Assembly: GCA_027622655.1 (NCBI GenBank)
Contig: JAQBYI010000026.1
Coordinates: forward strand, 1 to 47,201
Direction of reading: 5' to 3'
DNA length: 47,201 nt
From: Gemmatimonadota bacterium
GTDB lineage: Bacteria; Gemmatimonadota; Gemmatimonadetes; Gemmatimonadales; Gemmatimonadaceae
Under the pieces are notes generated by a model, which was not told the DNA's origin, ran no database searches, and saw only the letters and a program-made list of their open reading frames with translations. Numbering within the stretch: position 1 is the stretch's first letter; every line of letters starts with the position of its first letter. Shown here in pieces: positions 1 to 47,201 of the stretch. Position numbers and translations under genes: made by a program.

Positions 1-29
1 CCCCCATCCCACACCCCAAACCCCGTAGT

Positions 30-1229
30 TCACTGAGGGCGGTATTTCGCCAGAACCTCTTTGACCTTCTCAATATCGATCGCCTCGACCGTGCGCCCAT
101 TCCCCGTCACTGCAGTCGCGCGCAGGATCGAGTTGTAGGCCGCCTCTTCAGTGGCCTCTATCGCCGCCTCAAACAACGCCGACGCTTGATCGTTCGACAG
201 TTCCGTCGTCGTGTGTCTCCGCGCATCCCAGGCGCGTCGGACTTCGGTGGCCGTGGAGAACGCGATCACATAGTCGCCTGAGCCGTTCGATCCGCTCGCC
301 CCGGTTCGCCCGATGCCGAGCATCGCGCGCGCCGCGAGTCGCTGCAGATTCCGGTCCGAGAGCGGTGCGTCTGTCGCCACTACGATCATGACCGAACCGT
401 CACCGCGTTCCGGACTCGTCTCATTTTTGTACGCATACTGGCCAAGTTCGCGCCCCACTGGCGCGCCACCCATCTGCAGTACGCCGCCGTAATTCGATTG
501 CACCAGCACGCCCACAGTGTGCGCTCCGCGCGCCGCGGGCAGTTTACGCGAGGATGTGCCGATGCCGCCTTTCCATCCGAACGCGACTGTCCCGCGCCCT
601 GCACCCACACTTCCCTCCTCCACCGGCCCATCACGCGCACCGTCGAGTGCGCGGCGAACATCCTCGGCGCTGATCGGCCGCGACCGAATGTCATTGAGGC
701 CACCATCATTCGTTTCGCCGACCACCGGATTGATCGACCTCACCCGCTCCATCCCCGGCTGACCAAGCATCCATTCCGTCAGCGCATCCGCGGCCTTCCA
801 CACACAGAGCGTGCAGGTGAGCAGGATCGGCGTTTCCAGTTCGCCCAACTCAACGATCTGCGTGCTGCCGACAAGTTTCCCGAATGCGTTCCCAACGTGC
901 ACGGCCGCAGGAACCCGTGAGAGATACGCGTTTCCGGGATGCGGGATGATCGCCGTGACTCCGGTGCGCACGCGGTCTCCCTGATCCACTGTGGCGTGGC
1001 CAACCCGCACGCCAGCAACGTCGGTGATCGCGTTGTTCACGCCCGGAGCGAACACTCCCGGCGCCACGCCGATGTCCCGCGCCCGCGGACGTTCCTGCGC
1101 CGAGGCGGATACGGCCGTAAAAATGAGCCCAAGGCAAGCCAACGCATAGGCGGGATGGTCGGCGGATATTCTGCCCCCCGCAGTGCAGGCGATGGAATCG
1201 AGCGCAGTGTCAGTCCCAGAATGTGCCAT
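30..1229 (-). CDS. P1 family (DmpA-type) aminopeptidase/D-esterase, probably exported
   Basis: A 399-residue protein of the DmpA/P1 family, N-terminal-nucleophile hydrolases that self-cleave into two chains and remove N-terminal residues from small peptides or amides. Visible family motifs are VAGVRVGH near the N-terminus, the GETNDGGLND block, GGIGTSSR, and GDGSVMIVVATDAPL. By analogy with DmpA the Ser of GDGS (about residue 279) is the nucleophile and the preceding bond the self-cleavage site. A hydrophobic stretch ending ASAQ at about residue 48 looks like a signal peptide, so the enzyme is probably periplasmic. The ATG at 1229 is chosen because a longer frame (to 1466) would run through holB on the other strand. 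There is no Shine-Dalgarno site, but a TAAGAT hexamer lies 7 bases upstream. An in-frame TTG near 1148 would give a shorter signal peptide. Peptide substrate cannot be predicted. Confidence 0.88.
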   Translation of the reverse strand: MAHSGTDTALDSIACTAGGRISADHPAYALACLGLIFTAVSASAQERPRARDIGVAPGVFAPGVNNAITDVAGVRVGHATVDQGDRVRTGVTAIIPHPGNAYLSRVPAAVHVGNAFGKLVGSTQIVELGELETPILLTCTLCVWKAADALTEWMLGQPGMERVRSINPVVGETNDGGLNDIRSRPISAEDVRRALDGARDGPVEEGSVGAGRGTVAFGWKGGIGTSSRKLPAARGAHTVGVLVQSNYGGVLQMGGAPVGRELGQYAYKNETSPERGDGSVMIVVATDAPLSDRNLQRLAARAMLGIGRTGASGSNGSGDYVIAFSTATEVRRAWDARRHTTTELSNDQASALFEAAIEATEEAAYNSILRATAVTGNGRTVEAIDIEKVKEVLAKYRPQ

Positions 1230-1235
1230 GGACAC

Positions 1236-1242
1236 TATCTTA
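1236..1242. promoter_or_regulatory. Candidate bidirectional -10 element between peptidase and holB
   Basis: Only 18 bases separate the two divergent start codons. On the plus strand TATCTT (1236-1241) is followed by 6 bases and the holB GTG. On the minus strand TAAGAT (1242-1237) is followed by 7 bases and the peptidase ATG. Neither start has a Shine-Dalgarno sequence. The spacing puts +1 at or beside the first base of each start codon, as expected for leaderless mRNAs. No convincing -35 hexamer is seen. Confidence 0.4.
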
Positions 1243-1247
1243 CCGCC

Positions 1248-2306
1248 GTGCCGTTCACTCCGCTCATTGGCCATTTGGCGCTGCGCGCGCGACTCAGCGA
1301 GCAGATTCACCGCGGGACGCTCGCGTCGAGCATCCTGTTCACCGGCCCAGCCGGCATCGGCAAGCAGCGGCTGGCGCTCTGGCTGGCGCAGCACCTGCTG
1401 TGCGAGGAGGCATCGGCGCCCTGCGGTGCGTGCCAGCACTGCCGCTACGCTACCGAGGGGACGCATCCCGACGTCGTGTGGGTCTTTCCGCGGCCGAACC
1501 TCAAGGATTCCGACTCAGCGCCTGAGGACGTGGCCGCCGACTATGCCGAAGCGATCGCCGATCGCGTCGCTGCGGGCGGCGTGTATGAGCGCCCTGACGG
1601 ATCTGCCGGGATCTTCAGATACGTCACGCGCTTGCTAGTGCAACACGCCTCGCGCACGCCGGCCCTTGGGCGGCGGAAGGTGATCGTGGTAGGCGAAGCG
1701 GAGCGTATGGTTCCGCAGGCCGCCAACCAGGAAGCAGCCAACGCATTCCTGAAGCTGCTCGAAGAGCCACTGCCAAACACGAGCCTGCTGCTTACCTCGA
1801 GCGAGCCCGGCGCGCTATTGCCGACGATCCGTTCGCGGGTAATCGCCATGCGTGTGCGACCGCTTCCGAGCGCCGAAATGCGCGAGTTCCTGGCGCTACC
1901 GGCTGCGGCGCCACTGCTCAAGACCGGGTCAGTGGACGAACTGGTCGCGCTCGCACGCGGAGCTCCCGGCGCGCTGCTCGACGCGGAATCACGCGCTGCT
2001 GCCGTTGCGCGTGCCGGAGCTATCCTCGACGCGGCCACGCGCTCGCAAGACCGGATGTATCGCGTTGCGTATGCTCAGGGGGCGTCCGGCGCACGTGGCG
2101 GGTTCTCCGACGCGCTCGACGCGCTGACCGAGCTGCTGCACGCGCGATCCCGCGACGCAGCTGACGCCGGCGATGGTAGCGGCGCGGCGGCGAGCGCTCG
2201 CGCCATGATGCTGGTCGAGAATGCCAAGCGCGATGCCGAGCGCAACGCGACGCCGCAGCTAGTGGCGTTTCGACTTCTGACGGGGCTCGCGGAGACTCTC
2301 GCATGA
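1248..2306 (+). CDS. holB: DNA polymerase III subunit delta' (clamp-loader subunit)
   Basis: About 352 residues with the delta'/DnaX-type AAA+ fold of the replication clamp loader. The glycine-rich P-loop [14 protein letters not shown] comes first, then a four-cysteine zinc module ([14 protein letters not shown]), then the conserved block [17 protein letters not shown] followed by [15 protein letters not shown], typical of HolB. The complex loads the beta sliding clamp onto primed DNA. GTG at 1248 gives the natural N-terminus (PFTPLIGH); an in-frame ATG at 1221 would overlap the divergent peptidase start. The 3' end overlaps moaC by 4 bases (ATGA), so the two are probably translationally coupled. 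The longer frame back to 939 is opposite-strand peptidase coding sequence and was discarded. Confidence 0.9.
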
Positions 2307-2800
2307 CCGTTCGAAAGAAACGCGGTGCCAAACTGAGTCACGTTGGCGCACGCGGCGCCGCGCGCATGGTCGATGTGGGCGCCAAGCCAGCGACAGAACG
2401 ACGGGCGCGGGCGGCAGGCGAAATCAGGATGTCGGCAGCGGCATGGCGGGCAGTGCGCAACAACACCGCGGCAAAAGGCGATGTACTCGGCGTGGCCAAG
2501 CTTGCGGGCATTCAGGCGGCCAAGCGGACGGCCGAGCTGATTCCGCTCTGCCATCCTCTCACACTCACGCACATTGACGTCGCGCTGAAACTCGTGGCGC
2601 GGCCGGCGTCAGTTCGCGTGGAAGCCACCGTGGCCACGACCGCCGCAACTGGCGTAGAGATGGAAGCGCTCACCGCCGTTTCCGTTGCGCTGCTTACCGT
2701 CTACGACATGGTCAAGAGCGCCGACAAGACCATGCGGATCGGCGAAATCCGGCTCGTCGAAAAGAGCGGCGGACGCAGCGGACATTTTCGCGCGCGCTGA
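2303..2800 (+). CDS. moaC: Cyclic pyranopterin monophosphate synthase MoaC
   Basis: A 165-residue MoaC, which with MoaA converts GTP to cyclic pyranopterin monophosphate, the first stage of molybdenum cofactor synthesis. Diagnostic motifs are [36 protein letters not shown], the metal/substrate loop LIPLCHPL, and the C-terminal [12 protein letters not shown] with the conserved lysines. Length matches the family. The ATG overlaps the holB stop (ATGA). No other molybdopterin gene is present in the window, so the remaining pathway must lie elsewhere. It converges with the lytic transglycosylase across a 25-base gap with no obvious terminator. Confidence 0.95.
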
Positions 2801-2825
2801 GTAGCGCGGCGCTGACATCCCGGAC

Positions 2826-4250
2826 CTAGGGACGCTTCGTTGCCGACGCAGGCGCCTTGGCTGGCGGCGCCTTGGCTGGCGGCGCCTTGGCTGGCGCTGG
2901 CACCTTCGGGGCCGCCCGCACGGGCGTCGTGGTCCGCCGACGTGGATATCGCTCGACGGCCGGATTGGGAACGTCCCGGGCGCCCGCAACCGTGGCCTTC
3001 GTCGGGATCAGTATCGTTTGGCCGGCCACGAGGTTCCCGTCCTTCAACCGTGTTGCACGCGGATTGTACCAGTTGATCTGCTTGGTCGTGATGTTGTTCC
3101 GGCGCGCGAGCAGGGCCATGTATTCGCCGGCCTTGGTCTTGACCCTCTTGACCGCGATCCGCTCGGCCGAGTCGAGCGCCGCGTAGGCGGAATCGAATCC
3201 CTCACCGGCGCCGACCGGCACACGCACCCACATCGAATCGCCTTCGGGAACCATGCCGCGAAGAATGTGCGAGTTGAGCTCGCGAATCGAATCAAGGGGC
3301 ACCTCTGCCGCGGCGGCAATTGCGGTCAGTGGCGCGCCTCCGGGCGCGAACACGCTGTCAAACACAAACGGAGCCAGCGTGTCGACGTTCAGCAAATACC
3401 TGTCCGGCTGTTTCGCCACTAATGCCGCGGCGATGATCTTCGGGACGTAGTCACGGGTTTCCGCGCGCAGATATCGCGTGTCGGATAGCGCGAAGAACTT
3501 GCTTTCGCCCTCGACCGGGTCAACGCGGCTCGCGAACTGTGCCAGACCGCGGCTAACCCGCCCCTGACCGCCATTGTATGCGGCAGCGGCGAGGAACAGC
3601 GAACCGAACTCGCCGTGCAATGACGATAGAAGGCGGACAGCGCCCTCTGTGGACCGGACCGGATCGCGTCGCTCGTCCACCCACCAATCCACGCGCAGCC
3701 CAACGCCCTTGGCCGTGCGCGCCATGAACTGCCACATTCCAACCGCAGCGGCCGTGGAATAGGCATGCGGGTCGTACCAACTCTCGACGAATGCGAGAAA
3801 CGTCAGGTCCTGTGGAAGGCCGGCAGCCCGCAGTCGATCACCGATCAGGCCTGAGTACTTGGTCTGACGGCCCAGCGCGCGTTCAAACGGCTGGTGCAGA
3901 CGGCCGGAGAACGCGTCAACGTAGTAGGCCACCCTCGCCCGCGAGGCGTGTTCTTCGATCTCGAGGTCCCAGACCGGCGGAACCGGCGTGTTCGCTGCGG
4001 CCACCGAGTCGGCCGCAATCGAGTCGGCCGCAATCGAGTCGACCGCGATCGCCTGGCCCTCGGCCCCACCAAGATCAGCGACGTCGCCGGATTCACGCTC
4101 CGAAACGCTGGCGCCGACAAGGGGTGCACTGTCCGGCGAGGTGGCTGGAAGCGAGCGCAACATCCGGTTCGGCGTCACGCAAGCCGTCGCGATTAGGCAC
4201 AACAAGACCGCTACGGCGCACTGCGCCGTCGGGCGATTTCGCGTCGGCAT
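2826..4250 (-). CDS. Membrane-bound lytic murein transglycosylase with LysM (MltD-like lipoprotein)
   Basis: About 474 residues. The N-terminus has a lipoprotein signal (hydrophobic AVLLCLIATAC, Cys as lipidation site). A Pro/Ser/Asp-rich linker with a repeated DSIAA unit follows. Then comes an SLT catalytic domain (LAFVESWYDPHAYS with the catalytic Glu of VES, VGMWQFM, AAAYNGG), a LysM domain near the C-terminus (MALLARRNNITTKQINWYNP) and a basic Ala/Pro/Lys tail with three PAKAP-type repeats. The order is that of MltD, which cleaves murein glycan strands to 1,6-anhydro ends at the outer membrane. ATG at 4250 is preferred; upstream in-frame ATGs at 4268 and 4280 overlap the divergent beta-lactamase-like gene. 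Confidence 0.9.
   Translation of the reverse strand: MPTRNRPTAQCAVAVLLCLIATACVTPNRMLRSLPATSPDSAPLVGASVSERESGDVADLGGAEGQAIAVDSIAADSIAADSVAAANTPVPPVWDLEIEEHASRARVAYYVDAFSGRLHQPFERALGRQTKYSGLIGDRLRAAGLPQDLTFLAFVESWYDPHAYSTAAAVGMWQFMARTAKGVGLRVDWWVDERRDPVRSTEGAVRLLSSLHGEFGSLFLAAAAYNGGQGRVSRGLAQFASRVDPVEGESKFFALSDTRYLRAETRDYVPKIIAAALVAKQPDRYLLNVDTLAPFVFDSVFAPGGAPLTAIAAAAEVPLDSIRELNSHILRGMVPEGDSMWVRVPVGAGEGFDSAYAALDSAERIAVKRVKTKAGEYMALLARRNNITTKQINWYNPRATRLKDGNLVAGQTILIPTKATVAGARDVPNPAVERYPRRRTTTPVRAAPKVPAPAKAPPAKAPPAKAPASATKRP
2851..2895 (+). repeat. 3 x 15-bp perfect tandem repeat in lytic transglycosylase tail
   Basis: GGCGCCTTGGCTGGC occurs three times in perfect tandem (2851-2865, 2866-2880, 2881-2895). 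On the minus strand it encodes the repeated Pro-Ala-Lys-Ala-Pro tail. Each unit is five codons, so gain or loss keeps the frame. Confidence 0.9.
4006..4050 (+). repeat. 3 x 15-bp tandem repeat in lytic transglycosylase linker
   Basis: GAGTCGGCCGCAATC is present at 4006-4020 and 4021-4035, with a third copy differing at two positions at 4036-4050. It encodes the repeating linker after the lipoprotein signal and is frame-preserving. Confidence 0.85.
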
Positions 4251-4254
4251 CCCA

Positions 4255-4260
4255 TATATT
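4255..4260 (+). promoter_or_regulatory. Candidate -10 element for a leaderless beta-lactamase-like transcript
   Basis: TATATT, unusually AT-rich for this window, ends exactly 6 bases before the ATG at 4267. No Shine-Dalgarno sequence precedes that ATG. Only 16 bases separate the divergent start codons at 4250 and 4267, so promoter elements must overlap on the two strands. No clear -35 is seen. Confidence 0.42.
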
Positions 4261-4266
4261 CGACTC

Positions 4267-5235
4267 ATGCGCACCCTCATGCCAGTCCTTTGGCTGGTTG
4301 TGGCCTGCGGAAAGCCTCCGGCCCTGCGAGCCCCTCAGACCCCCACGAGCGCGCCATCCGGCCTTGCCGGCTCCCCGTCGCCGGCCGAATCACGTCGAAC
4401 CGTGCGCCTTGGCTCGCTCCGCGACAGTATCGTGCGTCACATCACGGCCGTTCAAGGCGCGGAAGTCGCCGTCTGGTACCATAACTTTGCAAACGGTGAC
4501 ACGCTCGCTCGCGAGGCCGACGTTTCGTACCACGCGGCCAGCACGATGAAAGTGCCGGTAATGATTGAACTCTTTCGGCGCGCCGACGCGGGTACCATCG
4601 CGCTTGACCAAACGATGGTGCTCGCCAATCAGTTCCGCTCCATCGTGGATGGCTCCCCCTATTCACTCACGGCTGCCGACGATTCAGACACTGAGATCTA
4701 CCAACGGGTTGGCGTGTCGATTTCGTACCGCGAACTCAACGAGCGGATGATCACGCACTCGAGCAACCTGGCTACGAACGTGCTCATCGACGTGCTCGAT
4801 GCCGGACGCGTGAACGAGACGTCCCGCGCGCTCGGCGCCGTCGGGATGCGTGTACTCCGTGGAGTCGAGGACACCAAGGCCTACGAGAAGGGACTGAACA
4901 ACACGACGACCGCCCGAGCACTCGGTGTGCTGCTCGACGCCATTGAGCACGGCCTCGCGGCGAGCCGGACTGCCAGCGACTCGATGCGCGCCGTCCTGCT
5001 CCGACAGACTGAGCAAGGCGAGATCCCGGCCGGACTCCCTCCCGGGACGCGCATCGCCCACAAGACCGGGTGGATCACCGCGACGACGCACGATGCGGCG
5101 ATCGTCTATCCGCCAGGCCAGGCGCCGTACGTGCTCGTCCTGCTCACGCGCAAGATTGCGGACCGGCCGGTGGCTCAGAAACTGATGGCAGACATTTCGC
5201 GCGTGGTCTGGGAGAGCGCCACCACCTCTCGATAA
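4267..5235 (+). CDS. Class A beta-lactamase-like serine hydrolase lipoprotein
   Basis: 322 residues. A short lipoprotein signal (LWLVVAC, Cys14) is followed by a proline/serine-rich linker and a class A beta-lactamase/transpeptidase fold. Visible motifs are S92-T-M-K95 (SxxK nucleophile motif), S165-S-N167 in place of the usual SDN, E207-K-G-L-N211 matching the omega-loop ExxLN, and K266-T-G268. All catalytic positions used for acylation and deacylation are therefore present except for Asp-to-Ser in SDN. Whether it hydrolyses beta-lactams or acts on peptidoglycan cannot be told; divergence from a murein transglycosylase gene fits a cell-wall role. Its last 61 bases overlap the convergent glycosyltransferase gene. 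ATG 4267 starts the signal peptide; longer upstream frames are antisense to the transglycosylase. Confidence 0.85.
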   Translation: MRTLMPVLWLVVACGKPPALRAPQTPTSAPSGLAGSPSPAESRRTVRLGSLRDSIVRHITAVQGAEVAVWYHNFANGDTLAREADVSYHAASTMKVPVMIELFRRADAGTIALDQTMVLANQFRSIVDGSPYSLTAADDSDTEIYQRVGVSISYRELNERMITHSSNLATNVLIDVLDAGRVNETSRALGAVGMRVLRGVEDTKAYEKGLNNTTTARALGVLLDAIEHGLAASRTASDSMRAVLLRQTEQGEIPAGLPPGTRIAHKTGWITATTHDAAIVYPPGQAPYVLVLLTRKIADRPVAQKLMADISRVVWESATTSR

Positions 5236-6368
5236 TCGCGCACCAGCCCGTCAAATACCGCGTCCCACGTCCGCGACCGCGCCGTCGCCAGCCCGGCTGT
5301 TGCGAGTTGCGATCGCACGCCTGTGTCGGCGGCAAGCTGCAGGATTGCTGCAGCGAGTGACTCCGGATCCTTCGCGCTGAACTGGCGCGCACACTCGACG
5401 GTCGCGTATTCGGTCGTCGCCCCAATGTCGGGTGCGATCACCGCGACACCACTCGCCATTGCCTCGAGCACGACGTTGCCAAACGTCTCGGTGATGGACG
5501 GAAACGCAAAGATGTCGGCCGACGCGTATGCCTCGGACAATTCACGCCCGGTCAACTTCCCGGTGAACACGGTCCCTTCAGGCGCCGCTGCACGACACTC
5601 GGCCTCGGCCGGCCCATCCCCGACCAGCGCGAATGCTACGTCCGTTCCAGCGCGGGCACGCACAATGCGAATCGCGTCGAGCAGAACATGCATCCCCTTT
5701 TCACGCGCCAACCGCCCAACGTACGCCACTAGTGGCGTATCGCCGTGTGCGCCGAGCCGCTGTCGCATCGCTGCGCTACGAAGTGAGGGGCTGAACCGCT
5801 CGCCGTCGACCCCGCGGCGCCACACGCGCACATTTTCGATTCCCTGCCCCTCGAGTTCTCGAGCAACAATACCGGACGGTGCGAAAGTACGAAGTCCGCG
5901 ATTGTGGAACCACCGGATGTACGGCCACGCCACGCGGTCGAGCATTGAGAGCCCGTAGAACTCGAGATACGCCTTGAAGTGCGTGTGATAGCTGCTCACC
6001 ACGGGCACGCGCGCCTCGTGCGCAGCAAACAGCCCGGCGAGCCCAACGCCAAACTCCGTTGTGACGTGAACGAGCGTTGGACGCCAGCGTTCGATGAGAT
6101 CGAGCGCCCGCTGCCGCGACGGTGCAGCCATCCTCAGTTGTGGATATGCCCAGAACGGCACACTTGGCCACCGATCGACCCTGACATCGCCTTCGGCGGC
6201 CGGGTCGGCAACCGTCGCGATCCGCACCTGGCCGCCGCGTTGCTCGACCGCCTGCACGAGGCGCTCGAGCGTGCGGGCTACGCCGTTGACCTGAGGTGGA
6301 TAGGTATCGGTGAAGACCGCAAGTCGAAGTCCCGCGGCGCTCGCGGCGCCAGGCGCTGCGTCTACCAG
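5175..6368 (-). CDS. GT4-family glycosyltransferase (group 1), start unclear
   Basis: A GT-B glycosyltransferase resembling alpha-mannosyltransferases of the GT4 family. The C-terminal nucleotide-sugar domain shows VAYVGRLAREKG, a GDGPAEAE loop, and the E-x7-E block FPSITETFGNVVLEAMASG. The conserved N-terminal strand and acceptor loop (LAVFTDTYPPQVNGVARTL) is encoded between 6333 and 6270, upstream of the first standard start (GTG 6257). Going further upstream, the frame has no ATG, GTG or TTG until well inside the PAP2 gene, and the only near-start is CTG at 6368-6366, two bases before the PAP2 stop. I therefore place the start at this CTG (397 aa), with GTG 6257 (360 aa) as the conventional alternative. 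Probably co-transcribed with PAP2, suggesting lipid or envelope glycan work. The 3' end overlaps the beta-lactamase-like gene by 61 bases. Confidence 0.85.
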   Translation of the reverse strand: MVDAAPGAASAAGLRLAVFTDTYPPQVNGVARTLERLVQAVEQRGGQVRIATVADPAAEGDVRVDRWPSVPFWAYPQLRMAAPSRQRALDLIERWRPTLVHVTTEFGVGLAGLFAAHEARVPVVSSYHTHFKAYLEFYGLSMLDRVAWPYIRWFHNRGLRTFAPSGIVARELEGQGIENVRVWRRGVDGERFSPSLRSAAMRQRLGAHGDTPLVAYVGRLAREKGMHVLLDAIRIVRARAGTDVAFALVGDGPAEAECRAAAPEGTVFTGKLTGRELSEAYASADIFAFPSITETFGNVVLEAMASGVAVIAPDIGATTEYATVECARQFSAKDPESLAAAILQLAADTGVRSQLATAGLATARSRTWDAVFDGLVRDYREVVALSQTTREMSAISF

Positions 6369-6889
6369 AGCGCCCGCACCGCTACGCCCGTCGCAATCGC
6401 GATGAGTTGGCCCACCAGGACGTCGCCCGGGTAGTGCGCACCAAGCCGCACACGCGAGAACCCGACGAGCCCTGCGAGCACGAGCATCGGCACCGCGAGC
6501 GAATGAAACGTCGCGGCGTGGATAAACGCCACGCTCATTACGGCAGCGGAATGTCCTGAGGGGAACGAGAACCGGTCCGGTATTTCGACGAACGCCGACC
6601 GACGTGCTGCTTCATGCGGCCTGATGCGTTCCACGTTGCGCTTGATCACCTGGACGACCAGGTGTGAAATCGTCAGCGCCCACGCAGCCTGCACCGCGGC
6701 AACCTTGAGCTGTCCTTCCGCCAACGCGAGCGGCACCAACGCAAGCGCGACGGTGGCGGGCACGCCACCAACGTGGGTAAGCAACTGCCATATGAGTCGA
6801 GAACCGGCCGGCGCGGTTTCCGCCAAAACACAACGCAAAAACAACTCGCGATCTTCGTGTTCCAGCCTGTGAAACAGCATGCTCCGCAT
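6362..6889 (-). CDS. PAP2-family membrane phosphatase
   Basis: A 175-residue phosphatidic-acid-phosphatase-type integral membrane protein. The tripartite signature is complete: K-x6-RP (KRNVERIRP), PSGH (FPSGHSAA) and SR-x5-H-x3-D (SRVRLGAHYPGD). Hydrophobic segments before, between and after these give about five membrane spans. Such enzymes dephosphorylate lipid phosphates such as undecaprenyl or phosphatidyl-glycerol phosphates on the outer leaflet. ATG at 6889 is preferred over the longest frame (to 6985) because a TAAATT hexamer lies 7 bases upstream and the extra 32 residues look non-coding; ATG 6880 is also possible. The glycosyltransferase follows directly and overlaps, so the pair may act on one lipid-linked glycan route. 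Confidence 0.88.
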   Translation of the reverse strand: MRSMLFHRLEHEDRELFLRCVLAETAPAGSRLIWQLLTHVGGVPATVALALVPLALAEGQLKVAAVQAAWALTISHLVVQVIKRNVERIRPHEAARRSAFVEIPDRFSFPSGHSAAVMSVAFIHAATFHSLAVPMLVLAGLVGFSRVRLGAHYPGDVLVGQLIAIATGVAVRALW

Positions 6890-6896
6890 TCTGGAC

Positions 6897-6902
6897 AATT
6901 TA
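6897..6902 (-). promoter_or_regulatory. Candidate -10 element for leaderless PAP2 transcript
   Basis: On the minus strand TAAATT is followed by 7 bases and the ATG at 6889. There is no Shine-Dalgarno site, matching the geometry of several other starts in the window. Confidence 0.35.
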
Positions 6903-7078
6903 CCTATCTCCGACAGGTTCTGCGAGTTGTCAGCATCGCGTGCAACTCCTTTACGGGTAATGGGTTGTACGAACTTGGACCGCAAATCGATTCATCCGCT
7001 CCGTACCCCGCTGACTTGCGACTTGCGGTCGCGGCGCCGGCTGCCCACCGTTCCCCTGCCCCACACTCGAGGAAGACC

Positions 7079-7822
7079 GTGGCCGATTCCGAAACCATGC
7101 CGCCGCCCCCGCCGAAGGACGACGGCCCGGGGCTCTTTGAAGATCTCGTTGACATCATTGCGTCGCCAGCGAAGGTCTTCGAGCGTCGCGCAAAGACCGG
7201 AAGCGCTGCCGCTTTCTTCTTCGTCACCATCGCGTTTGCTGCCATTCTCTATTCCGGCAAGAGCGTGATGGAGCCGATCATGGATGCGCAGTTGGCCAAG
7301 AGTCAGGCCGCAGCCGTCGCGGCGAACCCGAGCATCACGCCAGAGCAGCAGGCCTCTATGCTCGCCGTCGGCCGCAAGTTCGCCGTGGTCGCCATGATTG
7401 TCGGCGTGCCAATCGCGCTCCTGTTTCTTGGCCTGTTCATCTGGATTGTCGGCAAGGCGCTCGGGGCGACGCTGACCTACGGTGCCGGCCTTATGATCGC
7501 GTCGTTCTCCTACGTCCCTCGAATACTCTCCGGTGTGATCACGGACGTTCAGGGACTCCTGATGAGCGACACGAGCGCGCTGACGAATCCCGCTCAGCTG
7601 TCGATCGGGCCAGCGCGATTCTTTGACCCCGTGACCACCAATGCCGCGCTCCTCGCTATTCTGTCGCGCGCCGACGTGTTCCTCCTTTGGACCACCGTGC
7701 TCATTGGCGTCGGATACATCGCGGCCGGCAAGCTGTCGAAGGAAAAAGCCATTGCGGGGGCGGTGATTCTTTGGGTGCTCGGCGGGCTAATGCCGATCTG
7801 GGGAGCAATTCGCAGCGGGTGA
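7079..7822 (+). CDS. Yip1-domain polytopic membrane protein
   Basis: 247 residues. A short Pro/Asp-rich cytoplasmic N-terminus (PPPPPKDDGPG) is followed by a Yip1-like domain with about five membrane segments, including AAAFFFVTIAFAAILY, VVAMIVGVPIALLFLGLFIW, a GAGLMIASFSYVPRIL segment and two C-terminal spans. The function of bacterial Yip1 proteins is unknown. GTG at 7079 is chosen because GAGGAAG (7069-7075) sits just upstream; ATG 7097 is an alternative. The longer frame back to 6773 is antisense to PAP2. Divergent from PAP2 across about 190 bases, in which no other gene is seen, and convergent with the DUF1259 gene. Confidence 0.75.
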   Translation: MADSETMPPPPPKDDGPGLFEDLVDIIASPAKVFERRAKTGSAAAFFFVTIAFAAILYSGKSVMEPIMDAQLAKSQAAAVAANPSITPEQQASMLAVGRKFAVVAMIVGVPIALLFLGLFIWIVGKALGATLTYGAGLMIASFSYVPRILSGVITDVQGLLMSDTSALTNPAQLSIGPARFFDPVTTNAALLAILSRADVFLLWTTVLIGVGYIAAGKLSKEKAIAGAVILWVLGGLMPIWGAIRSG

Positions 7823-7872
7823 GGAGCTCGCTGCTGGCGATGCGGGCTGACGGTTTCGTGAACTGCGGGATG

Positions 7873-8811
7873 CTAGCGTTCGGCGCGACGGGAGTTCGTC
7901 GCGTCGAGCGCAGCCCGCAGTCCCTTCGCTAAAGTCACCGCGTCGGCGTTGGCCCAGAAGTGCAAGAAGAAGAGCCGGGGCTCGTCGTTCAGCATGTGGT
8001 TGTGCACACTGGTGACTTCGATGCCGTGCGTGCGGAGTGCGCGAATAACGGGATTGACTTCACTGCCGAGCAGCACGAAGTCGCCAGTGATCGCCGCGTG
8101 ACCGCCGCCCGTGGGCTGAAAGTTGATTGCGGTGGAGATCCCCATCGCCGGAGGGATCACCATTGATCCGTCGCGAATTGTCTCGGCGCGCGGAACGCTC
8201 ACCTGAAAAATGGAACCGTTGAAACGGCCGGTGCGCCCGAGCGCAGCGCCCACCCCTGCCGTATCCATCGACAGCTCCGCACCGGTGCCAGCTGAACCTG
8301 AACCGGAGGGCGCCGGCCGCGCTCCGCCTGCAGCTGGAATCTTCGTTTGCGCGACCGCCGCACGAACGGCCGCCGCAATCTTCCTGGCGTCGCCGCGCGC
8401 CGACACGTGCATGTAGTAAACGTGGGGCGATTCCCGCAGCACGTGATGGTGAATCGCCGTTTGCTCAACACCACCAGCCTGCAGGGCCGTGATCACGGGA
8501 TTCACCTCGTCACCTGTGAGCACGAGGTCACCCATCGCCATCGCGTTGGACGGAGTTCCTGAGAACGCAATCCAACCTCCGAGTGCGAATGCTGGGCTCA
8601 GCGTCACTCCGTCGACGACTACCTGGAGATCTGACCGGGGAAAGTTGAATCGTCGCACGCCGCCGGCCTGCGCGGCGCCCGCGCGGCCGATGATCGAGTC
8701 GATCGGCGACCAGTCGGGCGTCTGGCCGCTCGCGGCGCCCGAAGCAACCGATATGGCCGCCAGCGCCGCGCACATCGCGCTCGCGAGCAGCCGCGATCGG
8801 CGAATGATCAT
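7873..8811 (-). CDS. Exported DUF1259 (LppY/LpqO-type) protein with duplicated domain
   Basis: About 312 residues. The N-terminal signal peptide (LLASAMCAALAAISVASGAASGQ) sends it to the periplasm. The mature part contains two copies of the DUF1259/LppY-LpqO unit: VLTGDEVNPVITALQAGGVE followed by IHHHVLRESPHVYYMH, and VLLGSEVNPVIRALRTHGIE followed by VHNHMLNDEPRLFFLH. The His-rich strands recur at the same place in both copies, suggesting a metal or small-ligand site, but no function is established. The repeats are joined by a Gly/Ala/Pro linker. ATG 8811 has GAGG 6 bases upstream; an adjacent GTG at 8814 is possible. It stands alone between Yip1 (convergent) and tRNA-Lys (same strand, upstream). 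Confidence 0.85.
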   Translation of the reverse strand: MIIRRSRLLASAMCAALAAISVASGAASGQTPDWSPIDSIIGRAGAAQAGGVRRFNFPRSDLQVVVDGVTLSPAFALGGWIAFSGTPSNAMAMGDLVLTGDEVNPVITALQAGGVEQTAIHHHVLRESPHVYYMHVSARGDARKIAAAVRAAVAQTKIPAAGGARPAPSGSGSAGTGAELSMDTAGVGAALGRTGRFNGSIFQVSVPRAETIRDGSMVIPPAMGISTAINFQPTGGGHAAITGDFVLLGSEVNPVIRALRTHGIEVTSVHNHMLNDEPRLFFLHFWANADAVTLAKGLRAALDATNSRRAER

Positions 8812-8833
8812 CACGTACCTCGATCTTGAGGAA

Positions 8834-8906
8834 TGACCCGGGTGGGGCTCGAACCCACGACCTACGGCTTAAAAGGCCGCTGCTCTACCAGCTGAGCTAC
8901 CGGGTC
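8834..8906 (-). tRNA. tRNA-Lys (anticodon TTT)
   Basis: The minus strand folds as a complete cloverleaf. A 7-bp acceptor stem GACCCGG/CCGGGTC carries discriminator A. The D arm contains AGCTGGTAGAGC, the anticodon stem GCGGC/GCCGT holds the loop CTTTTAA (anticodon TTT), and a standard TTCGAGC T-loop is enclosed by GTGGG/CCCAC. CCA is not encoded. No long variable arm. Confidence 0.96.
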
Positions 8907-9035
8907 AACTGCACGTAATCTACCGCCCGAATGGCGCGAGAGCAGGCTGCGGCCGCTTGAGTCGCGTTCGGAGAGACAACTCGCTTACTTGAGTGGCCGG
9001 AGCTCTCGGCCCGATCCTCTCAACACAGTAGAGCG

Positions 9036-10088
9036 ATGAACCTGGAAGCGATACTCAACGCACTTTTGTTCCCCGCCGTCGGGGCACTCGCAGGCGCACT
9101 CGCCGGCGTATTCGCTCGATCGGTCGTCTTGCCGCGCATGGCGCGTGTCGCCGAGCGAACGGACAACAAGCTTGACGACATTATCCTCGGCGCCGGCCGT
9201 GGTCCCGTGGTGCTTTGGGCAGTGTTGCTCGGCCTCTACATCGGCATCACGTTCGCTGGTTACGAGCAAAACATCATCGAGGCTATCCGCCGACCGTTGT
9301 TGGCTGTCGTCATCATGTCCGTGAGCTGGACGCTCGCGAGCGTGGTCTCGGCAATGATCAAGCTGCCGCAGGGTCCGTCCGGAGCCGTGCCGTCCGCGCG
9401 CATTCTTTCGACCGCCGCTCAGGCCAGCGTCCTCGCTGTCGGTTTTCTCGTTGCGCTGCAGACTCTTGGCGTATCGGTCACCCCGATCCTCACGGCGTTG
9501 GGCGTCGGCGGCCTCGCGGTCGGCCTCGCGCTGCAGGACACGCTTGCAAATCTCTTTGCCGGATTCCACATCCTCGTGTCGGGTCAGCTGCGGCCGGGCG
9601 ACTTCATCGAACTCGAGTCCGGCGCGAAAGGTTTCGTCGAGGACATCACGTGGCGCAACACGACGATTCGCCAGCTTCCGAACAACCTGCTCATCATTCC
9701 GAACGCCAAGCTCTCGCAATCCATCACGATCAACTACACGCTCCCGGAAACACAGCAAAGTATGCTCGTGCCCGTTGGCGTTAGCTACGACGACGATCTG
9801 GAGCACGTCGAGCGGGTCACGATCGAGGTCGCGCGCACAATTCAGGCGGATGTCGAAGGCGCCGTCCGCGACTTCGAACCCGTCACCCGCTACAACGAGT
9901 TTGCCGATTCGAGCATCAACTTCAACGTGATCATGCGGGCCGAGCAGTACACGAACATGTTCCTGATGCGACACGAATTCGTGAAACGGCTGCACGAGCG
10001 GTATCGGGCCGAGGGAATCTCCATTCCATACCCGCAGCGAACCGTGCACCTGAACACGGTGCCGCCGGCCGCTCCTGAAGCTCCCTAG
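9036..10088 (+). CDS. Small-conductance mechanosensitive channel (MscS family)
   Basis: 350 residues. Three N-terminal membrane segments lead into the MscS pore helix TALGVGGLAVGLALQDTLANLFAGF, whose Gly/Ala pattern is diagnostic of TM3. The beta domain (LRPGDFIELESGAKGFVEDITWRNT, NNLLIIPNAKL) and a C-terminal alpha/beta domain ending in a Pro/Ala tail follow. It opens under membrane tension to release solutes during hypo-osmotic shock. ATG 9036 is the first start of the frame that gives a hydrophobic N-terminus. It converges with the cyclophilin gene 18 bases downstream. The 129-base gap to tRNA-Lys holds only a small GGCCG/CGGCC dyad and no other gene. Confidence 0.92.
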   Translation: MNLEAILNALLFPAVGALAGALAGVFARSVVLPRMARVAERTDNKLDDIILGAGRGPVVLWAVLLGLYIGITFAGYEQNIIEAIRRPLLAVVIMSVSWTLASVVSAMIKLPQGPSGAVPSARILSTAAQASVLAVGFLVALQTLGVSVTPILTALGVGGLAVGLALQDTLANLFAGFHILVSGQLRPGDFIELESGAKGFVEDITWRNTTIRQLPNNLLIIPNAKLSQSITINYTLPETQQSMLVPVGVSYDDDLEHVERVTIEVARTIQADVEGAVRDFEPVTRYNEFADSSINFNVIMRAEQYTNMFLMRHEFVKRLHERYRAEGISIPYPQRTVHLNTVPPAAPEAP

Positions 10089-10106
10089 GGTTACGAGGCC
10101 TGAGCG

Positions 10107-10835
10107 CTATCTCGGCCAGCGCTGAATGACCCGGACGCTGTCTATCCCGTCGAGCTTGGGAAACAGTCTCGTGAGATACGCGTTTCCCTGGGACGCGATG
10201 CGCCCCTGATCCGGGCCGTCTCCGCTCGGCGCACCCTCGCCGTAGCCCGCGTAGAGTGAATCGGCCACGGACAGGCCGGTCAGGACGCTCCCGACAGGCG
10301 CAAACCCCAACCGATCGAGCGATTCATTGTTCGCGGTATTGATGAAGAGCTGCACGTTACGCGTGTTGCGACCGCGATTGGCGAATGTGAGCGTTCCGCG
10401 CGCGTTCGACTGCTTGGCGGGCTCGTCGGGCAAAAGGTACGGGTCCCACGCCCTGGTGACCGCCGGGTCGCCGTGAAAGCCAAACTGGGCCATGAAGCCT
10501 GGAATCACGCGGTAGAACCGCACGCCGTCGTAGTAGCGGGCTTGTACAGCGTGCCAGACGCGGTCTGAGCCCTTGGGCGCCCACGCTCGCCTCAGGCGCA
10601 CTGTGATGGCGCCTTTGGTCGTGTAGAGCCCAACATCGAAGCTGTCGGGGCCCGCCCGGGCAAGTTCCGTGGCGTTTGGGGATCGCAGCGTGGAACGGCT
10701 CTGGGCCGGGAGTGGCGCGGGGGGCGCCAGCACTGCCGTGGCAGCCACCAAGCACGCCACCAAGCACGCCACCGCCACGCCAGTCGCCCCAGCCGCGCGA
10801 GGCGGGTATCCCCTTAATACGAAGTCTCTGGACAT
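10107..10835 (-). CDS. Exported cyclophilin-type peptidyl-prolyl isomerase
   Basis: 242 residues. A long hydrophobic signal segment (GVAVACLVACLVAATAVL) precedes a cyclophilin domain that begins at DVGLYTTKGAITVRL. The active-site block YYDGVRFYRVIPGFMAQFG carries the catalytic Arg and the FxxQ motif; LTFANRGRNTRNVQLFIN and a GSVLTGLSVADSL strand follow. It catalyses cis-trans isomerisation of prolyl bonds, here probably in the periplasm. ATG 10835 is preferred; the longest frame begins 11 codons earlier at 10868. An imperfect pair of 12-bp repeats in the signal region makes the repeated VACL. Convergent with mscS. Confidence 0.9.
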   Translation of the reverse strand: MSRDFVLRGYPPRAAGATGVAVACLVACLVAATAVLAPPAPLPAQSRSTLRSPNATELARAGPDSFDVGLYTTKGAITVRLRRAWAPKGSDRVWHAVQARYYDGVRFYRVIPGFMAQFGFHGDPAVTRAWDPYLLPDEPAKQSNARGTLTFANRGRNTRNVQLFINTANNESLDRLGFAPVGSVLTGLSVADSLYAGYGEGAPSGDGPDQGRIASQGNAYLTRLFPKLDGIDSVRVIQRWPR

Positions 10836-10895
10836 GATCGAAAATAACAGGTGTCGGCGCGCCAGCACGACGGCCGTCGAATCGTGGTTAAAGCA

Positions 10896-10929
10896 CGAAG
10901 GGGCCCGGTCTTTCGACCGGACCCCTTCG
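10896..10929 (-). terminator. Strong hairpin terminator after the Ig-like surface protein gene
   Basis: CGAAGGGG...CCGGTC / GACCGG...CCCCTTCG forms a nearly perfect 15-bp stem with a TTTC/GAAA tetraloop, 28 bases past the stop codon at 10957. On the minus strand a short T-run (TGCTTT) follows. It also separates this gene from the downstream cyclophilin gene on the same strand. Confidence 0.8.
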
Positions 10930-10956
10930 CTTGTTACTGAACCGTACTTCTACAGC

Positions 10957-13722
10957 CTATCGAATGGCGAACGGCAGCAGAGCCACCGGCTCCATCGCCG
11001 TGTTGCCGCTGGCGTTGACACCGAGCACCAGGATCGACGAAGCGATCGGAAGTGCAGCGACCGTTCCATTGATCGCGGCGTACGCAGCAGCACCAGCCAC
11101 CGTGAACGTGTACGAGAACGTACGCACAGCGCCGTTGTCGTTCAGCGCCGCCACGCTCGCCGTACCCACCAGGAACCACTGCGTTCCGGCGACGTTCAGC
11201 ATGTACAGATCCATGCGGCTGAACGGATTGTTGAACAGCGCAGTCGTGCCCGTGACGGTCGCGGTGATCGTCGTGCTCGTCGGGTTGGTGGCGTTAGCCG
11301 CCGCGCCGAGGCCGCTCGTCACACCAACAATCGTCGCCGGAGCCGTCGGCGCCGGGAACGTCTGGAAGCAGAAGCCCGTCGCCGCAGGCGTGGTGCAAGC
11401 TACGTTCGCCTGAAGTGAAATCGGTGCACCCGGGGTCACTACGAGCGGAGCAAATGCACCGGACGTAGCGGCCAGATTGCTCTGGGCGCGCGACGTCGTG
11501 GTGATGCCCGTGATCGGGTTCTGCGTCGTCAGCAGCGTAGCCGGATCCACCTGGATCGCGAGCGGGCTGTTGAGCGCCGAGGTAACGAGGAAGTTCGTGT
11601 TGGAGAACGTCGCGGCATTGAAGCCGTTCACCGGGACGATCGCCTGCTGAATGATGGTCGGAGCAAGCGTCATCGCAGCGTACGTCGTGCCGAACGAGTA
11701 GTCCTGAATGTCCAGGTCTTCGTTGATGAACGCCGACGTCGAGAAGCCCGTGGCGGTCAGTGTGAGCGCTGCCGTCGGGATGCCCGGAGCCGGAGCCGTG
11801 GCGTCGTACACCATCATCGTACGACCGGCGACTGCTACCGAGTTACCAGCGGCGTCAAACGCCGTGGCCGTGTGTGCCCAGTACGCGTGATTCGCCACAC
11901 CCGTCACGGCCGTGAAGGCCGTCGAGTAGAGCGGAGCCGCAGCAGCAACACCTGTGGCCGTTTCGGCCGCGGCTGCAACAGCACCCGTCGCGTTGAACGT
12001 CGTGGTTGTGCCAGCCGAGTTCGCGGCACCAATGGCGCGACGCGAGAGAAGCATGCGAACCGGGCCGGTGGGCAGCATGCCCGAGTTGCCGACGAGGCCT
12101 GTGTCGTTGACCGTCACAATGAACTCACCGGCGACCGTACCGGCCGAAAGACGTGCGGATGCGGCGATGCTGCCCGCCGTGTACGCGATCGTCGGCTGTG
12201 CGATATCCACACCGAGGAGCATGTGGTTCGCGGCGAGTGCTGCCGAGGAAGCCAACACCGTCGGCGAGCAGACCGTCACAGCGGTCGGAAGCGCCGCTTC
12301 GTTGCCGAGAGCATCCTGATATGTGAAGATGCCGCAATAGGCGGAGCTCGTTGCCGAAGGAACCGGCAGCGCGGGCGTGTTGGTTGCCGTTGCGCCACGG
12401 GCTTCCGAAACCGTTCCGGTAGCCGAAGCGGCGATACGAGCCATGCGGACCGTAGTACCAACGCCGCAATCCAAGCCAGCGACGGTGATGCACGCCTTGG
12501 CGGCCGGCGCAATCATGACGCCGTTCGACGTGAGGCTGGTGTTGAGGCTTGTAAGAGTGACCGCGCCGTTGATCCAGCCGTTTGCACGGGAATTCGGATT
12601 CTGAACGAGTGTCGGGACAAGCGGCGCAGCATTGTCGAGGCGGAGCCCCGTAACCGCACCGGCGTTGAGCGGAGCAGCGGCCGCAAACAACGCGTCGCCG
12701 GCACCGTTGACGCCCGTGACCGTCGGCGTCTGCCCGATTGCGTTCGCCGCGCAGGCGACGCCGGCCGCGTCAAACTCATAGCCGTTCACGTTCGTCGCGG
12801 CGGCAGCAGCCGTCTGCGAGAACGTGGCGGTCCACGCGAGTGACGGCGCAACTGGCGCAACCAGCGCGGTTGTGCGCGGGCCAATGCCGGCCGCGTCGCA
12901 AACCAACGTACCGAACGTGGTCGTGCCCGACGCAACCGTTCCGCCCGAATAGCTCACCGGGAGGACCGACACCGTGAGGGCTCCGCGATCGTAGCGGAAT
13001 CCACCGGCGTTGAGCGCGTTGGCCGTCGTGCCGCTCGTCGCGACCGTCGCGTGCCAGCCGTCAACGTTCGCAAACGTAAGCGCCGTCTGGGCCGAGGCTG
13101 AGGCCGAAGACGACGTTGCACCCGTCACGTAAAGCTGCGCCGAAACCGTCTTTGCACCGTTCGTGAACGCCGGAGCGCCCGTCGTGGTGTTGTACGCGGC
13201 CGTGTTCACGCTGAACAGAATCAACGGGAACGCGCTCTGGTTCTCAGCGGCCTCATCGGCAGCGTACCGGAGCGAAGCGGACTGCGCAGCCGTGAACGTC
13301 TGCGAGTCAACGCTAACGCCACCAACGACCAGCACGATCTTGGAGACCGTCTGGTTGCCCGGGGCAACGTTGAGGCGGACGTCAATCGCACCAACGACAG
13401 CGGCCGGAACGACCGTGACGTTGTTCGAACCACCAACCGTGACCGACTGAATCGAGACCGAGGCCGGGATGACCGTCGCAGCCGCCGTAACGGCGACCGA
13501 GGCGCAACCCTGCTTGCCGGTGTCAACCGTCGACGTGGCGCAAACAGCGACGCCAGGCGTCGCGGCATTGGCCGTCGCAACGGCGCCGGACATCGACACC
13601 TTCGACGGATCGCTCGACGTCCAGGTGACCGTCGTGGCAGCGCCATTGCTGGCGTTTACAGCGGCCGAGAACGTCACCGTCTGACCGACATTCATCGTCG
13701 CCGTCGCCGGGGCGACAGACAC
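10957..13722 (-). CDS. Large Ala/Thr-rich Ig-like surface (lipo)protein, start region frameshifted
   Basis: At least 921 residues. The N-terminal part is a BIG2-type Ig-like domain (VNSVSVAPATATMNVGQTVTF, then VTWTSSDPSKVSMSG). The rest is a long, Lys-poor, Ala/Thr/Val/Asn-rich beta-type region with scattered Cys pairs and no recognised enzyme motif. GTG 13722 is only the first standard start in frame. The same frame continues upstream for 39 codons without a stop and encodes a clear lipoprotein signal (VLRFSLVAAVAVVAAAC). That segment should begin at the ATG at 13840, which has a perfect Shine-Dalgarno site, but the ATG is one base out of frame (ATG-T-AAA). The protein is probably an outer-surface lipoprotein; as sequenced, expression of the full form needs a frame correction. 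A terminator follows. Confidence 0.8.
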   Translation of the reverse strand: MSVAPATATMNVGQTVTFSAAVNASNGAATTVTWTSSDPSKVSMSGAVATANAATPGVAVCATSTVDTGKQGCASVAVTAAATVIPASVSIQSVTVGGSNNVTVVPAAVVGAIDVRLNVAPGNQTVSKIVLVVGGVSVDSQTFTAAQSASLRYAADEAAENQSAFPLILFSVNTAAYNTTTGAPAFTNGAKTVSAQLYVTGATSSSASASAQTALTFANVDGWHATVATSGTTANALNAGGFRYDRGALTVSVLPVSYSGGTVASGTTTFGTLVCDAAGIGPRTTALVAPVAPSLAWTATFSQTAAAAATNVNGYEFDAAGVACAANAIGQTPTVTGVNGAGDALFAAAAPLNAGAVTGLRLDNAAPLVPTLVQNPNSRANGWINGAVTLTSLNTSLTSNGVMIAPAAKACITVAGLDCGVGTTVRMARIAASATGTVSEARGATATNTPALPVPSATSSAYCGIFTYQDALGNEAALPTAVTVCSPTVLASSAALAANHMLLGVDIAQPTIAYTAGSIAASARLSAGTVAGEFIVTVNDTGLVGNSGMLPTGPVRMLLSRRAIGAANSAGTTTTFNATGAVAAAAETATGVAAAAPLYSTAFTAVTGVANHAYWAHTATAFDAAGNSVAVAGRTMMVYDATAPAPGIPTAALTLTATGFSTSAFINEDLDIQDYSFGTTYAAMTLAPTIIQQAIVPVNGFNAATFSNTNFLVTSALNSPLAIQVDPATLLTTQNPITGITTTSRAQSNLAATSGAFAPLVVTPGAPISLQANVACTTPAATGFCFQTFPAPTAPATIVGVTSGLGAAANATNPTSTTITATVTGTTALFNNPFSRMDLYMLNVAGTQWFLVGTASVAALNDNGAVRTFSYTFTVAGAAAYAAINGTVAALPIASSILVLGVNASGNTAMEPVALLPFAIR

Positions 13723-13840
13723 GCTGTTGACCGTCGGCGTCGTATCGCCGACCGCTGGGCCGGCAACTGTGACTTTGTCACCGCACGCAGCGGCAACAAC
13801 CGCTACTGCAGCGACAAGAGAAAAACGAAGGACTTTACAT
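13723..13840 (-). pseudogene. Frameshifted lipoprotein signal segment of the Ig-like surface protein
   Basis: The minus strand reads AGGAGGT, AGC, ATG, TAA: the ATG at 13840-13838 is followed at once by a TAA stop. Dropping one T after the ATG would give Met-Lys-Val-Leu and run in frame through a hydrophobic h-region to a lipobox Cys (AAAC) and on into the 921-residue frame. The in-frame version (codon TGT at 13839) has no ATG/GTG/TTG before an upstream TAG. This is a single-base insertion in the genome, or a sequencing/assembly error. Confidence 0.75.
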
Positions 13841-13843
13841 GCT

Positions 13844-13850
13844 ACCTCCT
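13844..13850 (-). promoter_or_regulatory. Shine-Dalgarno site deciding the intended start of the surface lipoprotein
   Basis: AGGAGGT on the minus strand, 3 bases before the ATG at 13840. It is among the strongest ribosome-binding sites in the window, and it sits at an ATG that is immediately followed by a stop in its own frame. Confidence 0.8.
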
Positions 13851-13897
13851 ATGGAGTGAAAAACGCACTGCTGGCTAATCTGTGAATGATGACACAC

Positions 13898-13945
13898 ATC
13901 GAGCGGGACAGCAACCCCTTTTAGGGGGAAGCTTTCCTGCTCGAT
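13898..13945 (-). promoter_or_regulatory. Structured hairpin in the 5' leader of the surface lipoprotein gene
   Basis: ATCGAGC (13898-13904) pairs with GCTCGAT (13939-13945). Inside, GG/CC, AGC/GCT and CCCC/GGGG continue the same stem with short internal loops, making one 48-base irregular hairpin that ends about 58 bases before the ATG. It is not followed by a T-run, so it is more likely a leader structure than a terminator. No known riboswitch class is recognised. Confidence 0.5.
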
Positions 13946-13991
13946 CTGTACCTCTTTAACAAACCACGCCGGCATCGCCGACGTGCCGCAA

Positions 13992-14020
13992 AAACTAGGG
14001 TATCCTGAGCGTGCCGTCAA
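13992..14020 (-). promoter_or_regulatory. Weak candidate promoter for the surface lipoprotein
   Basis: TTGACG (14020-14015), 17 bases, then TAGTTT (13997-13992) on the minus strand. This would start a leader of about 145 bases containing the hairpin at 13898-13945. The -10 match is poor. The rest of the gap up to 14113 holds three small dyads (14018-14037, 14036-14050, 14077-14094) and no gene. Confidence 0.25.
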
Positions 14021-14113
14021 GCGAAAGACACCGCTTGGGCGGCAAGCCCATCGGGTATCAGACGAGCGGCCATGAAGCCGGTAACTTTGCCGGCCGAACA
14101 AACGCCGTTTGAC

Positions 14114-14731
14114 CTACGGTTCTGAGCCGGCCAGGGCTGATCGGCAGAACGAAGCTCGGTGGTGCAGGGTCAAGCCGCCGGACCGAATGCCTGCAATGTG
14201 GGCCGCCGTGCCATACCCCGAGTTGCGTTCCCACCTATAGAGTGGGTGCCGTTCGGCGAGCGCGGCCAGCAATCGGTCCCTGACCACCTTCGCCACGATA
14301 CTGGCGCACGCCACCGAATAGCATCGTGCGTCGCCGCCAACCACCGCCACGTGCTCCACGCCGAGCCCGCGAACGGGCCTCCCGTCCACGAGCGCGATAT
14401 CGAACTGGCCGCCGATGCGCCGGAGTGCCCGCTGCATGGCAAGTGTCGTCGCGCCGGCGATGTTCAGCCGCTCGATTTCGCGCACACTCGCCGCACCGAG
14501 CGCACATGCCAGCGCCCGCCCCCGAATGATCGGATCCAGGCGGCGGCGCTCTTCGGCGCTGAGCGCCTTGGAGTCGGCGACACCTCTGATTGCCCGGCTT
14601 TCGGGCGGCATGACGATGGCGCATGCGACAACGGGGCCCGCAAGGGGGCCCCGTCCGACTTCATCCACTCCGGCGATCAGCCAATGCCCGCTGGCGCGCA
14701 GGTCACGCTCGATGCGGCTCCAGCGCGCCAT
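14114..14731 (-). CDS. rnhB: Ribonuclease HII
   Basis: A 205-residue RNase HII, which removes RNA and single ribonucleotides from DNA. The N-terminal catalytic motif GVDEVGRGPLAGPVVA supplies the paired Asp-Glu; DSKALS, the third catalytic Asp in FDIALVDG, ASIVAKVVRDR, and the C-terminal RNSGYGTAAHIAGI and HRASF blocks complete the family pattern. Length is normal. It is the last gene of the ffh-rpsP-rimM-trmD-rplS cluster, 16 bases after rplS. ATG 14731 gives the usual short N-terminal extension before the first strand. Confidence 0.95.
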   Translation of the reverse strand: MARWSRIERDLRASGHWLIAGVDEVGRGPLAGPVVACAIVMPPESRAIRGVADSKALSAEERRRLDPIIRGRALACALGAASVREIERLNIAGATTLAMQRALRRIGGQFDIALVDGRPVRGLGVEHVAVVGGDARCYSVACASIVAKVVRDRLLAALAERHPLYRWERNSGYGTAAHIAGIRSGGLTLHHRASFCRSALAGSEP

Positions 14732-14747
14732 CGGATCGTGCGGCCGC

Positions 14748-15170
14748 CTACTCCGCGGCGGCCTCGCCTACTGCGGTTGGCGTGACCACGGGCTCTGGAT
14801 CTGGCGTTCCAGTTTCCGGAACAACCACGCGCACCCGCTTTTCCTTGATGCGGGCCGACTTGCCGGTCACACCGCGGAGATAGAACAGCTTGGCGCGACG
14901 CACACGTCCACGGCGCACGACCTTGATGCTCTCGAGCATCGGCGAATGCACCGGGAAAATGCGCTCGACGCCGACGCCGTTGGAAATCTTGCGAACGGTG
15001 AACGTCTCGCTGACTCCGGCTCCGCGGCGCGCGATGCAGACGCCCTCGAAGGCCTGAAGGCGTTCCTTGTCGCCCTCACGGACGCGGACATTGACGCGCA
15101 GCGTGTCGCCGGCGCGAAAAGGAGGGACCTCGCGGATCCACTCTTTCTGTGTTTCGATAAAGGGGTGCAT
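14748..15170 (-). CDS. rplS: Large ribosomal subunit protein bL19
   Basis: 140 residues; bL19 sits at the 30S-50S interface. Recognisable blocks are [33 protein letters not shown], split across two strands, then [23 protein letters not shown] and [18 protein letters not shown]. The normal protein ends near the KEKRV region. Here an acidic Pro/Glu/Ala tail of about 20 residues (ending GEAAAE) is added. ATG 15170 matches the usual MHPFIE-type start. It is separated from trmD by 141 bases that contain a large palindrome. Confidence 0.96.
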
Positions 15171-15239
15171 TTTCGGCTCAGAACAAGGGTACGGAGAGCC
15201 TAATAAGCTATGCCATTGAGCGGGTAACTACAAGAGCGA

Positions 15240-15323
15240 GTGGACGGTATACAGTTGACGGCTGACGGCTGCCGGTTGTGCGCACAACCGGCGACCGTGA
15301 GCCGTCAACCGTCAGCTGTCCAC
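15240..15323. repeat. 84-bp imperfect palindrome between trmD and rplS
   Basis: Two 42-base arms meet exactly at 15281/15282, and 34 of 42 positions pair. The centre is a perfect 20-bp palindrome (15272-15291, CCGGTTGTGC and its complement). Tandem TGACGG heptads lie in the arms, and GTGGAC/GTCCAC closes the ends. It lies inside the operon and its right arm covers the last codons and stop of trmD. It could act as an mRNA hairpin, attenuator or palindromic repeat element. The size exceeds a normal intrinsic terminator and no T-run follows on the minus strand. Confidence 0.85.
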
Positions 15324-15956
15324 CCGCCCTTGTCGTTTCCTCCACTTGTCGATCTCAGCGTGGTTTCCCGAAAGCAGGACCTCCGGTACCTCGTGCCCCC
15401 GGTACTCCGGCGGCCGCGTGTAGCTCGGCGCGCTGATCCCCCGGCCGTCGTAGAATGAGTCGCCCCGGGCGCTGTCCATATCACTCATGGCGCCGGGGAG
15501 CAGCCGAACGACGGAGTCGATCACGGCCAACGCAGCCGGCTCGCCGCCCGAGAGTACAAAGTCGCCGAGCGACAGCTCTTCGGTAGCCAGATGGTCGGCG
15601 ACGCGCTGGTCCACGTCCTTGTAATGCCCGCAAAGCAGGGTGAACTCGGCGAGCCCGGAGAGGCGCACCGCGTCGTCGTGCATGAACCGCCGGCCGCGAG
15701 GCGAGAGGAGAATGATAGGCGGCTTGGCCCCGACGCCTTCGACGGCCTCAAAAAACGGATCGGGCTTCATCACCATGCCCGGTCCGCCGCCGTACGCGGC
15801 GTCATCCACCGTGCGGTGCTTGTCGTGTGTGTAATCGCGCAGGTCGATGAGCTGATAGTCGACTGCGCCAGCAGCTTTCGCGCGCGCAGGAATCGAGAGT
15901 CCCAACGGGCCGGCAAAAAAATCCGGAAAGATCGACACGACGCGAATCGTGAGCAT
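15312..15956 (-). CDS. trmD: tRNA (guanine37-N1)-methyltransferase, short C-terminus
   Basis: 214 residues. TrmD uses S-adenosylmethionine to make m1G37 and prevents +1 frameshifting. Visible motifs are the N-terminal VVSIFPDFF, GGGPGMVMKPDP, the trefoil-knot cofactor site LSPRGRRF and LLCGHYKDVDQRV, and LGDFVLSGGEPAALAVIDSV. The C-terminal domain has PSYTRPPEYRGHEVPEVLLSGNH and then stops soon after IDKWRKRQ. Typical TrmD proteins carry a further helix of roughly 20 residues there. The final GRVDS and stop codon are supplied by the right arm of the adjacent palindrome. ATG 15956 overlaps the rimM stop (TGATG). Confidence 0.95.
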   Translation of the reverse strand: MLTIRVVSIFPDFFAGPLGLSIPARAKAAGAVDYQLIDLRDYTHDKHRTVDDAAYGGGPGMVMKPDPFFEAVEGVGAKPPIILLSPRGRRFMHDDAVRLSGLAEFTLLCGHYKDVDQRVADHLATEELSLGDFVLSGGEPAALAVIDSVVRLLPGAMSDMDSARGDSFYDGRGISAPSYTRPPEYRGHEVPEVLLSGNHAEIDKWRKRQGRVDS

Positions 15957-16543
15957 CAGTCGGCCGCCTCAAGGAGTCCGTCCGGCAGCTTCACCGCGAT
16001 CACCCGCGCCTCACGATCGACACGTTCGACAAAGGCGTCATTGAATGGCACGTCAGCGCGCCACTCGGGACCGCGCACCTCGAGTACCAGCCCCTGTGGA
16101 AGTTCGTACCACCCCGCGACAACGCCCAGCTCTCCGTGCGGTTCGTCGCGAACGGCCATTCCGGTGAGCTCGCGCAGGTAGAGTTCGTTACCGGCCGGAG
16201 GAGTGAGATCGGCGAACGGCACACTGAGCGTAACGCCCCGCCACCGATCGGCCTCGGTCTTGTCGTCAACGGAGTCGAGCTTGAGGAGCCAGCCATCCTT
16301 GAACGGCCGGCTGCGCTCGATGACGCAATCGCGCGCGACTGGATTTCCGCGCCCATCGCTCAACCCGCGAGGCAAGTCGCTTGCGGCAACACCAGACTCA
16401 TTTACGGACTCCACAGTCGCATTAACAAGACGGCCGGGCGCAAACACCTCGCCCGGCTCGTTCGTTGTTGGTGCGACGAAGAGCTCGCCCTTCAGCCCGA
16501 ATGCACGACGCACCCGGCCGACGACGGCAAGTTCGACGGTCAG
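15956..16543 (-). CDS. rimM: Ribosome maturation factor RimM, apparent CTG start
   Basis: About 195 residues. RimM assists 16S rRNA processing and 30S head assembly by binding uS19. The N-terminal beta-barrel signature is VVGRVRRAFGLKGELFV, and the C-terminal PRC-barrel contains LYLRELTGMAVRDE and LGVVAGWYELPQGLVLEV. The first standard start in frame, GTG 16513, would cut off the conserved first strand (ELAVVGRV). The only plausible start upstream is CTG at 16543-16541, which overlaps the rpsP stop as CTGA in the same way ATGA overlaps couple other genes here. Weak GAGG lies one base upstream. A poor start would fit the known low RimM output relative to S16 and L19 in the E. coli operon; that link is inference. 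Confidence 0.9.
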   Translation of the reverse strand: MTVELAVVGRVRRAFGLKGELFVAPTTNEPGEVFAPGRLVNATVESVNESGVAASDLPRGLSDGRGNPVARDCVIERSRPFKDGWLLKLDSVDDKTEADRWRGVTLSVPFADLTPPAGNELYLRELTGMAVRDEPHGELGVVAGWYELPQGLVLEVRGPEWRADVPFNDAFVERVDREARVIAVKLPDGLLEAAD

Positions 16544-16848
16544 GCCTCGGACACCGGCACAGCAGCGTCGGCGAGCTTCCTGGCGAGACGCGTTTCGTGC
16601 TGCGTCTTCATTACGCCGGCGCGACGCAACAGCGAGCGCACGGTGTCGCTCGGCTGGGCGCCCTTGCTCAGCCAGTACAGCGCACGATCGGCGAGCAGGT
16701 TCAGCGCCTTGTCGCCACCACGCGGCGAATACTGGCCGATGGCTTCGAGGTACTTGCCTTGGCGCGGCGCGCGGCCGTCAACGACGATGATACGATACGC
16801 CGGGGAATTCTTGCGCCCCGTGCGGTGGAGACGAATGCGGACTGGCAT
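16540..16848 (-). CDS. rpsP: Small ribosomal subunit protein bS16
   Basis: 102 residues. The family N-terminus PVRIRLHRTGRKNSPAYRI is followed by VVDGRAPRQGKYLEAIGQYSP and a C-terminal RALYWLSKGAQPSDTVRSLL. The protein is an assembly factor of the 30S body. ATG 16848 is fixed by the conserved MPVRIRL start; the longer frame to 16932 adds non-conserved residues. It precedes rimM with a 4-base overlap. The 162-base gap to ffh upstream holds no gene that I can see. Confidence 0.97.
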   Translation of the reverse strand: MPVRIRLHRTGRKNSPAYRIIVVDGRAPRQGKYLEAIGQYSPRGGDKALNLLADRALYWLSKGAQPSDTVRSLLRRAGVMKTQHETRLARKLADAAVPVSEA

Positions 16849-17010
16849 GTGGAGTACTCTCGAAGGGTTGCAACTGATGCTGCCGAGCTCATCGCGTACC
16901 GGGAATTTCCCAGCCGCACTCGGGTAAGACACGGAGATTCGCGGAGGTACTGTACGGAGCTCGCGGAACCAGCGCTTCGCGAATCCGACAGTCTGCTGCG
17001 AAATCAGCCT

Positions 17011-18342
17011 TTAACGATAACCTCCGAACATACCGCGCGGCATCCTCCCACCCCCCTGAGATTGCCGTTTCATCATCTTCTGCATGTCCCGGAACTGCGC
17101 GAGCAGGCGGTTGACATCGCTGATCTGGAGTCCGCTCCCCTTGGCAATACGGGCACGCCTGGATCCATTCAGGATTTCAGGCTTTTTGCGCTCAGCCGGA
17201 GTCATGGACAGCACGATCGCCTCGGCGTGCTTGAGACGTTTGGGGTCCGAGTTCACCTGTTTGAGCATCTTGGCATTGACGCCCGGTAGCATCCGCAGGA
17301 TTCCCTCGATGGGGCCCATTCGCTCGATCTGCTTCAGGGCACCAAGAAAGTCCTGCAGGTCGAGGCCTTCCTTGCGCACCTTCTTTTCGAGCTTCTTGGC
17401 CTCGTCGGCGTTCATGGCCGACTGCGCCTTTTCCACGAGCGACACCACGTCGCCCTGCTGGAGAATGCGGCCGGCCATTCGGTCGGGATGGAATTCCTCG
17501 AGCGCGTCGGCTTTCTCGCCTGTTCCGATGTACTTGATCGGCTTGCCCGTTACTCCATAGATGGAGAGCGCCGCACCGCCGCGGGCGTCGCCGTCGAGCT
17601 TGGTGAGAATGACGCCGGTCACGCCGAGCGCCGCATCGAAGCCCTGCGTGATTTTCACCGCTTCCTGGCCGGTCATGCCGTCGGCCACGAGCAGAATTTC
17701 ATCCGGGTGAACGGCGGCTTTGAGCCGCTTGAGTTCTCCCATCATTTCGTCGTCAATCTGCAGCCGGCCCGCAGTATCGAGGATGACGACGCGGTCACGT
17801 TCGCGCCGTGAGACATCGAGTCCGGCGCGCGCGATTCGCTCGACGTCGTTCGTCGTGCGATCGGCGAACACTGGAATTTCGAGGTCGCGGCCGAGCGTCT
17901 CCAGTTGGTCAATGGCGGCGGGACGATACACGTCGAGCGCCACGAGGCGCACTTGCCTTCCCTCGCTCTTGAGTTTTAGCGCGAGCTTGGCGGCCGTCGT
18001 CGTCTTGCCTGATCCCTGCAGTCCAACGAGCATGACGACCGTGGGTGGCACGCTCGACAGCTTGAGGCCCTCACGCCGTTCGCCGAGCAGGACCACGAGT
18101 TCGTCGTAGACGATCTTCACAAGCTGATGCGCGGGCGACACGGACTTGACCTGCATCGCGCCAACGGCTTTCTGCTCGACGCGCTCGAGAAACTCGCGCG
18201 AGAGCTGGAAGTTGACGTCGGCCTCGAGAAGGACGCGACGCACTTCGCGCAGTCCTTCCTTGATGTCGGCTTCGTTGAGCACGCCACGACCGCGCAGGCG
18301 GGCGAAGGTGGCGGCGAGTTTTTCCTGAAGTTCGTCGAACAT
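17011..18342 (-). CDS. ffh: Signal recognition particle protein Ffh
   Basis: 443 residues. The N domain (MFDELQEKLAATFARLRGRG) is followed by the GTPase G domain with G1 GLQGSGKTTT (107-116), ALDVYRPAAIDQL, DTAGR (189-193) and TKLDGDARGG (247-256). The methionine-rich M domain then carries the RNA-binding helix-turn-helix GSRRARIAKGSGL and ends in a Gly/Met-rich tail. It delivers membrane-protein ribosome complexes to FtsY. ATG 18342 is set by the MFDEL start; the frame running on to 18666 is antisense to lon. No Shine-Dalgarno is seen, but TAGATT lies 8 bases upstream, so the mRNA may be leaderless. It heads the ffh-rpsP-rimM-trmD-rplS-rnhB cluster, an order common in bacteria. Confidence 0.97.
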   Translation of the reverse strand: MFDELQEKLAATFARLRGRGVLNEADIKEGLREVRRVLLEADVNFQLSREFLERVEQKAVGAMQVKSVSPAHQLVKIVYDELVVLLGERREGLKLSSVPPTVVMLVGLQGSGKTTTAAKLALKLKSEGRQVRLVALDVYRPAAIDQLETLGRDLEIPVFADRTTNDVERIARAGLDVSRRERDRVVILDTAGRLQIDDEMMGELKRLKAAVHPDEILLVADGMTGQEAVKITQGFDAALGVTGVILTKLDGDARGGAALSIYGVTGKPIKYIGTGEKADALEEFHPDRMAGRILQQGDVVSLVEKAQSAMNADEAKKLEKKVRKEGLDLQDFLGALKQIERMGPIEGILRMLPGVNAKMLKQVNSDPKRLKHAEAIVLSMTPAERKKPEILNGSRRARIAKGSGLQISDVNRLLAQFRDMQKMMKRQSQGGGRMPRGMFGGYR

Positions 18343-18350
18343 GGTGGAGC

Positions 18351-18356
18351 AATCTA
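18351..18356 (-). promoter_or_regulatory. Candidate -10 element for leaderless ffh transcript
   Basis: TAGATT on the minus strand ends 8 bases before the ffh ATG, and no Shine-Dalgarno site is present. The dyad at 18380-18414 would overlap the expected -35 zone. Confidence 0.33.
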
Positions 18357-18379
18357 GCCACGCAGCAAGGCACCCACTT

Positions 18380-18414
18380 ACTGCGGAACCGCGGAAACTC
18401 CGCTGTTCCGCAGT
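18380..18414. repeat. 35-bp palindrome in the ffh/lon divergent promoter region
   Basis: Two 16-base arms (18380-18395 and 18399-18414) match at 15 of 16 positions around a 3-base spacer; the outer ten bases ACTGCGGAAC/GTTCCGCAGT are perfect. Position between divergent starts rules out a terminator role for either gene. It could be an operator or a repeat element. It is not the CIRCE heat-shock operator. Confidence 0.8.
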
Positions 18415-18457
18415 TGAGCAGTAGAGACCGGCAGCGTGACGCACTAGGTTGAAAGGC

Positions 18458-20938
18458 GTGCCAGCACCCACGAGCCCGCGAGTCCCAGAAGAGCTGCCGC
18501 TCCTCGCGCTGCGCAGCACGATCGTCTTCCCCCACGGCCGGATCGGCGTGCAGGTCGGGTCTCCCGAAAACATCGCGGTGCTTGAATCGCTCGGCGCATC
18601 GGGCGGCCTCGTCATCGTCGCTGTGGGGACCGGGTCAGGCTCCGTAGACGCTGCCCGACTTGTCAATCGTGTGGGAGTTGTAGCAAGAGTCAGCGACCGC
18701 GTGTCGGCCGGCGCAGAGACCGTTCAGGTGACGCTCCAGGGCATCGCGCGAGCGCGCATTGTTGCAGTTGACCGGGAGAGCCCGTTTTCGGTTGCCCGCG
18801 TTGAGCCGGTAACTGAATCGATGCCAGGTGGCGCTGAAGCGCGCCGCGCAATTGCGCGCATCGTCGCAGCCGCCGATTCGATCGCAGAAGTCGACGAGCG
18901 ATTCCCCGCCGAACTCAGTGGGCTCGTCGCGCGGCACACCGCCGACCCGTCGCGGGCGGCCGACGTCGCTGCCGCTGGAGCCTACATGCGCGTCAGCGAG
19001 CGCGACGAGCTGGTGCAGTGCCTCGATGTTGGCGACCGACTTGTTCGTATTGCCGCGAGACTGGAGAAAGAGGTGGCCCGCGCGCAGGTCATCGGCGAGA
19101 TGGACCGCCGCACGAACGTGAGCGTGGAGCAGCACCAGCGCGAGTTCTTTCTGCGCCAGCAGCTTCAGGCGATTCGCGCGGAGCTCGGCGAGCGCGACCC
19201 TGCGGAATCGGACGCCGACACGATCGTGCGTCAGATCGCGGAGGCGGGGCTTCCGGAGCATGTGGAGCGCGAGGCGCGGCGGGAGACCGACCGGCTGCGT
19301 GCTCTCCCGCCGGCGTCGAGTGAGTATCAGGTCCTCCGGAACTACCTGGAGTGGGTGCTCGCGTTGCCGTGGAGCACGACATCGGGAGCAACGGAGATTC
19401 CGCTCGACCGGGTTGAGGAAGCGCTCGACGAACGGCACTACGGACTCGAGGAGGCCAAGGAGCGGATTCTCGAGTACCTGTCGGTTCGCAAGCTCCTCGG
19501 CGCCGGCGGCCTCGACCCGCATGGGCCCATCCTCTGTTTCGTCGGCCCCCCAGGAACGGGAAAGACATCGCTCGGCGAGGCGATCGCAACGAGTATCGGA
19601 CGTGCCTTCCATCGCATTTCGGTAGGCGGAGTGCGTGACGAGGCCGAGGTGCGCGGGCACCGCCGGACCTACGTCGGTTCCATGCCAGGTCTCATCGTAC
19701 AGGCGATGCGGCGCGCGCAGGCGCGCGATCCCGTGCTGATGATTGACGAGATCGACAAGATGGCCGGCGGCGGACCCGGTGGTGATCCGCTCGCTGCGAT
19801 GCTCGAGGTTCTCGACCCGTCACAGAACGCGACGTTCGTCGATCACTACTTGAACGTGCCGTTCGACCTCTCTCGTGTGCTCTTCATCTGCACGGCCAAC
19901 ACGCTCCTGGCGATTCCCCCCGCGCTCCGCGACCGGATGGAAGTGATCCGCATCGCGGGATACACAGTCGAAGAAAAAGTGGAAATCGCATGGCGCTACC
20001 TGCTTCCGCGGCTGTTTCGCGAGCACGGCATCACGGACCGGGATCTGCAGTTCACCGATGAGTCGCTGTCGACGATTTCGAATCGCTACTCGCGCGAAGC
20101 CGGGCTTCGCGGGTTCGAGCGCAACCTCGCGGCAGTCATGCGGCGGCGCGCGCGTCGAAAGGCGCAAGGCGAGAACGGGGCGTGGGTGGTGGACGCGGCG
20201 CGAATTGATGATGTGCTGGGATCGCCCCGCTACGCAGCCGACGCGGCCGAGATCGAGCCCGAAGTCGGTACGGTCACAGGGCTTGCGTGGACCGCGAACG
20301 GCGGCGAACTGATGACGATCGAGGCGCTTCGCATGCCCGGCACGGGCAAACTCCACGTCACCGGCCAACTCGGCGACGTGATGCGCGAATCCGTTGATGC
20401 TGCCTGCTCGTATGTACGGTCAATGGCACGCGTACTCCGCATTGAAGACCCCGAAATGAAGGCGACTGACCTCCACATCCACTTCCCGGCTGGGTCGGTT
20501 CCGAAGGACGGACCGAGCGCCGGAGTCGCCGTGACGCTCGCGATTGCCAGCGTGATGAGCCGACGTCCGGTGCGGCGCGACGTCGCGGTCACAGGTGAAG
20601 TGACGCTGCGTGGCAAGGTTCTCGAGATAGGCGGTGTGAAGGAAAAAGTGCTCGCGGCCTACCGCTCGGGCCTGCGCGAGGTGCTGATTCCGGTCGCGAA
20701 TGAAAAAGATTTGCGCGGACTTCCCGATGTGGTCCGAGACCAGATGCGATTTACGACCGCGCGTTCGATGGACGACGTGATCGACGTAATGCTGCTCGCA
20801 CCGCTGTCGATCACGCGCGATGCGGACCGCCCGACGGACGAGGGACCCCGCTCGGAACCCGGCACTGCATTTCGCGACGAACCGGCCAAGTTGCCTGACG
20901 ACGCGCCCACGCAGAACGACGACGCGTGGCCGGCGTGA
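18458..20938 (+). CDS. lon: ATP-dependent Lon protease
   Basis: About 826 residues in standard Lon order. The N-terminal substrate-binding domain starts LPLLALRSTIVFPHG. A coiled region follows (EQHQREFFLRQQLQAIRAELGE), then the AAA+ module with Walker A GPPGTGKTSLG (about 363) and Walker B LMIDEIDK. The C-terminal protease domain has the Ser-Lys dyad: Ser about 687 in PKDGPSAG and Lys about 728 in GGVKEK. It degrades misfolded and regulatory proteins in the cytoplasm. A Pro/Asp-rich tail of about 35 residues follows the protease core. GTG 18458 has AGG 9 bases upstream; TTG 18449 is the alternative. The 3' end overlaps the DUF445 gene, suggesting coupling. The palindrome at 18380-18414 lies upstream and might regulate it. 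Confidence 0.96.
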   Translation: MPAPTSPRVPEELPLLALRSTIVFPHGRIGVQVGSPENIAVLESLGASGGLVIVAVGTGSGSVDAARLVNRVGVVARVSDRVSAGAETVQVTLQGIARARIVAVDRESPFSVARVEPVTESMPGGAEARRAIARIVAAADSIAEVDERFPAELSGLVARHTADPSRAADVAAAGAYMRVSERDELVQCLDVGDRLVRIAARLEKEVARAQVIGEMDRRTNVSVEQHQREFFLRQQLQAIRAELGERDPAESDADTIVRQIAEAGLPEHVEREARRETDRLRALPPASSEYQVLRNYLEWVLALPWSTTSGATEIPLDRVEEALDERHYGLEEAKERILEYLSVRKLLGAGGLDPHGPILCFVGPPGTGKTSLGEAIATSIGRAFHRISVGGVRDEAEVRGHRRTYVGSMPGLIVQAMRRAQARDPVLMIDEIDKMAGGGPGGDPLAAMLEVLDPSQNATFVDHYLNVPFDLSRVLFICTANTLLAIPPALRDRMEVIRIAGYTVEEKVEIAWRYLLPRLFREHGITDRDLQFTDESLSTISNRYSREAGLRGFERNLAAVMRRRARRKAQGENGAWVVDAARIDDVLGSPRYAADAAEIEPEVGTVTGLAWTANGGELMTIEALRMPGTGKLHVTGQLGDVMRESVDAACSYVRSMARVLRIEDPEMKATDLHIHFPAGSVPKDGPSAGVAVTLAIASVMSRRPVRRDVAVTGEVTLRGKVLEIGGVKEKVLAAYRSGLREVLIPVANEKDLRGLPDVVRDQMRFTTARSMDDVIDVMLLAPLSITRDADRPTDEGPRSEPGTAFRDEPAKLPDDAPTQNDDAWPA

Positions 20939-22038
20939 CCGGCATTTGGGCAGAGCTCGCCGCCAGCATCGCTGTGGGAACCATTGCCGGCGGCGTCACG
21001 AATGCCGTCGCCGTTTGGATGCTGTTTCATCCACACGACAAGCGATTCGGATTCCACGGCGCGATCCCGAAGAACAAGGCACGCCTGGCCAAGAGCATCG
21101 GACGCACCGTCGGTGAGCGCCTCCTCACGGCGAACGACATCGTGCACGAGCTGCACACGGCCGGGTTGCGCAGCACGATGGATTCGAAACTGGAGGCCTT
21201 CTTTGCGACCCTGCTCGAGCGTGAATGGGGCCCGCTCGGAACGCTCCTCCCGGAGGCAGTAGCCACCGAGGTGGAGCGCTCGCTGGGCGCGCTGGGAAAG
21301 CCGGTGGCCGAGGCCTGGACTACGGAAGTGAACTCTGATGCATTCGCCGACCGCGTCCGTGCCCTCATCACGCGCGTACGCGGCGAGTTGGCGTTCGTTC
21401 CCGTTGGCGCAGTGCTAACTCCAGAAAGGCGGGCAGAACTCGCCGCGCAGGCCGCGGACCTCGCTGAGCAGGTGATCAACGAGAGCCGCAAGGACGACGA
21501 CCGCTCGGCGCGCTCGCGGCTCGGCGACATCGTGCTGCGCATTGCCGGCGCCGACCGGACGCGTGCGTTCGTTGAACGGACAGTGCACGACGCGCTGGGC
21601 AAGGCTGAGTCGCGAACGTGGGGCGAACTGCTCGCACCAGTCAGCGACGAGGAAATGGTTCGTTGGGTTCTGGATGCCGTGCGCTCACCGCGTGCGGCGC
21701 AGCTCGCCGCCGGAGCTGCAGGTGGTGCGGCCCGCGCGGTTCTCGAGAAGCCGATCGGGCGGCTCGGGCGGTGGCTACCGGAAGACGCAGCGAATCGCAT
21801 GGCTTCGGTGGCGTCGCCGGCACTCTGGGACTGGTTGGTCGCTCAGGTTCCGGGCTTCCTCGAAACGCTGGACGTCGAGGGAATGGTCGAGCGAAAGGTG
21901 CTGGGGTTCAGCACGCAGCGCGTCGAAGAACTGGTGCGCAAGGTGACGCAGCGAGAGCTCGACGTGATTGTGTACCTGGGCTATCTGCTTGGGGCAATCA
22001 TCGGGCTCACCACATTCGCGGTGGGAAGGGTGTTCTGA
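20926..22038 (+). CDS. DUF445 family membrane protein
   Basis: 370 residues. The DUF445 signature is the N-terminal membrane segment with VGTIAGGVTNAVAVWMLFHP followed by HGAIPKNKARLAKSIG. A long charged helical middle (LTPERRAELAAQAADLAEQVI) and a C-terminal membrane anchor (VIVYLGYLLGAIIGLTTFAV) complete it. This matches YheB/YjiN-like proteins, which have no settled function. GTG 20926 overlaps lon by 13 bases; GTG 20935 would give a GTGA overlap and is equally likely. Converges end-to-end with the DUF2135-like gene at 22039 with no gap. Confidence 0.85.
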   Translation: MAGVTGIWAELAASIAVGTIAGGVTNAVAVWMLFHPHDKRFGFHGAIPKNKARLAKSIGRTVGERLLTANDIVHELHTAGLRSTMDSKLEAFFATLLEREWGPLGTLLPEAVATEVERSLGALGKPVAEAWTTEVNSDAFADRVRALITRVRGELAFVPVGAVLTPERRAELAAQAADLAEQVINESRKDDDRSARSRLGDIVLRIAGADRTRAFVERTVHDALGKAESRTWGELLAPVSDEEMVRWVLDAVRSPRAAQLAAGAAGGAARAVLEKPIGRLGRWLPEDAANRMASVASPALWDWLVAQVPGFLETLDVEGMVERKVLGFSTQRVEELVRKVTQRELDVIVYLGYLLGAIIGLTTFAVGRVF

Positions 22039-22779
22039 TCAGTAGGTAAACGGAGTAATGATTTTCCCGCTCCCCTTTCCACCACCATCGCCGGCGCCCG
22101 TGAACACGCCCGTGAACACCTGAGGCAGCTTCCCGCGCGTGTTGACCGTCACGACATACTTGGTCTGAACCGCCGAGCAGTTTGACCAATAGTCCACGCG
22201 CACGACGTACTCGCCGCGCGGCGCGATGAGACCGCTCCCCCAGAACACGTTTTCGGCGCGCGGCCCGTCTGCGCTGCATCCCGCGTTGGAATCGAGATCA
22301 AGTTGCCCGCCGGAAACGGCAGTCTTGTGAGCCCAGTAGATCTCTTCACCAAGCGGATCGACTACATGCAGATCCACATCGGCGGGTGAATCCCAGGTGA
22401 TGTTGACCTGAACGTCGCCGGTACCGACTGAAATGATGCTGATTGGCGCATTCTGGATGGCGCCGTACGTGCCACCGCTCGAGCCGGCGAGGTGCATCTG
22501 AAACACGGGCACCGGCACGACCTGACTGAACACGATCAGAATCTCCGCAGACGTTGTGGCACCGGGAAGCGTGAGTTCCCAGAAGTCATCCAGACCTGGA
22601 ATGGCAACGGCGACCTTGGTAAACGGCGTCGCGGACGACGCGGTGACCTGGATCGTGCCGCCAAGGAGGATCAATTCGGGAATCGGAGCAGTGACGATCG
22701 GATTGCCGCCCGATATCTCCGGCGCACCGGTGCGAAGAACTGCGCGCGCGTCGCCGCTCACTGTCTCGACGGCGGACAC
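22039..22779 (-). CDS. DUF2135/YfaP-like surface lipoprotein, body after an in-frame TGA
   Basis: At least 246 residues from GTG 22779. The N-terminal part is a beta-rich domain; the C-terminal half resembles DUF2135/YfaP (VNITWDSPADVDLHVVDPLGEEIYW, then GGQLDLDSNAGC, a GPRAENVFWG block and GEYVVRVDYWSNC), likely secreted or surface-exposed, with two Cys that could pair. The tail is Gly/Lys-rich. The same frame extends upstream to an ATG with a strong Shine-Dalgarno site and a lipoprotein signal, but a TGA at 22824-22822 interrupts it. Starting at GTG 22779 would leave the protein without an export signal. It is the last of four same-strand genes after the RNA methyltransferase, prepilin peptidase and metalloprotease. 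Confidence 0.7.
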   Translation of the reverse strand: MSAVETVSGDARAVLRTGAPEISGGNPIVTAPIPELILLGGTIQVTASSATPFTKVAVAIPGLDDFWELTLPGATTSAEILIVFSQVVPVPVFQMHLAGSSGGTYGAIQNAPISIISVGTGDVQVNITWDSPADVDLHVVDPLGEEIYWAHKTAVSGGQLDLDSNAGCSADGPRAENVFWGSGLIAPRGEYVVRVDYWSNCSAVQTKYVVTVNTRGKLPQVFTGVFTGAGDGGGKGSGKIITPFTY

Positions 22780-22923
22780 ATAGTTGACGATGGTTGGTAG
22801 TTTGGTGGCGAGCGTCTGCTCTCATTCGATGCATGCGCTGACGCCTGCGAGCGCGCCGACCACGAGTGCCGGGAGCCAGAGTCGCGCATTGATCTTCAGG
22901 AAATGTTTTACACCCTTGGTCAT
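22780..22923 (-). pseudogene. Lipoprotein signal segment cut off by in-frame TGA
   Basis: ATG at 22923 with GGGAGGAG upstream opens a 33-codon frame encoding a basic n-region, a hydrophobic core and the lipobox GVSAC (Cys31), then Ile-Glu and TGA (22824-22822). After the TGA the identical frame continues as EQTLATKLPTIVNYV into the 246-residue body. One nonsense change, or a base-call error, therefore separates signal and body. No sign of selenocysteine use is seen. Confidence 0.75.
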
Positions 22924-22936
22924 CCGCTCCTCCCGA

Positions 22937-24268
22937 CTACCGTGCAGGCGCCACCTTCACCTTGGACACATCGATCAACTTCGTGGACGCACCGACCGGT
23001 ACGTCCGTGTACACCACCGCCGGATATCCCTGAATGGTCGCGGTGGAGACTTCACCCGTTCGCCCCTTGGCCGCGAACCGCAGGACCGACCCCGAGCCTC
23101 CGGCCCCCTCATCGAGTTCAAATCGCTTTTCGATCGACTGCACCAGCACAAACCGGAACTCTGCAGCTTCGATCGCCGAATCCCATACGGACACCCAGGT
23201 GATACCTGCACCGCGCGGCGTGTTGACGACCGCGTAGCGATCGCCCCCCCAGCCCGCAGCCGCACGAGATGTCGTCTCGACATTTCTCAGCTGCTGGTGC
23301 AGCATCAACCGAATCTCGAACTCACCAAGACCGTTCTCATAAACCAACGTACCGGCAGACGGTCTCGGAAACGTGACCGCAAGCGGAACGTCGAGCGAAT
23401 CAAGCAATCGCTCGGGATGCATCACCTGCTCGGTGGACATGGGCACAAACCCGAGCACCGACTGTCTCGGCCGCTTTTCCTTGAACTGCCGCATGAACTC
23501 CGCACCACTCAGGTACGGAAACAGCAACACCTCCTGGATGAACATCGGCGCCGAACCAAGCACCGGCATTGCCCCCTGGGAGTCGCGAATCATCTGACGA
23601 ACCCGATCCCATCCGCCGGGCATGCGAGTGAACATGTTGCCGCCGCCCAGCATTACGCCCAACTGCTCGTACGTGGCCTGCCCTTCCACCAGCGCCTGCA
23701 CTGCCATGGTACGGTCGTTATCCGACTGCGACTTCATAACCGAATCGAGCGACAGGTATTGATCCTGCAGCGCGTGCACGAGTTCGTGCGTGATGGTGAT
23801 GTTGAGCGCGGCCGGCTCCGGACTCCCGGGGCCGCCGGTGACCACATAGAGGACTTTTGTGGAGGGGTCGTAGTAACCGACCACCTGCTCTGAGAGGAGG
23901 GCGAGGAGATAAGCACGCAGGTCGAGCGTATCCGGCAGGAGTCCGAACAGCTTGTACGCCTGCTCCTCGCCGGCGAGTTGGAGCGCCGGCTGAGCCTCAT
24001 CGAACTTGGCCTGGAGAAACTCGAGAAGCTCCGATCGCGTCCGGGTTTCGAGCTTCGGGGGTGTCTTGAACGTGAGTCCCGTAGCGGATTCGACCTGGGG
24101 AATCGCGCGGGCGACTTCGCGGCCGTACGGTCCGGGAAGGGCCGGCGGCTCACCCTGACACGCGTCAAGTAGCGGCACCCCAGTGAGGCCGATGATGACA
24201 GATAGCACGACCCGGCCGCGGCGAGTCATTCGCGAGGCCTTCTTTGGAGGAAGCGGTCGGTCATTCAT
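22937..24268 (-). CDS. HExxH metalloprotease-like lipoprotein, function unknown
   Basis: 443 residues. The N-terminus has a basic region, a hydrophobic core and Cys in LLDAC, a plausible though atypical lipobox. The centre has NITITHELVHALQDQY, a gluzincin-type HExxH motif, followed about 30 residues later by VEGQATYEQLG, whose Glu is a candidate third zinc ligand. I do not recognise a named family. The rest is mixed alpha/beta without further motifs. ATG 24268 follows prepilin peptidase by 11 bases, and the DUF2135-like lipoprotein starts 13 bases after its stop, so the three are probably one transcript. Longer upstream frame (to 24844) runs through the peptidase gene and is not coding. Confidence 0.78.
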   Translation of the reverse strand: MNDRPLPPKKASRMTRRGRVVLSVIIGLTGVPLLDACQGEPPALPGPYGREVARAIPQVESATGLTFKTPPKLETRTRSELLEFLQAKFDEAQPALQLAGEEQAYKLFGLLPDTLDLRAYLLALLSEQVVGYYDPSTKVLYVVTGGPGSPEPAALNITITHELVHALQDQYLSLDSVMKSQSDNDRTMAVQALVEGQATYEQLGVMLGGGNMFTRMPGGWDRVRQMIRDSQGAMPVLGSAPMFIQEVLLFPYLSGAEFMRQFKEKRPRQSVLGFVPMSTEQVMHPERLLDSLDVPLAVTFPRPSAGTLVYENGLGEFEIRLMLHQQLRNVETTSRAAAGWGGDRYAVVNTPRGAGITWVSVWDSAIEAAEFRFVLVQSIEKRFELDEGAGGSGSVLRFAAKGRTGEVSTATIQGYPAVVYTDVPVGASTKLIDVSKVKVAPAR

Positions 24269-24279
24269 TGGGCAGGGCG

Positions 24280-25101
24280 TCACCCGGTGAGGCGGCCAAT
24301 GTACCAGCCCAGCAGCGCATCGCCCCAAAGCAAAGCGACCAGTGCGGCGGGCGCAAGGAAAACTCCGAACGGCACAAGCGGCGCGGCGAATGTCTCCCCT
24401 TTCGCCTTCGCACGCATCCATCCGATCGGCATGACGAACACGAGAAACGCGACGGCGCCGATCGCCGCCGCAAGCAGAACCGTCAGGAGTGCGCGTCCCG
24501 GCCCGAGCGCCGCGCCCGCCATCGCCATGAGCGTGGAATCGCCGAATCCCATCGCTTCCTTTTTCAGCGCCACTTCGCCGAGCCAGCCCACGATCGTGAT
24601 GGCTCCGGCGCCAACGCAGGCACCAAAGAGCGCGTCGATCGGTCCCGCGAACGGGTACTGCGAGCCGGTGAACGCACCGACCACGCTCATCACGCCGACG
24701 AAGAAGAGCCCGGTAACGGTAAAACCGTCCGGGATGACGTATGCGCGAAGGTCGGTGATTGCCACGCCAATCAGAATCGAAACGAATACTCCAAGGCGCA
24801 GGGCGAGCAGCGTTGGCCCGGCCCAGTAGACGGCAGCGACCCACGCCGCGCCGGTCAACGCTTCAACCGCCGGATACATCGCAGAGATCGGCTGCCCGCA
24901 CGTTCGACACTTTCCGCGGAGCACGAACCAGGAAACGACGGGCACGTTGTCGTACCAAGCCAGCGTATTGCTGCACTTCGGGCACCGCGACCGCGGGCGC
25001 ACCACGGATTCGTCCGCCGGCCAGCGGAGGATGCAGACGTTCAGGAACGAACCAACGCTCGCGCCCACGAAGAACACAAAAAAGGCCAGGGCGATGCTCA
25101 T
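24280..25101 (-). CDS. Type IV prepilin peptidase/N-methyltransferase
   Basis: 273 residues, PilD-type (family A24). The N-terminal segment VGASVGSFLNVCILRWP and the cytoplasmic zinc-binding loop with two CxxC pairs (RCPKCSNTLAWYDNVPVVSW and GKCRTCGQPIS) belong to the bifunctional, methylating form. The catalytic aspartates are in AITDLRAYVIPD and the GxGD-like MGFGDSTLMA. About seven or eight membrane spans. It cleaves prepilin leaders and methylates the new N-terminus. No pilin or assembly ATPase is in the window. ATG 25101 overlaps the RNA methyltransferase stop by 4 bases. Confidence 0.93.
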   Translation of the reverse strand: MSIALAFFVFFVGASVGSFLNVCILRWPADESVVRPRSRCPKCSNTLAWYDNVPVVSWFVLRGKCRTCGQPISAMYPAVEALTGAAWVAAVYWAGPTLLALRLGVFVSILIGVAITDLRAYVIPDGFTVTGLFFVGVMSVVGAFTGSQYPFAGPIDALFGACVGAGAITIVGWLGEVALKKEAMGFGDSTLMAMAGAALGPGRALLTVLLAAAIGAVAFLVFVMPIGWMRAKAKGETFAAPLVPFGVFLAPAALVALLWGDALLGWYIGRLTG

Positions 25102-25883
25102 GGTGCGAGAGCGTAAAGGAGGATTCCGGCTGCGACTGCGACGTTGAACGATTCGACGCCTGCGGCCATTGGGAGCGACACGAGTTGCACGGCAGCGCCA
25201 CGAACTGCGGGGGTCAGCCCAGCTCCCTCGTTCCCGACGGCGAGAGCCAGTCGCGGCGGCGCGGTCAATGCTCCAACCGGCGTTCCCGAGGCATCGGCGC
25301 CCCAGAGCGCAACGTCGGCTGCGCGAAGTGCGGCGAAGAGATCCTGAGGTTCAGTTTTTGTCACGATCACGTGAAAGTGTCCGCCGGCGCCGCTCCGCAC
25401 CACTTTGGCGTTCCATGGATCCACGGTACCGGGGAGCGCGATGACCGATCGTATGCCCAGTGCAGCGGCCGTGCGGATCAGCGTACCGACGTTTCCTGGA
25501 TCCTGAATGCTGTCGAGTACGAGCGCGCGTGCAAGCACAGCAGGCTCGATCTCGTCGATGGCGTGCACGGGAACCTCGGCGATCGCGAGGATGCCTTGCG
25601 GGGAATCCGTACCCGCTGCGGACCGAAAATCCTTGTCGCTGACCGACGTGCAATCCACACTGCGCGCCTGAATCGCGCCAACGAGCGCTGCACCGCGTTC
25701 GGTCGTGCGCAGGTCGTCGGTGGTGAGCACACCGTGCATCGGAACGCCCGAACGCACGAGTTCCTCGACCGCACGCACGCCTTCGGCGACGAAGAGCGAA
25801 TTGCGCTCGCGCGCCTTGCGACGCTTGAGGTCTCTGGCGAGGGTTAACAGTCGGCTCGACGCCGCGGCAGGATCGTTATTCAT
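25098..25883 (-). CDS. TrmH/SpoU-family RNA 2'-O-methyltransferase
   Basis: 261 residues. The N-terminal substrate domain (LKRRKARERNSLFVAEGVRAVEEL) precedes the SpoU knot domain with motif 1 VLDSIQDPGNVGTLIRTAAALG, motif 2 LALAVGNEGAGLTP and motif 3 VSLPMAAGVESFNVAVAAGILLY. This is the pattern of 23S rRNA or tRNA ribose methyltransferases such as RlmB/TsnR; the exact target is not readable. ATG 25883 has GGAG 4 bases upstream. The divergent M48 gene starts only 12 bases away. Followed by prepilin peptidase with a 4-base overlap. Confidence 0.93.
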   Translation of the reverse strand: MNNDPAAASSRLLTLARDLKRRKARERNSLFVAEGVRAVEELVRSGVPMHGVLTTDDLRTTERGAALVGAIQARSVDCTSVSDKDFRSAAGTDSPQGILAIAEVPVHAIDEIEPAVLARALVLDSIQDPGNVGTLIRTAAALGIRSVIALPGTVDPWNAKVVRSGAGGHFHVIVTKTEPQDLFAALRAADVALWGADASGTPVGALTAPPRLALAVGNEGAGLTPAVRGAAVQLVSLPMAAGVESFNVAVAAGILLYALAP

Positions 25884-25895
25884 TCAACTCCAAAG

Positions 25896-26756
25896 ATGAC
25901 CAGACACACCACGGCCAACGAGATGACGCGCAACCCAGGACGCTCGTTTCTTCGCGCCCAGCTCATCTGCGGGTTGGCTGCGCTCGGCGCCACCGGTTGC
26001 GCCGTGTCGCAGCAGCGAGAAGTGGACATGGGGCGCGAGTATGCGGCTCAGGTGGAACAGCAACTGCCGCTCGTGCGCGACCCGGAAGTCGTTCGCTACA
26101 TAAACGTACTGGGCGATTCGCTCGCCAGCGTCACCGACGACCGGTCGCTGACGTGGCACTTTTCGGTGGTGGATGCGATGGAGATCAACGCGTTCGCCAT
26201 TCCGGGCGGCTACATCTTCATCAACCGCGGGCTGATTGACCGCGCGACGACCATAGCCGAAGTCGCCGGCGTGCTGGGGCACGAAATCGGTCACGTGACG
26301 AAACGCCACAGCATCAAGCAGATGCAAAAGGCTCAGGGTGCGAACATGGGCGTGACACTCGCTTGCATCCTGACCAACGTCTGCAACAGCGGCCTCGCGC
26401 AGACAGGAATCAACCTCGCCGCCGGCGGCGTGTTCTCCAAGTTCAGCCGCGACGACGAAGCCGAGGCTGATGCGGAAGGGGTGAAAACGCTCGTGCGGGC
26501 CGGTATCGACCCGGCGGGGATTCCCGGGATGTTTCGGATTCTGCTCGACGAGCGCAAGACGCGCCCGAGCGGCGTTGAGACGTTTTTCATTTCGCACCCG
26601 CTCGAGGAAAGCCGGATCGCTGCAACGCAGGCATTGATTGCGACTTATCCGCCCGCACAGTTGCGTGGACTCACGCAGGACTCGCCCAATTTTCAGGCGC
26701 TCAAGAAGCGTCTGGCGTCACTTCCGCCCAGTCCACCGCCGGGCACCAGACCGTAG
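25896..26756 (+). CDS. M48 family zinc metalloprotease lipoprotein (BepA/LoiP-like)
   Basis: 286 residues. The lipoprotein signal (LICGLAALGATGC, Cys about 35) is followed by the M48 catalytic domain: NAFAIPGGYIFINRGLI, the zinc motif VLGHEIGHVTKRHS, and the third ligand in SRDDEAEADAEGV. A C-terminal SHPLEESRIAA motif is typical of periplasmic M48C proteases that act in outer-membrane protein quality control. No TPR repeats follow, so it is shorter than BepA. ATG 25896 lies 12 bases from the divergent methyltransferase; ATG 25923 would give a more compact signal peptide. Convergent with the purine nucleoside phosphorylase gene; the 74-base gap has only a small GCGCG dyad. Confidence 0.93.
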   Translation: MTRHTTANEMTRNPGRSFLRAQLICGLAALGATGCAVSQQREVDMGREYAAQVEQQLPLVRDPEVVRYINVLGDSLASVTDDRSLTWHFSVVDAMEINAFAIPGGYIFINRGLIDRATTIAEVAGVLGHEIGHVTKRHSIKQMQKAQGANMGVTLACILTNVCNSGLAQTGINLAAGGVFSKFSRDDEAEADAEGVKTLVRAGIDPAGIPGMFRILLDERKTRPSGVETFFISHPLEESRIAATQALIATYPPAQLRGLTQDSPNFQALKKRLASLPPSPPPGTRP

Positions 26757-26830
26757 CGTAGCCTCGTAACCGCGGAGCGCGAAGCGCGTAGCAGTAGCAA
26801 ATCACGAGCCCGCGCCTGCCGATCGGCTCT

Positions 26831-27664
26831 CTACAGCCGAGCCACGAACTCTTCCAGCAGGTCGGCGAAACGCGCGGACGCGAGTTGCCCGACCTCTACG
26901 ACGTCATCGTGGCTGAGCAACGTGTCCGACATGCCGGTCGCTGCATTCGTGACGAGACTGACCCCGACGAATTCCATTCCGAGCGCGGCGGCAACGATCG
27001 CCTCGGCCACGGTTGACATCCCGGTCAGGTCCGCACCGAGGCCGGCGAGCATGCGAACTTCAGCCGGCGTCTCATACGTCGGCCCCATCGAGCCCACGTA
27101 CACGCCAGTCTTGAGCGGCACTGCGCCGGCCGCCGCCATTACGAGCGCCTTGAGCCGCGGCGAATAGGCTGCCGACATGTCGGGGAAGCGGAGATCACCC
27201 GGCGTCACGCGCCCCGTGAGCGGATTCTGCGACGTCAGATTGATCTGGTCGTCGATGACCACCAGGTCGCCGGGCACCAGTTCGGGATTCAATGCGCCGG
27301 CGGCGTTGCTCGCGAACAGCACGCGAATGCCCAGCGCATGCATCACGCGAACGGGAAACGCCGCCGCCTGCGCGGAATAGCCTTCATACATATGAAAGCG
27401 GCCGGCCAACGCGACGACCTCTCGGCCACCGAGCGATCCGCATATCACGGTCCCGGCATGCCCAACGACCGCCGTGCCGGAAAAGCCCGGGACCTCGGAG
27501 TACGCCAAACTACGCGCGCCGACCATGCGACTGGCCACATCACCGAGCCCCGAACCCAGGATGATGGCGGCCACCGGAGCCTGCACTTCAAGTCGTGCGC
27601 GGACTACTGCGGCCGCAGCATCGGCGGCCTCTTTCCCCCAGCGCTCGCCAGCCGAGTCCGTCAC
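26831..27664 (-). CDS. Purine nucleoside phosphorylase (trimeric type)
   Basis: 277 residues of the NP-I family, PNP/MTAP-type trimer. Motifs include the phosphate loop IILGSGLGDVA, GHAGTVICG, GRFHMYEGY, FASNAAGALNPEL, the GPTYETPAEVRML block and VSLVTNAATG. It splits inosine and guanosine with phosphate to free base and ribose-1-phosphate. The GTG at 27664 overlaps the adenosine deaminase stop (GTGA). In this operon it takes the inosine made by the deaminase. It is the last gene of the purine operon. Confidence 0.95.
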   Translation of the reverse strand: MTDSAGERWGKEAADAAAAVVRARLEVQAPVAAIILGSGLGDVASRMVGARSLAYSEVPGFSGTAVVGHAGTVICGSLGGREVVALAGRFHMYEGYSAQAAAFPVRVMHALGIRVLFASNAAGALNPELVPGDLVVIDDQINLTSQNPLTGRVTPGDLRFPDMSAAYSPRLKALVMAAAGAVPLKTGVYVGSMGPTYETPAEVRMLAGLGADLTGMSTVAEAIVAAALGMEFVGVSLVTNAATGMSDTLLSHDDVVEVGQLASARFADLLEEFVARL

Positions 27665-28713
27665 GCTGACGTCGCCACTTCCAGGCGGAACGCGGCGATC
27701 GCGGCGTCGGCTTCGGCAACCAGCACACGGCGATCGGATTCAGGCATGAACGCGCATTCGAAGCCAGCGCGCGCGATACGACACACTGCATCGAGGTCGA
27801 GATCGAGCGCCGTCACCGCATGATGGTATTCGTCGGTGAGCGACGTGCGGCTCATCAACCGGTTGTCCGTGTTGAGCGTGACCTTGAGGCCGTGCGCGAG
27901 ATACTCCCGCACGGGGTGTGACGCGTAGTCCGCCGCGGCGCGCGTTTGCACGTTACTGGTCAGGCATGCTTCAATCGCGATGCCCCGCTCGCCGATTTCG
28001 TCCATCAATCGCGGGTCTTCACTGATCCGGGTCCCGTGGCCGATGCGTGTCGCTCCGCATACGTCGATCGCCTCGCGCACGGACTCAGCACCGGCACCTT
28101 CTCCCGCGTGGCATGTGCAGTGCATTCCGTGCTCGCGGGCATGGCGAAAGGCCGCCGCGTGCGCGCTCGCCGGGTTTCCCGACTCACCTCCCGCCAGGTC
28201 GAAGCCGACCACGCCGTTTCCGGCGTGGGCGACGGCGAGGTTGGCGAGGTTGAGCGAAACCTCAGGCGAGAGATGCCGCAGTGCGCACACAATGAGCCCG
28301 GCCCGAATTCCAAAGTCCTTTGCCGCGCGATCGACCGCGCGCTTGGGAGCGGCAACGGATTCGTCGAGCGACAACCCGCCGCGCGTGTTGAGCACCGGTG
28401 AGTAGCGAATCTCGATATACCGGATGCCTTCCGCGTGTGCATCCTCCAGGAGTTCATACGTCACGCGTTCGAGTGCGTCGGCCCGCTGCAGCACGGCAAG
28501 TGTCACGTCGAATCGAACGAGATAGTCTTCGAGATGCCGCGCGTCTTTGACCCACATGTGATGTGCCAGCGCCTCCGGCGTTGCCGCAGGCATCGCCACG
28601 CCCTGCTCGCGCCCGAGTTCGAGCAGAGTGGTGGCGCGGATAGATCCGTCGAGGTGGCAATGGAGCTCGGCCTTGGGGAGGCGCCGGAGCTGAGCGACGG
28701 TAAGTGGCGTCAC
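27661..28713 (-). CDS. add: Adenosine deaminase
   Basis: 350 residues. The zinc-binding N-terminal motif is PKAELHCHLDGSIRATTL. Later come YIEIRYSPVL, GVVGFDLAGGE, the catalytic HAGEGAGAESVREA, RIGHGTRI and C-terminal VTLNTDNRLMSRTSLTDEY, where the zinc-ligand Asp lies. It deaminates adenosine to inosine in the cytoplasm. GTG 28713 overlaps the stop of the small upstream gene (GTGA), and its own stop overlaps the phosphorylase start, so the chain is tightly coupled. Assignment as adenosine rather than adenine deaminase rests on the HAGE/SxxxTDEY pattern. Confidence 0.95.
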   Translation of the reverse strand: MTPLTVAQLRRLPKAELHCHLDGSIRATTLLELGREQGVAMPAATPEALAHHMWVKDARHLEDYLVRFDVTLAVLQRADALERVTYELLEDAHAEGIRYIEIRYSPVLNTRGGLSLDESVAAPKRAVDRAAKDFGIRAGLIVCALRHLSPEVSLNLANLAVAHAGNGVVGFDLAGGESGNPASAHAAAFRHAREHGMHCTCHAGEGAGAESVREAIDVCGATRIGHGTRISEDPRLMDEIGERGIAIEACLTSNVQTRAAADYASHPVREYLAHGLKVTLNTDNRLMSRTSLTDEYHHAVTALDLDLDAVCRIARAGFECAFMPESDRRVLVAEADAAIAAFRLEVATSA

Positions 28714-28955
28714 GCGGGTGGCTCGTCTGCGCGGCGCGCACCGGCAGAAACGACACGAAGCACGGCGCCGCCAGTGACGGCACTGTCGTGCGACACTACC
28801 AGGCCGCGACTGTCAGCAACCGCCCGCGTCCCGCCCGCGATTGCGTCGGCCAACGCCGCGTCGGCCGCGCGGACGGCGTCAAGCAACGTGGCGCCCCGGT
28901 CCACTTCGACAGCGGCGCCATTGACGAACGCGCGAAGGCGATCCGGTTCGCCCAT
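28710..28955 (-). CDS. Small beta-grasp-like protein (ThiS/TGS-like), unknown function
   Basis: An 81-residue acidic protein wedged between the nucleotidase and adenosine deaminase with overlaps at both ends (TGATG upstream, GTGA downstream). The pattern is strand VNGAAVEVDRGATLLDAV, an Ala-rich helix, strand DSRGLVVSHDSAV, and GGAVLRVVSA. This resembles a ubiquitin-like beta-grasp of the ThiS/MoaD/TGS type. It lacks a C-terminal Gly-Gly, ending in DEPPA, so a sulfur-carrier role is unlikely. No Cys is present, which excludes a ferredoxin. The double overlap indicates a real translated gene. Family assignment is inference from strand order and the GATLLDAV motif. Confidence 0.7.
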   Translation of the reverse strand: MGEPDRLRAFVNGAAVEVDRGATLLDAVRAADAALADAIAGGTRAVADSRGLVVSHDSAVTGGAVLRVVSAGARRADEPPA

Positions 28956-31900
28956 CAGCGGACCGGCGAAATGCGGGGCGTCGAATCGGGGCGTATGATG
29001 CCGCCGGGACGCGATTCCGCGTATGCGATCAACGCGTCCACATCGACGATCCCGAGTGCGGTGGTACGGACCGCAGATCCGGTGAGGGCGAGGCCGTCAC
29101 CACCCGTAGCCATGAAATCGCTCATGGCCATTGTGTAGTCGCGAGCGTCGTCCAGCGGCACGCCCGCAATCTTGATGTCGACAATTCTGTTGCCGTGCGG
29201 ACGCGACGGATCATACGCGATTGTGATACCGCTGACGTGAATGGACACGGCCTGGCCACCGACCGCGCGCTCGAAATACGCGCGTATGGCGGCGCCCGGC
29301 GCTGAAATTCGCATCAGGAGATTTCCGAATGGGGCGATCTCATAGAACGCACCGTACGTCGCCGGGCCAGCTCGAAGGTCAACCCGGATTCCGCCGTTGT
29401 TCATCACGGCAATGTCGGCCTGCGCGGCCTCGCGTTGCGCGTCGGCAATGAGATTCCCGAGCGCGTACTGCGGGCCCCGACGTCGCATCGTTTCGGCAAC
29501 CGTGGCCACCGGTCGGTCCACGAGTGCTTGCACGCGGTCCAATGCGGCTGCGACGAGCCGCGCTATTGCCGGGTCGGGCGTGACCGAGTCGGTGTCGACG
29601 AATTCGAAGCGCGGGGTGAGGGCCGTTCTCGCTGCGCGATTCACCGGAACATCCACGTATGCCACGCCGCGGCCGCTCGAACGCGAGCGAATCACCGGTA
29701 CTCCGGCAATCACGGCTGAGAACTCAGTGTGCGAATGACCGCCGACGATCGCGTCCACCGAGCCTTCGGCCTCGCGCGCAAGATCGGCCATCTCACCGTC
29801 GCACACGCTGGCGTTGCAGGATGAACTGGCGTGCGCAATGACAATGACCATATCGGCGCCACGGGCCCGCAGATTGCGCGCTCGTGCGATGACCACGGGC
29901 GCAGCGCGGCGGAACCTCAGGTCGGCGACCTTGGACGCCATCGTCAGCGACGGCGTCTGAACGGTCGCGAGGCCGATGATGCCGACTCGTACTCCCCCGC
30001 GGTCCACGATGGTATCCGGACGAATCCACGGTACCGCCGTGCCGTTGGCGTACGTGACGTTTGCGGCCAACATCCCGTAGTTCGCTTCTCGCATGCGCGC
30101 CCGCAGGGTGTCCTGCCCCCAGTCGAAATCGTGATTTCCGATGGCCGCTGCAGCGTAGCCGAGCGCGTTGTAGAGCGCGACGATTGGGCGTCCGAACGCG
30201 AGATTCGACGCCGGGGTGCCCTGGAACACGTCGCCGCCATCGACCAGCACCGACGCACAGGAGTCAGTGCACTCGGCGGCAATGCGACGAATGACCGAAG
30301 CGAAATGCGCTGCCCCGCCCCGCATTCCCGCGTTGCCGTCCTGCCTTGCCTCGAGCGCGCCGTGAAAATCGTTTGTCGCAATGACACGAATGACCGACGC
30401 GCGCGCGCCGCGTGTGGCGGCAGCGCCACGGCTGGCGGGAGGCGGCGCACCGGAAACCGGTGGCACCGCATCGTTTGGTGGCGGCCGACGAACGGCCTCA
30501 AAACTTGGCTCCCGCTTGATGGCACGCTGCGCCTCGGCCGCCATGGCCGCCGGCACGACCCGCCACGATCGGGTGAAATAGTCCGCGGCCTTCAGTTCGC
30601 GGCGCGACACGACTTCGTCTATCAGCAACTGCCGAATCTCGCGCTGGTCGTCCTTGACCACGGTTGCGCCCACGAGCATGCCATAGCCGCCCGTTCCGCT
30701 CGCGCGATAGTTGGTAAGCGCAATCGTGAACGAGTCGCCCGGAGTCACCGAACGGCCCCGGACTGTGAGCCCCGTAATCCGGTCACCCGCCGCGCGCGAG
30801 AGGTCGATCGCGTAGTCCGCGCCCGTAACAACCTCGAAGTTGAAGCCAATGAACGCGGGGTCCGGCGCGACACGCGACGCCGCGCCAGCACCGCTGACAC
30901 GGAAATACCGGGCACTCTGTTCGAGGTATGCCCTGAGCTGCGCGCCGGAAAGCCGCAGCACGCGAATGGTGTTGTCGTATGGGTAGAGCTGTGCCAGCTT
31001 CGACACGGTGATCGGTCCGGCGGGCATGTGCACGTCAACCGAAAAGACGGCCGTCGAGGCAAGGTCGGCACCGGTCGCGCGACGCATCACCTCGCCAATG
31101 AAATCGATGATCGGCGTGTCGGTTGTGCGCGACGAGTCAGTGCTCCACGCCGACGCCGTACTTCCGATGGTGGCATTCGCGTACTCACGGGCGGCACCGT
31201 GGCCACCCTCGGCCAGCGCGACGATCGCGGGAGCCTCGGCGTGACCGGCTGCCCGCACGATGGCACCGTGCTTGTCCGTGACGCGCCAGGCACCCGCCAC
31301 ACGTTCCACCCGCAACGCCGCCACGGCCGCGCTCGTCGCCCAGTTGCGCGGCTGAATCATCAGGACGCCGTTGATCACCGAGTCGGCAACTTCGCGATGT
31401 GAGTGGCCGAAGACGATGAGGTCGATACCCGACACCGTCCGGGCGACTTCGGCCATCGGGCTCTCAGGCGGAATACCTGGAATCGACTCTTCTGGACCGG
31501 AGCCCGAGCTTAGCCCGGCGTGCGCGACCACGACAACGACAGCGGCGCCGGCGCCTCGTGCGGCTGCTACGGCGGTCCGCGTCGATTCAACGATATCGTA
31601 AATCTCGAGCTTGCCGAGGAGCAGTGTGCGATCCCACACCATGGACCACGGCGTGGTGACGCCGATGATCGCGATCTTGATTCCTGATCGCTCGACCCAG
31701 GCCGTGGACGCCCAGTCCGGCTTGCCATCCAGACGCCGAACGTTGGCGGCGAGCGGCGCAAATGTCGCACCGGAGAGCGTCCGGTCGAGCACCTCCAGTC
31801 CATAGTTGAACTCGTGGTTGCCGATCGCCACGGCGTCGTACCGCATGGCGTTCATCGCGGCAACGATTGGATGCGGCATGCCGGCATCCGGGCGCGACGC

Positions 31901-32209
31901 CACGTATGCCAACGCGTTCCCCTGCAGAAAGTCGCCGGCATCCACGAGGATGGTTCCGTTCGGGACGGCGCCGCGCACGGAGTCGACTATGGTGGCCACG
32001 CGAGCGAGGCCTCTGGCTCCTTCCGCAGAGTCGCCGAAATAATCCCAGCCGCGGATCCGGCCGTGCACGTCGGTCGTGGCCACCACGCGCAGATCTACCA
32101 GATCTACCGGACCGCCCTGCGCACACGCGACCGTCGCCCCGATCAATAGAGCGGTAGCGACAATCGGAAATCGGCAGGCGACCATAAGGAGGAAATTACC
32201 GGGTCGCAT
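28955..32209 (-). CDS. Tandem 5'-nucleotidase/2',3'-cyclic phosphodiesterase fusion, exported
   Basis: 1084 residues with a signal peptide (FPIVATALLIGATVACAQG). There are two complete UshA/CpdB-type units. Unit 1 (about 35-540) has TTDVHGRIRGWDYF, VDAGDFLQGN, AIGNHEFNYG, a GHSHRE metal site and a 5'-nucleotidase C-terminal domain; its DVHG/WDY pattern is CpdB-like. A Pro/Ala linker (about 560-605) leads to unit 2, with ATNDFHGALEA, VDGGDVFQGTP, AIGNHDFDWG, a GGHSHTEF site and its own C-terminal domain (NLIADAQREAAQADIAVMNN). Both metal sites look intact. The enzyme probably strips phosphate from periplasmic nucleotides and cyclic nucleotides. It starts the operon that continues with the small protein, add and the phosphorylase. 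ATG 32209 or ATG 32185. Confidence 0.9.
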   Translation of the reverse strand: MRPGNFLLMVACRFPIVATALLIGATVACAQGGPVDLVDLRVVATTDVHGRIRGWDYFGDSAEGARGLARVATIVDSVRGAVPNGTILVDAGDFLQGNALAYVASRPDAGMPHPIVAAMNAMRYDAVAIGNHEFNYGLEVLDRTLSGATFAPLAANVRRLDGKPDWASTAWVERSGIKIAIIGVTTPWSMVWDRTLLLGKLEIYDIVESTRTAVAAARGAGAAVVVVVAHAGLSSGSGPEESIPGIPPESPMAEVARTVSGIDLIVFGHSHREVADSVINGVLMIQPRNWATSAAVAALRVERVAGAWRVTDKHGAIVRAAGHAEAPAIVALAEGGHGAAREYANATIGSTASAWSTDSSRTTDTPIIDFIGEVMRRATGADLASTAVFSVDVHMPAGPITVSKLAQLYPYDNTIRVLRLSGAQLRAYLEQSARYFRVSGAGAASRVAPDPAFIGFNFEVVTGADYAIDLSRAAGDRITGLTVRGRSVTPGDSFTIALTNYRASGTGGYGMLVGATVVKDDQREIRQLLIDEVVSRRELKAADYFTRSWRVVPAAMAAEAQRAIKREPSFEAVRRPPPNDAVPPVSGAPPPASRGAAATRGARASVIRVIATNDFHGALEARQDGNAGMRGGAAHFASVIRRIAAECTDSCASVLVDGGDVFQGTPASNLAFGRPIVALYNALGYAAAAIGNHDFDWGQDTLRARMREANYGMLAANVTYANGTAVPWIRPDTIVDRGGVRVGIIGLATVQTPSLTMASKVADLRFRRAAPVVIARARNLRARGADMVIVIAHASSSCNASVCDGEMADLAREAEGSVDAIVGGHSHTEFSAVIAGVPVIRSRSSGRGVAYVDVPVNRAARTALTPRFEFVDTDSVTPDPAIARLVAAALDRVQALVDRPVATVAETMRRRGPQYALGNLIADAQREAAQADIAVMNNGGIRVDLRAGPATYGAFYEIAPFGNLLMRISAPGAAIRAYFERAVGGQAVSIHVSGITIAYDPSRPHGNRIVDIKIAGVPLDDARDYTMAMSDFMATGGDGLALTGSAVRTTALGIVDVDALIAYAESRPGGIIRPDSTPRISPVR

Positions 32210-32338
32210 GCCCGTGAGCGAGTATGCCGCGTGCTAGCTTTCCATTCGGCGTCGATACACGATTGTGACCAACTTGAGGTTTCAGCTCTCAGGTGTTCCC
32301 GTGAAACTTGTAATTCAGATGGCGAGCCCTTCCCAACT

Positions 32339-32965
32339 ATGCACGCCCTGATCATCGGAATCGCCGGCGGATCCGGATCCGGCAAGACGACGATTGCCGG
32401 CCGAATCGCCACTGAGCTGGCGCCGGTGCTCACGTCGTGTATCGACATGGACGCGTATTACCGCCATCGGCCGGATCTGTCGTTCGAAGAGCGCCAGCGC
32501 CTGAACTGGGACCATCCCGATTCGCTCGACTTCGACCTGTTCATCGAGCAGCTCGATCAGCTCGGTCGCGGCGAGACCGTGGCCAAGCCGGTGTACGACT
32601 ACGCGACGCACCTGCGGAGCGTCGACGCAGAAACGGTCGGCGGTGCAGACGTGGTCATCGTCGACGGGATTCTCTTGTTTGCCGACGAGCGCGTGCGCGA
32701 GCGCTGCGACGTCAAGATTTTCGTGGACGCCGACGCGGATGAACGACTCATTCGCCGCCTCAATCGAGACGTGGCTGAGCGCGGCAGGCCTCTCGATGAG
32801 ATCATTGAGCAGTACCTCTCGACGGTGAAGCCGATGCACCTGCAGTTCGTGGAGCCGACCAAGCAGTACGCCGACGTCATTGTGCCGCGGGGCGGCGACA
32901 ATCAGGTAGCCATCGACATGATCGTCTCGATGATCCGCCAGCGATTCGACGCCGTCGCGCCGTGA
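32339..32965 (+). CDS. udk: Uridine kinase
   Basis: 208 residues. P-loop GIAGGSGSGKTTIAGRIA, then CIDMDAYYRHRPDLS, NWDHPDSLDFDLF, and the Udk block KPVYDYATHLR followed by VVIVDGILLFADERVRE and IFVDADADERLIRRLNRD. It phosphorylates uridine and cytidine for pyrimidine salvage. ATG 32339 (MHALIIGIAGG) is fixed by the conserved N-terminus; the earlier frame is non-conserved. Its stop overlaps the response-regulator GTG by 4 bases, which couples a nucleoside kinase to a PhoB/PhoR pair. The 129-base gap to the divergent nucleotidase contains the promoters but no clear motif. Confidence 0.95.
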   Translation: MHALIIGIAGGSGSGKTTIAGRIATELAPVLTSCIDMDAYYRHRPDLSFEERQRLNWDHPDSLDFDLFIEQLDQLGRGETVAKPVYDYATHLRSVDAETVGGADVVIVDGILLFADERVRERCDVKIFVDADADERLIRRLNRDVAERGRPLDEIIEQYLSTVKPMHLQFVEPTKQYADVIVPRGGDNQVAIDMIVSMIRQRFDAVAP

Positions 32966-33675
32966 GCGAACCGTCGCCCGCACCGCGCGTTCTCGTCGTT
33001 GACGACGAGCCGGATATCGTCGCCCTTGTCGTGTACCATCTCGCCCGCGCGGGCTATCGGGTGGCGAGCGCGGCAACCGGCCCGGAGGCGCTCGAAATCG
33101 CACGCCGCGAGCGGCCGACACTGGTCGTGCTCGACCTGATGCTCCCCGGAATGTCAGGATTCGACGTGCTCCGTGAGATTCGCGCCGACGCCGGCACGCG
33201 CGAGATTGCCGTATTGATGCTGACGGCAAGGAAAGACGAACCCGATCGAATCAAGGGTCTGTCGCTCGGCGCGGATGACTATCTCACCAAGCCCTTCAGT
33301 CCGCAGGAACTCGTGCTTCGGGTTCAGGCTATCCTGCGCCGCGTCACGTCGGGCGGCGCGGCAAGCGACGTGCTTCAGGTCGGTCCGATCACGATCGATC
33401 GCGCGGCACACACCGTGTCCGTGGATGGTGAATCGCTCGACCTCACCGCGACCGAATACAAGTTGCTAATCACTCTCGCCGAACGGCGCGGGAGGGTTCA
33501 GGACCGAGCGCGCCTGCTCGAGACTGTATGGGGGGCCGCCCCCGACATCCAGACGCGAACTGTGGACATGCACGTCCAGCGGCTGCGGACAAAGCTCGGG
33601 ACTGCCGGCGACATGATCGAAACCGTGCGCGGATTCGGATACCGGATCCCCGCCGAACCGCCCCGCAGCACGTGA
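32962..33675 (+). CDS. phoB: PhoB-like OmpR-family response regulator
   Basis: 237 residues. The receiver domain begins VLVVDDEPDIVALV, with the phospho-acceptor Asp in VVLDLMLPGMSGFDVLREI and the conserved Lys in YLTKPFSPQEL. A winged-helix DNA-binding domain follows (LDLTATEYKLLITLAERRG, then VDMHVQRLRTKL and TVRGFGYRI). In this neighbourhood it is most likely the activator of the phosphate-starvation regulon. GTG start overlaps udk; its stop overlaps the kinase start as GTGA. The symbol rests on context plus receiver similarity, since OmpR-family members are hard to tell apart. Confidence 0.85.
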   Translation: MSEPSPAPRVLVVDDEPDIVALVVYHLARAGYRVASAATGPEALEIARRERPTLVVLDLMLPGMSGFDVLREIRADAGTREIAVLMLTARKDEPDRIKGLSLGADDYLTKPFSPQELVLRVQAILRRVTSGGAASDVLQVGPITIDRAAHTVSVDGESLDLTATEYKLLITLAERRGRVQDRARLLETVWGAAPDIQTRTVDMHVQRLRTKLGTAGDMIETVRGFGYRIPAEPPRST

Positions 33676-35378
33676 GACTCACATCGCGCCTGCTCGCCGG
33701 CGCGCTCGCCGTTATCGGCGTCAACATCGTTGTGATGACACTGATTGTGAATGTGCAGCTCAGTGGGCGACTCCGCGATCAGGCCGTCGACGCGCTGACG
33801 CGCGACGCACGCATGGTGGCCTCGCACTGGGCGGACGGCGCCGACGCGTACAACGTCGCGCGCCAGGATGGCTCCTCGCTCGGTCACCGTGTAACAATAA
33901 TTCGCCCGGACGGAGTCGTGATCGGCGACTCGGATTTCGACCGCGAAGGCATGGCACAGATGGATAACCACGCCACACGCCCGGAGATCGTTGCGGCCCG
34001 GACCAGCGGAGTCGGCGTGAGTACCCGGACGAGCCCGTCGCGCGGCGACGACGAGTTGTACGTCGCCGTCAGCGCTGCCGCCGGCACGGTCCGCGTCTCG
34101 TTGCCGGTGTACGAGCTGACTCAGCGCGTGCAGTCCGCCAAACAAGCCGTGGTCATCGCGGGCGTGATTGCCCTGCTCGTCGCGCTCGTCCTTGCCGCCG
34201 CCCTCGCTCGGCGCATCGTTCGTCCGGTGGTCGAACTCAGCGAAGTGGCACGCGGCATCGCCGCAGGCGATCTCGCACGCCGGGCTGCCATCGACGCGCC
34301 CGGAGAGCTTGGCGAGCTCTCACTTTCCCTCGGTGATCTCTCGTCACAGCTCGCGACGCGGGCCGCTGCGCGCGATGCCCACGAAACCCTTCTCGTGCAA
34401 CTGATCGAGTCGCTCAACGAAGGGGTGATCGGTGTGGATGACCGACGGCAGGTTGTGCGCGCCAACGACACTGCGCGACGCCTCACCAGTGTCGCCGCGC
34501 CGCTCCCCTTCTCGGCAGATCTTCTCCCGCGAAATGCGGTCCTGCGCGGAGCGCTCGAGTCCGCCTTTTCCGGAACGCTGACGGAGGGCGTCGAAACGCA
34601 GATCGACACCTACACCATGTCCGTGTCCGCGCGGCCGCTGGCCGGTGGAGGCGCGGTGCTCGCGCTGCTCGACCTGACGCGCCTCCGACGACTTGAGGCT
34701 GTGCGTCGCGATTTTGTGGCCAACGTCTCGCACGAGTTGCGCACGCCGCTCACCGTAATCGGCGGATTCGCCGAAACGCTCACGCACGACGACCTTCCCG
34801 AAGCCGACCGTCGACAGTTCGTGAATCGGATCGTGTTGAACACGGCTCGCATGCAGCGACTCGTGGATGATCTGCTCGACCTGTCGCGAATCGAGTCTGG
34901 CGGCTGGGTTCCGACGCCGACCGCGACGGACATCGTCGAGCTCGCCGCGGATGCGTTTGCCGAGGTGCACGACGCGGCGGCGGCGAAGGGGCTCGCCCTT
35001 GTCACGGAAGTCGACGCCGACGCTCAGCACGTCACAGCGGATCCCACCGCGCTTGGCCAGGTGCTTCGCAATCTCGTGGAAAACGCTGTGCGACATACGC
35101 CCGCCGGCTCGGTCACCGTATTCGCAACCAGGGAACCGTCGGGCGCAATCGCCGTTGGCGTTCGCGATACGGGCGTCGGGATCGAGCCGGAGCATCTGCC
35201 TCGCGTGTTCGAACGATTCTACCGGGTGGATCCGGCGCGATCACGGCAGGAAGGCGGCACCGGCCTCGGACTCGCCATCGTGAAGCACCTCGTTGAAGCG
35301 CACGGTGGCAATGTGCGCGCCGAGAGCGAACCGGGCCGCGGGACAACCTTCACGGTGAGATTCCCGAACGGCGTCTGA
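33672..35378 (+). CDS. phoR: PhoR-like membrane sensor histidine kinase
   Basis: 568 residues. TM1 (LLAGALAVIGVNIVVMTLIV) and TM2 (AVVIAGVIALLVALVLAAAL, about 165-185) flank a periplasmic sensor region of about 130 residues, larger than in E. coli PhoR. HAMP and PAS-like segments follow. The HisKA motif is FVANVSHELRTPLTVIGG, and the ATPase domain has VLRNLVENAVRHTP (N box), DTGVGI (G1), FERFYRVD and GGTGLGLAIV (G2). It should phosphorylate the regulator encoded just upstream. GTG 33672 overlaps that gene's stop; the longer frame from 33528 is a shadow of phoB. Confidence 0.87.
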   Translation: MRLTSRLLAGALAVIGVNIVVMTLIVNVQLSGRLRDQAVDALTRDARMVASHWADGADAYNVARQDGSSLGHRVTIIRPDGVVIGDSDFDREGMAQMDNHATRPEIVAARTSGVGVSTRTSPSRGDDELYVAVSAAAGTVRVSLPVYELTQRVQSAKQAVVIAGVIALLVALVLAAALARRIVRPVVELSEVARGIAAGDLARRAAIDAPGELGELSLSLGDLSSQLATRAAARDAHETLLVQLIESLNEGVIGVDDRRQVVRANDTARRLTSVAAPLPFSADLLPRNAVLRGALESAFSGTLTEGVETQIDTYTMSVSARPLAGGGAVLALLDLTRLRRLEAVRRDFVANVSHELRTPLTVIGGFAETLTHDDLPEADRRQFVNRIVLNTARMQRLVDDLLDLSRIESGGWVPTPTATDIVELAADAFAEVHDAAAAKGLALVTEVDADAQHVTADPTALGQVLRNLVENAVRHTPAGSVTVFATREPSGAIAVGVRDTGVGIEPEHLPRVFERFYRVDPARSRQEGGTGLGLAIVKHLVEAHGGNVRAESEPGRGTTFTVRFPNGV

Positions 35379-35463
35379 CGGGCAGCAGCGCTACGCCACC
35401 GTTACCGAAGGCGCGCGGAATCGGCGAATTTCGGCCACACCTTCCCATCGCCGTCATCTCCAC

Positions 35464-35469
35464 TACGAT
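35464..35469 (+). promoter_or_regulatory. Candidate -10 element for leaderless ppx transcript
   Basis: TACGAT ends 7 bases before the GTG at 35477, and no Shine-Dalgarno site precedes that codon. It suggests ppx has its own promoter in the 98-base gap after phoR. Confidence 0.33.
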
Positions 35470-35476
35470 TCAATGC

Positions 35477-37123
35477 GTGACCGCACCGGGCTTGCACGTT
35501 TCGTCAGGCGACCCGGCGACGCGCGCCCGTACTATCGCCGAGCCGCGCGTCGCCGCGATTGACATCGGCTCGAATTCGATTCGCCAGATCGTCGCGGACG
35601 TCGGTCCCAACGGATCCATACGCGTAGTCGACGAAATGAAGGCAGCTCCCCGCTTGGCTGCGGGGCTCGATGAAACCGGCATGATGTCGGACGGCGCGAT
35701 GGATCAGGCCGTCGAGGCATTGGTGCGCATGGCAACCTTGGCCAAACAGCTCGGCGCGAAGCGCATCGAGGCCGTCGCGACCAGCGCAGTGCGCGACGCA
35801 AAGAACGGTGCGGCATTTCTCTCCCGCGTGCGACAGGAGACCGGCCTCAAGCCGCGGATCCTGATTGGTGAAGAAGAGGCGCGCCTTGCCTTCCGTTCCG
35901 CGCTCGCTCACTTCGAACTCGGCCGCGGCCGTGCGGTCGTACTGGATATTGGCGGCGGCTCAGCGGAACTCGCGCTCTCGGCCGAGGGGCTCGTCGAACG
36001 GCTGATGACATTTCCGTTTGGCGCGGTGCGACTGACCGAGCGATTCCTGCGCGATGGTGTCACGCCCAAAGGTCTGCGCAAACTTCGGAAGTTCGTCCGC
36101 GACGACATCCACGCCGGGCTTCCGGTGCGCGATTGGCGTGGTGCCGAAGTCATCGGCTCGGGCGGAACGTTTACGAATCTTGCCGGCATGTACCTTGCGC
36201 GGCAGGGCATGCGCGCAGCCCGTTCCGTGCACGGCACGCGTATTCCCCGACAGGATGTCACCGACATTCTGGAGACGCTCGCCGCGATGACGACTGAGGA
36301 GCGCCTCGCGGTTCCGGGGCTCAATGCCGGGCGCGCCGACATCATCATCGCAGGGCTGGCGGTGCTCGCCGAAGTGCTCGACCGCATCGAACCCGACGAC
36401 GTGGCGGCATCGGCGTTCGGTATCCGTGAAGGACTCCTGCTCGAAAGTGCCCACGTGACGCCGGCGATCGCCGACCCCGGCGAGGCCCGGGCACGCACCG
36501 TCCGCGAATTCGCGGAGCGTTGCCATTTTGAGGTGCCGCATGCGCGCCAGGTGCAGCGGCTTGCGTTGCAGTTGTTCGACGCACTCGGTTCCCGACTCGG
36601 GCTCGACGCCGACGACCGCGCGGTTCTTGCTGATGCGGCACTTCTCCACGACGTCGGCTACCACATCAACTACCAGGGACACCACAAGCATTCGTACCAC
36701 CTGATTCTGCACGCCGACCTGCTCGGAATGTCCCCCGAGTCGCAGGTCACCGTCGCGCACGTTGCGCGATTCCACCGCGGAGCTGCGCCAAGCCGCAAGA
36801 AACACCGGGAGTTCGCCCGTCTCGACCAGACAGCCCGGCGTCGCGTGCGCCGCCTCGCCGCCCTTCTCCGGATTGCGGATGGACTGGACCGCGGCCACGT
36901 CAACGCCGTCGCGCAAGTGCGCGTGCGTTGGCTCGAACGGGCCATTCGAATCACCCCGATCGCCGCGCCAAAGGTACGCTCGCTGCGCCTGGAGCTCTGG
37001 GGCGCCGCGCGAAAGGCACAGTTACTCGAACGCGTCGCCAAACTTCCGGTTGAACTCGTCGGACCGAACGGCAAAGCCGTGCGGCCTGATGAGCCAGGCG
37101 TCAGCGACGACGAAGGGGATTGA
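35477..37123 (+). CDS. ppx: Exopolyphosphatase (Ppx/GppA) with C-terminal HD domain
   Basis: 548 residues. The ASKHA-type phosphatase domain shows VAAIDIGSNSIRQIVADV, VATSAVRDAKNGAAFL, the catalytic LIGEEEARLAFRSAL, VLDIGGGSAELAL and IGSGGTFTNLAGM. A C-terminal HD domain (LADAALLHDVGYHINYQGHHKHSYH) then an alpha/beta region resembling the Ppx C-terminus follow. It hydrolyses terminal phosphates of polyphosphate and may also act on pppGpp; GppA activity cannot be excluded. GTG 35477 is the earliest start in frame after phoR. It converges with ppk, leaving 45 bases between their stops, so synthesis and breakdown of polyphosphate are encoded tail to tail. Confidence 0.92.
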   Translation: MTAPGLHVSSGDPATRARTIAEPRVAAIDIGSNSIRQIVADVGPNGSIRVVDEMKAAPRLAAGLDETGMMSDGAMDQAVEALVRMATLAKQLGAKRIEAVATSAVRDAKNGAAFLSRVRQETGLKPRILIGEEEARLAFRSALAHFELGRGRAVVLDIGGGSAELALSAEGLVERLMTFPFGAVRLTERFLRDGVTPKGLRKLRKFVRDDIHAGLPVRDWRGAEVIGSGGTFTNLAGMYLARQGMRAARSVHGTRIPRQDVTDILETLAAMTTEERLAVPGLNAGRADIIIAGLAVLAEVLDRIEPDDVAASAFGIREGLLLESAHVTPAIADPGEARARTVREFAERCHFEVPHARQVQRLALQLFDALGSRLGLDADDRAVLADAALLHDVGYHINYQGHHKHSYHLILHADLLGMSPESQVTVAHVARFHRGAAPSRKKHREFARLDQTARRRVRRLAALLRIADGLDRGHVNAVAQVRVRWLERAIRITPIAAPKVRSLRLELWGAARKAQLLERVAKLPVELVGPNGKAVRPDEPGVSDDEGD

Positions 37124-37168
37124 CCGGCCGCAGCACGCAGCTGAGGTCCGGTACAACGACCCGCCAGC

Positions 37169-39307
37169 CTAGCCGAACACCTCCGCAGGCCGCTCGCCGC
37201 GCGGCATGCGTAGCGCGCCGTCGCGCGTTTGGCCCCACGGGTCCTGCAACAGAATGCGATGCAACGCGTGTTCCGCTTCCGCACCAGGATGGCGCCGCGC
37301 ATACTCACCATCGGCCGAAAGCACCCAAGCTTGCCGATTGTCGGCGAGGCTCGTTTCGAACAGCGCGGCCAGACGTGCCTGCAGCACCGGATCTTCGACC
37401 GGCACCGCTACTTCGACGCGGCGATTGAAGTTGCGCGGCATCCAGTCGGCGGACGTAAGATAGAACTCGGCCTCGCCGTCATTCTGGAAATGCCAGAGGC
37501 GCGAGTGCTCGAGGAAGCGGCCAATGATGCTGACCACGCGAATCCGATCCGACACACCGGGTACGCCCGGGCGCAGGCAACAGATCCCCCGTACCAAGAG
37601 GTCAACCGTCACGCCCGACTGCGAGGCGGCGTAGAGCGCATTGATGGTCTCGGCGTCGACGAGCGCATTCATCTTGGCGACGATTCGCGCGGGGCGTCCC
37701 TGCCGCGCGTGCTCGGTCTCGCGCTCAATCAACTGCAGCACACGCTCGCGCATGCCCGTCGGTGCCACGATCAGCTTTCGATACACGCGCTGCCGGGAAA
37801 ATCCCGTGAGCACGTTGAATACGTCGCTGACGTCGGCTCCGATCGACTCGGCGCACGTGAATAGTCCCACGTCGGTGTAGACGCGGGCGGTCTTTCCGTT
37901 GTAGTTCCCCGTTCCGATGTGCACGTAACGACGAATACGGTCACCTTCGCGTCGCACGACCAGTGCGACCTTCGCATGCGTCTTGAGTCCCGGCAGGCCG
38001 TACGCAACGTGCACGCCGAATGACTCCAGCGTGCGCGCCCACGTGATGTTGTTGACTTCCTCGAAGCGCGCTTGAAGCTCGACGAGCACCGCGACCTGAA
38101 TTCCCCGCTGCGCCGCTTCCGTGAGCGCGCGAACGATCGCGCCGTCACCTGACGTCCGGTACAGCGTCATTTTGATGGCCAACACGTGCTCGTCCCGGCT
38201 CGCCGCGTCGATGAAGTGCTCGACCGACGCAGTGAACGATTCGTAGGGATGGTGGACCATGAGGTCGCGCTCGCGAATCACATCGAATATCGAGCGGTCT
38301 GGCGTGCGCAGGTCAGCCGGCACCACGGCTGTGAACGGCGGATCGCGCAGCTCAGGCACATCGAGCGAAGCGAGGCTCATCAGATCGCCAAGGTCGAGCA
38401 GCGGCCCCGGCTCGTGAACCTCACTGTCTGAGAGCTGGATGAGTTCCGGGTCCTCCGTCTCGCGCAGTTCCTCGAGCAACAGCTTACGAAGCGGTGCCGG
38501 GGTTCCGGTCTGGACTTCGAGCCGAACCACCTCGCCAAAACGACGCTGAAACACCTGCTCCTCAATCATGGCCAGCAGGTCATCCGCGTCCTCGGTGTCG
38601 GAAATGTCCAGATCCGAAAAACGCGTAATCCGAAACACGTGCCAGCCGCGGATCTGCATTCCGGGAAAAAGGCGGTCGAGGTGCGCGCCAATCAAGGCTT
38701 CGAGTGGCACGAACTGATTCGTGCGCCCCGGAACCGGTACCCAGCGCGGCAGCGATTTTGGAACCTTTACGCGCGCAAAGTGGTCGTACCCGCGGCCCGG
38801 GTCGCGAAGCTCAACCGCCAGCGAAAGCGACAGGTTCGATATGTATGGGAACGGGTGCCCGGGGTCGACAGCCAGCGGAGTGAGCACCGGGTAGACCTGC
38901 CCATCAAAAAACGCGTCTAGCGTCTGCGCTTCCGCCGAAGTCAACTCGTCCATGGCGAGCAGCCGAACGCCGTTCTCGGCGAGCAGCGGAAGCAGGTCTT
39001 CGTGCAGGCATCGTTGCGCCTGATCGAGCATCTCCCGAACGCGGCGTTCAATACGCTCAAGCTGGTCGCGCGGCGTCAGTCCGTCGCCAAAGGCGTGGCG
39101 CACATTCGCCGAGACCTGCCGGCGAAAGCCCGCAACGCGCACCATGTAGAACTCGTCGAGGTTGGTGCTGAAGATCGACAGAAACTTCAGTCGCTCGAGC
39201 GCTGGCACGCGCGAATCCTGAGCCTCCGCGAGCACCCGGGCATTGAACTCCAGCCAGGAGACTTCGCGGTTGATCAGGAGTGGAGAGTTGTCTTCGCCGG
39301 TAGGCAT
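37169..39307 (-). CDS. ppk1: Polyphosphate kinase 1
   Basis: 712 residues, normal for Ppk1. The N domain (LLINREVSWLEFNARVLAEAQD, LSIFSTNLDEFYMVRVAGF), head domain (LTPLAVDPGHPFPYISNLSLSL), and the two C-terminal PLD-like domains are all visible. The autophosphorylated His lies in LKTHAKVALVV, and YVHIGTGNYNGKTA, ICCLRPGVPG and TSADWMPRNFNRRVEV complete the active site. It transfers the gamma phosphate of ATP to polyphosphate at the inner membrane. ATG 39307 gives the standard N-terminus. It lies 18 bases after phoU and is the last gene of the pst operon, so phosphate import and storage are likely co-expressed. Confidence 0.97.
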   Translation of the reverse strand: MPTGEDNSPLLINREVSWLEFNARVLAEAQDSRVPALERLKFLSIFSTNLDEFYMVRVAGFRRQVSANVRHAFGDGLTPRDQLERIERRVREMLDQAQRCLHEDLLPLLAENGVRLLAMDELTSAEAQTLDAFFDGQVYPVLTPLAVDPGHPFPYISNLSLSLAVELRDPGRGYDHFARVKVPKSLPRWVPVPGRTNQFVPLEALIGAHLDRLFPGMQIRGWHVFRITRFSDLDISDTEDADDLLAMIEEQVFQRRFGEVVRLEVQTGTPAPLRKLLLEELRETEDPELIQLSDSEVHEPGPLLDLGDLMSLASLDVPELRDPPFTAVVPADLRTPDRSIFDVIRERDLMVHHPYESFTASVEHFIDAASRDEHVLAIKMTLYRTSGDGAIVRALTEAAQRGIQVAVLVELQARFEEVNNITWARTLESFGVHVAYGLPGLKTHAKVALVVRREGDRIRRYVHIGTGNYNGKTARVYTDVGLFTCAESIGADVSDVFNVLTGFSRQRVYRKLIVAPTGMRERVLQLIERETEHARQGRPARIVAKMNALVDAETINALYAASQSGVTVDLLVRGICCLRPGVPGVSDRIRVVSIIGRFLEHSRLWHFQNDGEAEFYLTSADWMPRNFNRRVEVAVPVEDPVLQARLAALFETSLADNRQAWVLSADGEYARRHPGAEAEHALHRILLQDPWGQTRDGALRMPRGERPAEVFG

Positions 39308-39325
39308 CTGTTTTGGAAGGCCGGA

Positions 39326-40039
39326 TCAGGCATCGGGGGCGCCATGCCTCCCAAGATCCTCTTCCATATGATGCTTGATTGTCACACCCTCCGCGAGGTA
39401 TACGGCATCTTCGGCGATATTCGTTGCCAAGTCCGCTACCCGCTCAAGGTTACGCCCGATCAGCAACAGCTCCAGAGCATAGCTGATGGTTCGCGGCTCC
39501 TCCATCATATGGGTCAGGAGACTCCTGAACAACGTTTCGTGAAGGGAGTCGACCGCATCATCACGACGGCACACCTCACGACCAAGCGCACCATCGATCC
39601 GGACGACCGCGTCGAGGGCATCGCTGAGCATGGCGCTGGCCAGCCGGCTCATTTCGCTGATCTGCGGAGGTACCGCGAGCCGACTACCCAGTGCGCTCAT
39701 GCGAATGGTCGAGCCCGCGATGTTCACCGCATGATCCCCGACCCGCTCGAGGTCGCTCGTGATCTTGATGGCGCTGACGATGAAACGAAGATCGCGCGCC
39801 ATCGGCTGTTGCAAGGCAAGCAGTGCGATCGCATCCGCCTCCAGCTCGACTTCGAGGCGGTCGACCTCACGGTCGGCCTCGATGACCGTCTTCGCTTTCG
39901 TCACGTCGCCGGCGCGCAACGCATCCATGGATAGCGTCAGCACTTCTTCGGCCCGTTGCGACAGCGCAACGAGCCCCTTCTTCAGGGCGTCCAGTTTTTC
40001 GTGAAACGTGCGGTGCCCAGCAGCAAGTGCGTCGGTCAT
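39326..40039 (-). CDS. phoU: Phosphate transport regulator PhoU
   Basis: 237 residues forming two three-helix bundles with the metal-binding repeats DREVDRLEVELEADAIALLA (first) and DDAVDSLHETLFRSLLTHM (second), and the signature ITSDLERVGDHAVNIA and GRNLERVADLATNIAEDAVYL. PhoU connects PstSCAB occupancy to PhoR and represses the regulon when phosphate is plentiful. ATG 40039 gives the typical MTDAL start; the longer frame to 40147 overlaps pstB and is not conserved. It sits between pstB and ppk. Confidence 0.96.
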   Translation of the reverse strand: MTDALAAGHRTFHEKLDALKKGLVALSQRAEEVLTLSMDALRAGDVTKAKTVIEADREVDRLEVELEADAIALLALQQPMARDLRFIVSAIKITSDLERVGDHAVNIAGSTIRMSALGSRLAVPPQISEMSRLASAMLSDALDAVVRIDGALGREVCRRDDAVDSLHETLFRSLLTHMMEEPRTISYALELLLIGRNLERVADLATNIAEDAVYLAEGVTIKHHMEEDLGRHGAPDA

Positions 40040-40070
40040 GCCTGTCTCCCGTCCAGCAGAAAGCGCGGGC

Positions 40071-40927
<857 letters not shown>

Positions 40928-40931
<4 letters not shown>

Positions 40932-41785
40932 CGCCCGCCCCGCAACGGAGATCGCATCAGGACGACCTTCGATATGATGTTCATGCCGAGCACCAGCATA
41001 AGCAGCACGAACGCCGCCGCCCAGGCCTGCCGGTGCCAGTCTTCGTATGGAGAAATCGCATAAGTGTAGATCATGACCGGGAGGCTCGCGGTGGGCTGGT
41101 CTATGCCGGAGCTCCAGTATCGGTTGCTGAACGCCGTAAACAAGAGTGGCGCCGTTTCACCAGCGACGCGAGCGAGATTGAGCAAGATTCCGGTCACAAT
41201 CCCGTCGCGCGCCGCGGGAACCACAACAGTAGCGAGAACACGCCATTTCGGAGCCCCGAGGGCAAGCGCCGCCTCGCGCAAACCGTTTGGCACGGCGCGC
41301 AGAAACTCTTCGGTACTGCGAACCGAGATCGGGATCATCATGATTCCCAGGGCGACGCCACCGGCGAACGCTGAGAAATGCTTCGCGTTCAGCACGATAA
41401 GTGAATAGGCGAAGATCCCAATGACGATGGACGGGACGCCGTTGAGCAGGTCGGTGACATACCGCACGACAAACGCGCCGACAGGACTCGCGTACTCGGC
41501 CAGATAAACGCCGCCAAGGAATCCAATCGGCACGCCGAACAGCACGGCCAGGCCGAGAATTTTTCCGCTGCCGACGATTGCGTTGGCCATCCCACCGCCA
41601 AGCTCACCGACGGGTGCTGGTAGTTGAGTGAAGAACGACAGGCTGAGGCTGCTCGCGCCGTTGATCACGAGGTACCCCAGAATGAACAGGAGGACGCTCG
41701 CGATGCCGGCCGCGCAAATACCTGTTGCGCCAAGCATCGCGACGTTCACAAGACGTCGGTACCGGAGGCGGCCGGCGGCGGTCAC
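40928..41785 (-). CDS. pstA: Phosphate ABC transporter permease PstA
   Basis: 285 residues with six membrane segments. The conserved blocks are the [12 protein letters not shown] loop, [17 protein letters not shown], and the ATPase-contact EAA motif [40 protein letters not shown] near the C-terminus is typical of PstA. With PstC it forms the inner-membrane channel. GTG 41785 lies in the first unit of a small 11-bp tandem repeat at the pstC/pstA junction. Confidence 0.96.
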
Positions 41786-41811
41786 ACGACGGTCACGCGA
41801 CGGTCACGCGA
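41779..41811 (+). repeat. 3 x 11-bp tandem repeat at the pstC-pstA junction
   Basis: CGGTCACACGA followed by two copies of CGGTCACGCGA (41779-41789, 41790-41800, 41801-41811). On the minus strand each unit carries GTGACC. The pstC stop is in the first transcribed unit and the pstA GTG in the last. The 11-bp period is not a multiple of three, so copy-number change alters spacing only. Confidence 0.85.
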
Positions 41812-42796
41812 CGGCGTCCGATCGGCGCGTGGTGCCGGCCACCAGGAGCCGCGCCAGTCCGTTGATGATGATCGTGACCGCGAAGAGTACAAGACCAAGC
41901 TGGATCAACGCGTGGAGATAGAGATCGTCGGTTGCCTCGGTGAACTCGTTGGCAATCACCGCCGCGATGGAGTATCCGGGGGCAAACAGCGACGCCTTGA
42001 GTTGCGTCGAATTGCCGATCACCATCGTCACCGCCATCGTCTCGCCGAGCGCGCGAGCGAGCGCGAGAAAGATCGACCCGTAGATGCCGCGCTTCGCGAA
42101 CGGAAGCACCACGCGCCACGTTGTTTCCCATCGCGTGGCGCCAAGAGCGAGCGCGGCTTCGCGCTGCTCGACCGGCACGGCGATGAGCACCTGACGCGAA
42201 ACGGACACGATGAATGGCAGGATCATCACCGCGAGCACGACGCCCGCGGTCAGGACGCTTACTCCGTAGAACGGTCCGGAGAAGAGCGGTGTCCACCCGA
42301 GTACGGCGCGGAGCGGCGGCTCGACTACGCTCTTCATGATCGGGACGAGCACGAAGACGCCGAGGAGTCCGTAAACGACGCTGGGCACGGCCGCGAGCAA
42401 TTCGATACAGAACGTCAATGCGTCCGAGACGCGTCGAGGCGCCAACTCCGCCAGAAAGATCGCGGCCCCGACACCGGCCGGCACCGCGATGACCAGCGAG
42501 ATCAGCGACGTCGTTGCCGTGCCAACGATGAAGGGCAGCGCACCGAACTCACCGGCGTTTGGATCCCATGTGCTTCCGGTCAGGAAGCCCCAACCGAACT
42601 TCTCCCTCGCAAGATTCGAGTTGGACCATAGCTCGAAGACGAGCGCCGCGGTCACTGTCAGAATCGCCAAGCCGGCGAGCGTGACGATAAATCGCGTCAC
42701 TTCGTCGCCCGACAACAACCGACGCGTGAACGCCTGAACCCGGGCCGCCATTGGCCCCGGTTCAGTACGTCCCGACGCGTGCCCCGCTGGATTCAC
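41804..42796 (-). CDS. pstC: Phosphate ABC transporter permease PstC
   Basis: 330 residues, six membrane segments. Characteristic stretches are FGWGFLTGSTWDPNAGEFGALPFIVGT, split across the first loop, VPAGVGAAIFLAELAP, LLAAVPSVVYGLLGVFVLVP, the EAA motif [22 protein letters not shown] and ARALGETMAVTMVIGN. A soluble N-terminal extension of about 30 residues precedes the first span; ATG 42751 (MAARVQAF) is an alternative start. Directly follows pstS with touching ends (42796/42797). Confidence 0.96.
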   Translation of the reverse strand: MNPAGHASGRTEPGPMAARVQAFTRRLLSGDEVTRFIVTLAGLAILTVTAALVFELWSNSNLAREKFGWGFLTGSTWDPNAGEFGALPFIVGTATTSLISLVIAVPAGVGAAIFLAELAPRRVSDALTFCIELLAAVPSVVYGLLGVFVLVPIMKSVVEPPLRAVLGWTPLFSGPFYGVSVLTAGVVLAVMILPFIVSVSRQVLIAVPVEQREAALALGATRWETTWRVVLPFAKRGIYGSIFLALARALGETMAVTMVIGNSTQLKASLFAPGYSIAAVIANEFTEATDDLYLHALIQLGLVLFAVTIIINGLARLLVAGTTRRSDAVA

Positions 42797-43870
42797 CTAT
42801 TTCACCGCTGCAATCGCCTTGAGTTCCCTGTCTACGACCGCCTTGGGCAGCGGAGCGTAGCTCAGCGCCGACGCCATCTTCTGGCCGTCGCTGAGCATCC
42901 ATTTCAGAAAATCGGTGATCGCGCGCTGCTTTGCCGGGTCGGCGATCTTGGTCGGCACCAGAAGCCAGGTGAAGCTGGCAATCGGATACGCGGTCTTGCC
43001 CGGCGGGTTGGTGATCGACACTCGAAAGTCGTCGGGCATGCTCGCCGACGCAGCAGCGGCGCTCACACTCTCGAGCGTGGCATTGACGTACTCACCCGCG
43101 GCGTTGCGCACCGACCCATACGCGATTTTGCTCTGCACTGCGTAGATCAGCTCGACGTAGCCGATCGCTCCGTTCGTCAGCTTGACGAGACCGGAAACGC
43201 CCTCATTCCCCTTGCCACCAAGTCCGACGGGCCAGTTCACGGAAGTGTTGGCGCCAACCTTGGTCTTCCAGACTGCGCTGACCTTCGTGAGGTAGTCAGT
43301 CCAGATAAACGATGTGCCGCTGCCGTCCGACCGGTGCACGACGACGACATTCGTGGCAGGAAGCGCCACACCCGGGTTTGCGGCGGCGATTGCCTTGTCA
43401 TTCCACTTCGTGATCGTACCAAGGAACATCCCAGCCAGCACTTCCGGCGTGAAGCGAAGCGCGGAAGTGATTCCGGAAACGTTGTAGATCGGGACAACCG
43501 CGCCCATCACTGTCGGAAAGTGCAGGATGTCCGAGCCGCGCTTTGCGCGAAACGCCGCAAGCTGGGTGTCGGTCATCGGCCCGTCTGATGCGCCGAAATC
43601 AACCGTGCCCTCGGTCACTTGTCGGATGCCGCCACCCGAACCGATGGACTGGTAGTTGATCTGGATGGCCGGGTGCAGTTTGTGGTACGCGTCGAACCAC
43701 TTCGAATACATCGGATACGGGAACGTGGCCCCCGCGCCGGTAATGTGTGTTTGCGCGGCCGCAACAGCCGGGACCGCGAGAACCGCGAGAACCGCGAGAA
43801 CCGCGAGAACCGCGACGGCCGCCGCGACGACGACGACACGCCTGACGGTCTTTCCAATGATTGTATGCAC
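42797..43870 (-). CDS. pstS: Periplasmic phosphate-binding protein PstS
   Basis: 357 residues. A long signal peptide contains a repeated VLA unit and ends VAAAQ. The mature part begins THITGAGATFPYPMYSKWFDAY, followed by NYQSIGSGGGIRQVTEGTVDFGASDGPM, where phosphate ligands lie, then GMFLGTITKWND, VVVVHRSDGSGTSFIWTDYL and a C-terminal PIASFTWLLVP. It captures phosphate for PstCAB. GTG 43870 has a weak CAGG upstream. The porin gene ends 30 bases before it, so the outer-membrane porin and the Pst system are probably one transcript. Four 9-bp repeats encode the signal-peptide core. Confidence 0.97.
   Translation of the reverse strand: MHTIIGKTVRRVVVVAAAVAVLAVLAVLAVLAVPAVAAAQTHITGAGATFPYPMYSKWFDAYHKLHPAIQINYQSIGSGGGIRQVTEGTVDFGASDGPMTDTQLAAFRAKRGSDILHFPTVMGAVVPIYNVSGITSALRFTPEVLAGMFLGTITKWNDKAIAAANPGVALPATNVVVVHRSDGSGTSFIWTDYLTKVSAVWKTKVGANTSVNWPVGLGGKGNEGVSGLVKLTNGAIGYVELIYAVQSKIAYGSVRNAAGEYVNATLESVSAAAASASMPDDFRVSITNPPGKTAYPIASFTWLLVPTKIADPAKQRAITDFLKWMLSDGQKMASALSYAPLPKAVVDRELKAIAAVK
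43773..43808 (+). repeat. 4 x 9-bp perfect tandem repeat in the pstS signal peptide
   Basis: ACCGCGAGA occurs four times in perfect tandem (43773-43808) plus a partial fifth. On the minus strand it encodes the repeated VLA of the signal-peptide hydrophobic core. The unit is three codons, so slippage would change h-region length without shifting the frame. Confidence 0.9.
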
Positions 43871-43900
43871 TGAGTTACCTGGTCGTGAGAAAGGACAGGG

Positions 43901-45094
43901 TTAGAACGCGATTTGCCCGTGGAGGAACAGGACCTTCGACTCCGTCAACGTCGATCCGCTCTTCGGCGTCAGGTTCTGCAGGTCGAGCGAGAATGACGAG
44001 CGCTGGTTGAGGTCCCACCAGAGCCCGGCGATCACCAACTGGTTTGACGCCCCCGTGGTCTGCGCGCCGGCGGACGCAACCTCAGAGAACGGCTTGAACG
44101 TGTCGACGCGTCCGAGCACACCCCAGCGTGAACGCCGCTTGGCATCGCTGCTGAACAGCTCTGCCGGCCGCACGAGAGCGAACAGCGACGTGAGCTTGCC
44201 CGTGTTGTCGTACGTGCCCCGCGTCGCAAGCGACGCGCCGGTCTCGACGGTTTCCGTTCGCTGTGAAACCTCGATGCCAGCCGTCAGCCGCCGATCCTTC
44301 ACCGCAACGAACACTCCTGCGCGATTGCGGGTCAGGCCATCCGCCGCGTCGGTGCCGGCAGACCCGGATGTGGTGAGATACTTGCTCGCGGACTTTCCGA
44401 GATAGACCCACGGTGATATGGCGACCGTCTTCAGGATGCCGTCGGTGCCGCCCCACGGCGTGAGCGTCAGACGCGCCGACGCATCCTTGTACGGGTCACG
44501 TTCGACGGTCGAGTATCCGGTGCCGTTGGCGACTGTGGTGTACAGCTCGCCCCACTTCGCGGGAAGGGTGAGAATACCGGCCACGCCAACGTCCGACGAA
44601 TTGAAGAAGCCGTTTCGCTCTGCGGGTGACTGCGATATCCATCGCGGCCAGAAGCTCTCGACCTGATCGATCACAGCCGTGTGCAGCATGCCGAACCGAA
44701 CGGCGGCGTTGAATCCCTTCTTGCCGCTGATGTCGTGCAGGAAGTTGTAGTTGAAATATGCGTACTTGATGCGCACGTTCCAGCCGGCGTAGCAGCCAGC
44801 GCAACTCCCGCTGTTATTGAAGACGTCGGTCGTCACGCGAATACTGCCGTCGTCGCCCGCCGGCATCCGGAACGTGAGGTAGACGCGCTCGATGTCGAAC
44901 TTGCTCGTGGCTTTTCCGCCGTTTGCGTTCCTGGTCGCATCATCCGTATTCATCCGGAACTGCGGATACATGACACCGCTGAAGTCGACGGTTGGCGCGG
45001 ATTGTTGCGCGCCTGATGTCGCGGCGAGCGCCATCAGCGCAACAACAGCGAACGTGGCGGCGTTGAATGCCCGCGGAATGGTCGGGAGAGTCAT
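43901..45094 (-). CDS. Outer-membrane porin, probably phosphate-related
   Basis: 397 residues. The signal peptide (FAVVALMALAATSGAQQ) and a body of alternating beta strands rich in aromatic girdle residues end in Gly-Gln-Ile-Ala-Phe, a C-terminal Phe as recognised by the BAM machinery. The N-terminal VDFSGVMYPQFRMNTDD and IERVYLTFRM resemble the OprO/OprP phosphate-selective porin class, and the position just before pstS supports a phosphate channel, but selectivity is inference. No cofactor motifs. ATG 45094. Upstream, 45095-45247 is a non-coding gap that probably holds the promoter of the porin-pst-phoU-ppk operon. Confidence 0.82.
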   Translation of the reverse strand: MTLPTIPRAFNAATFAVVALMALAATSGAQQSAPTVDFSGVMYPQFRMNTDDATRNANGGKATSKFDIERVYLTFRMPAGDDGSIRVTTDVFNNSGSCAGCYAGWNVRIKYAYFNYNFLHDISGKKGFNAAVRFGMLHTAVIDQVESFWPRWISQSPAERNGFFNSSDVGVAGILTLPAKWGELYTTVANGTGYSTVERDPYKDASARLTLTPWGGTDGILKTVAISPWVYLGKSASKYLTTSGSAGTDAADGLTRNRAGVFVAVKDRRLTAGIEVSQRTETVETGASLATRGTYDNTGKLTSLFALVRPAELFSSDAKRRSRWGVLGRVDTFKPFSEVASAGAQTTGASNQLVIAGLWWDLNQRSSFSLDLQNLTPKSGSTLTESKVLFLHGQIAF

Positions 45095-45247
45095 TCGTGT
45101 GGAGTGGCAGGGTTTTGCTGTCGCCGACTCGGCTCAGCTCCCCAACGATGCCAGCCACGCGTCACAACCGAAGCATCAGTTTGTCATGAACGCGTAACGG
45201 AAAGCGGCGGGCTCGGCGGCATCGGGCGCCAGCCGGCCCGTCGAGCT

Positions 45248-46285
45248 TCAGGGAGCGACAAACCTCGCGAGCACGAGGTAGCTGAGGCCGGCGAGTGTCG
45301 CAGCGGCCGGGATAGTGACCACCCAGGCCCAGACGATCCGTCCGGCGATGCCCCAGCGCACGGCGGAGAGGCGCCCCGTTGCTCCGACCCCGACGATTGA
45401 GCCGGTAATCGTGTGCGTCGTGCTCACGGGGATTCCGAACTTTGATGCCAGCAGGATCACCGTCGCACCCGCCGTCTCTGCACAGAAGCCGTGCACCGGA
45501 CGCAGGCGGGTGATGCGTGATCCCATTGTGCGCACGATGCGCCAGCCGCCAAGCAGCGTTCCGAGCGCAATGAAGAAGTGGGCGCAAAGCGCCACCCAGA
45601 GGGGGATATGCTGGACGTCGCCGATGTAGAGGAACGACTGCCAGCCGGTGGCACCCGCAAACGTCTCGCGTACCGAGTAGAGGAGACCAACGACGATGCC
45701 CATCGTTTTCTGCGCGTCATTGCCACCGTGCGCAATGGACATGGCCATAGAGCTCACGAGTTGGCCACGCCTGAAAAGACGGTCCACCCACGCCGGCGAA
45801 GCGCGCCGGAATCCGTTCAGGACCAGCACCATCAGGAGAAATCCGATCGCCGCGCCCAGGAGCGGCGAAATAGCGATGGCACTCAGCGTTTCGACCCACT
45901 TTCGACCCCATACGAGTGCGGCAAAACCGGCCTTGGCCAGCGCCGCGCCCGCAAATCCGCCGATCAGCGCATGCGACGAACTCGACGGAATGCCGGCGTA
46001 CCAGGTGATCAGGTTCCACGTGATGGCGCCGATGAGCCCGGCGCATATGACGCTGGGCGACACAACTGCGGGTACGACGAACCCACTGCTCACCGCCTTC
46101 GCGACGGCCATGCCCACGATGAAGAGGGCTGCGAAGTTTCCGATGGCGGCGAAGCACACGGCCGCGAATGGCGAGAGCACGCGTGTGCTGACAATCGTCG
46201 CGATGGAGTTCGCCGAGTCGTGAAACCCGTTGATGAAATCAAAAACAAACGCCAGGACGACGATGAAGAGGACGTAGGTAACCAC
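45248..46285 (-). CDS. pit: Inorganic phosphate transporter, PiT family
   Basis: 345 residues with about ten membrane segments. The duplicated PiT signature is present in both halves: DFINGFHDSANSIATIVSTRVL at the N-terminus and MSIAHGGNDAQKTMGIVVGLL in the middle, and the substrate loops IPSSSSHALIGG and IPVSTTHTITGSIVGVG. It is a low-affinity, metal-phosphate or proton-coupled carrier that complements the high-affinity Pst system. GTG 46285. It follows the DUF47 gene by 18 bases, a classical pair. Confidence 0.96.
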   Translation of the reverse strand: MVTYVLFIVVLAFVFDFINGFHDSANSIATIVSTRVLSPFAAVCFAAIGNFAALFIVGMAVAKAVSSGFVVPAVVSPSVICAGLIGAITWNLITWYAGIPSSSSHALIGGFAGAALAKAGFAALVWGRKWVETLSAIAISPLLGAAIGFLLMVLVLNGFRRASPAWVDRLFRRGQLVSSMAMSIAHGGNDAQKTMGIVVGLLYSVRETFAGATGWQSFLYIGDVQHIPLWVALCAHFFIALGTLLGGWRIVRTMGSRITRLRPVHGFCAETAGATVILLASKFGIPVSTTHTITGSIVGVGATGRLSAVRWGIAGRIVWAWVVTIPAAATLAGLSYLVLARFVAP

Positions 46286-46303
46286 TGGTCGGCCGCTCGC
46301 CCG

Positions 46304-46915
46304 TCAGCTGTTCTTGATGGAAATGCTCTCCAGCACGTTGAGCACGTCCTCGCACCGGTCGAGCGCGTGCTCGAGGTTGTCGTAAAGCTTCATCCACTTC
46401 AGTACTTCGAGCGCGTCCGTCGCGTTCTGGAACAGGGCACCGACTGCGCTCGAATAGACGGCGTCTCCCTCCTCCTCAAGCTTCTTGATCTCGCGCCCGA
46501 TCCGTGCCACTTCCTTCGGCTCGCGAACCTTGTGCACCGCTTCCTTGATGGAGACCGTGGCCTTCACGAGCAGCGCTGTGAGTTCCTTCGCGGGTTCGCG
46601 GCGATCAGTGAGGTGGAACATCACCGTCCGCCGCGCCGTGCCGTCCATCAGGTCCACGACGGTGTCGAGTTGCGTGGCCAGCAAGTGGATGTCTTCGCGA
46701 TCGAGCGGCGTAACAAAACTTCGATCGAGCCTGATCATGATTTCGTGCGTGATCTCGTCAGCCTGGTGTTCGAGTTCCTTGATTTGGCCGGCATAGAAAT
46801 CGTGGCGCGTCGGCTCGTTGAACAGTTCGTTGAGCACGGAAGCCGACCGGGTCATCCGATCGGCAAGGCCGTCAAACAAGTCAAAAAAACCTTCGTCCTT
46901 CGGAATGAGGCGCAC
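46304..46915 (-). CDS. DUF47 (PhoU-like) Pit accessory protein
   Basis: About 203 residues, all alpha, distantly PhoU-like. The N-terminus RLIPKDEGFFDLFDGLADRM is the family hallmark; ELEHQADEITHEIMIRLDRSFVTPLDREDIHLLATQLD and KKLEEEGDAVYSSAV give the metal-binding helices. These proteins are encoded beside PiT transporters and are thought to control them. GTG 46915 is preferred because the conserved N-terminus begins there and GGAG lies 10 bases upstream; ATG 46951 (215 aa) is the alternative. It heads the DUF47-pit transcript, so the window has both PhoU and a PhoU-like protein, one per transport system. Confidence 0.93.
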   Translation of the reverse strand: MRLIPKDEGFFDLFDGLADRMTRSASVLNELFNEPTRHDFYAGQIKELEHQADEITHEIMIRLDRSFVTPLDREDIHLLATQLDTVVDLMDGTARRTVMFHLTDRREPAKELTALLVKATVSIKEAVHKVREPKEVARIGREIKKLEEEGDAVYSSAVGALFQNATDALEVLKWMKLYDNLEHALDRCEDVLNVLESISIKNS

Positions 46916-47100
46916 CGGGTGGGGTCTCCAGTAAGCGGGTGCTTGGGCCATCGCGCGCAGTAAAACTACCGGCAGTGGGCGCACGCCGTAAACACCGAGT
47001 CGCTGTATTTGCAAACCGTAGCGCGTCCGTCGAGATGTCAGATCCGCAGGGTATGTCCCGTTTCTAGTTGAAAGTCAGGTGATGACTCGGGGGTCAACGG

Positions 47101-47201
47101 TCACGCAGCAACCTTCAGCTTCGACTCCACGTTCGCACGGAGTACACGCACGAGCAATGGCAGGTGGCGGAACCCTTTGATGCGACGGAACTGGGCTTCG
47201 A
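47101..47201 (-). mobile_element. Transposase-like C-terminus, cut by the window edge
   Basis: An open frame of 32 residues enters from the right edge and ends at TGA 47103-47101. Its sequence (AQFRRIKGFRHLPLLVRVL, then a basic tail ending KVAA) resembles the C-terminal end of IS transposases, where a K-G-[FY]-R-x-[LM] motif is common. Family assignment is not safe on this length. The preceding 46952-47100 is non-coding and no terminal inverted repeat could be confirmed. Confidence 0.45.

Follow-up and report, generated by a model that had tools for sequence, protein, structure and literature searches.

A conserved tryptophan codon replaced by TGA in a lipoprotein gene of a Gemmatimonadota bacterium: a probable young nonsense allele at a repeatedly reduced locus

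Young bacterial pseudogenes can arise through a single nonsense mutation, and decay of genes has been reported for Shigella. At the level of translation, tRNA-Trp misreads UGA to some degree. UGA can also be read by those bacterial variants of tRNA-Trp(CCA) whose anticodon stem has 4 bp (PMC13092985). Here we describe an in-frame TGA at a conserved Trp codon of a predicted lipoprotein gene, found in a stretch of 47,201 nt from a Gemmatimonadota bacterium (hereafter the window; its source assembly is termed the window genome), and compare it with these systems.

On the minus strand of the window, a Shine-Dalgarno-like sequence (GGGAGGAG, 22927–22934) lies immediately behind the stop codon of an upstream peptidase gene (22939–22937) and precedes an ATG (22923–22921) that opens the frame MTKGVKHFLKINARLWLPALVVGALAGVSACIE, which ends in VSACIE and is followed by TGA at 22824–22822. 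This short open frame (22822–22923) thus consists of 33 codons, specifying a signal peptide, the lipobox V-S-A-C, Ile and Glu, and of TGA as codon 34. The remainder of the frame (22039–22821) is without further lesions, with 260 open codons (22821–22042) and its own TGA (22041–22039). In a motif scan, the basic n-region, hydrophobic core, lipobox and Cys expected of a lipoprotein handled by Sec and signal peptidase II were all present, and the lipobox region is kept in relatives of the gene. The initial annotation, which had placed, without naming a strand, a signal, a lipobox, a TGA after Cys-Ile-Glu and an onward reading in the same frame at these coordinates, is borne out by the sequence; the continuation is also beyond chance, as the read-through frame aligns over its full length, signal peptide included, with congeners. 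When both strands were scanned with a motif of our own making, this was the sole case in the window in which a stop separates a short lipobox-bearing frame from the long frame behind it.

The upstream neighbor (22937–24214, minus strand, start approximate) encodes a metalloprotease-like protein with the motif HELVH, read from sequence. A convergent gene on the plus strand (20926–22038) encodes a DUF445 protein, and its stop codon lies directly next to the stop codon of the lipoprotein gene. Gene order suggests that the lipoprotein gene is the last of a minus-strand operon. The peptidase lies within a longer ORF (22937–24844, minus strand, 635 aa), of which the ∼200 upstream codons are an out-of-frame shadow of a prepilin peptidase gene (24280–25101). 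This shadow part (24215–24844, minus strand) is an annotation trap and gives rise to spurious stops in the matches of relatives.

The protein read through the stop has matches in 15 of the 61 genomes searched (the window genome, 17 congeners, 19 genomes of the family and 24 of the order), with a best congener identity of 69%, and a second search of the genus matched 13 of its 18 genomes. Codon comparison covered 15 loci, including that of the window; four lack the Cys-Ile-Glu motif and were left unscored, as G013 and G015 read CVRY there, and G025 and G008 are unaligned at this point. In all 10 relatives that keep the motif (nine congeners and the outgroup G029), the position of the stop is occupied by TGG, encoding Trp. 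Because TGG is conserved in every scoreable relative, the lesion is, by sequence comparison, a single G-to-A transition (TGG to TGA) in a conserved Trp codon of a conserved gene. The earlier proposal of an inactivated exported lipoprotein finds support in this comparison, to the extent that a Trp codon shared by 10/10 scoreable relatives now reads TGA.

The identity of the body was less fully sustained. It had been described as DUF2135-like, and the window protein does match DUF2135 (PF09906), but only weakly, at 14.0–14.3 bits against a Pfam gathering cut-off of 22. In a scan of 12 family members (E up to 1), DUF2135 (in four) and PPC (PF04151; in six) were the commonest Pfam matches, and in this respect the lipoprotein family resembles both, whereas the window protein itself has no PPC match at an E of 1. 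Searches of Pfam and NCBIfam gave no match above cut-off for the window protein, a sequence search of solved structures yielded nothing above chance level, the matches being to fusion constructs, and a Foldseek search with a poor model (mean pLDDT 62.4, built from four sequences) returned nothing at E 0.001 or better, its weaker matches being set aside because of the model's quality. The term DUF2135 was absent from the papers of the literature collection searched. Viral contigs, when scanned, yielded no relative; separately, a phage family of unknown function (phrog_1735) matches residues 168–266 (∼22126–22422, minus strand; 3.8e-15), and the C-terminal domain of the lipoprotein seems, from this similarity, to occur in phage proteins too. 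A deltaproteobacterial MAG and the actinomycete Virgisporangium also have homologues of the body, at 44–46% identity. Of the 43 genomes searched that belong to the family (19) or the order (24), however, only two have one, which makes the distribution patchy.

Eight of the 18 genomes of the genus have a full-length gene (G004, G005, G006, G007, G010, G012, G016, and G017), one has a divergent but open copy (G013), and in nine the gene is stopped, reduced or absent. These nine comprise two genomes with one in-frame stop (TGA in the window genome; TAA at codon 43 of the mature part in G001), one with an internal deletion (G015), one with a remnant of ∼41 codons (G008), four with a stub made up of signal peptide, lipobox and short tail (G002, G009, G011, and G014), and one in which the lipoprotein gene and the peptidase are both absent (G003, which the 635-aa query matches in the shadow part only). 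G001 is a second species of the genus, with its own, different single stop and a remaining frame that is likewise intact. In the peptidase tree (17 rows, to which G003 contributes none), the four stub genomes group together (100/100), while the two stop-bearing genomes are separate, that of the window pairing with the intact G004 (98/94). Counting G013 as open, this gives at least five separate reductions: in the window genome, G001, G008, the stub clade and G015. Some of the genomes are incomplete (G010 is at 61%), and all scored reductions retain the neighboring gene, save for the absence in G003. In all 16 congeners that have this peptidase neighbor, its matched part is free of stops. An earlier hint of repeated surface-protein loss is therefore upheld at the level of the genus for the lipoprotein gene, across 18 genomes.

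The age of the lesion was approached through the conservation of the body. Invariant columns of the 264-column mature part were defined on nine congener copies (eight uninterrupted, plus G001) and scored by leave-one-out. The window copy departs at 3 of 109 such columns, the stop included; the nine congener copies depart at 0–4 each (of 106–110), whereas G029, the outgroup, departs at 27 of 106. There is thus no excess of deviations in the window copy over the nine congener copies that would indicate relaxed constraint. GC3 of the body (0.727) falls within the range of eight other gene stretches measured (0.683–0.785). As the body is conserved like the other congener copies, the lesion is either recent or a consensus error, and the lack of a second stop in the body only bounds its age to less than ∼0.14 neutral changes per site. 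A body without measurable relaxation would be seen just as readily if the stop were a sequence error, or if the gene were still expressed through readthrough.

With its observed stop, conserved Trp codon, intact remainder of the frame and repeated loss across the genus, we regard this locus as a recently inactivated nonsense allele (a young pseudogene) of a dispensable lipoprotein gene, a reading that we hold to be probable, with the lesion most likely real. Under this reading, the G-to-A transition would have hit the Trp codon three residues past the Cys that would be lipidated, and translation would stop after 33 codons, leaving a signal peptide and a Cys-Ile-Glu stub. The remaining 261 residues would go unmade, save for background misreading of UGA; the stop would be real in the cells and the protein absent. 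Selection on the gene may be weak or intermittent, and its loss may have been helped by the terminal position in the operon, as this position permits loss without a polar effect. Phase-like loss, which had also been suggested, finds no support for this gene: the lesion exchanges one base in sequence that is not repetitive, and neither a slippage tract nor an invertible repeat was visible there when judged by eye.

An alternative that we consider unlikely is an artefact of consensus or of a minority allele, whereby the stop in the draft assembly would be absent from most cells. The genome is a draft of 115 contigs with 4.2% estimated contamination, the remaining frame is conserved like intact copies, and a second single-event lesion occurs within the same 47-kb window, all of which would fit such an error. 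The second lesion affects a lipoprotein with a Big_2 domain (10957–13840, minus strand; lipobox VAAACGDK), in which one extra base after the ATG (13840–13838) places TAA directly behind the start; this base is absent in all five congeners found by motif among 10 stretches scanned. The initial annotation had mentioned another inactivated lipoprotein in the window and had given no location for it; this gene is a candidate, and probably the one intended. Its lesion could reflect real decay or an imperfect consensus. Against an artefact in the gene studied here, only 65 of the 2340 single changes possible in the 260-codon body create a stop, so that one stop made by error would imply many other errors. 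Furthermore, 58 domain matches elsewhere in the genome (45 ABC_tran and 13 Plug) are without an internal stop, a weak test that spans ∼19 kb by our own estimate and in which frameshifted copies would show merely as shortened matches. The window genome is also not the only member of the genus in which the lipoprotein gene is broken or reduced, other cases having arisen independently.

A further reading, which we judge to be quite improbable, is that the exported body is lost from this locus time and again, whereas a lipid-anchored N-terminal stub is retained and is itself functional. If true, the TGA of the window would be an early step toward, or an overshoot of, truncation of the stub type; one possible driver would be selection against a body that is exposed at the surface as a target of phage or grazers. 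The four stub loci lie behind the peptidase gene and encode a signal peptide, a lipobox, Cys-x-x-Trp-Asp-Pro and a short tail that enters the antisense of the end of the DUF445 gene; the Trp lost in the window is retained in all four (CVHW, CVRW, CVQW, and CRQW). Over 36 codons around the lipobox, silent changes are proportionally more frequent than replacement changes in the pairs G009–G011 (pS 0.366, pN 0.095, P 0.005), G014–G002 (pS 0.571, pN 0.315, P 0.027) and G009–G002 (pS 0.488, pN 0.189, P 0.003; all one-sided Fisher tests), these being three of six pairs with shared rows, without correction for multiple tests and with counts rounded to whole numbers. The N-terminal stub may perhaps be under selection in this clade, to judge from these sequences, and as the tree leaves the branching order inside the clade open, the pairs are not certainly independent. 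The inference of selection is weakened by silent divergence between G009 and G011 that is far higher in the stub (0.50) than in the peptidase (0.089), an excess that suggests recombination or misalignment.

Productive readthrough, in which tRNA-Trp misreads UGA, inserts Trp and supports low-level expression of the lipoprotein, appears to us very improbable. In its favor, tRNA-Trp would insert exactly the residue that was lost, such that background misreading would yield the ancestral protein in trace amounts, and the body looks constrained. The tRNA-Trp(CCA) types that read UGA in PMC13092985 have a 4-bp anticodon stem; the one tRNA-Trp found in the window genome (anticodon CCA) has a fully paired stem of 5 bp (CCGGT/ACCGG), which makes that type inapplicable. 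No tRNA-Trp(UCA) was found with patterns that require exact matches and that an unusual tRNA could escape, the UCA pattern having matched only three places, namely tRNA-Sec and two that ARAGORN did not call as tRNA. The window genome also encodes RF2 (490 bits, cut-off 370), and TGA is the terminal stop in eight of the nine congener orthologues examined (TAG in the ninth) as well as in the window gene itself. In-frame TGA was noticed in the true frame of no other window gene, in a survey sorted by eye that covered the stretches with homologues in 14 congener stretches (the left end of the window, above all, lies outside this coverage) and in which many of the stops recorded preceded a gene start or fell within a shadow frame. 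With RF2 present, an ordinary tRNA-Trp(CCA) and no structure behind the TGA, programmed readthrough of UGA, as raised initially, is not supported. A genetic code in which UGA means Trp was likewise rejected, given the ordinary stem of tRNA-Trp(CCA), the retention of RF2, and the finding of neither a tRNA-Trp(UCA) by the exact-match patterns nor a further in-frame UGA in the stretches surveyed.

It is extremely unlikely that the true gene begins at GTG 22779 and has a cytoplasmic product: no ORF downstream of the TGA is longer when counted from start to stop, but no Shine-Dalgarno-like sequence lies ahead of this one, and homology to signal-peptide-bearing relatives takes in codons before as well as after the TGA and extends upstream through the signal peptide, for which reasons this start was rejected.

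Insertion of selenocysteine at the TGA (22824–22822), considered since the genome encodes a tRNA-Sec (79.2 bits, cut-off 47; contig C101, 10230–10322) and a SelB scoring over its cut-off (contig C16), has next to no chance of being correct, as the 10 scoreable relatives have Trp and never Cys at this position and the RNA behind the TGA is as unstructured as shuffled sequences, with no bSECIS-type structure beyond them (z 0.13 over 49 nt; z 0.58 over 67 nt). As an observation in its own right, tRNA-Sec and SelB probably enable this genome to recode UGA at other sites.

The combination of a stop at a conserved Trp codon and a selenocysteine system calls for caution, as it may mislead automatic annotators, which could take the downstream ORF for a cytoplasmic protein or suspect recoding. 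By itself the single lesion is an ordinary nonsense allele. The recurrent loss of the lipoprotein beside a stable peptidase offers, on a small scale, a natural experiment in how surface proteins fare when selection on them is weak or fluctuates.

In comparison with known systems, the locus shares with young nonsense pseudogenes a single stop, an intact and conserved frame, intact orthologues and repeated independent loss. It differs from the young pseudogenes of host-restricted pathogens in that it belongs to the draft genome of an uncultured bacterium. With codes in which UGA means Trp, and with the readthrough by 4-bp-stem tRNA-Trp described in PMC13092985, the likeness consists of a UGA at a conserved Trp; here, in contrast, tRNA-Trp(CCA) has an ordinary 5-bp stem, RF2 is present, and UGA terminates.
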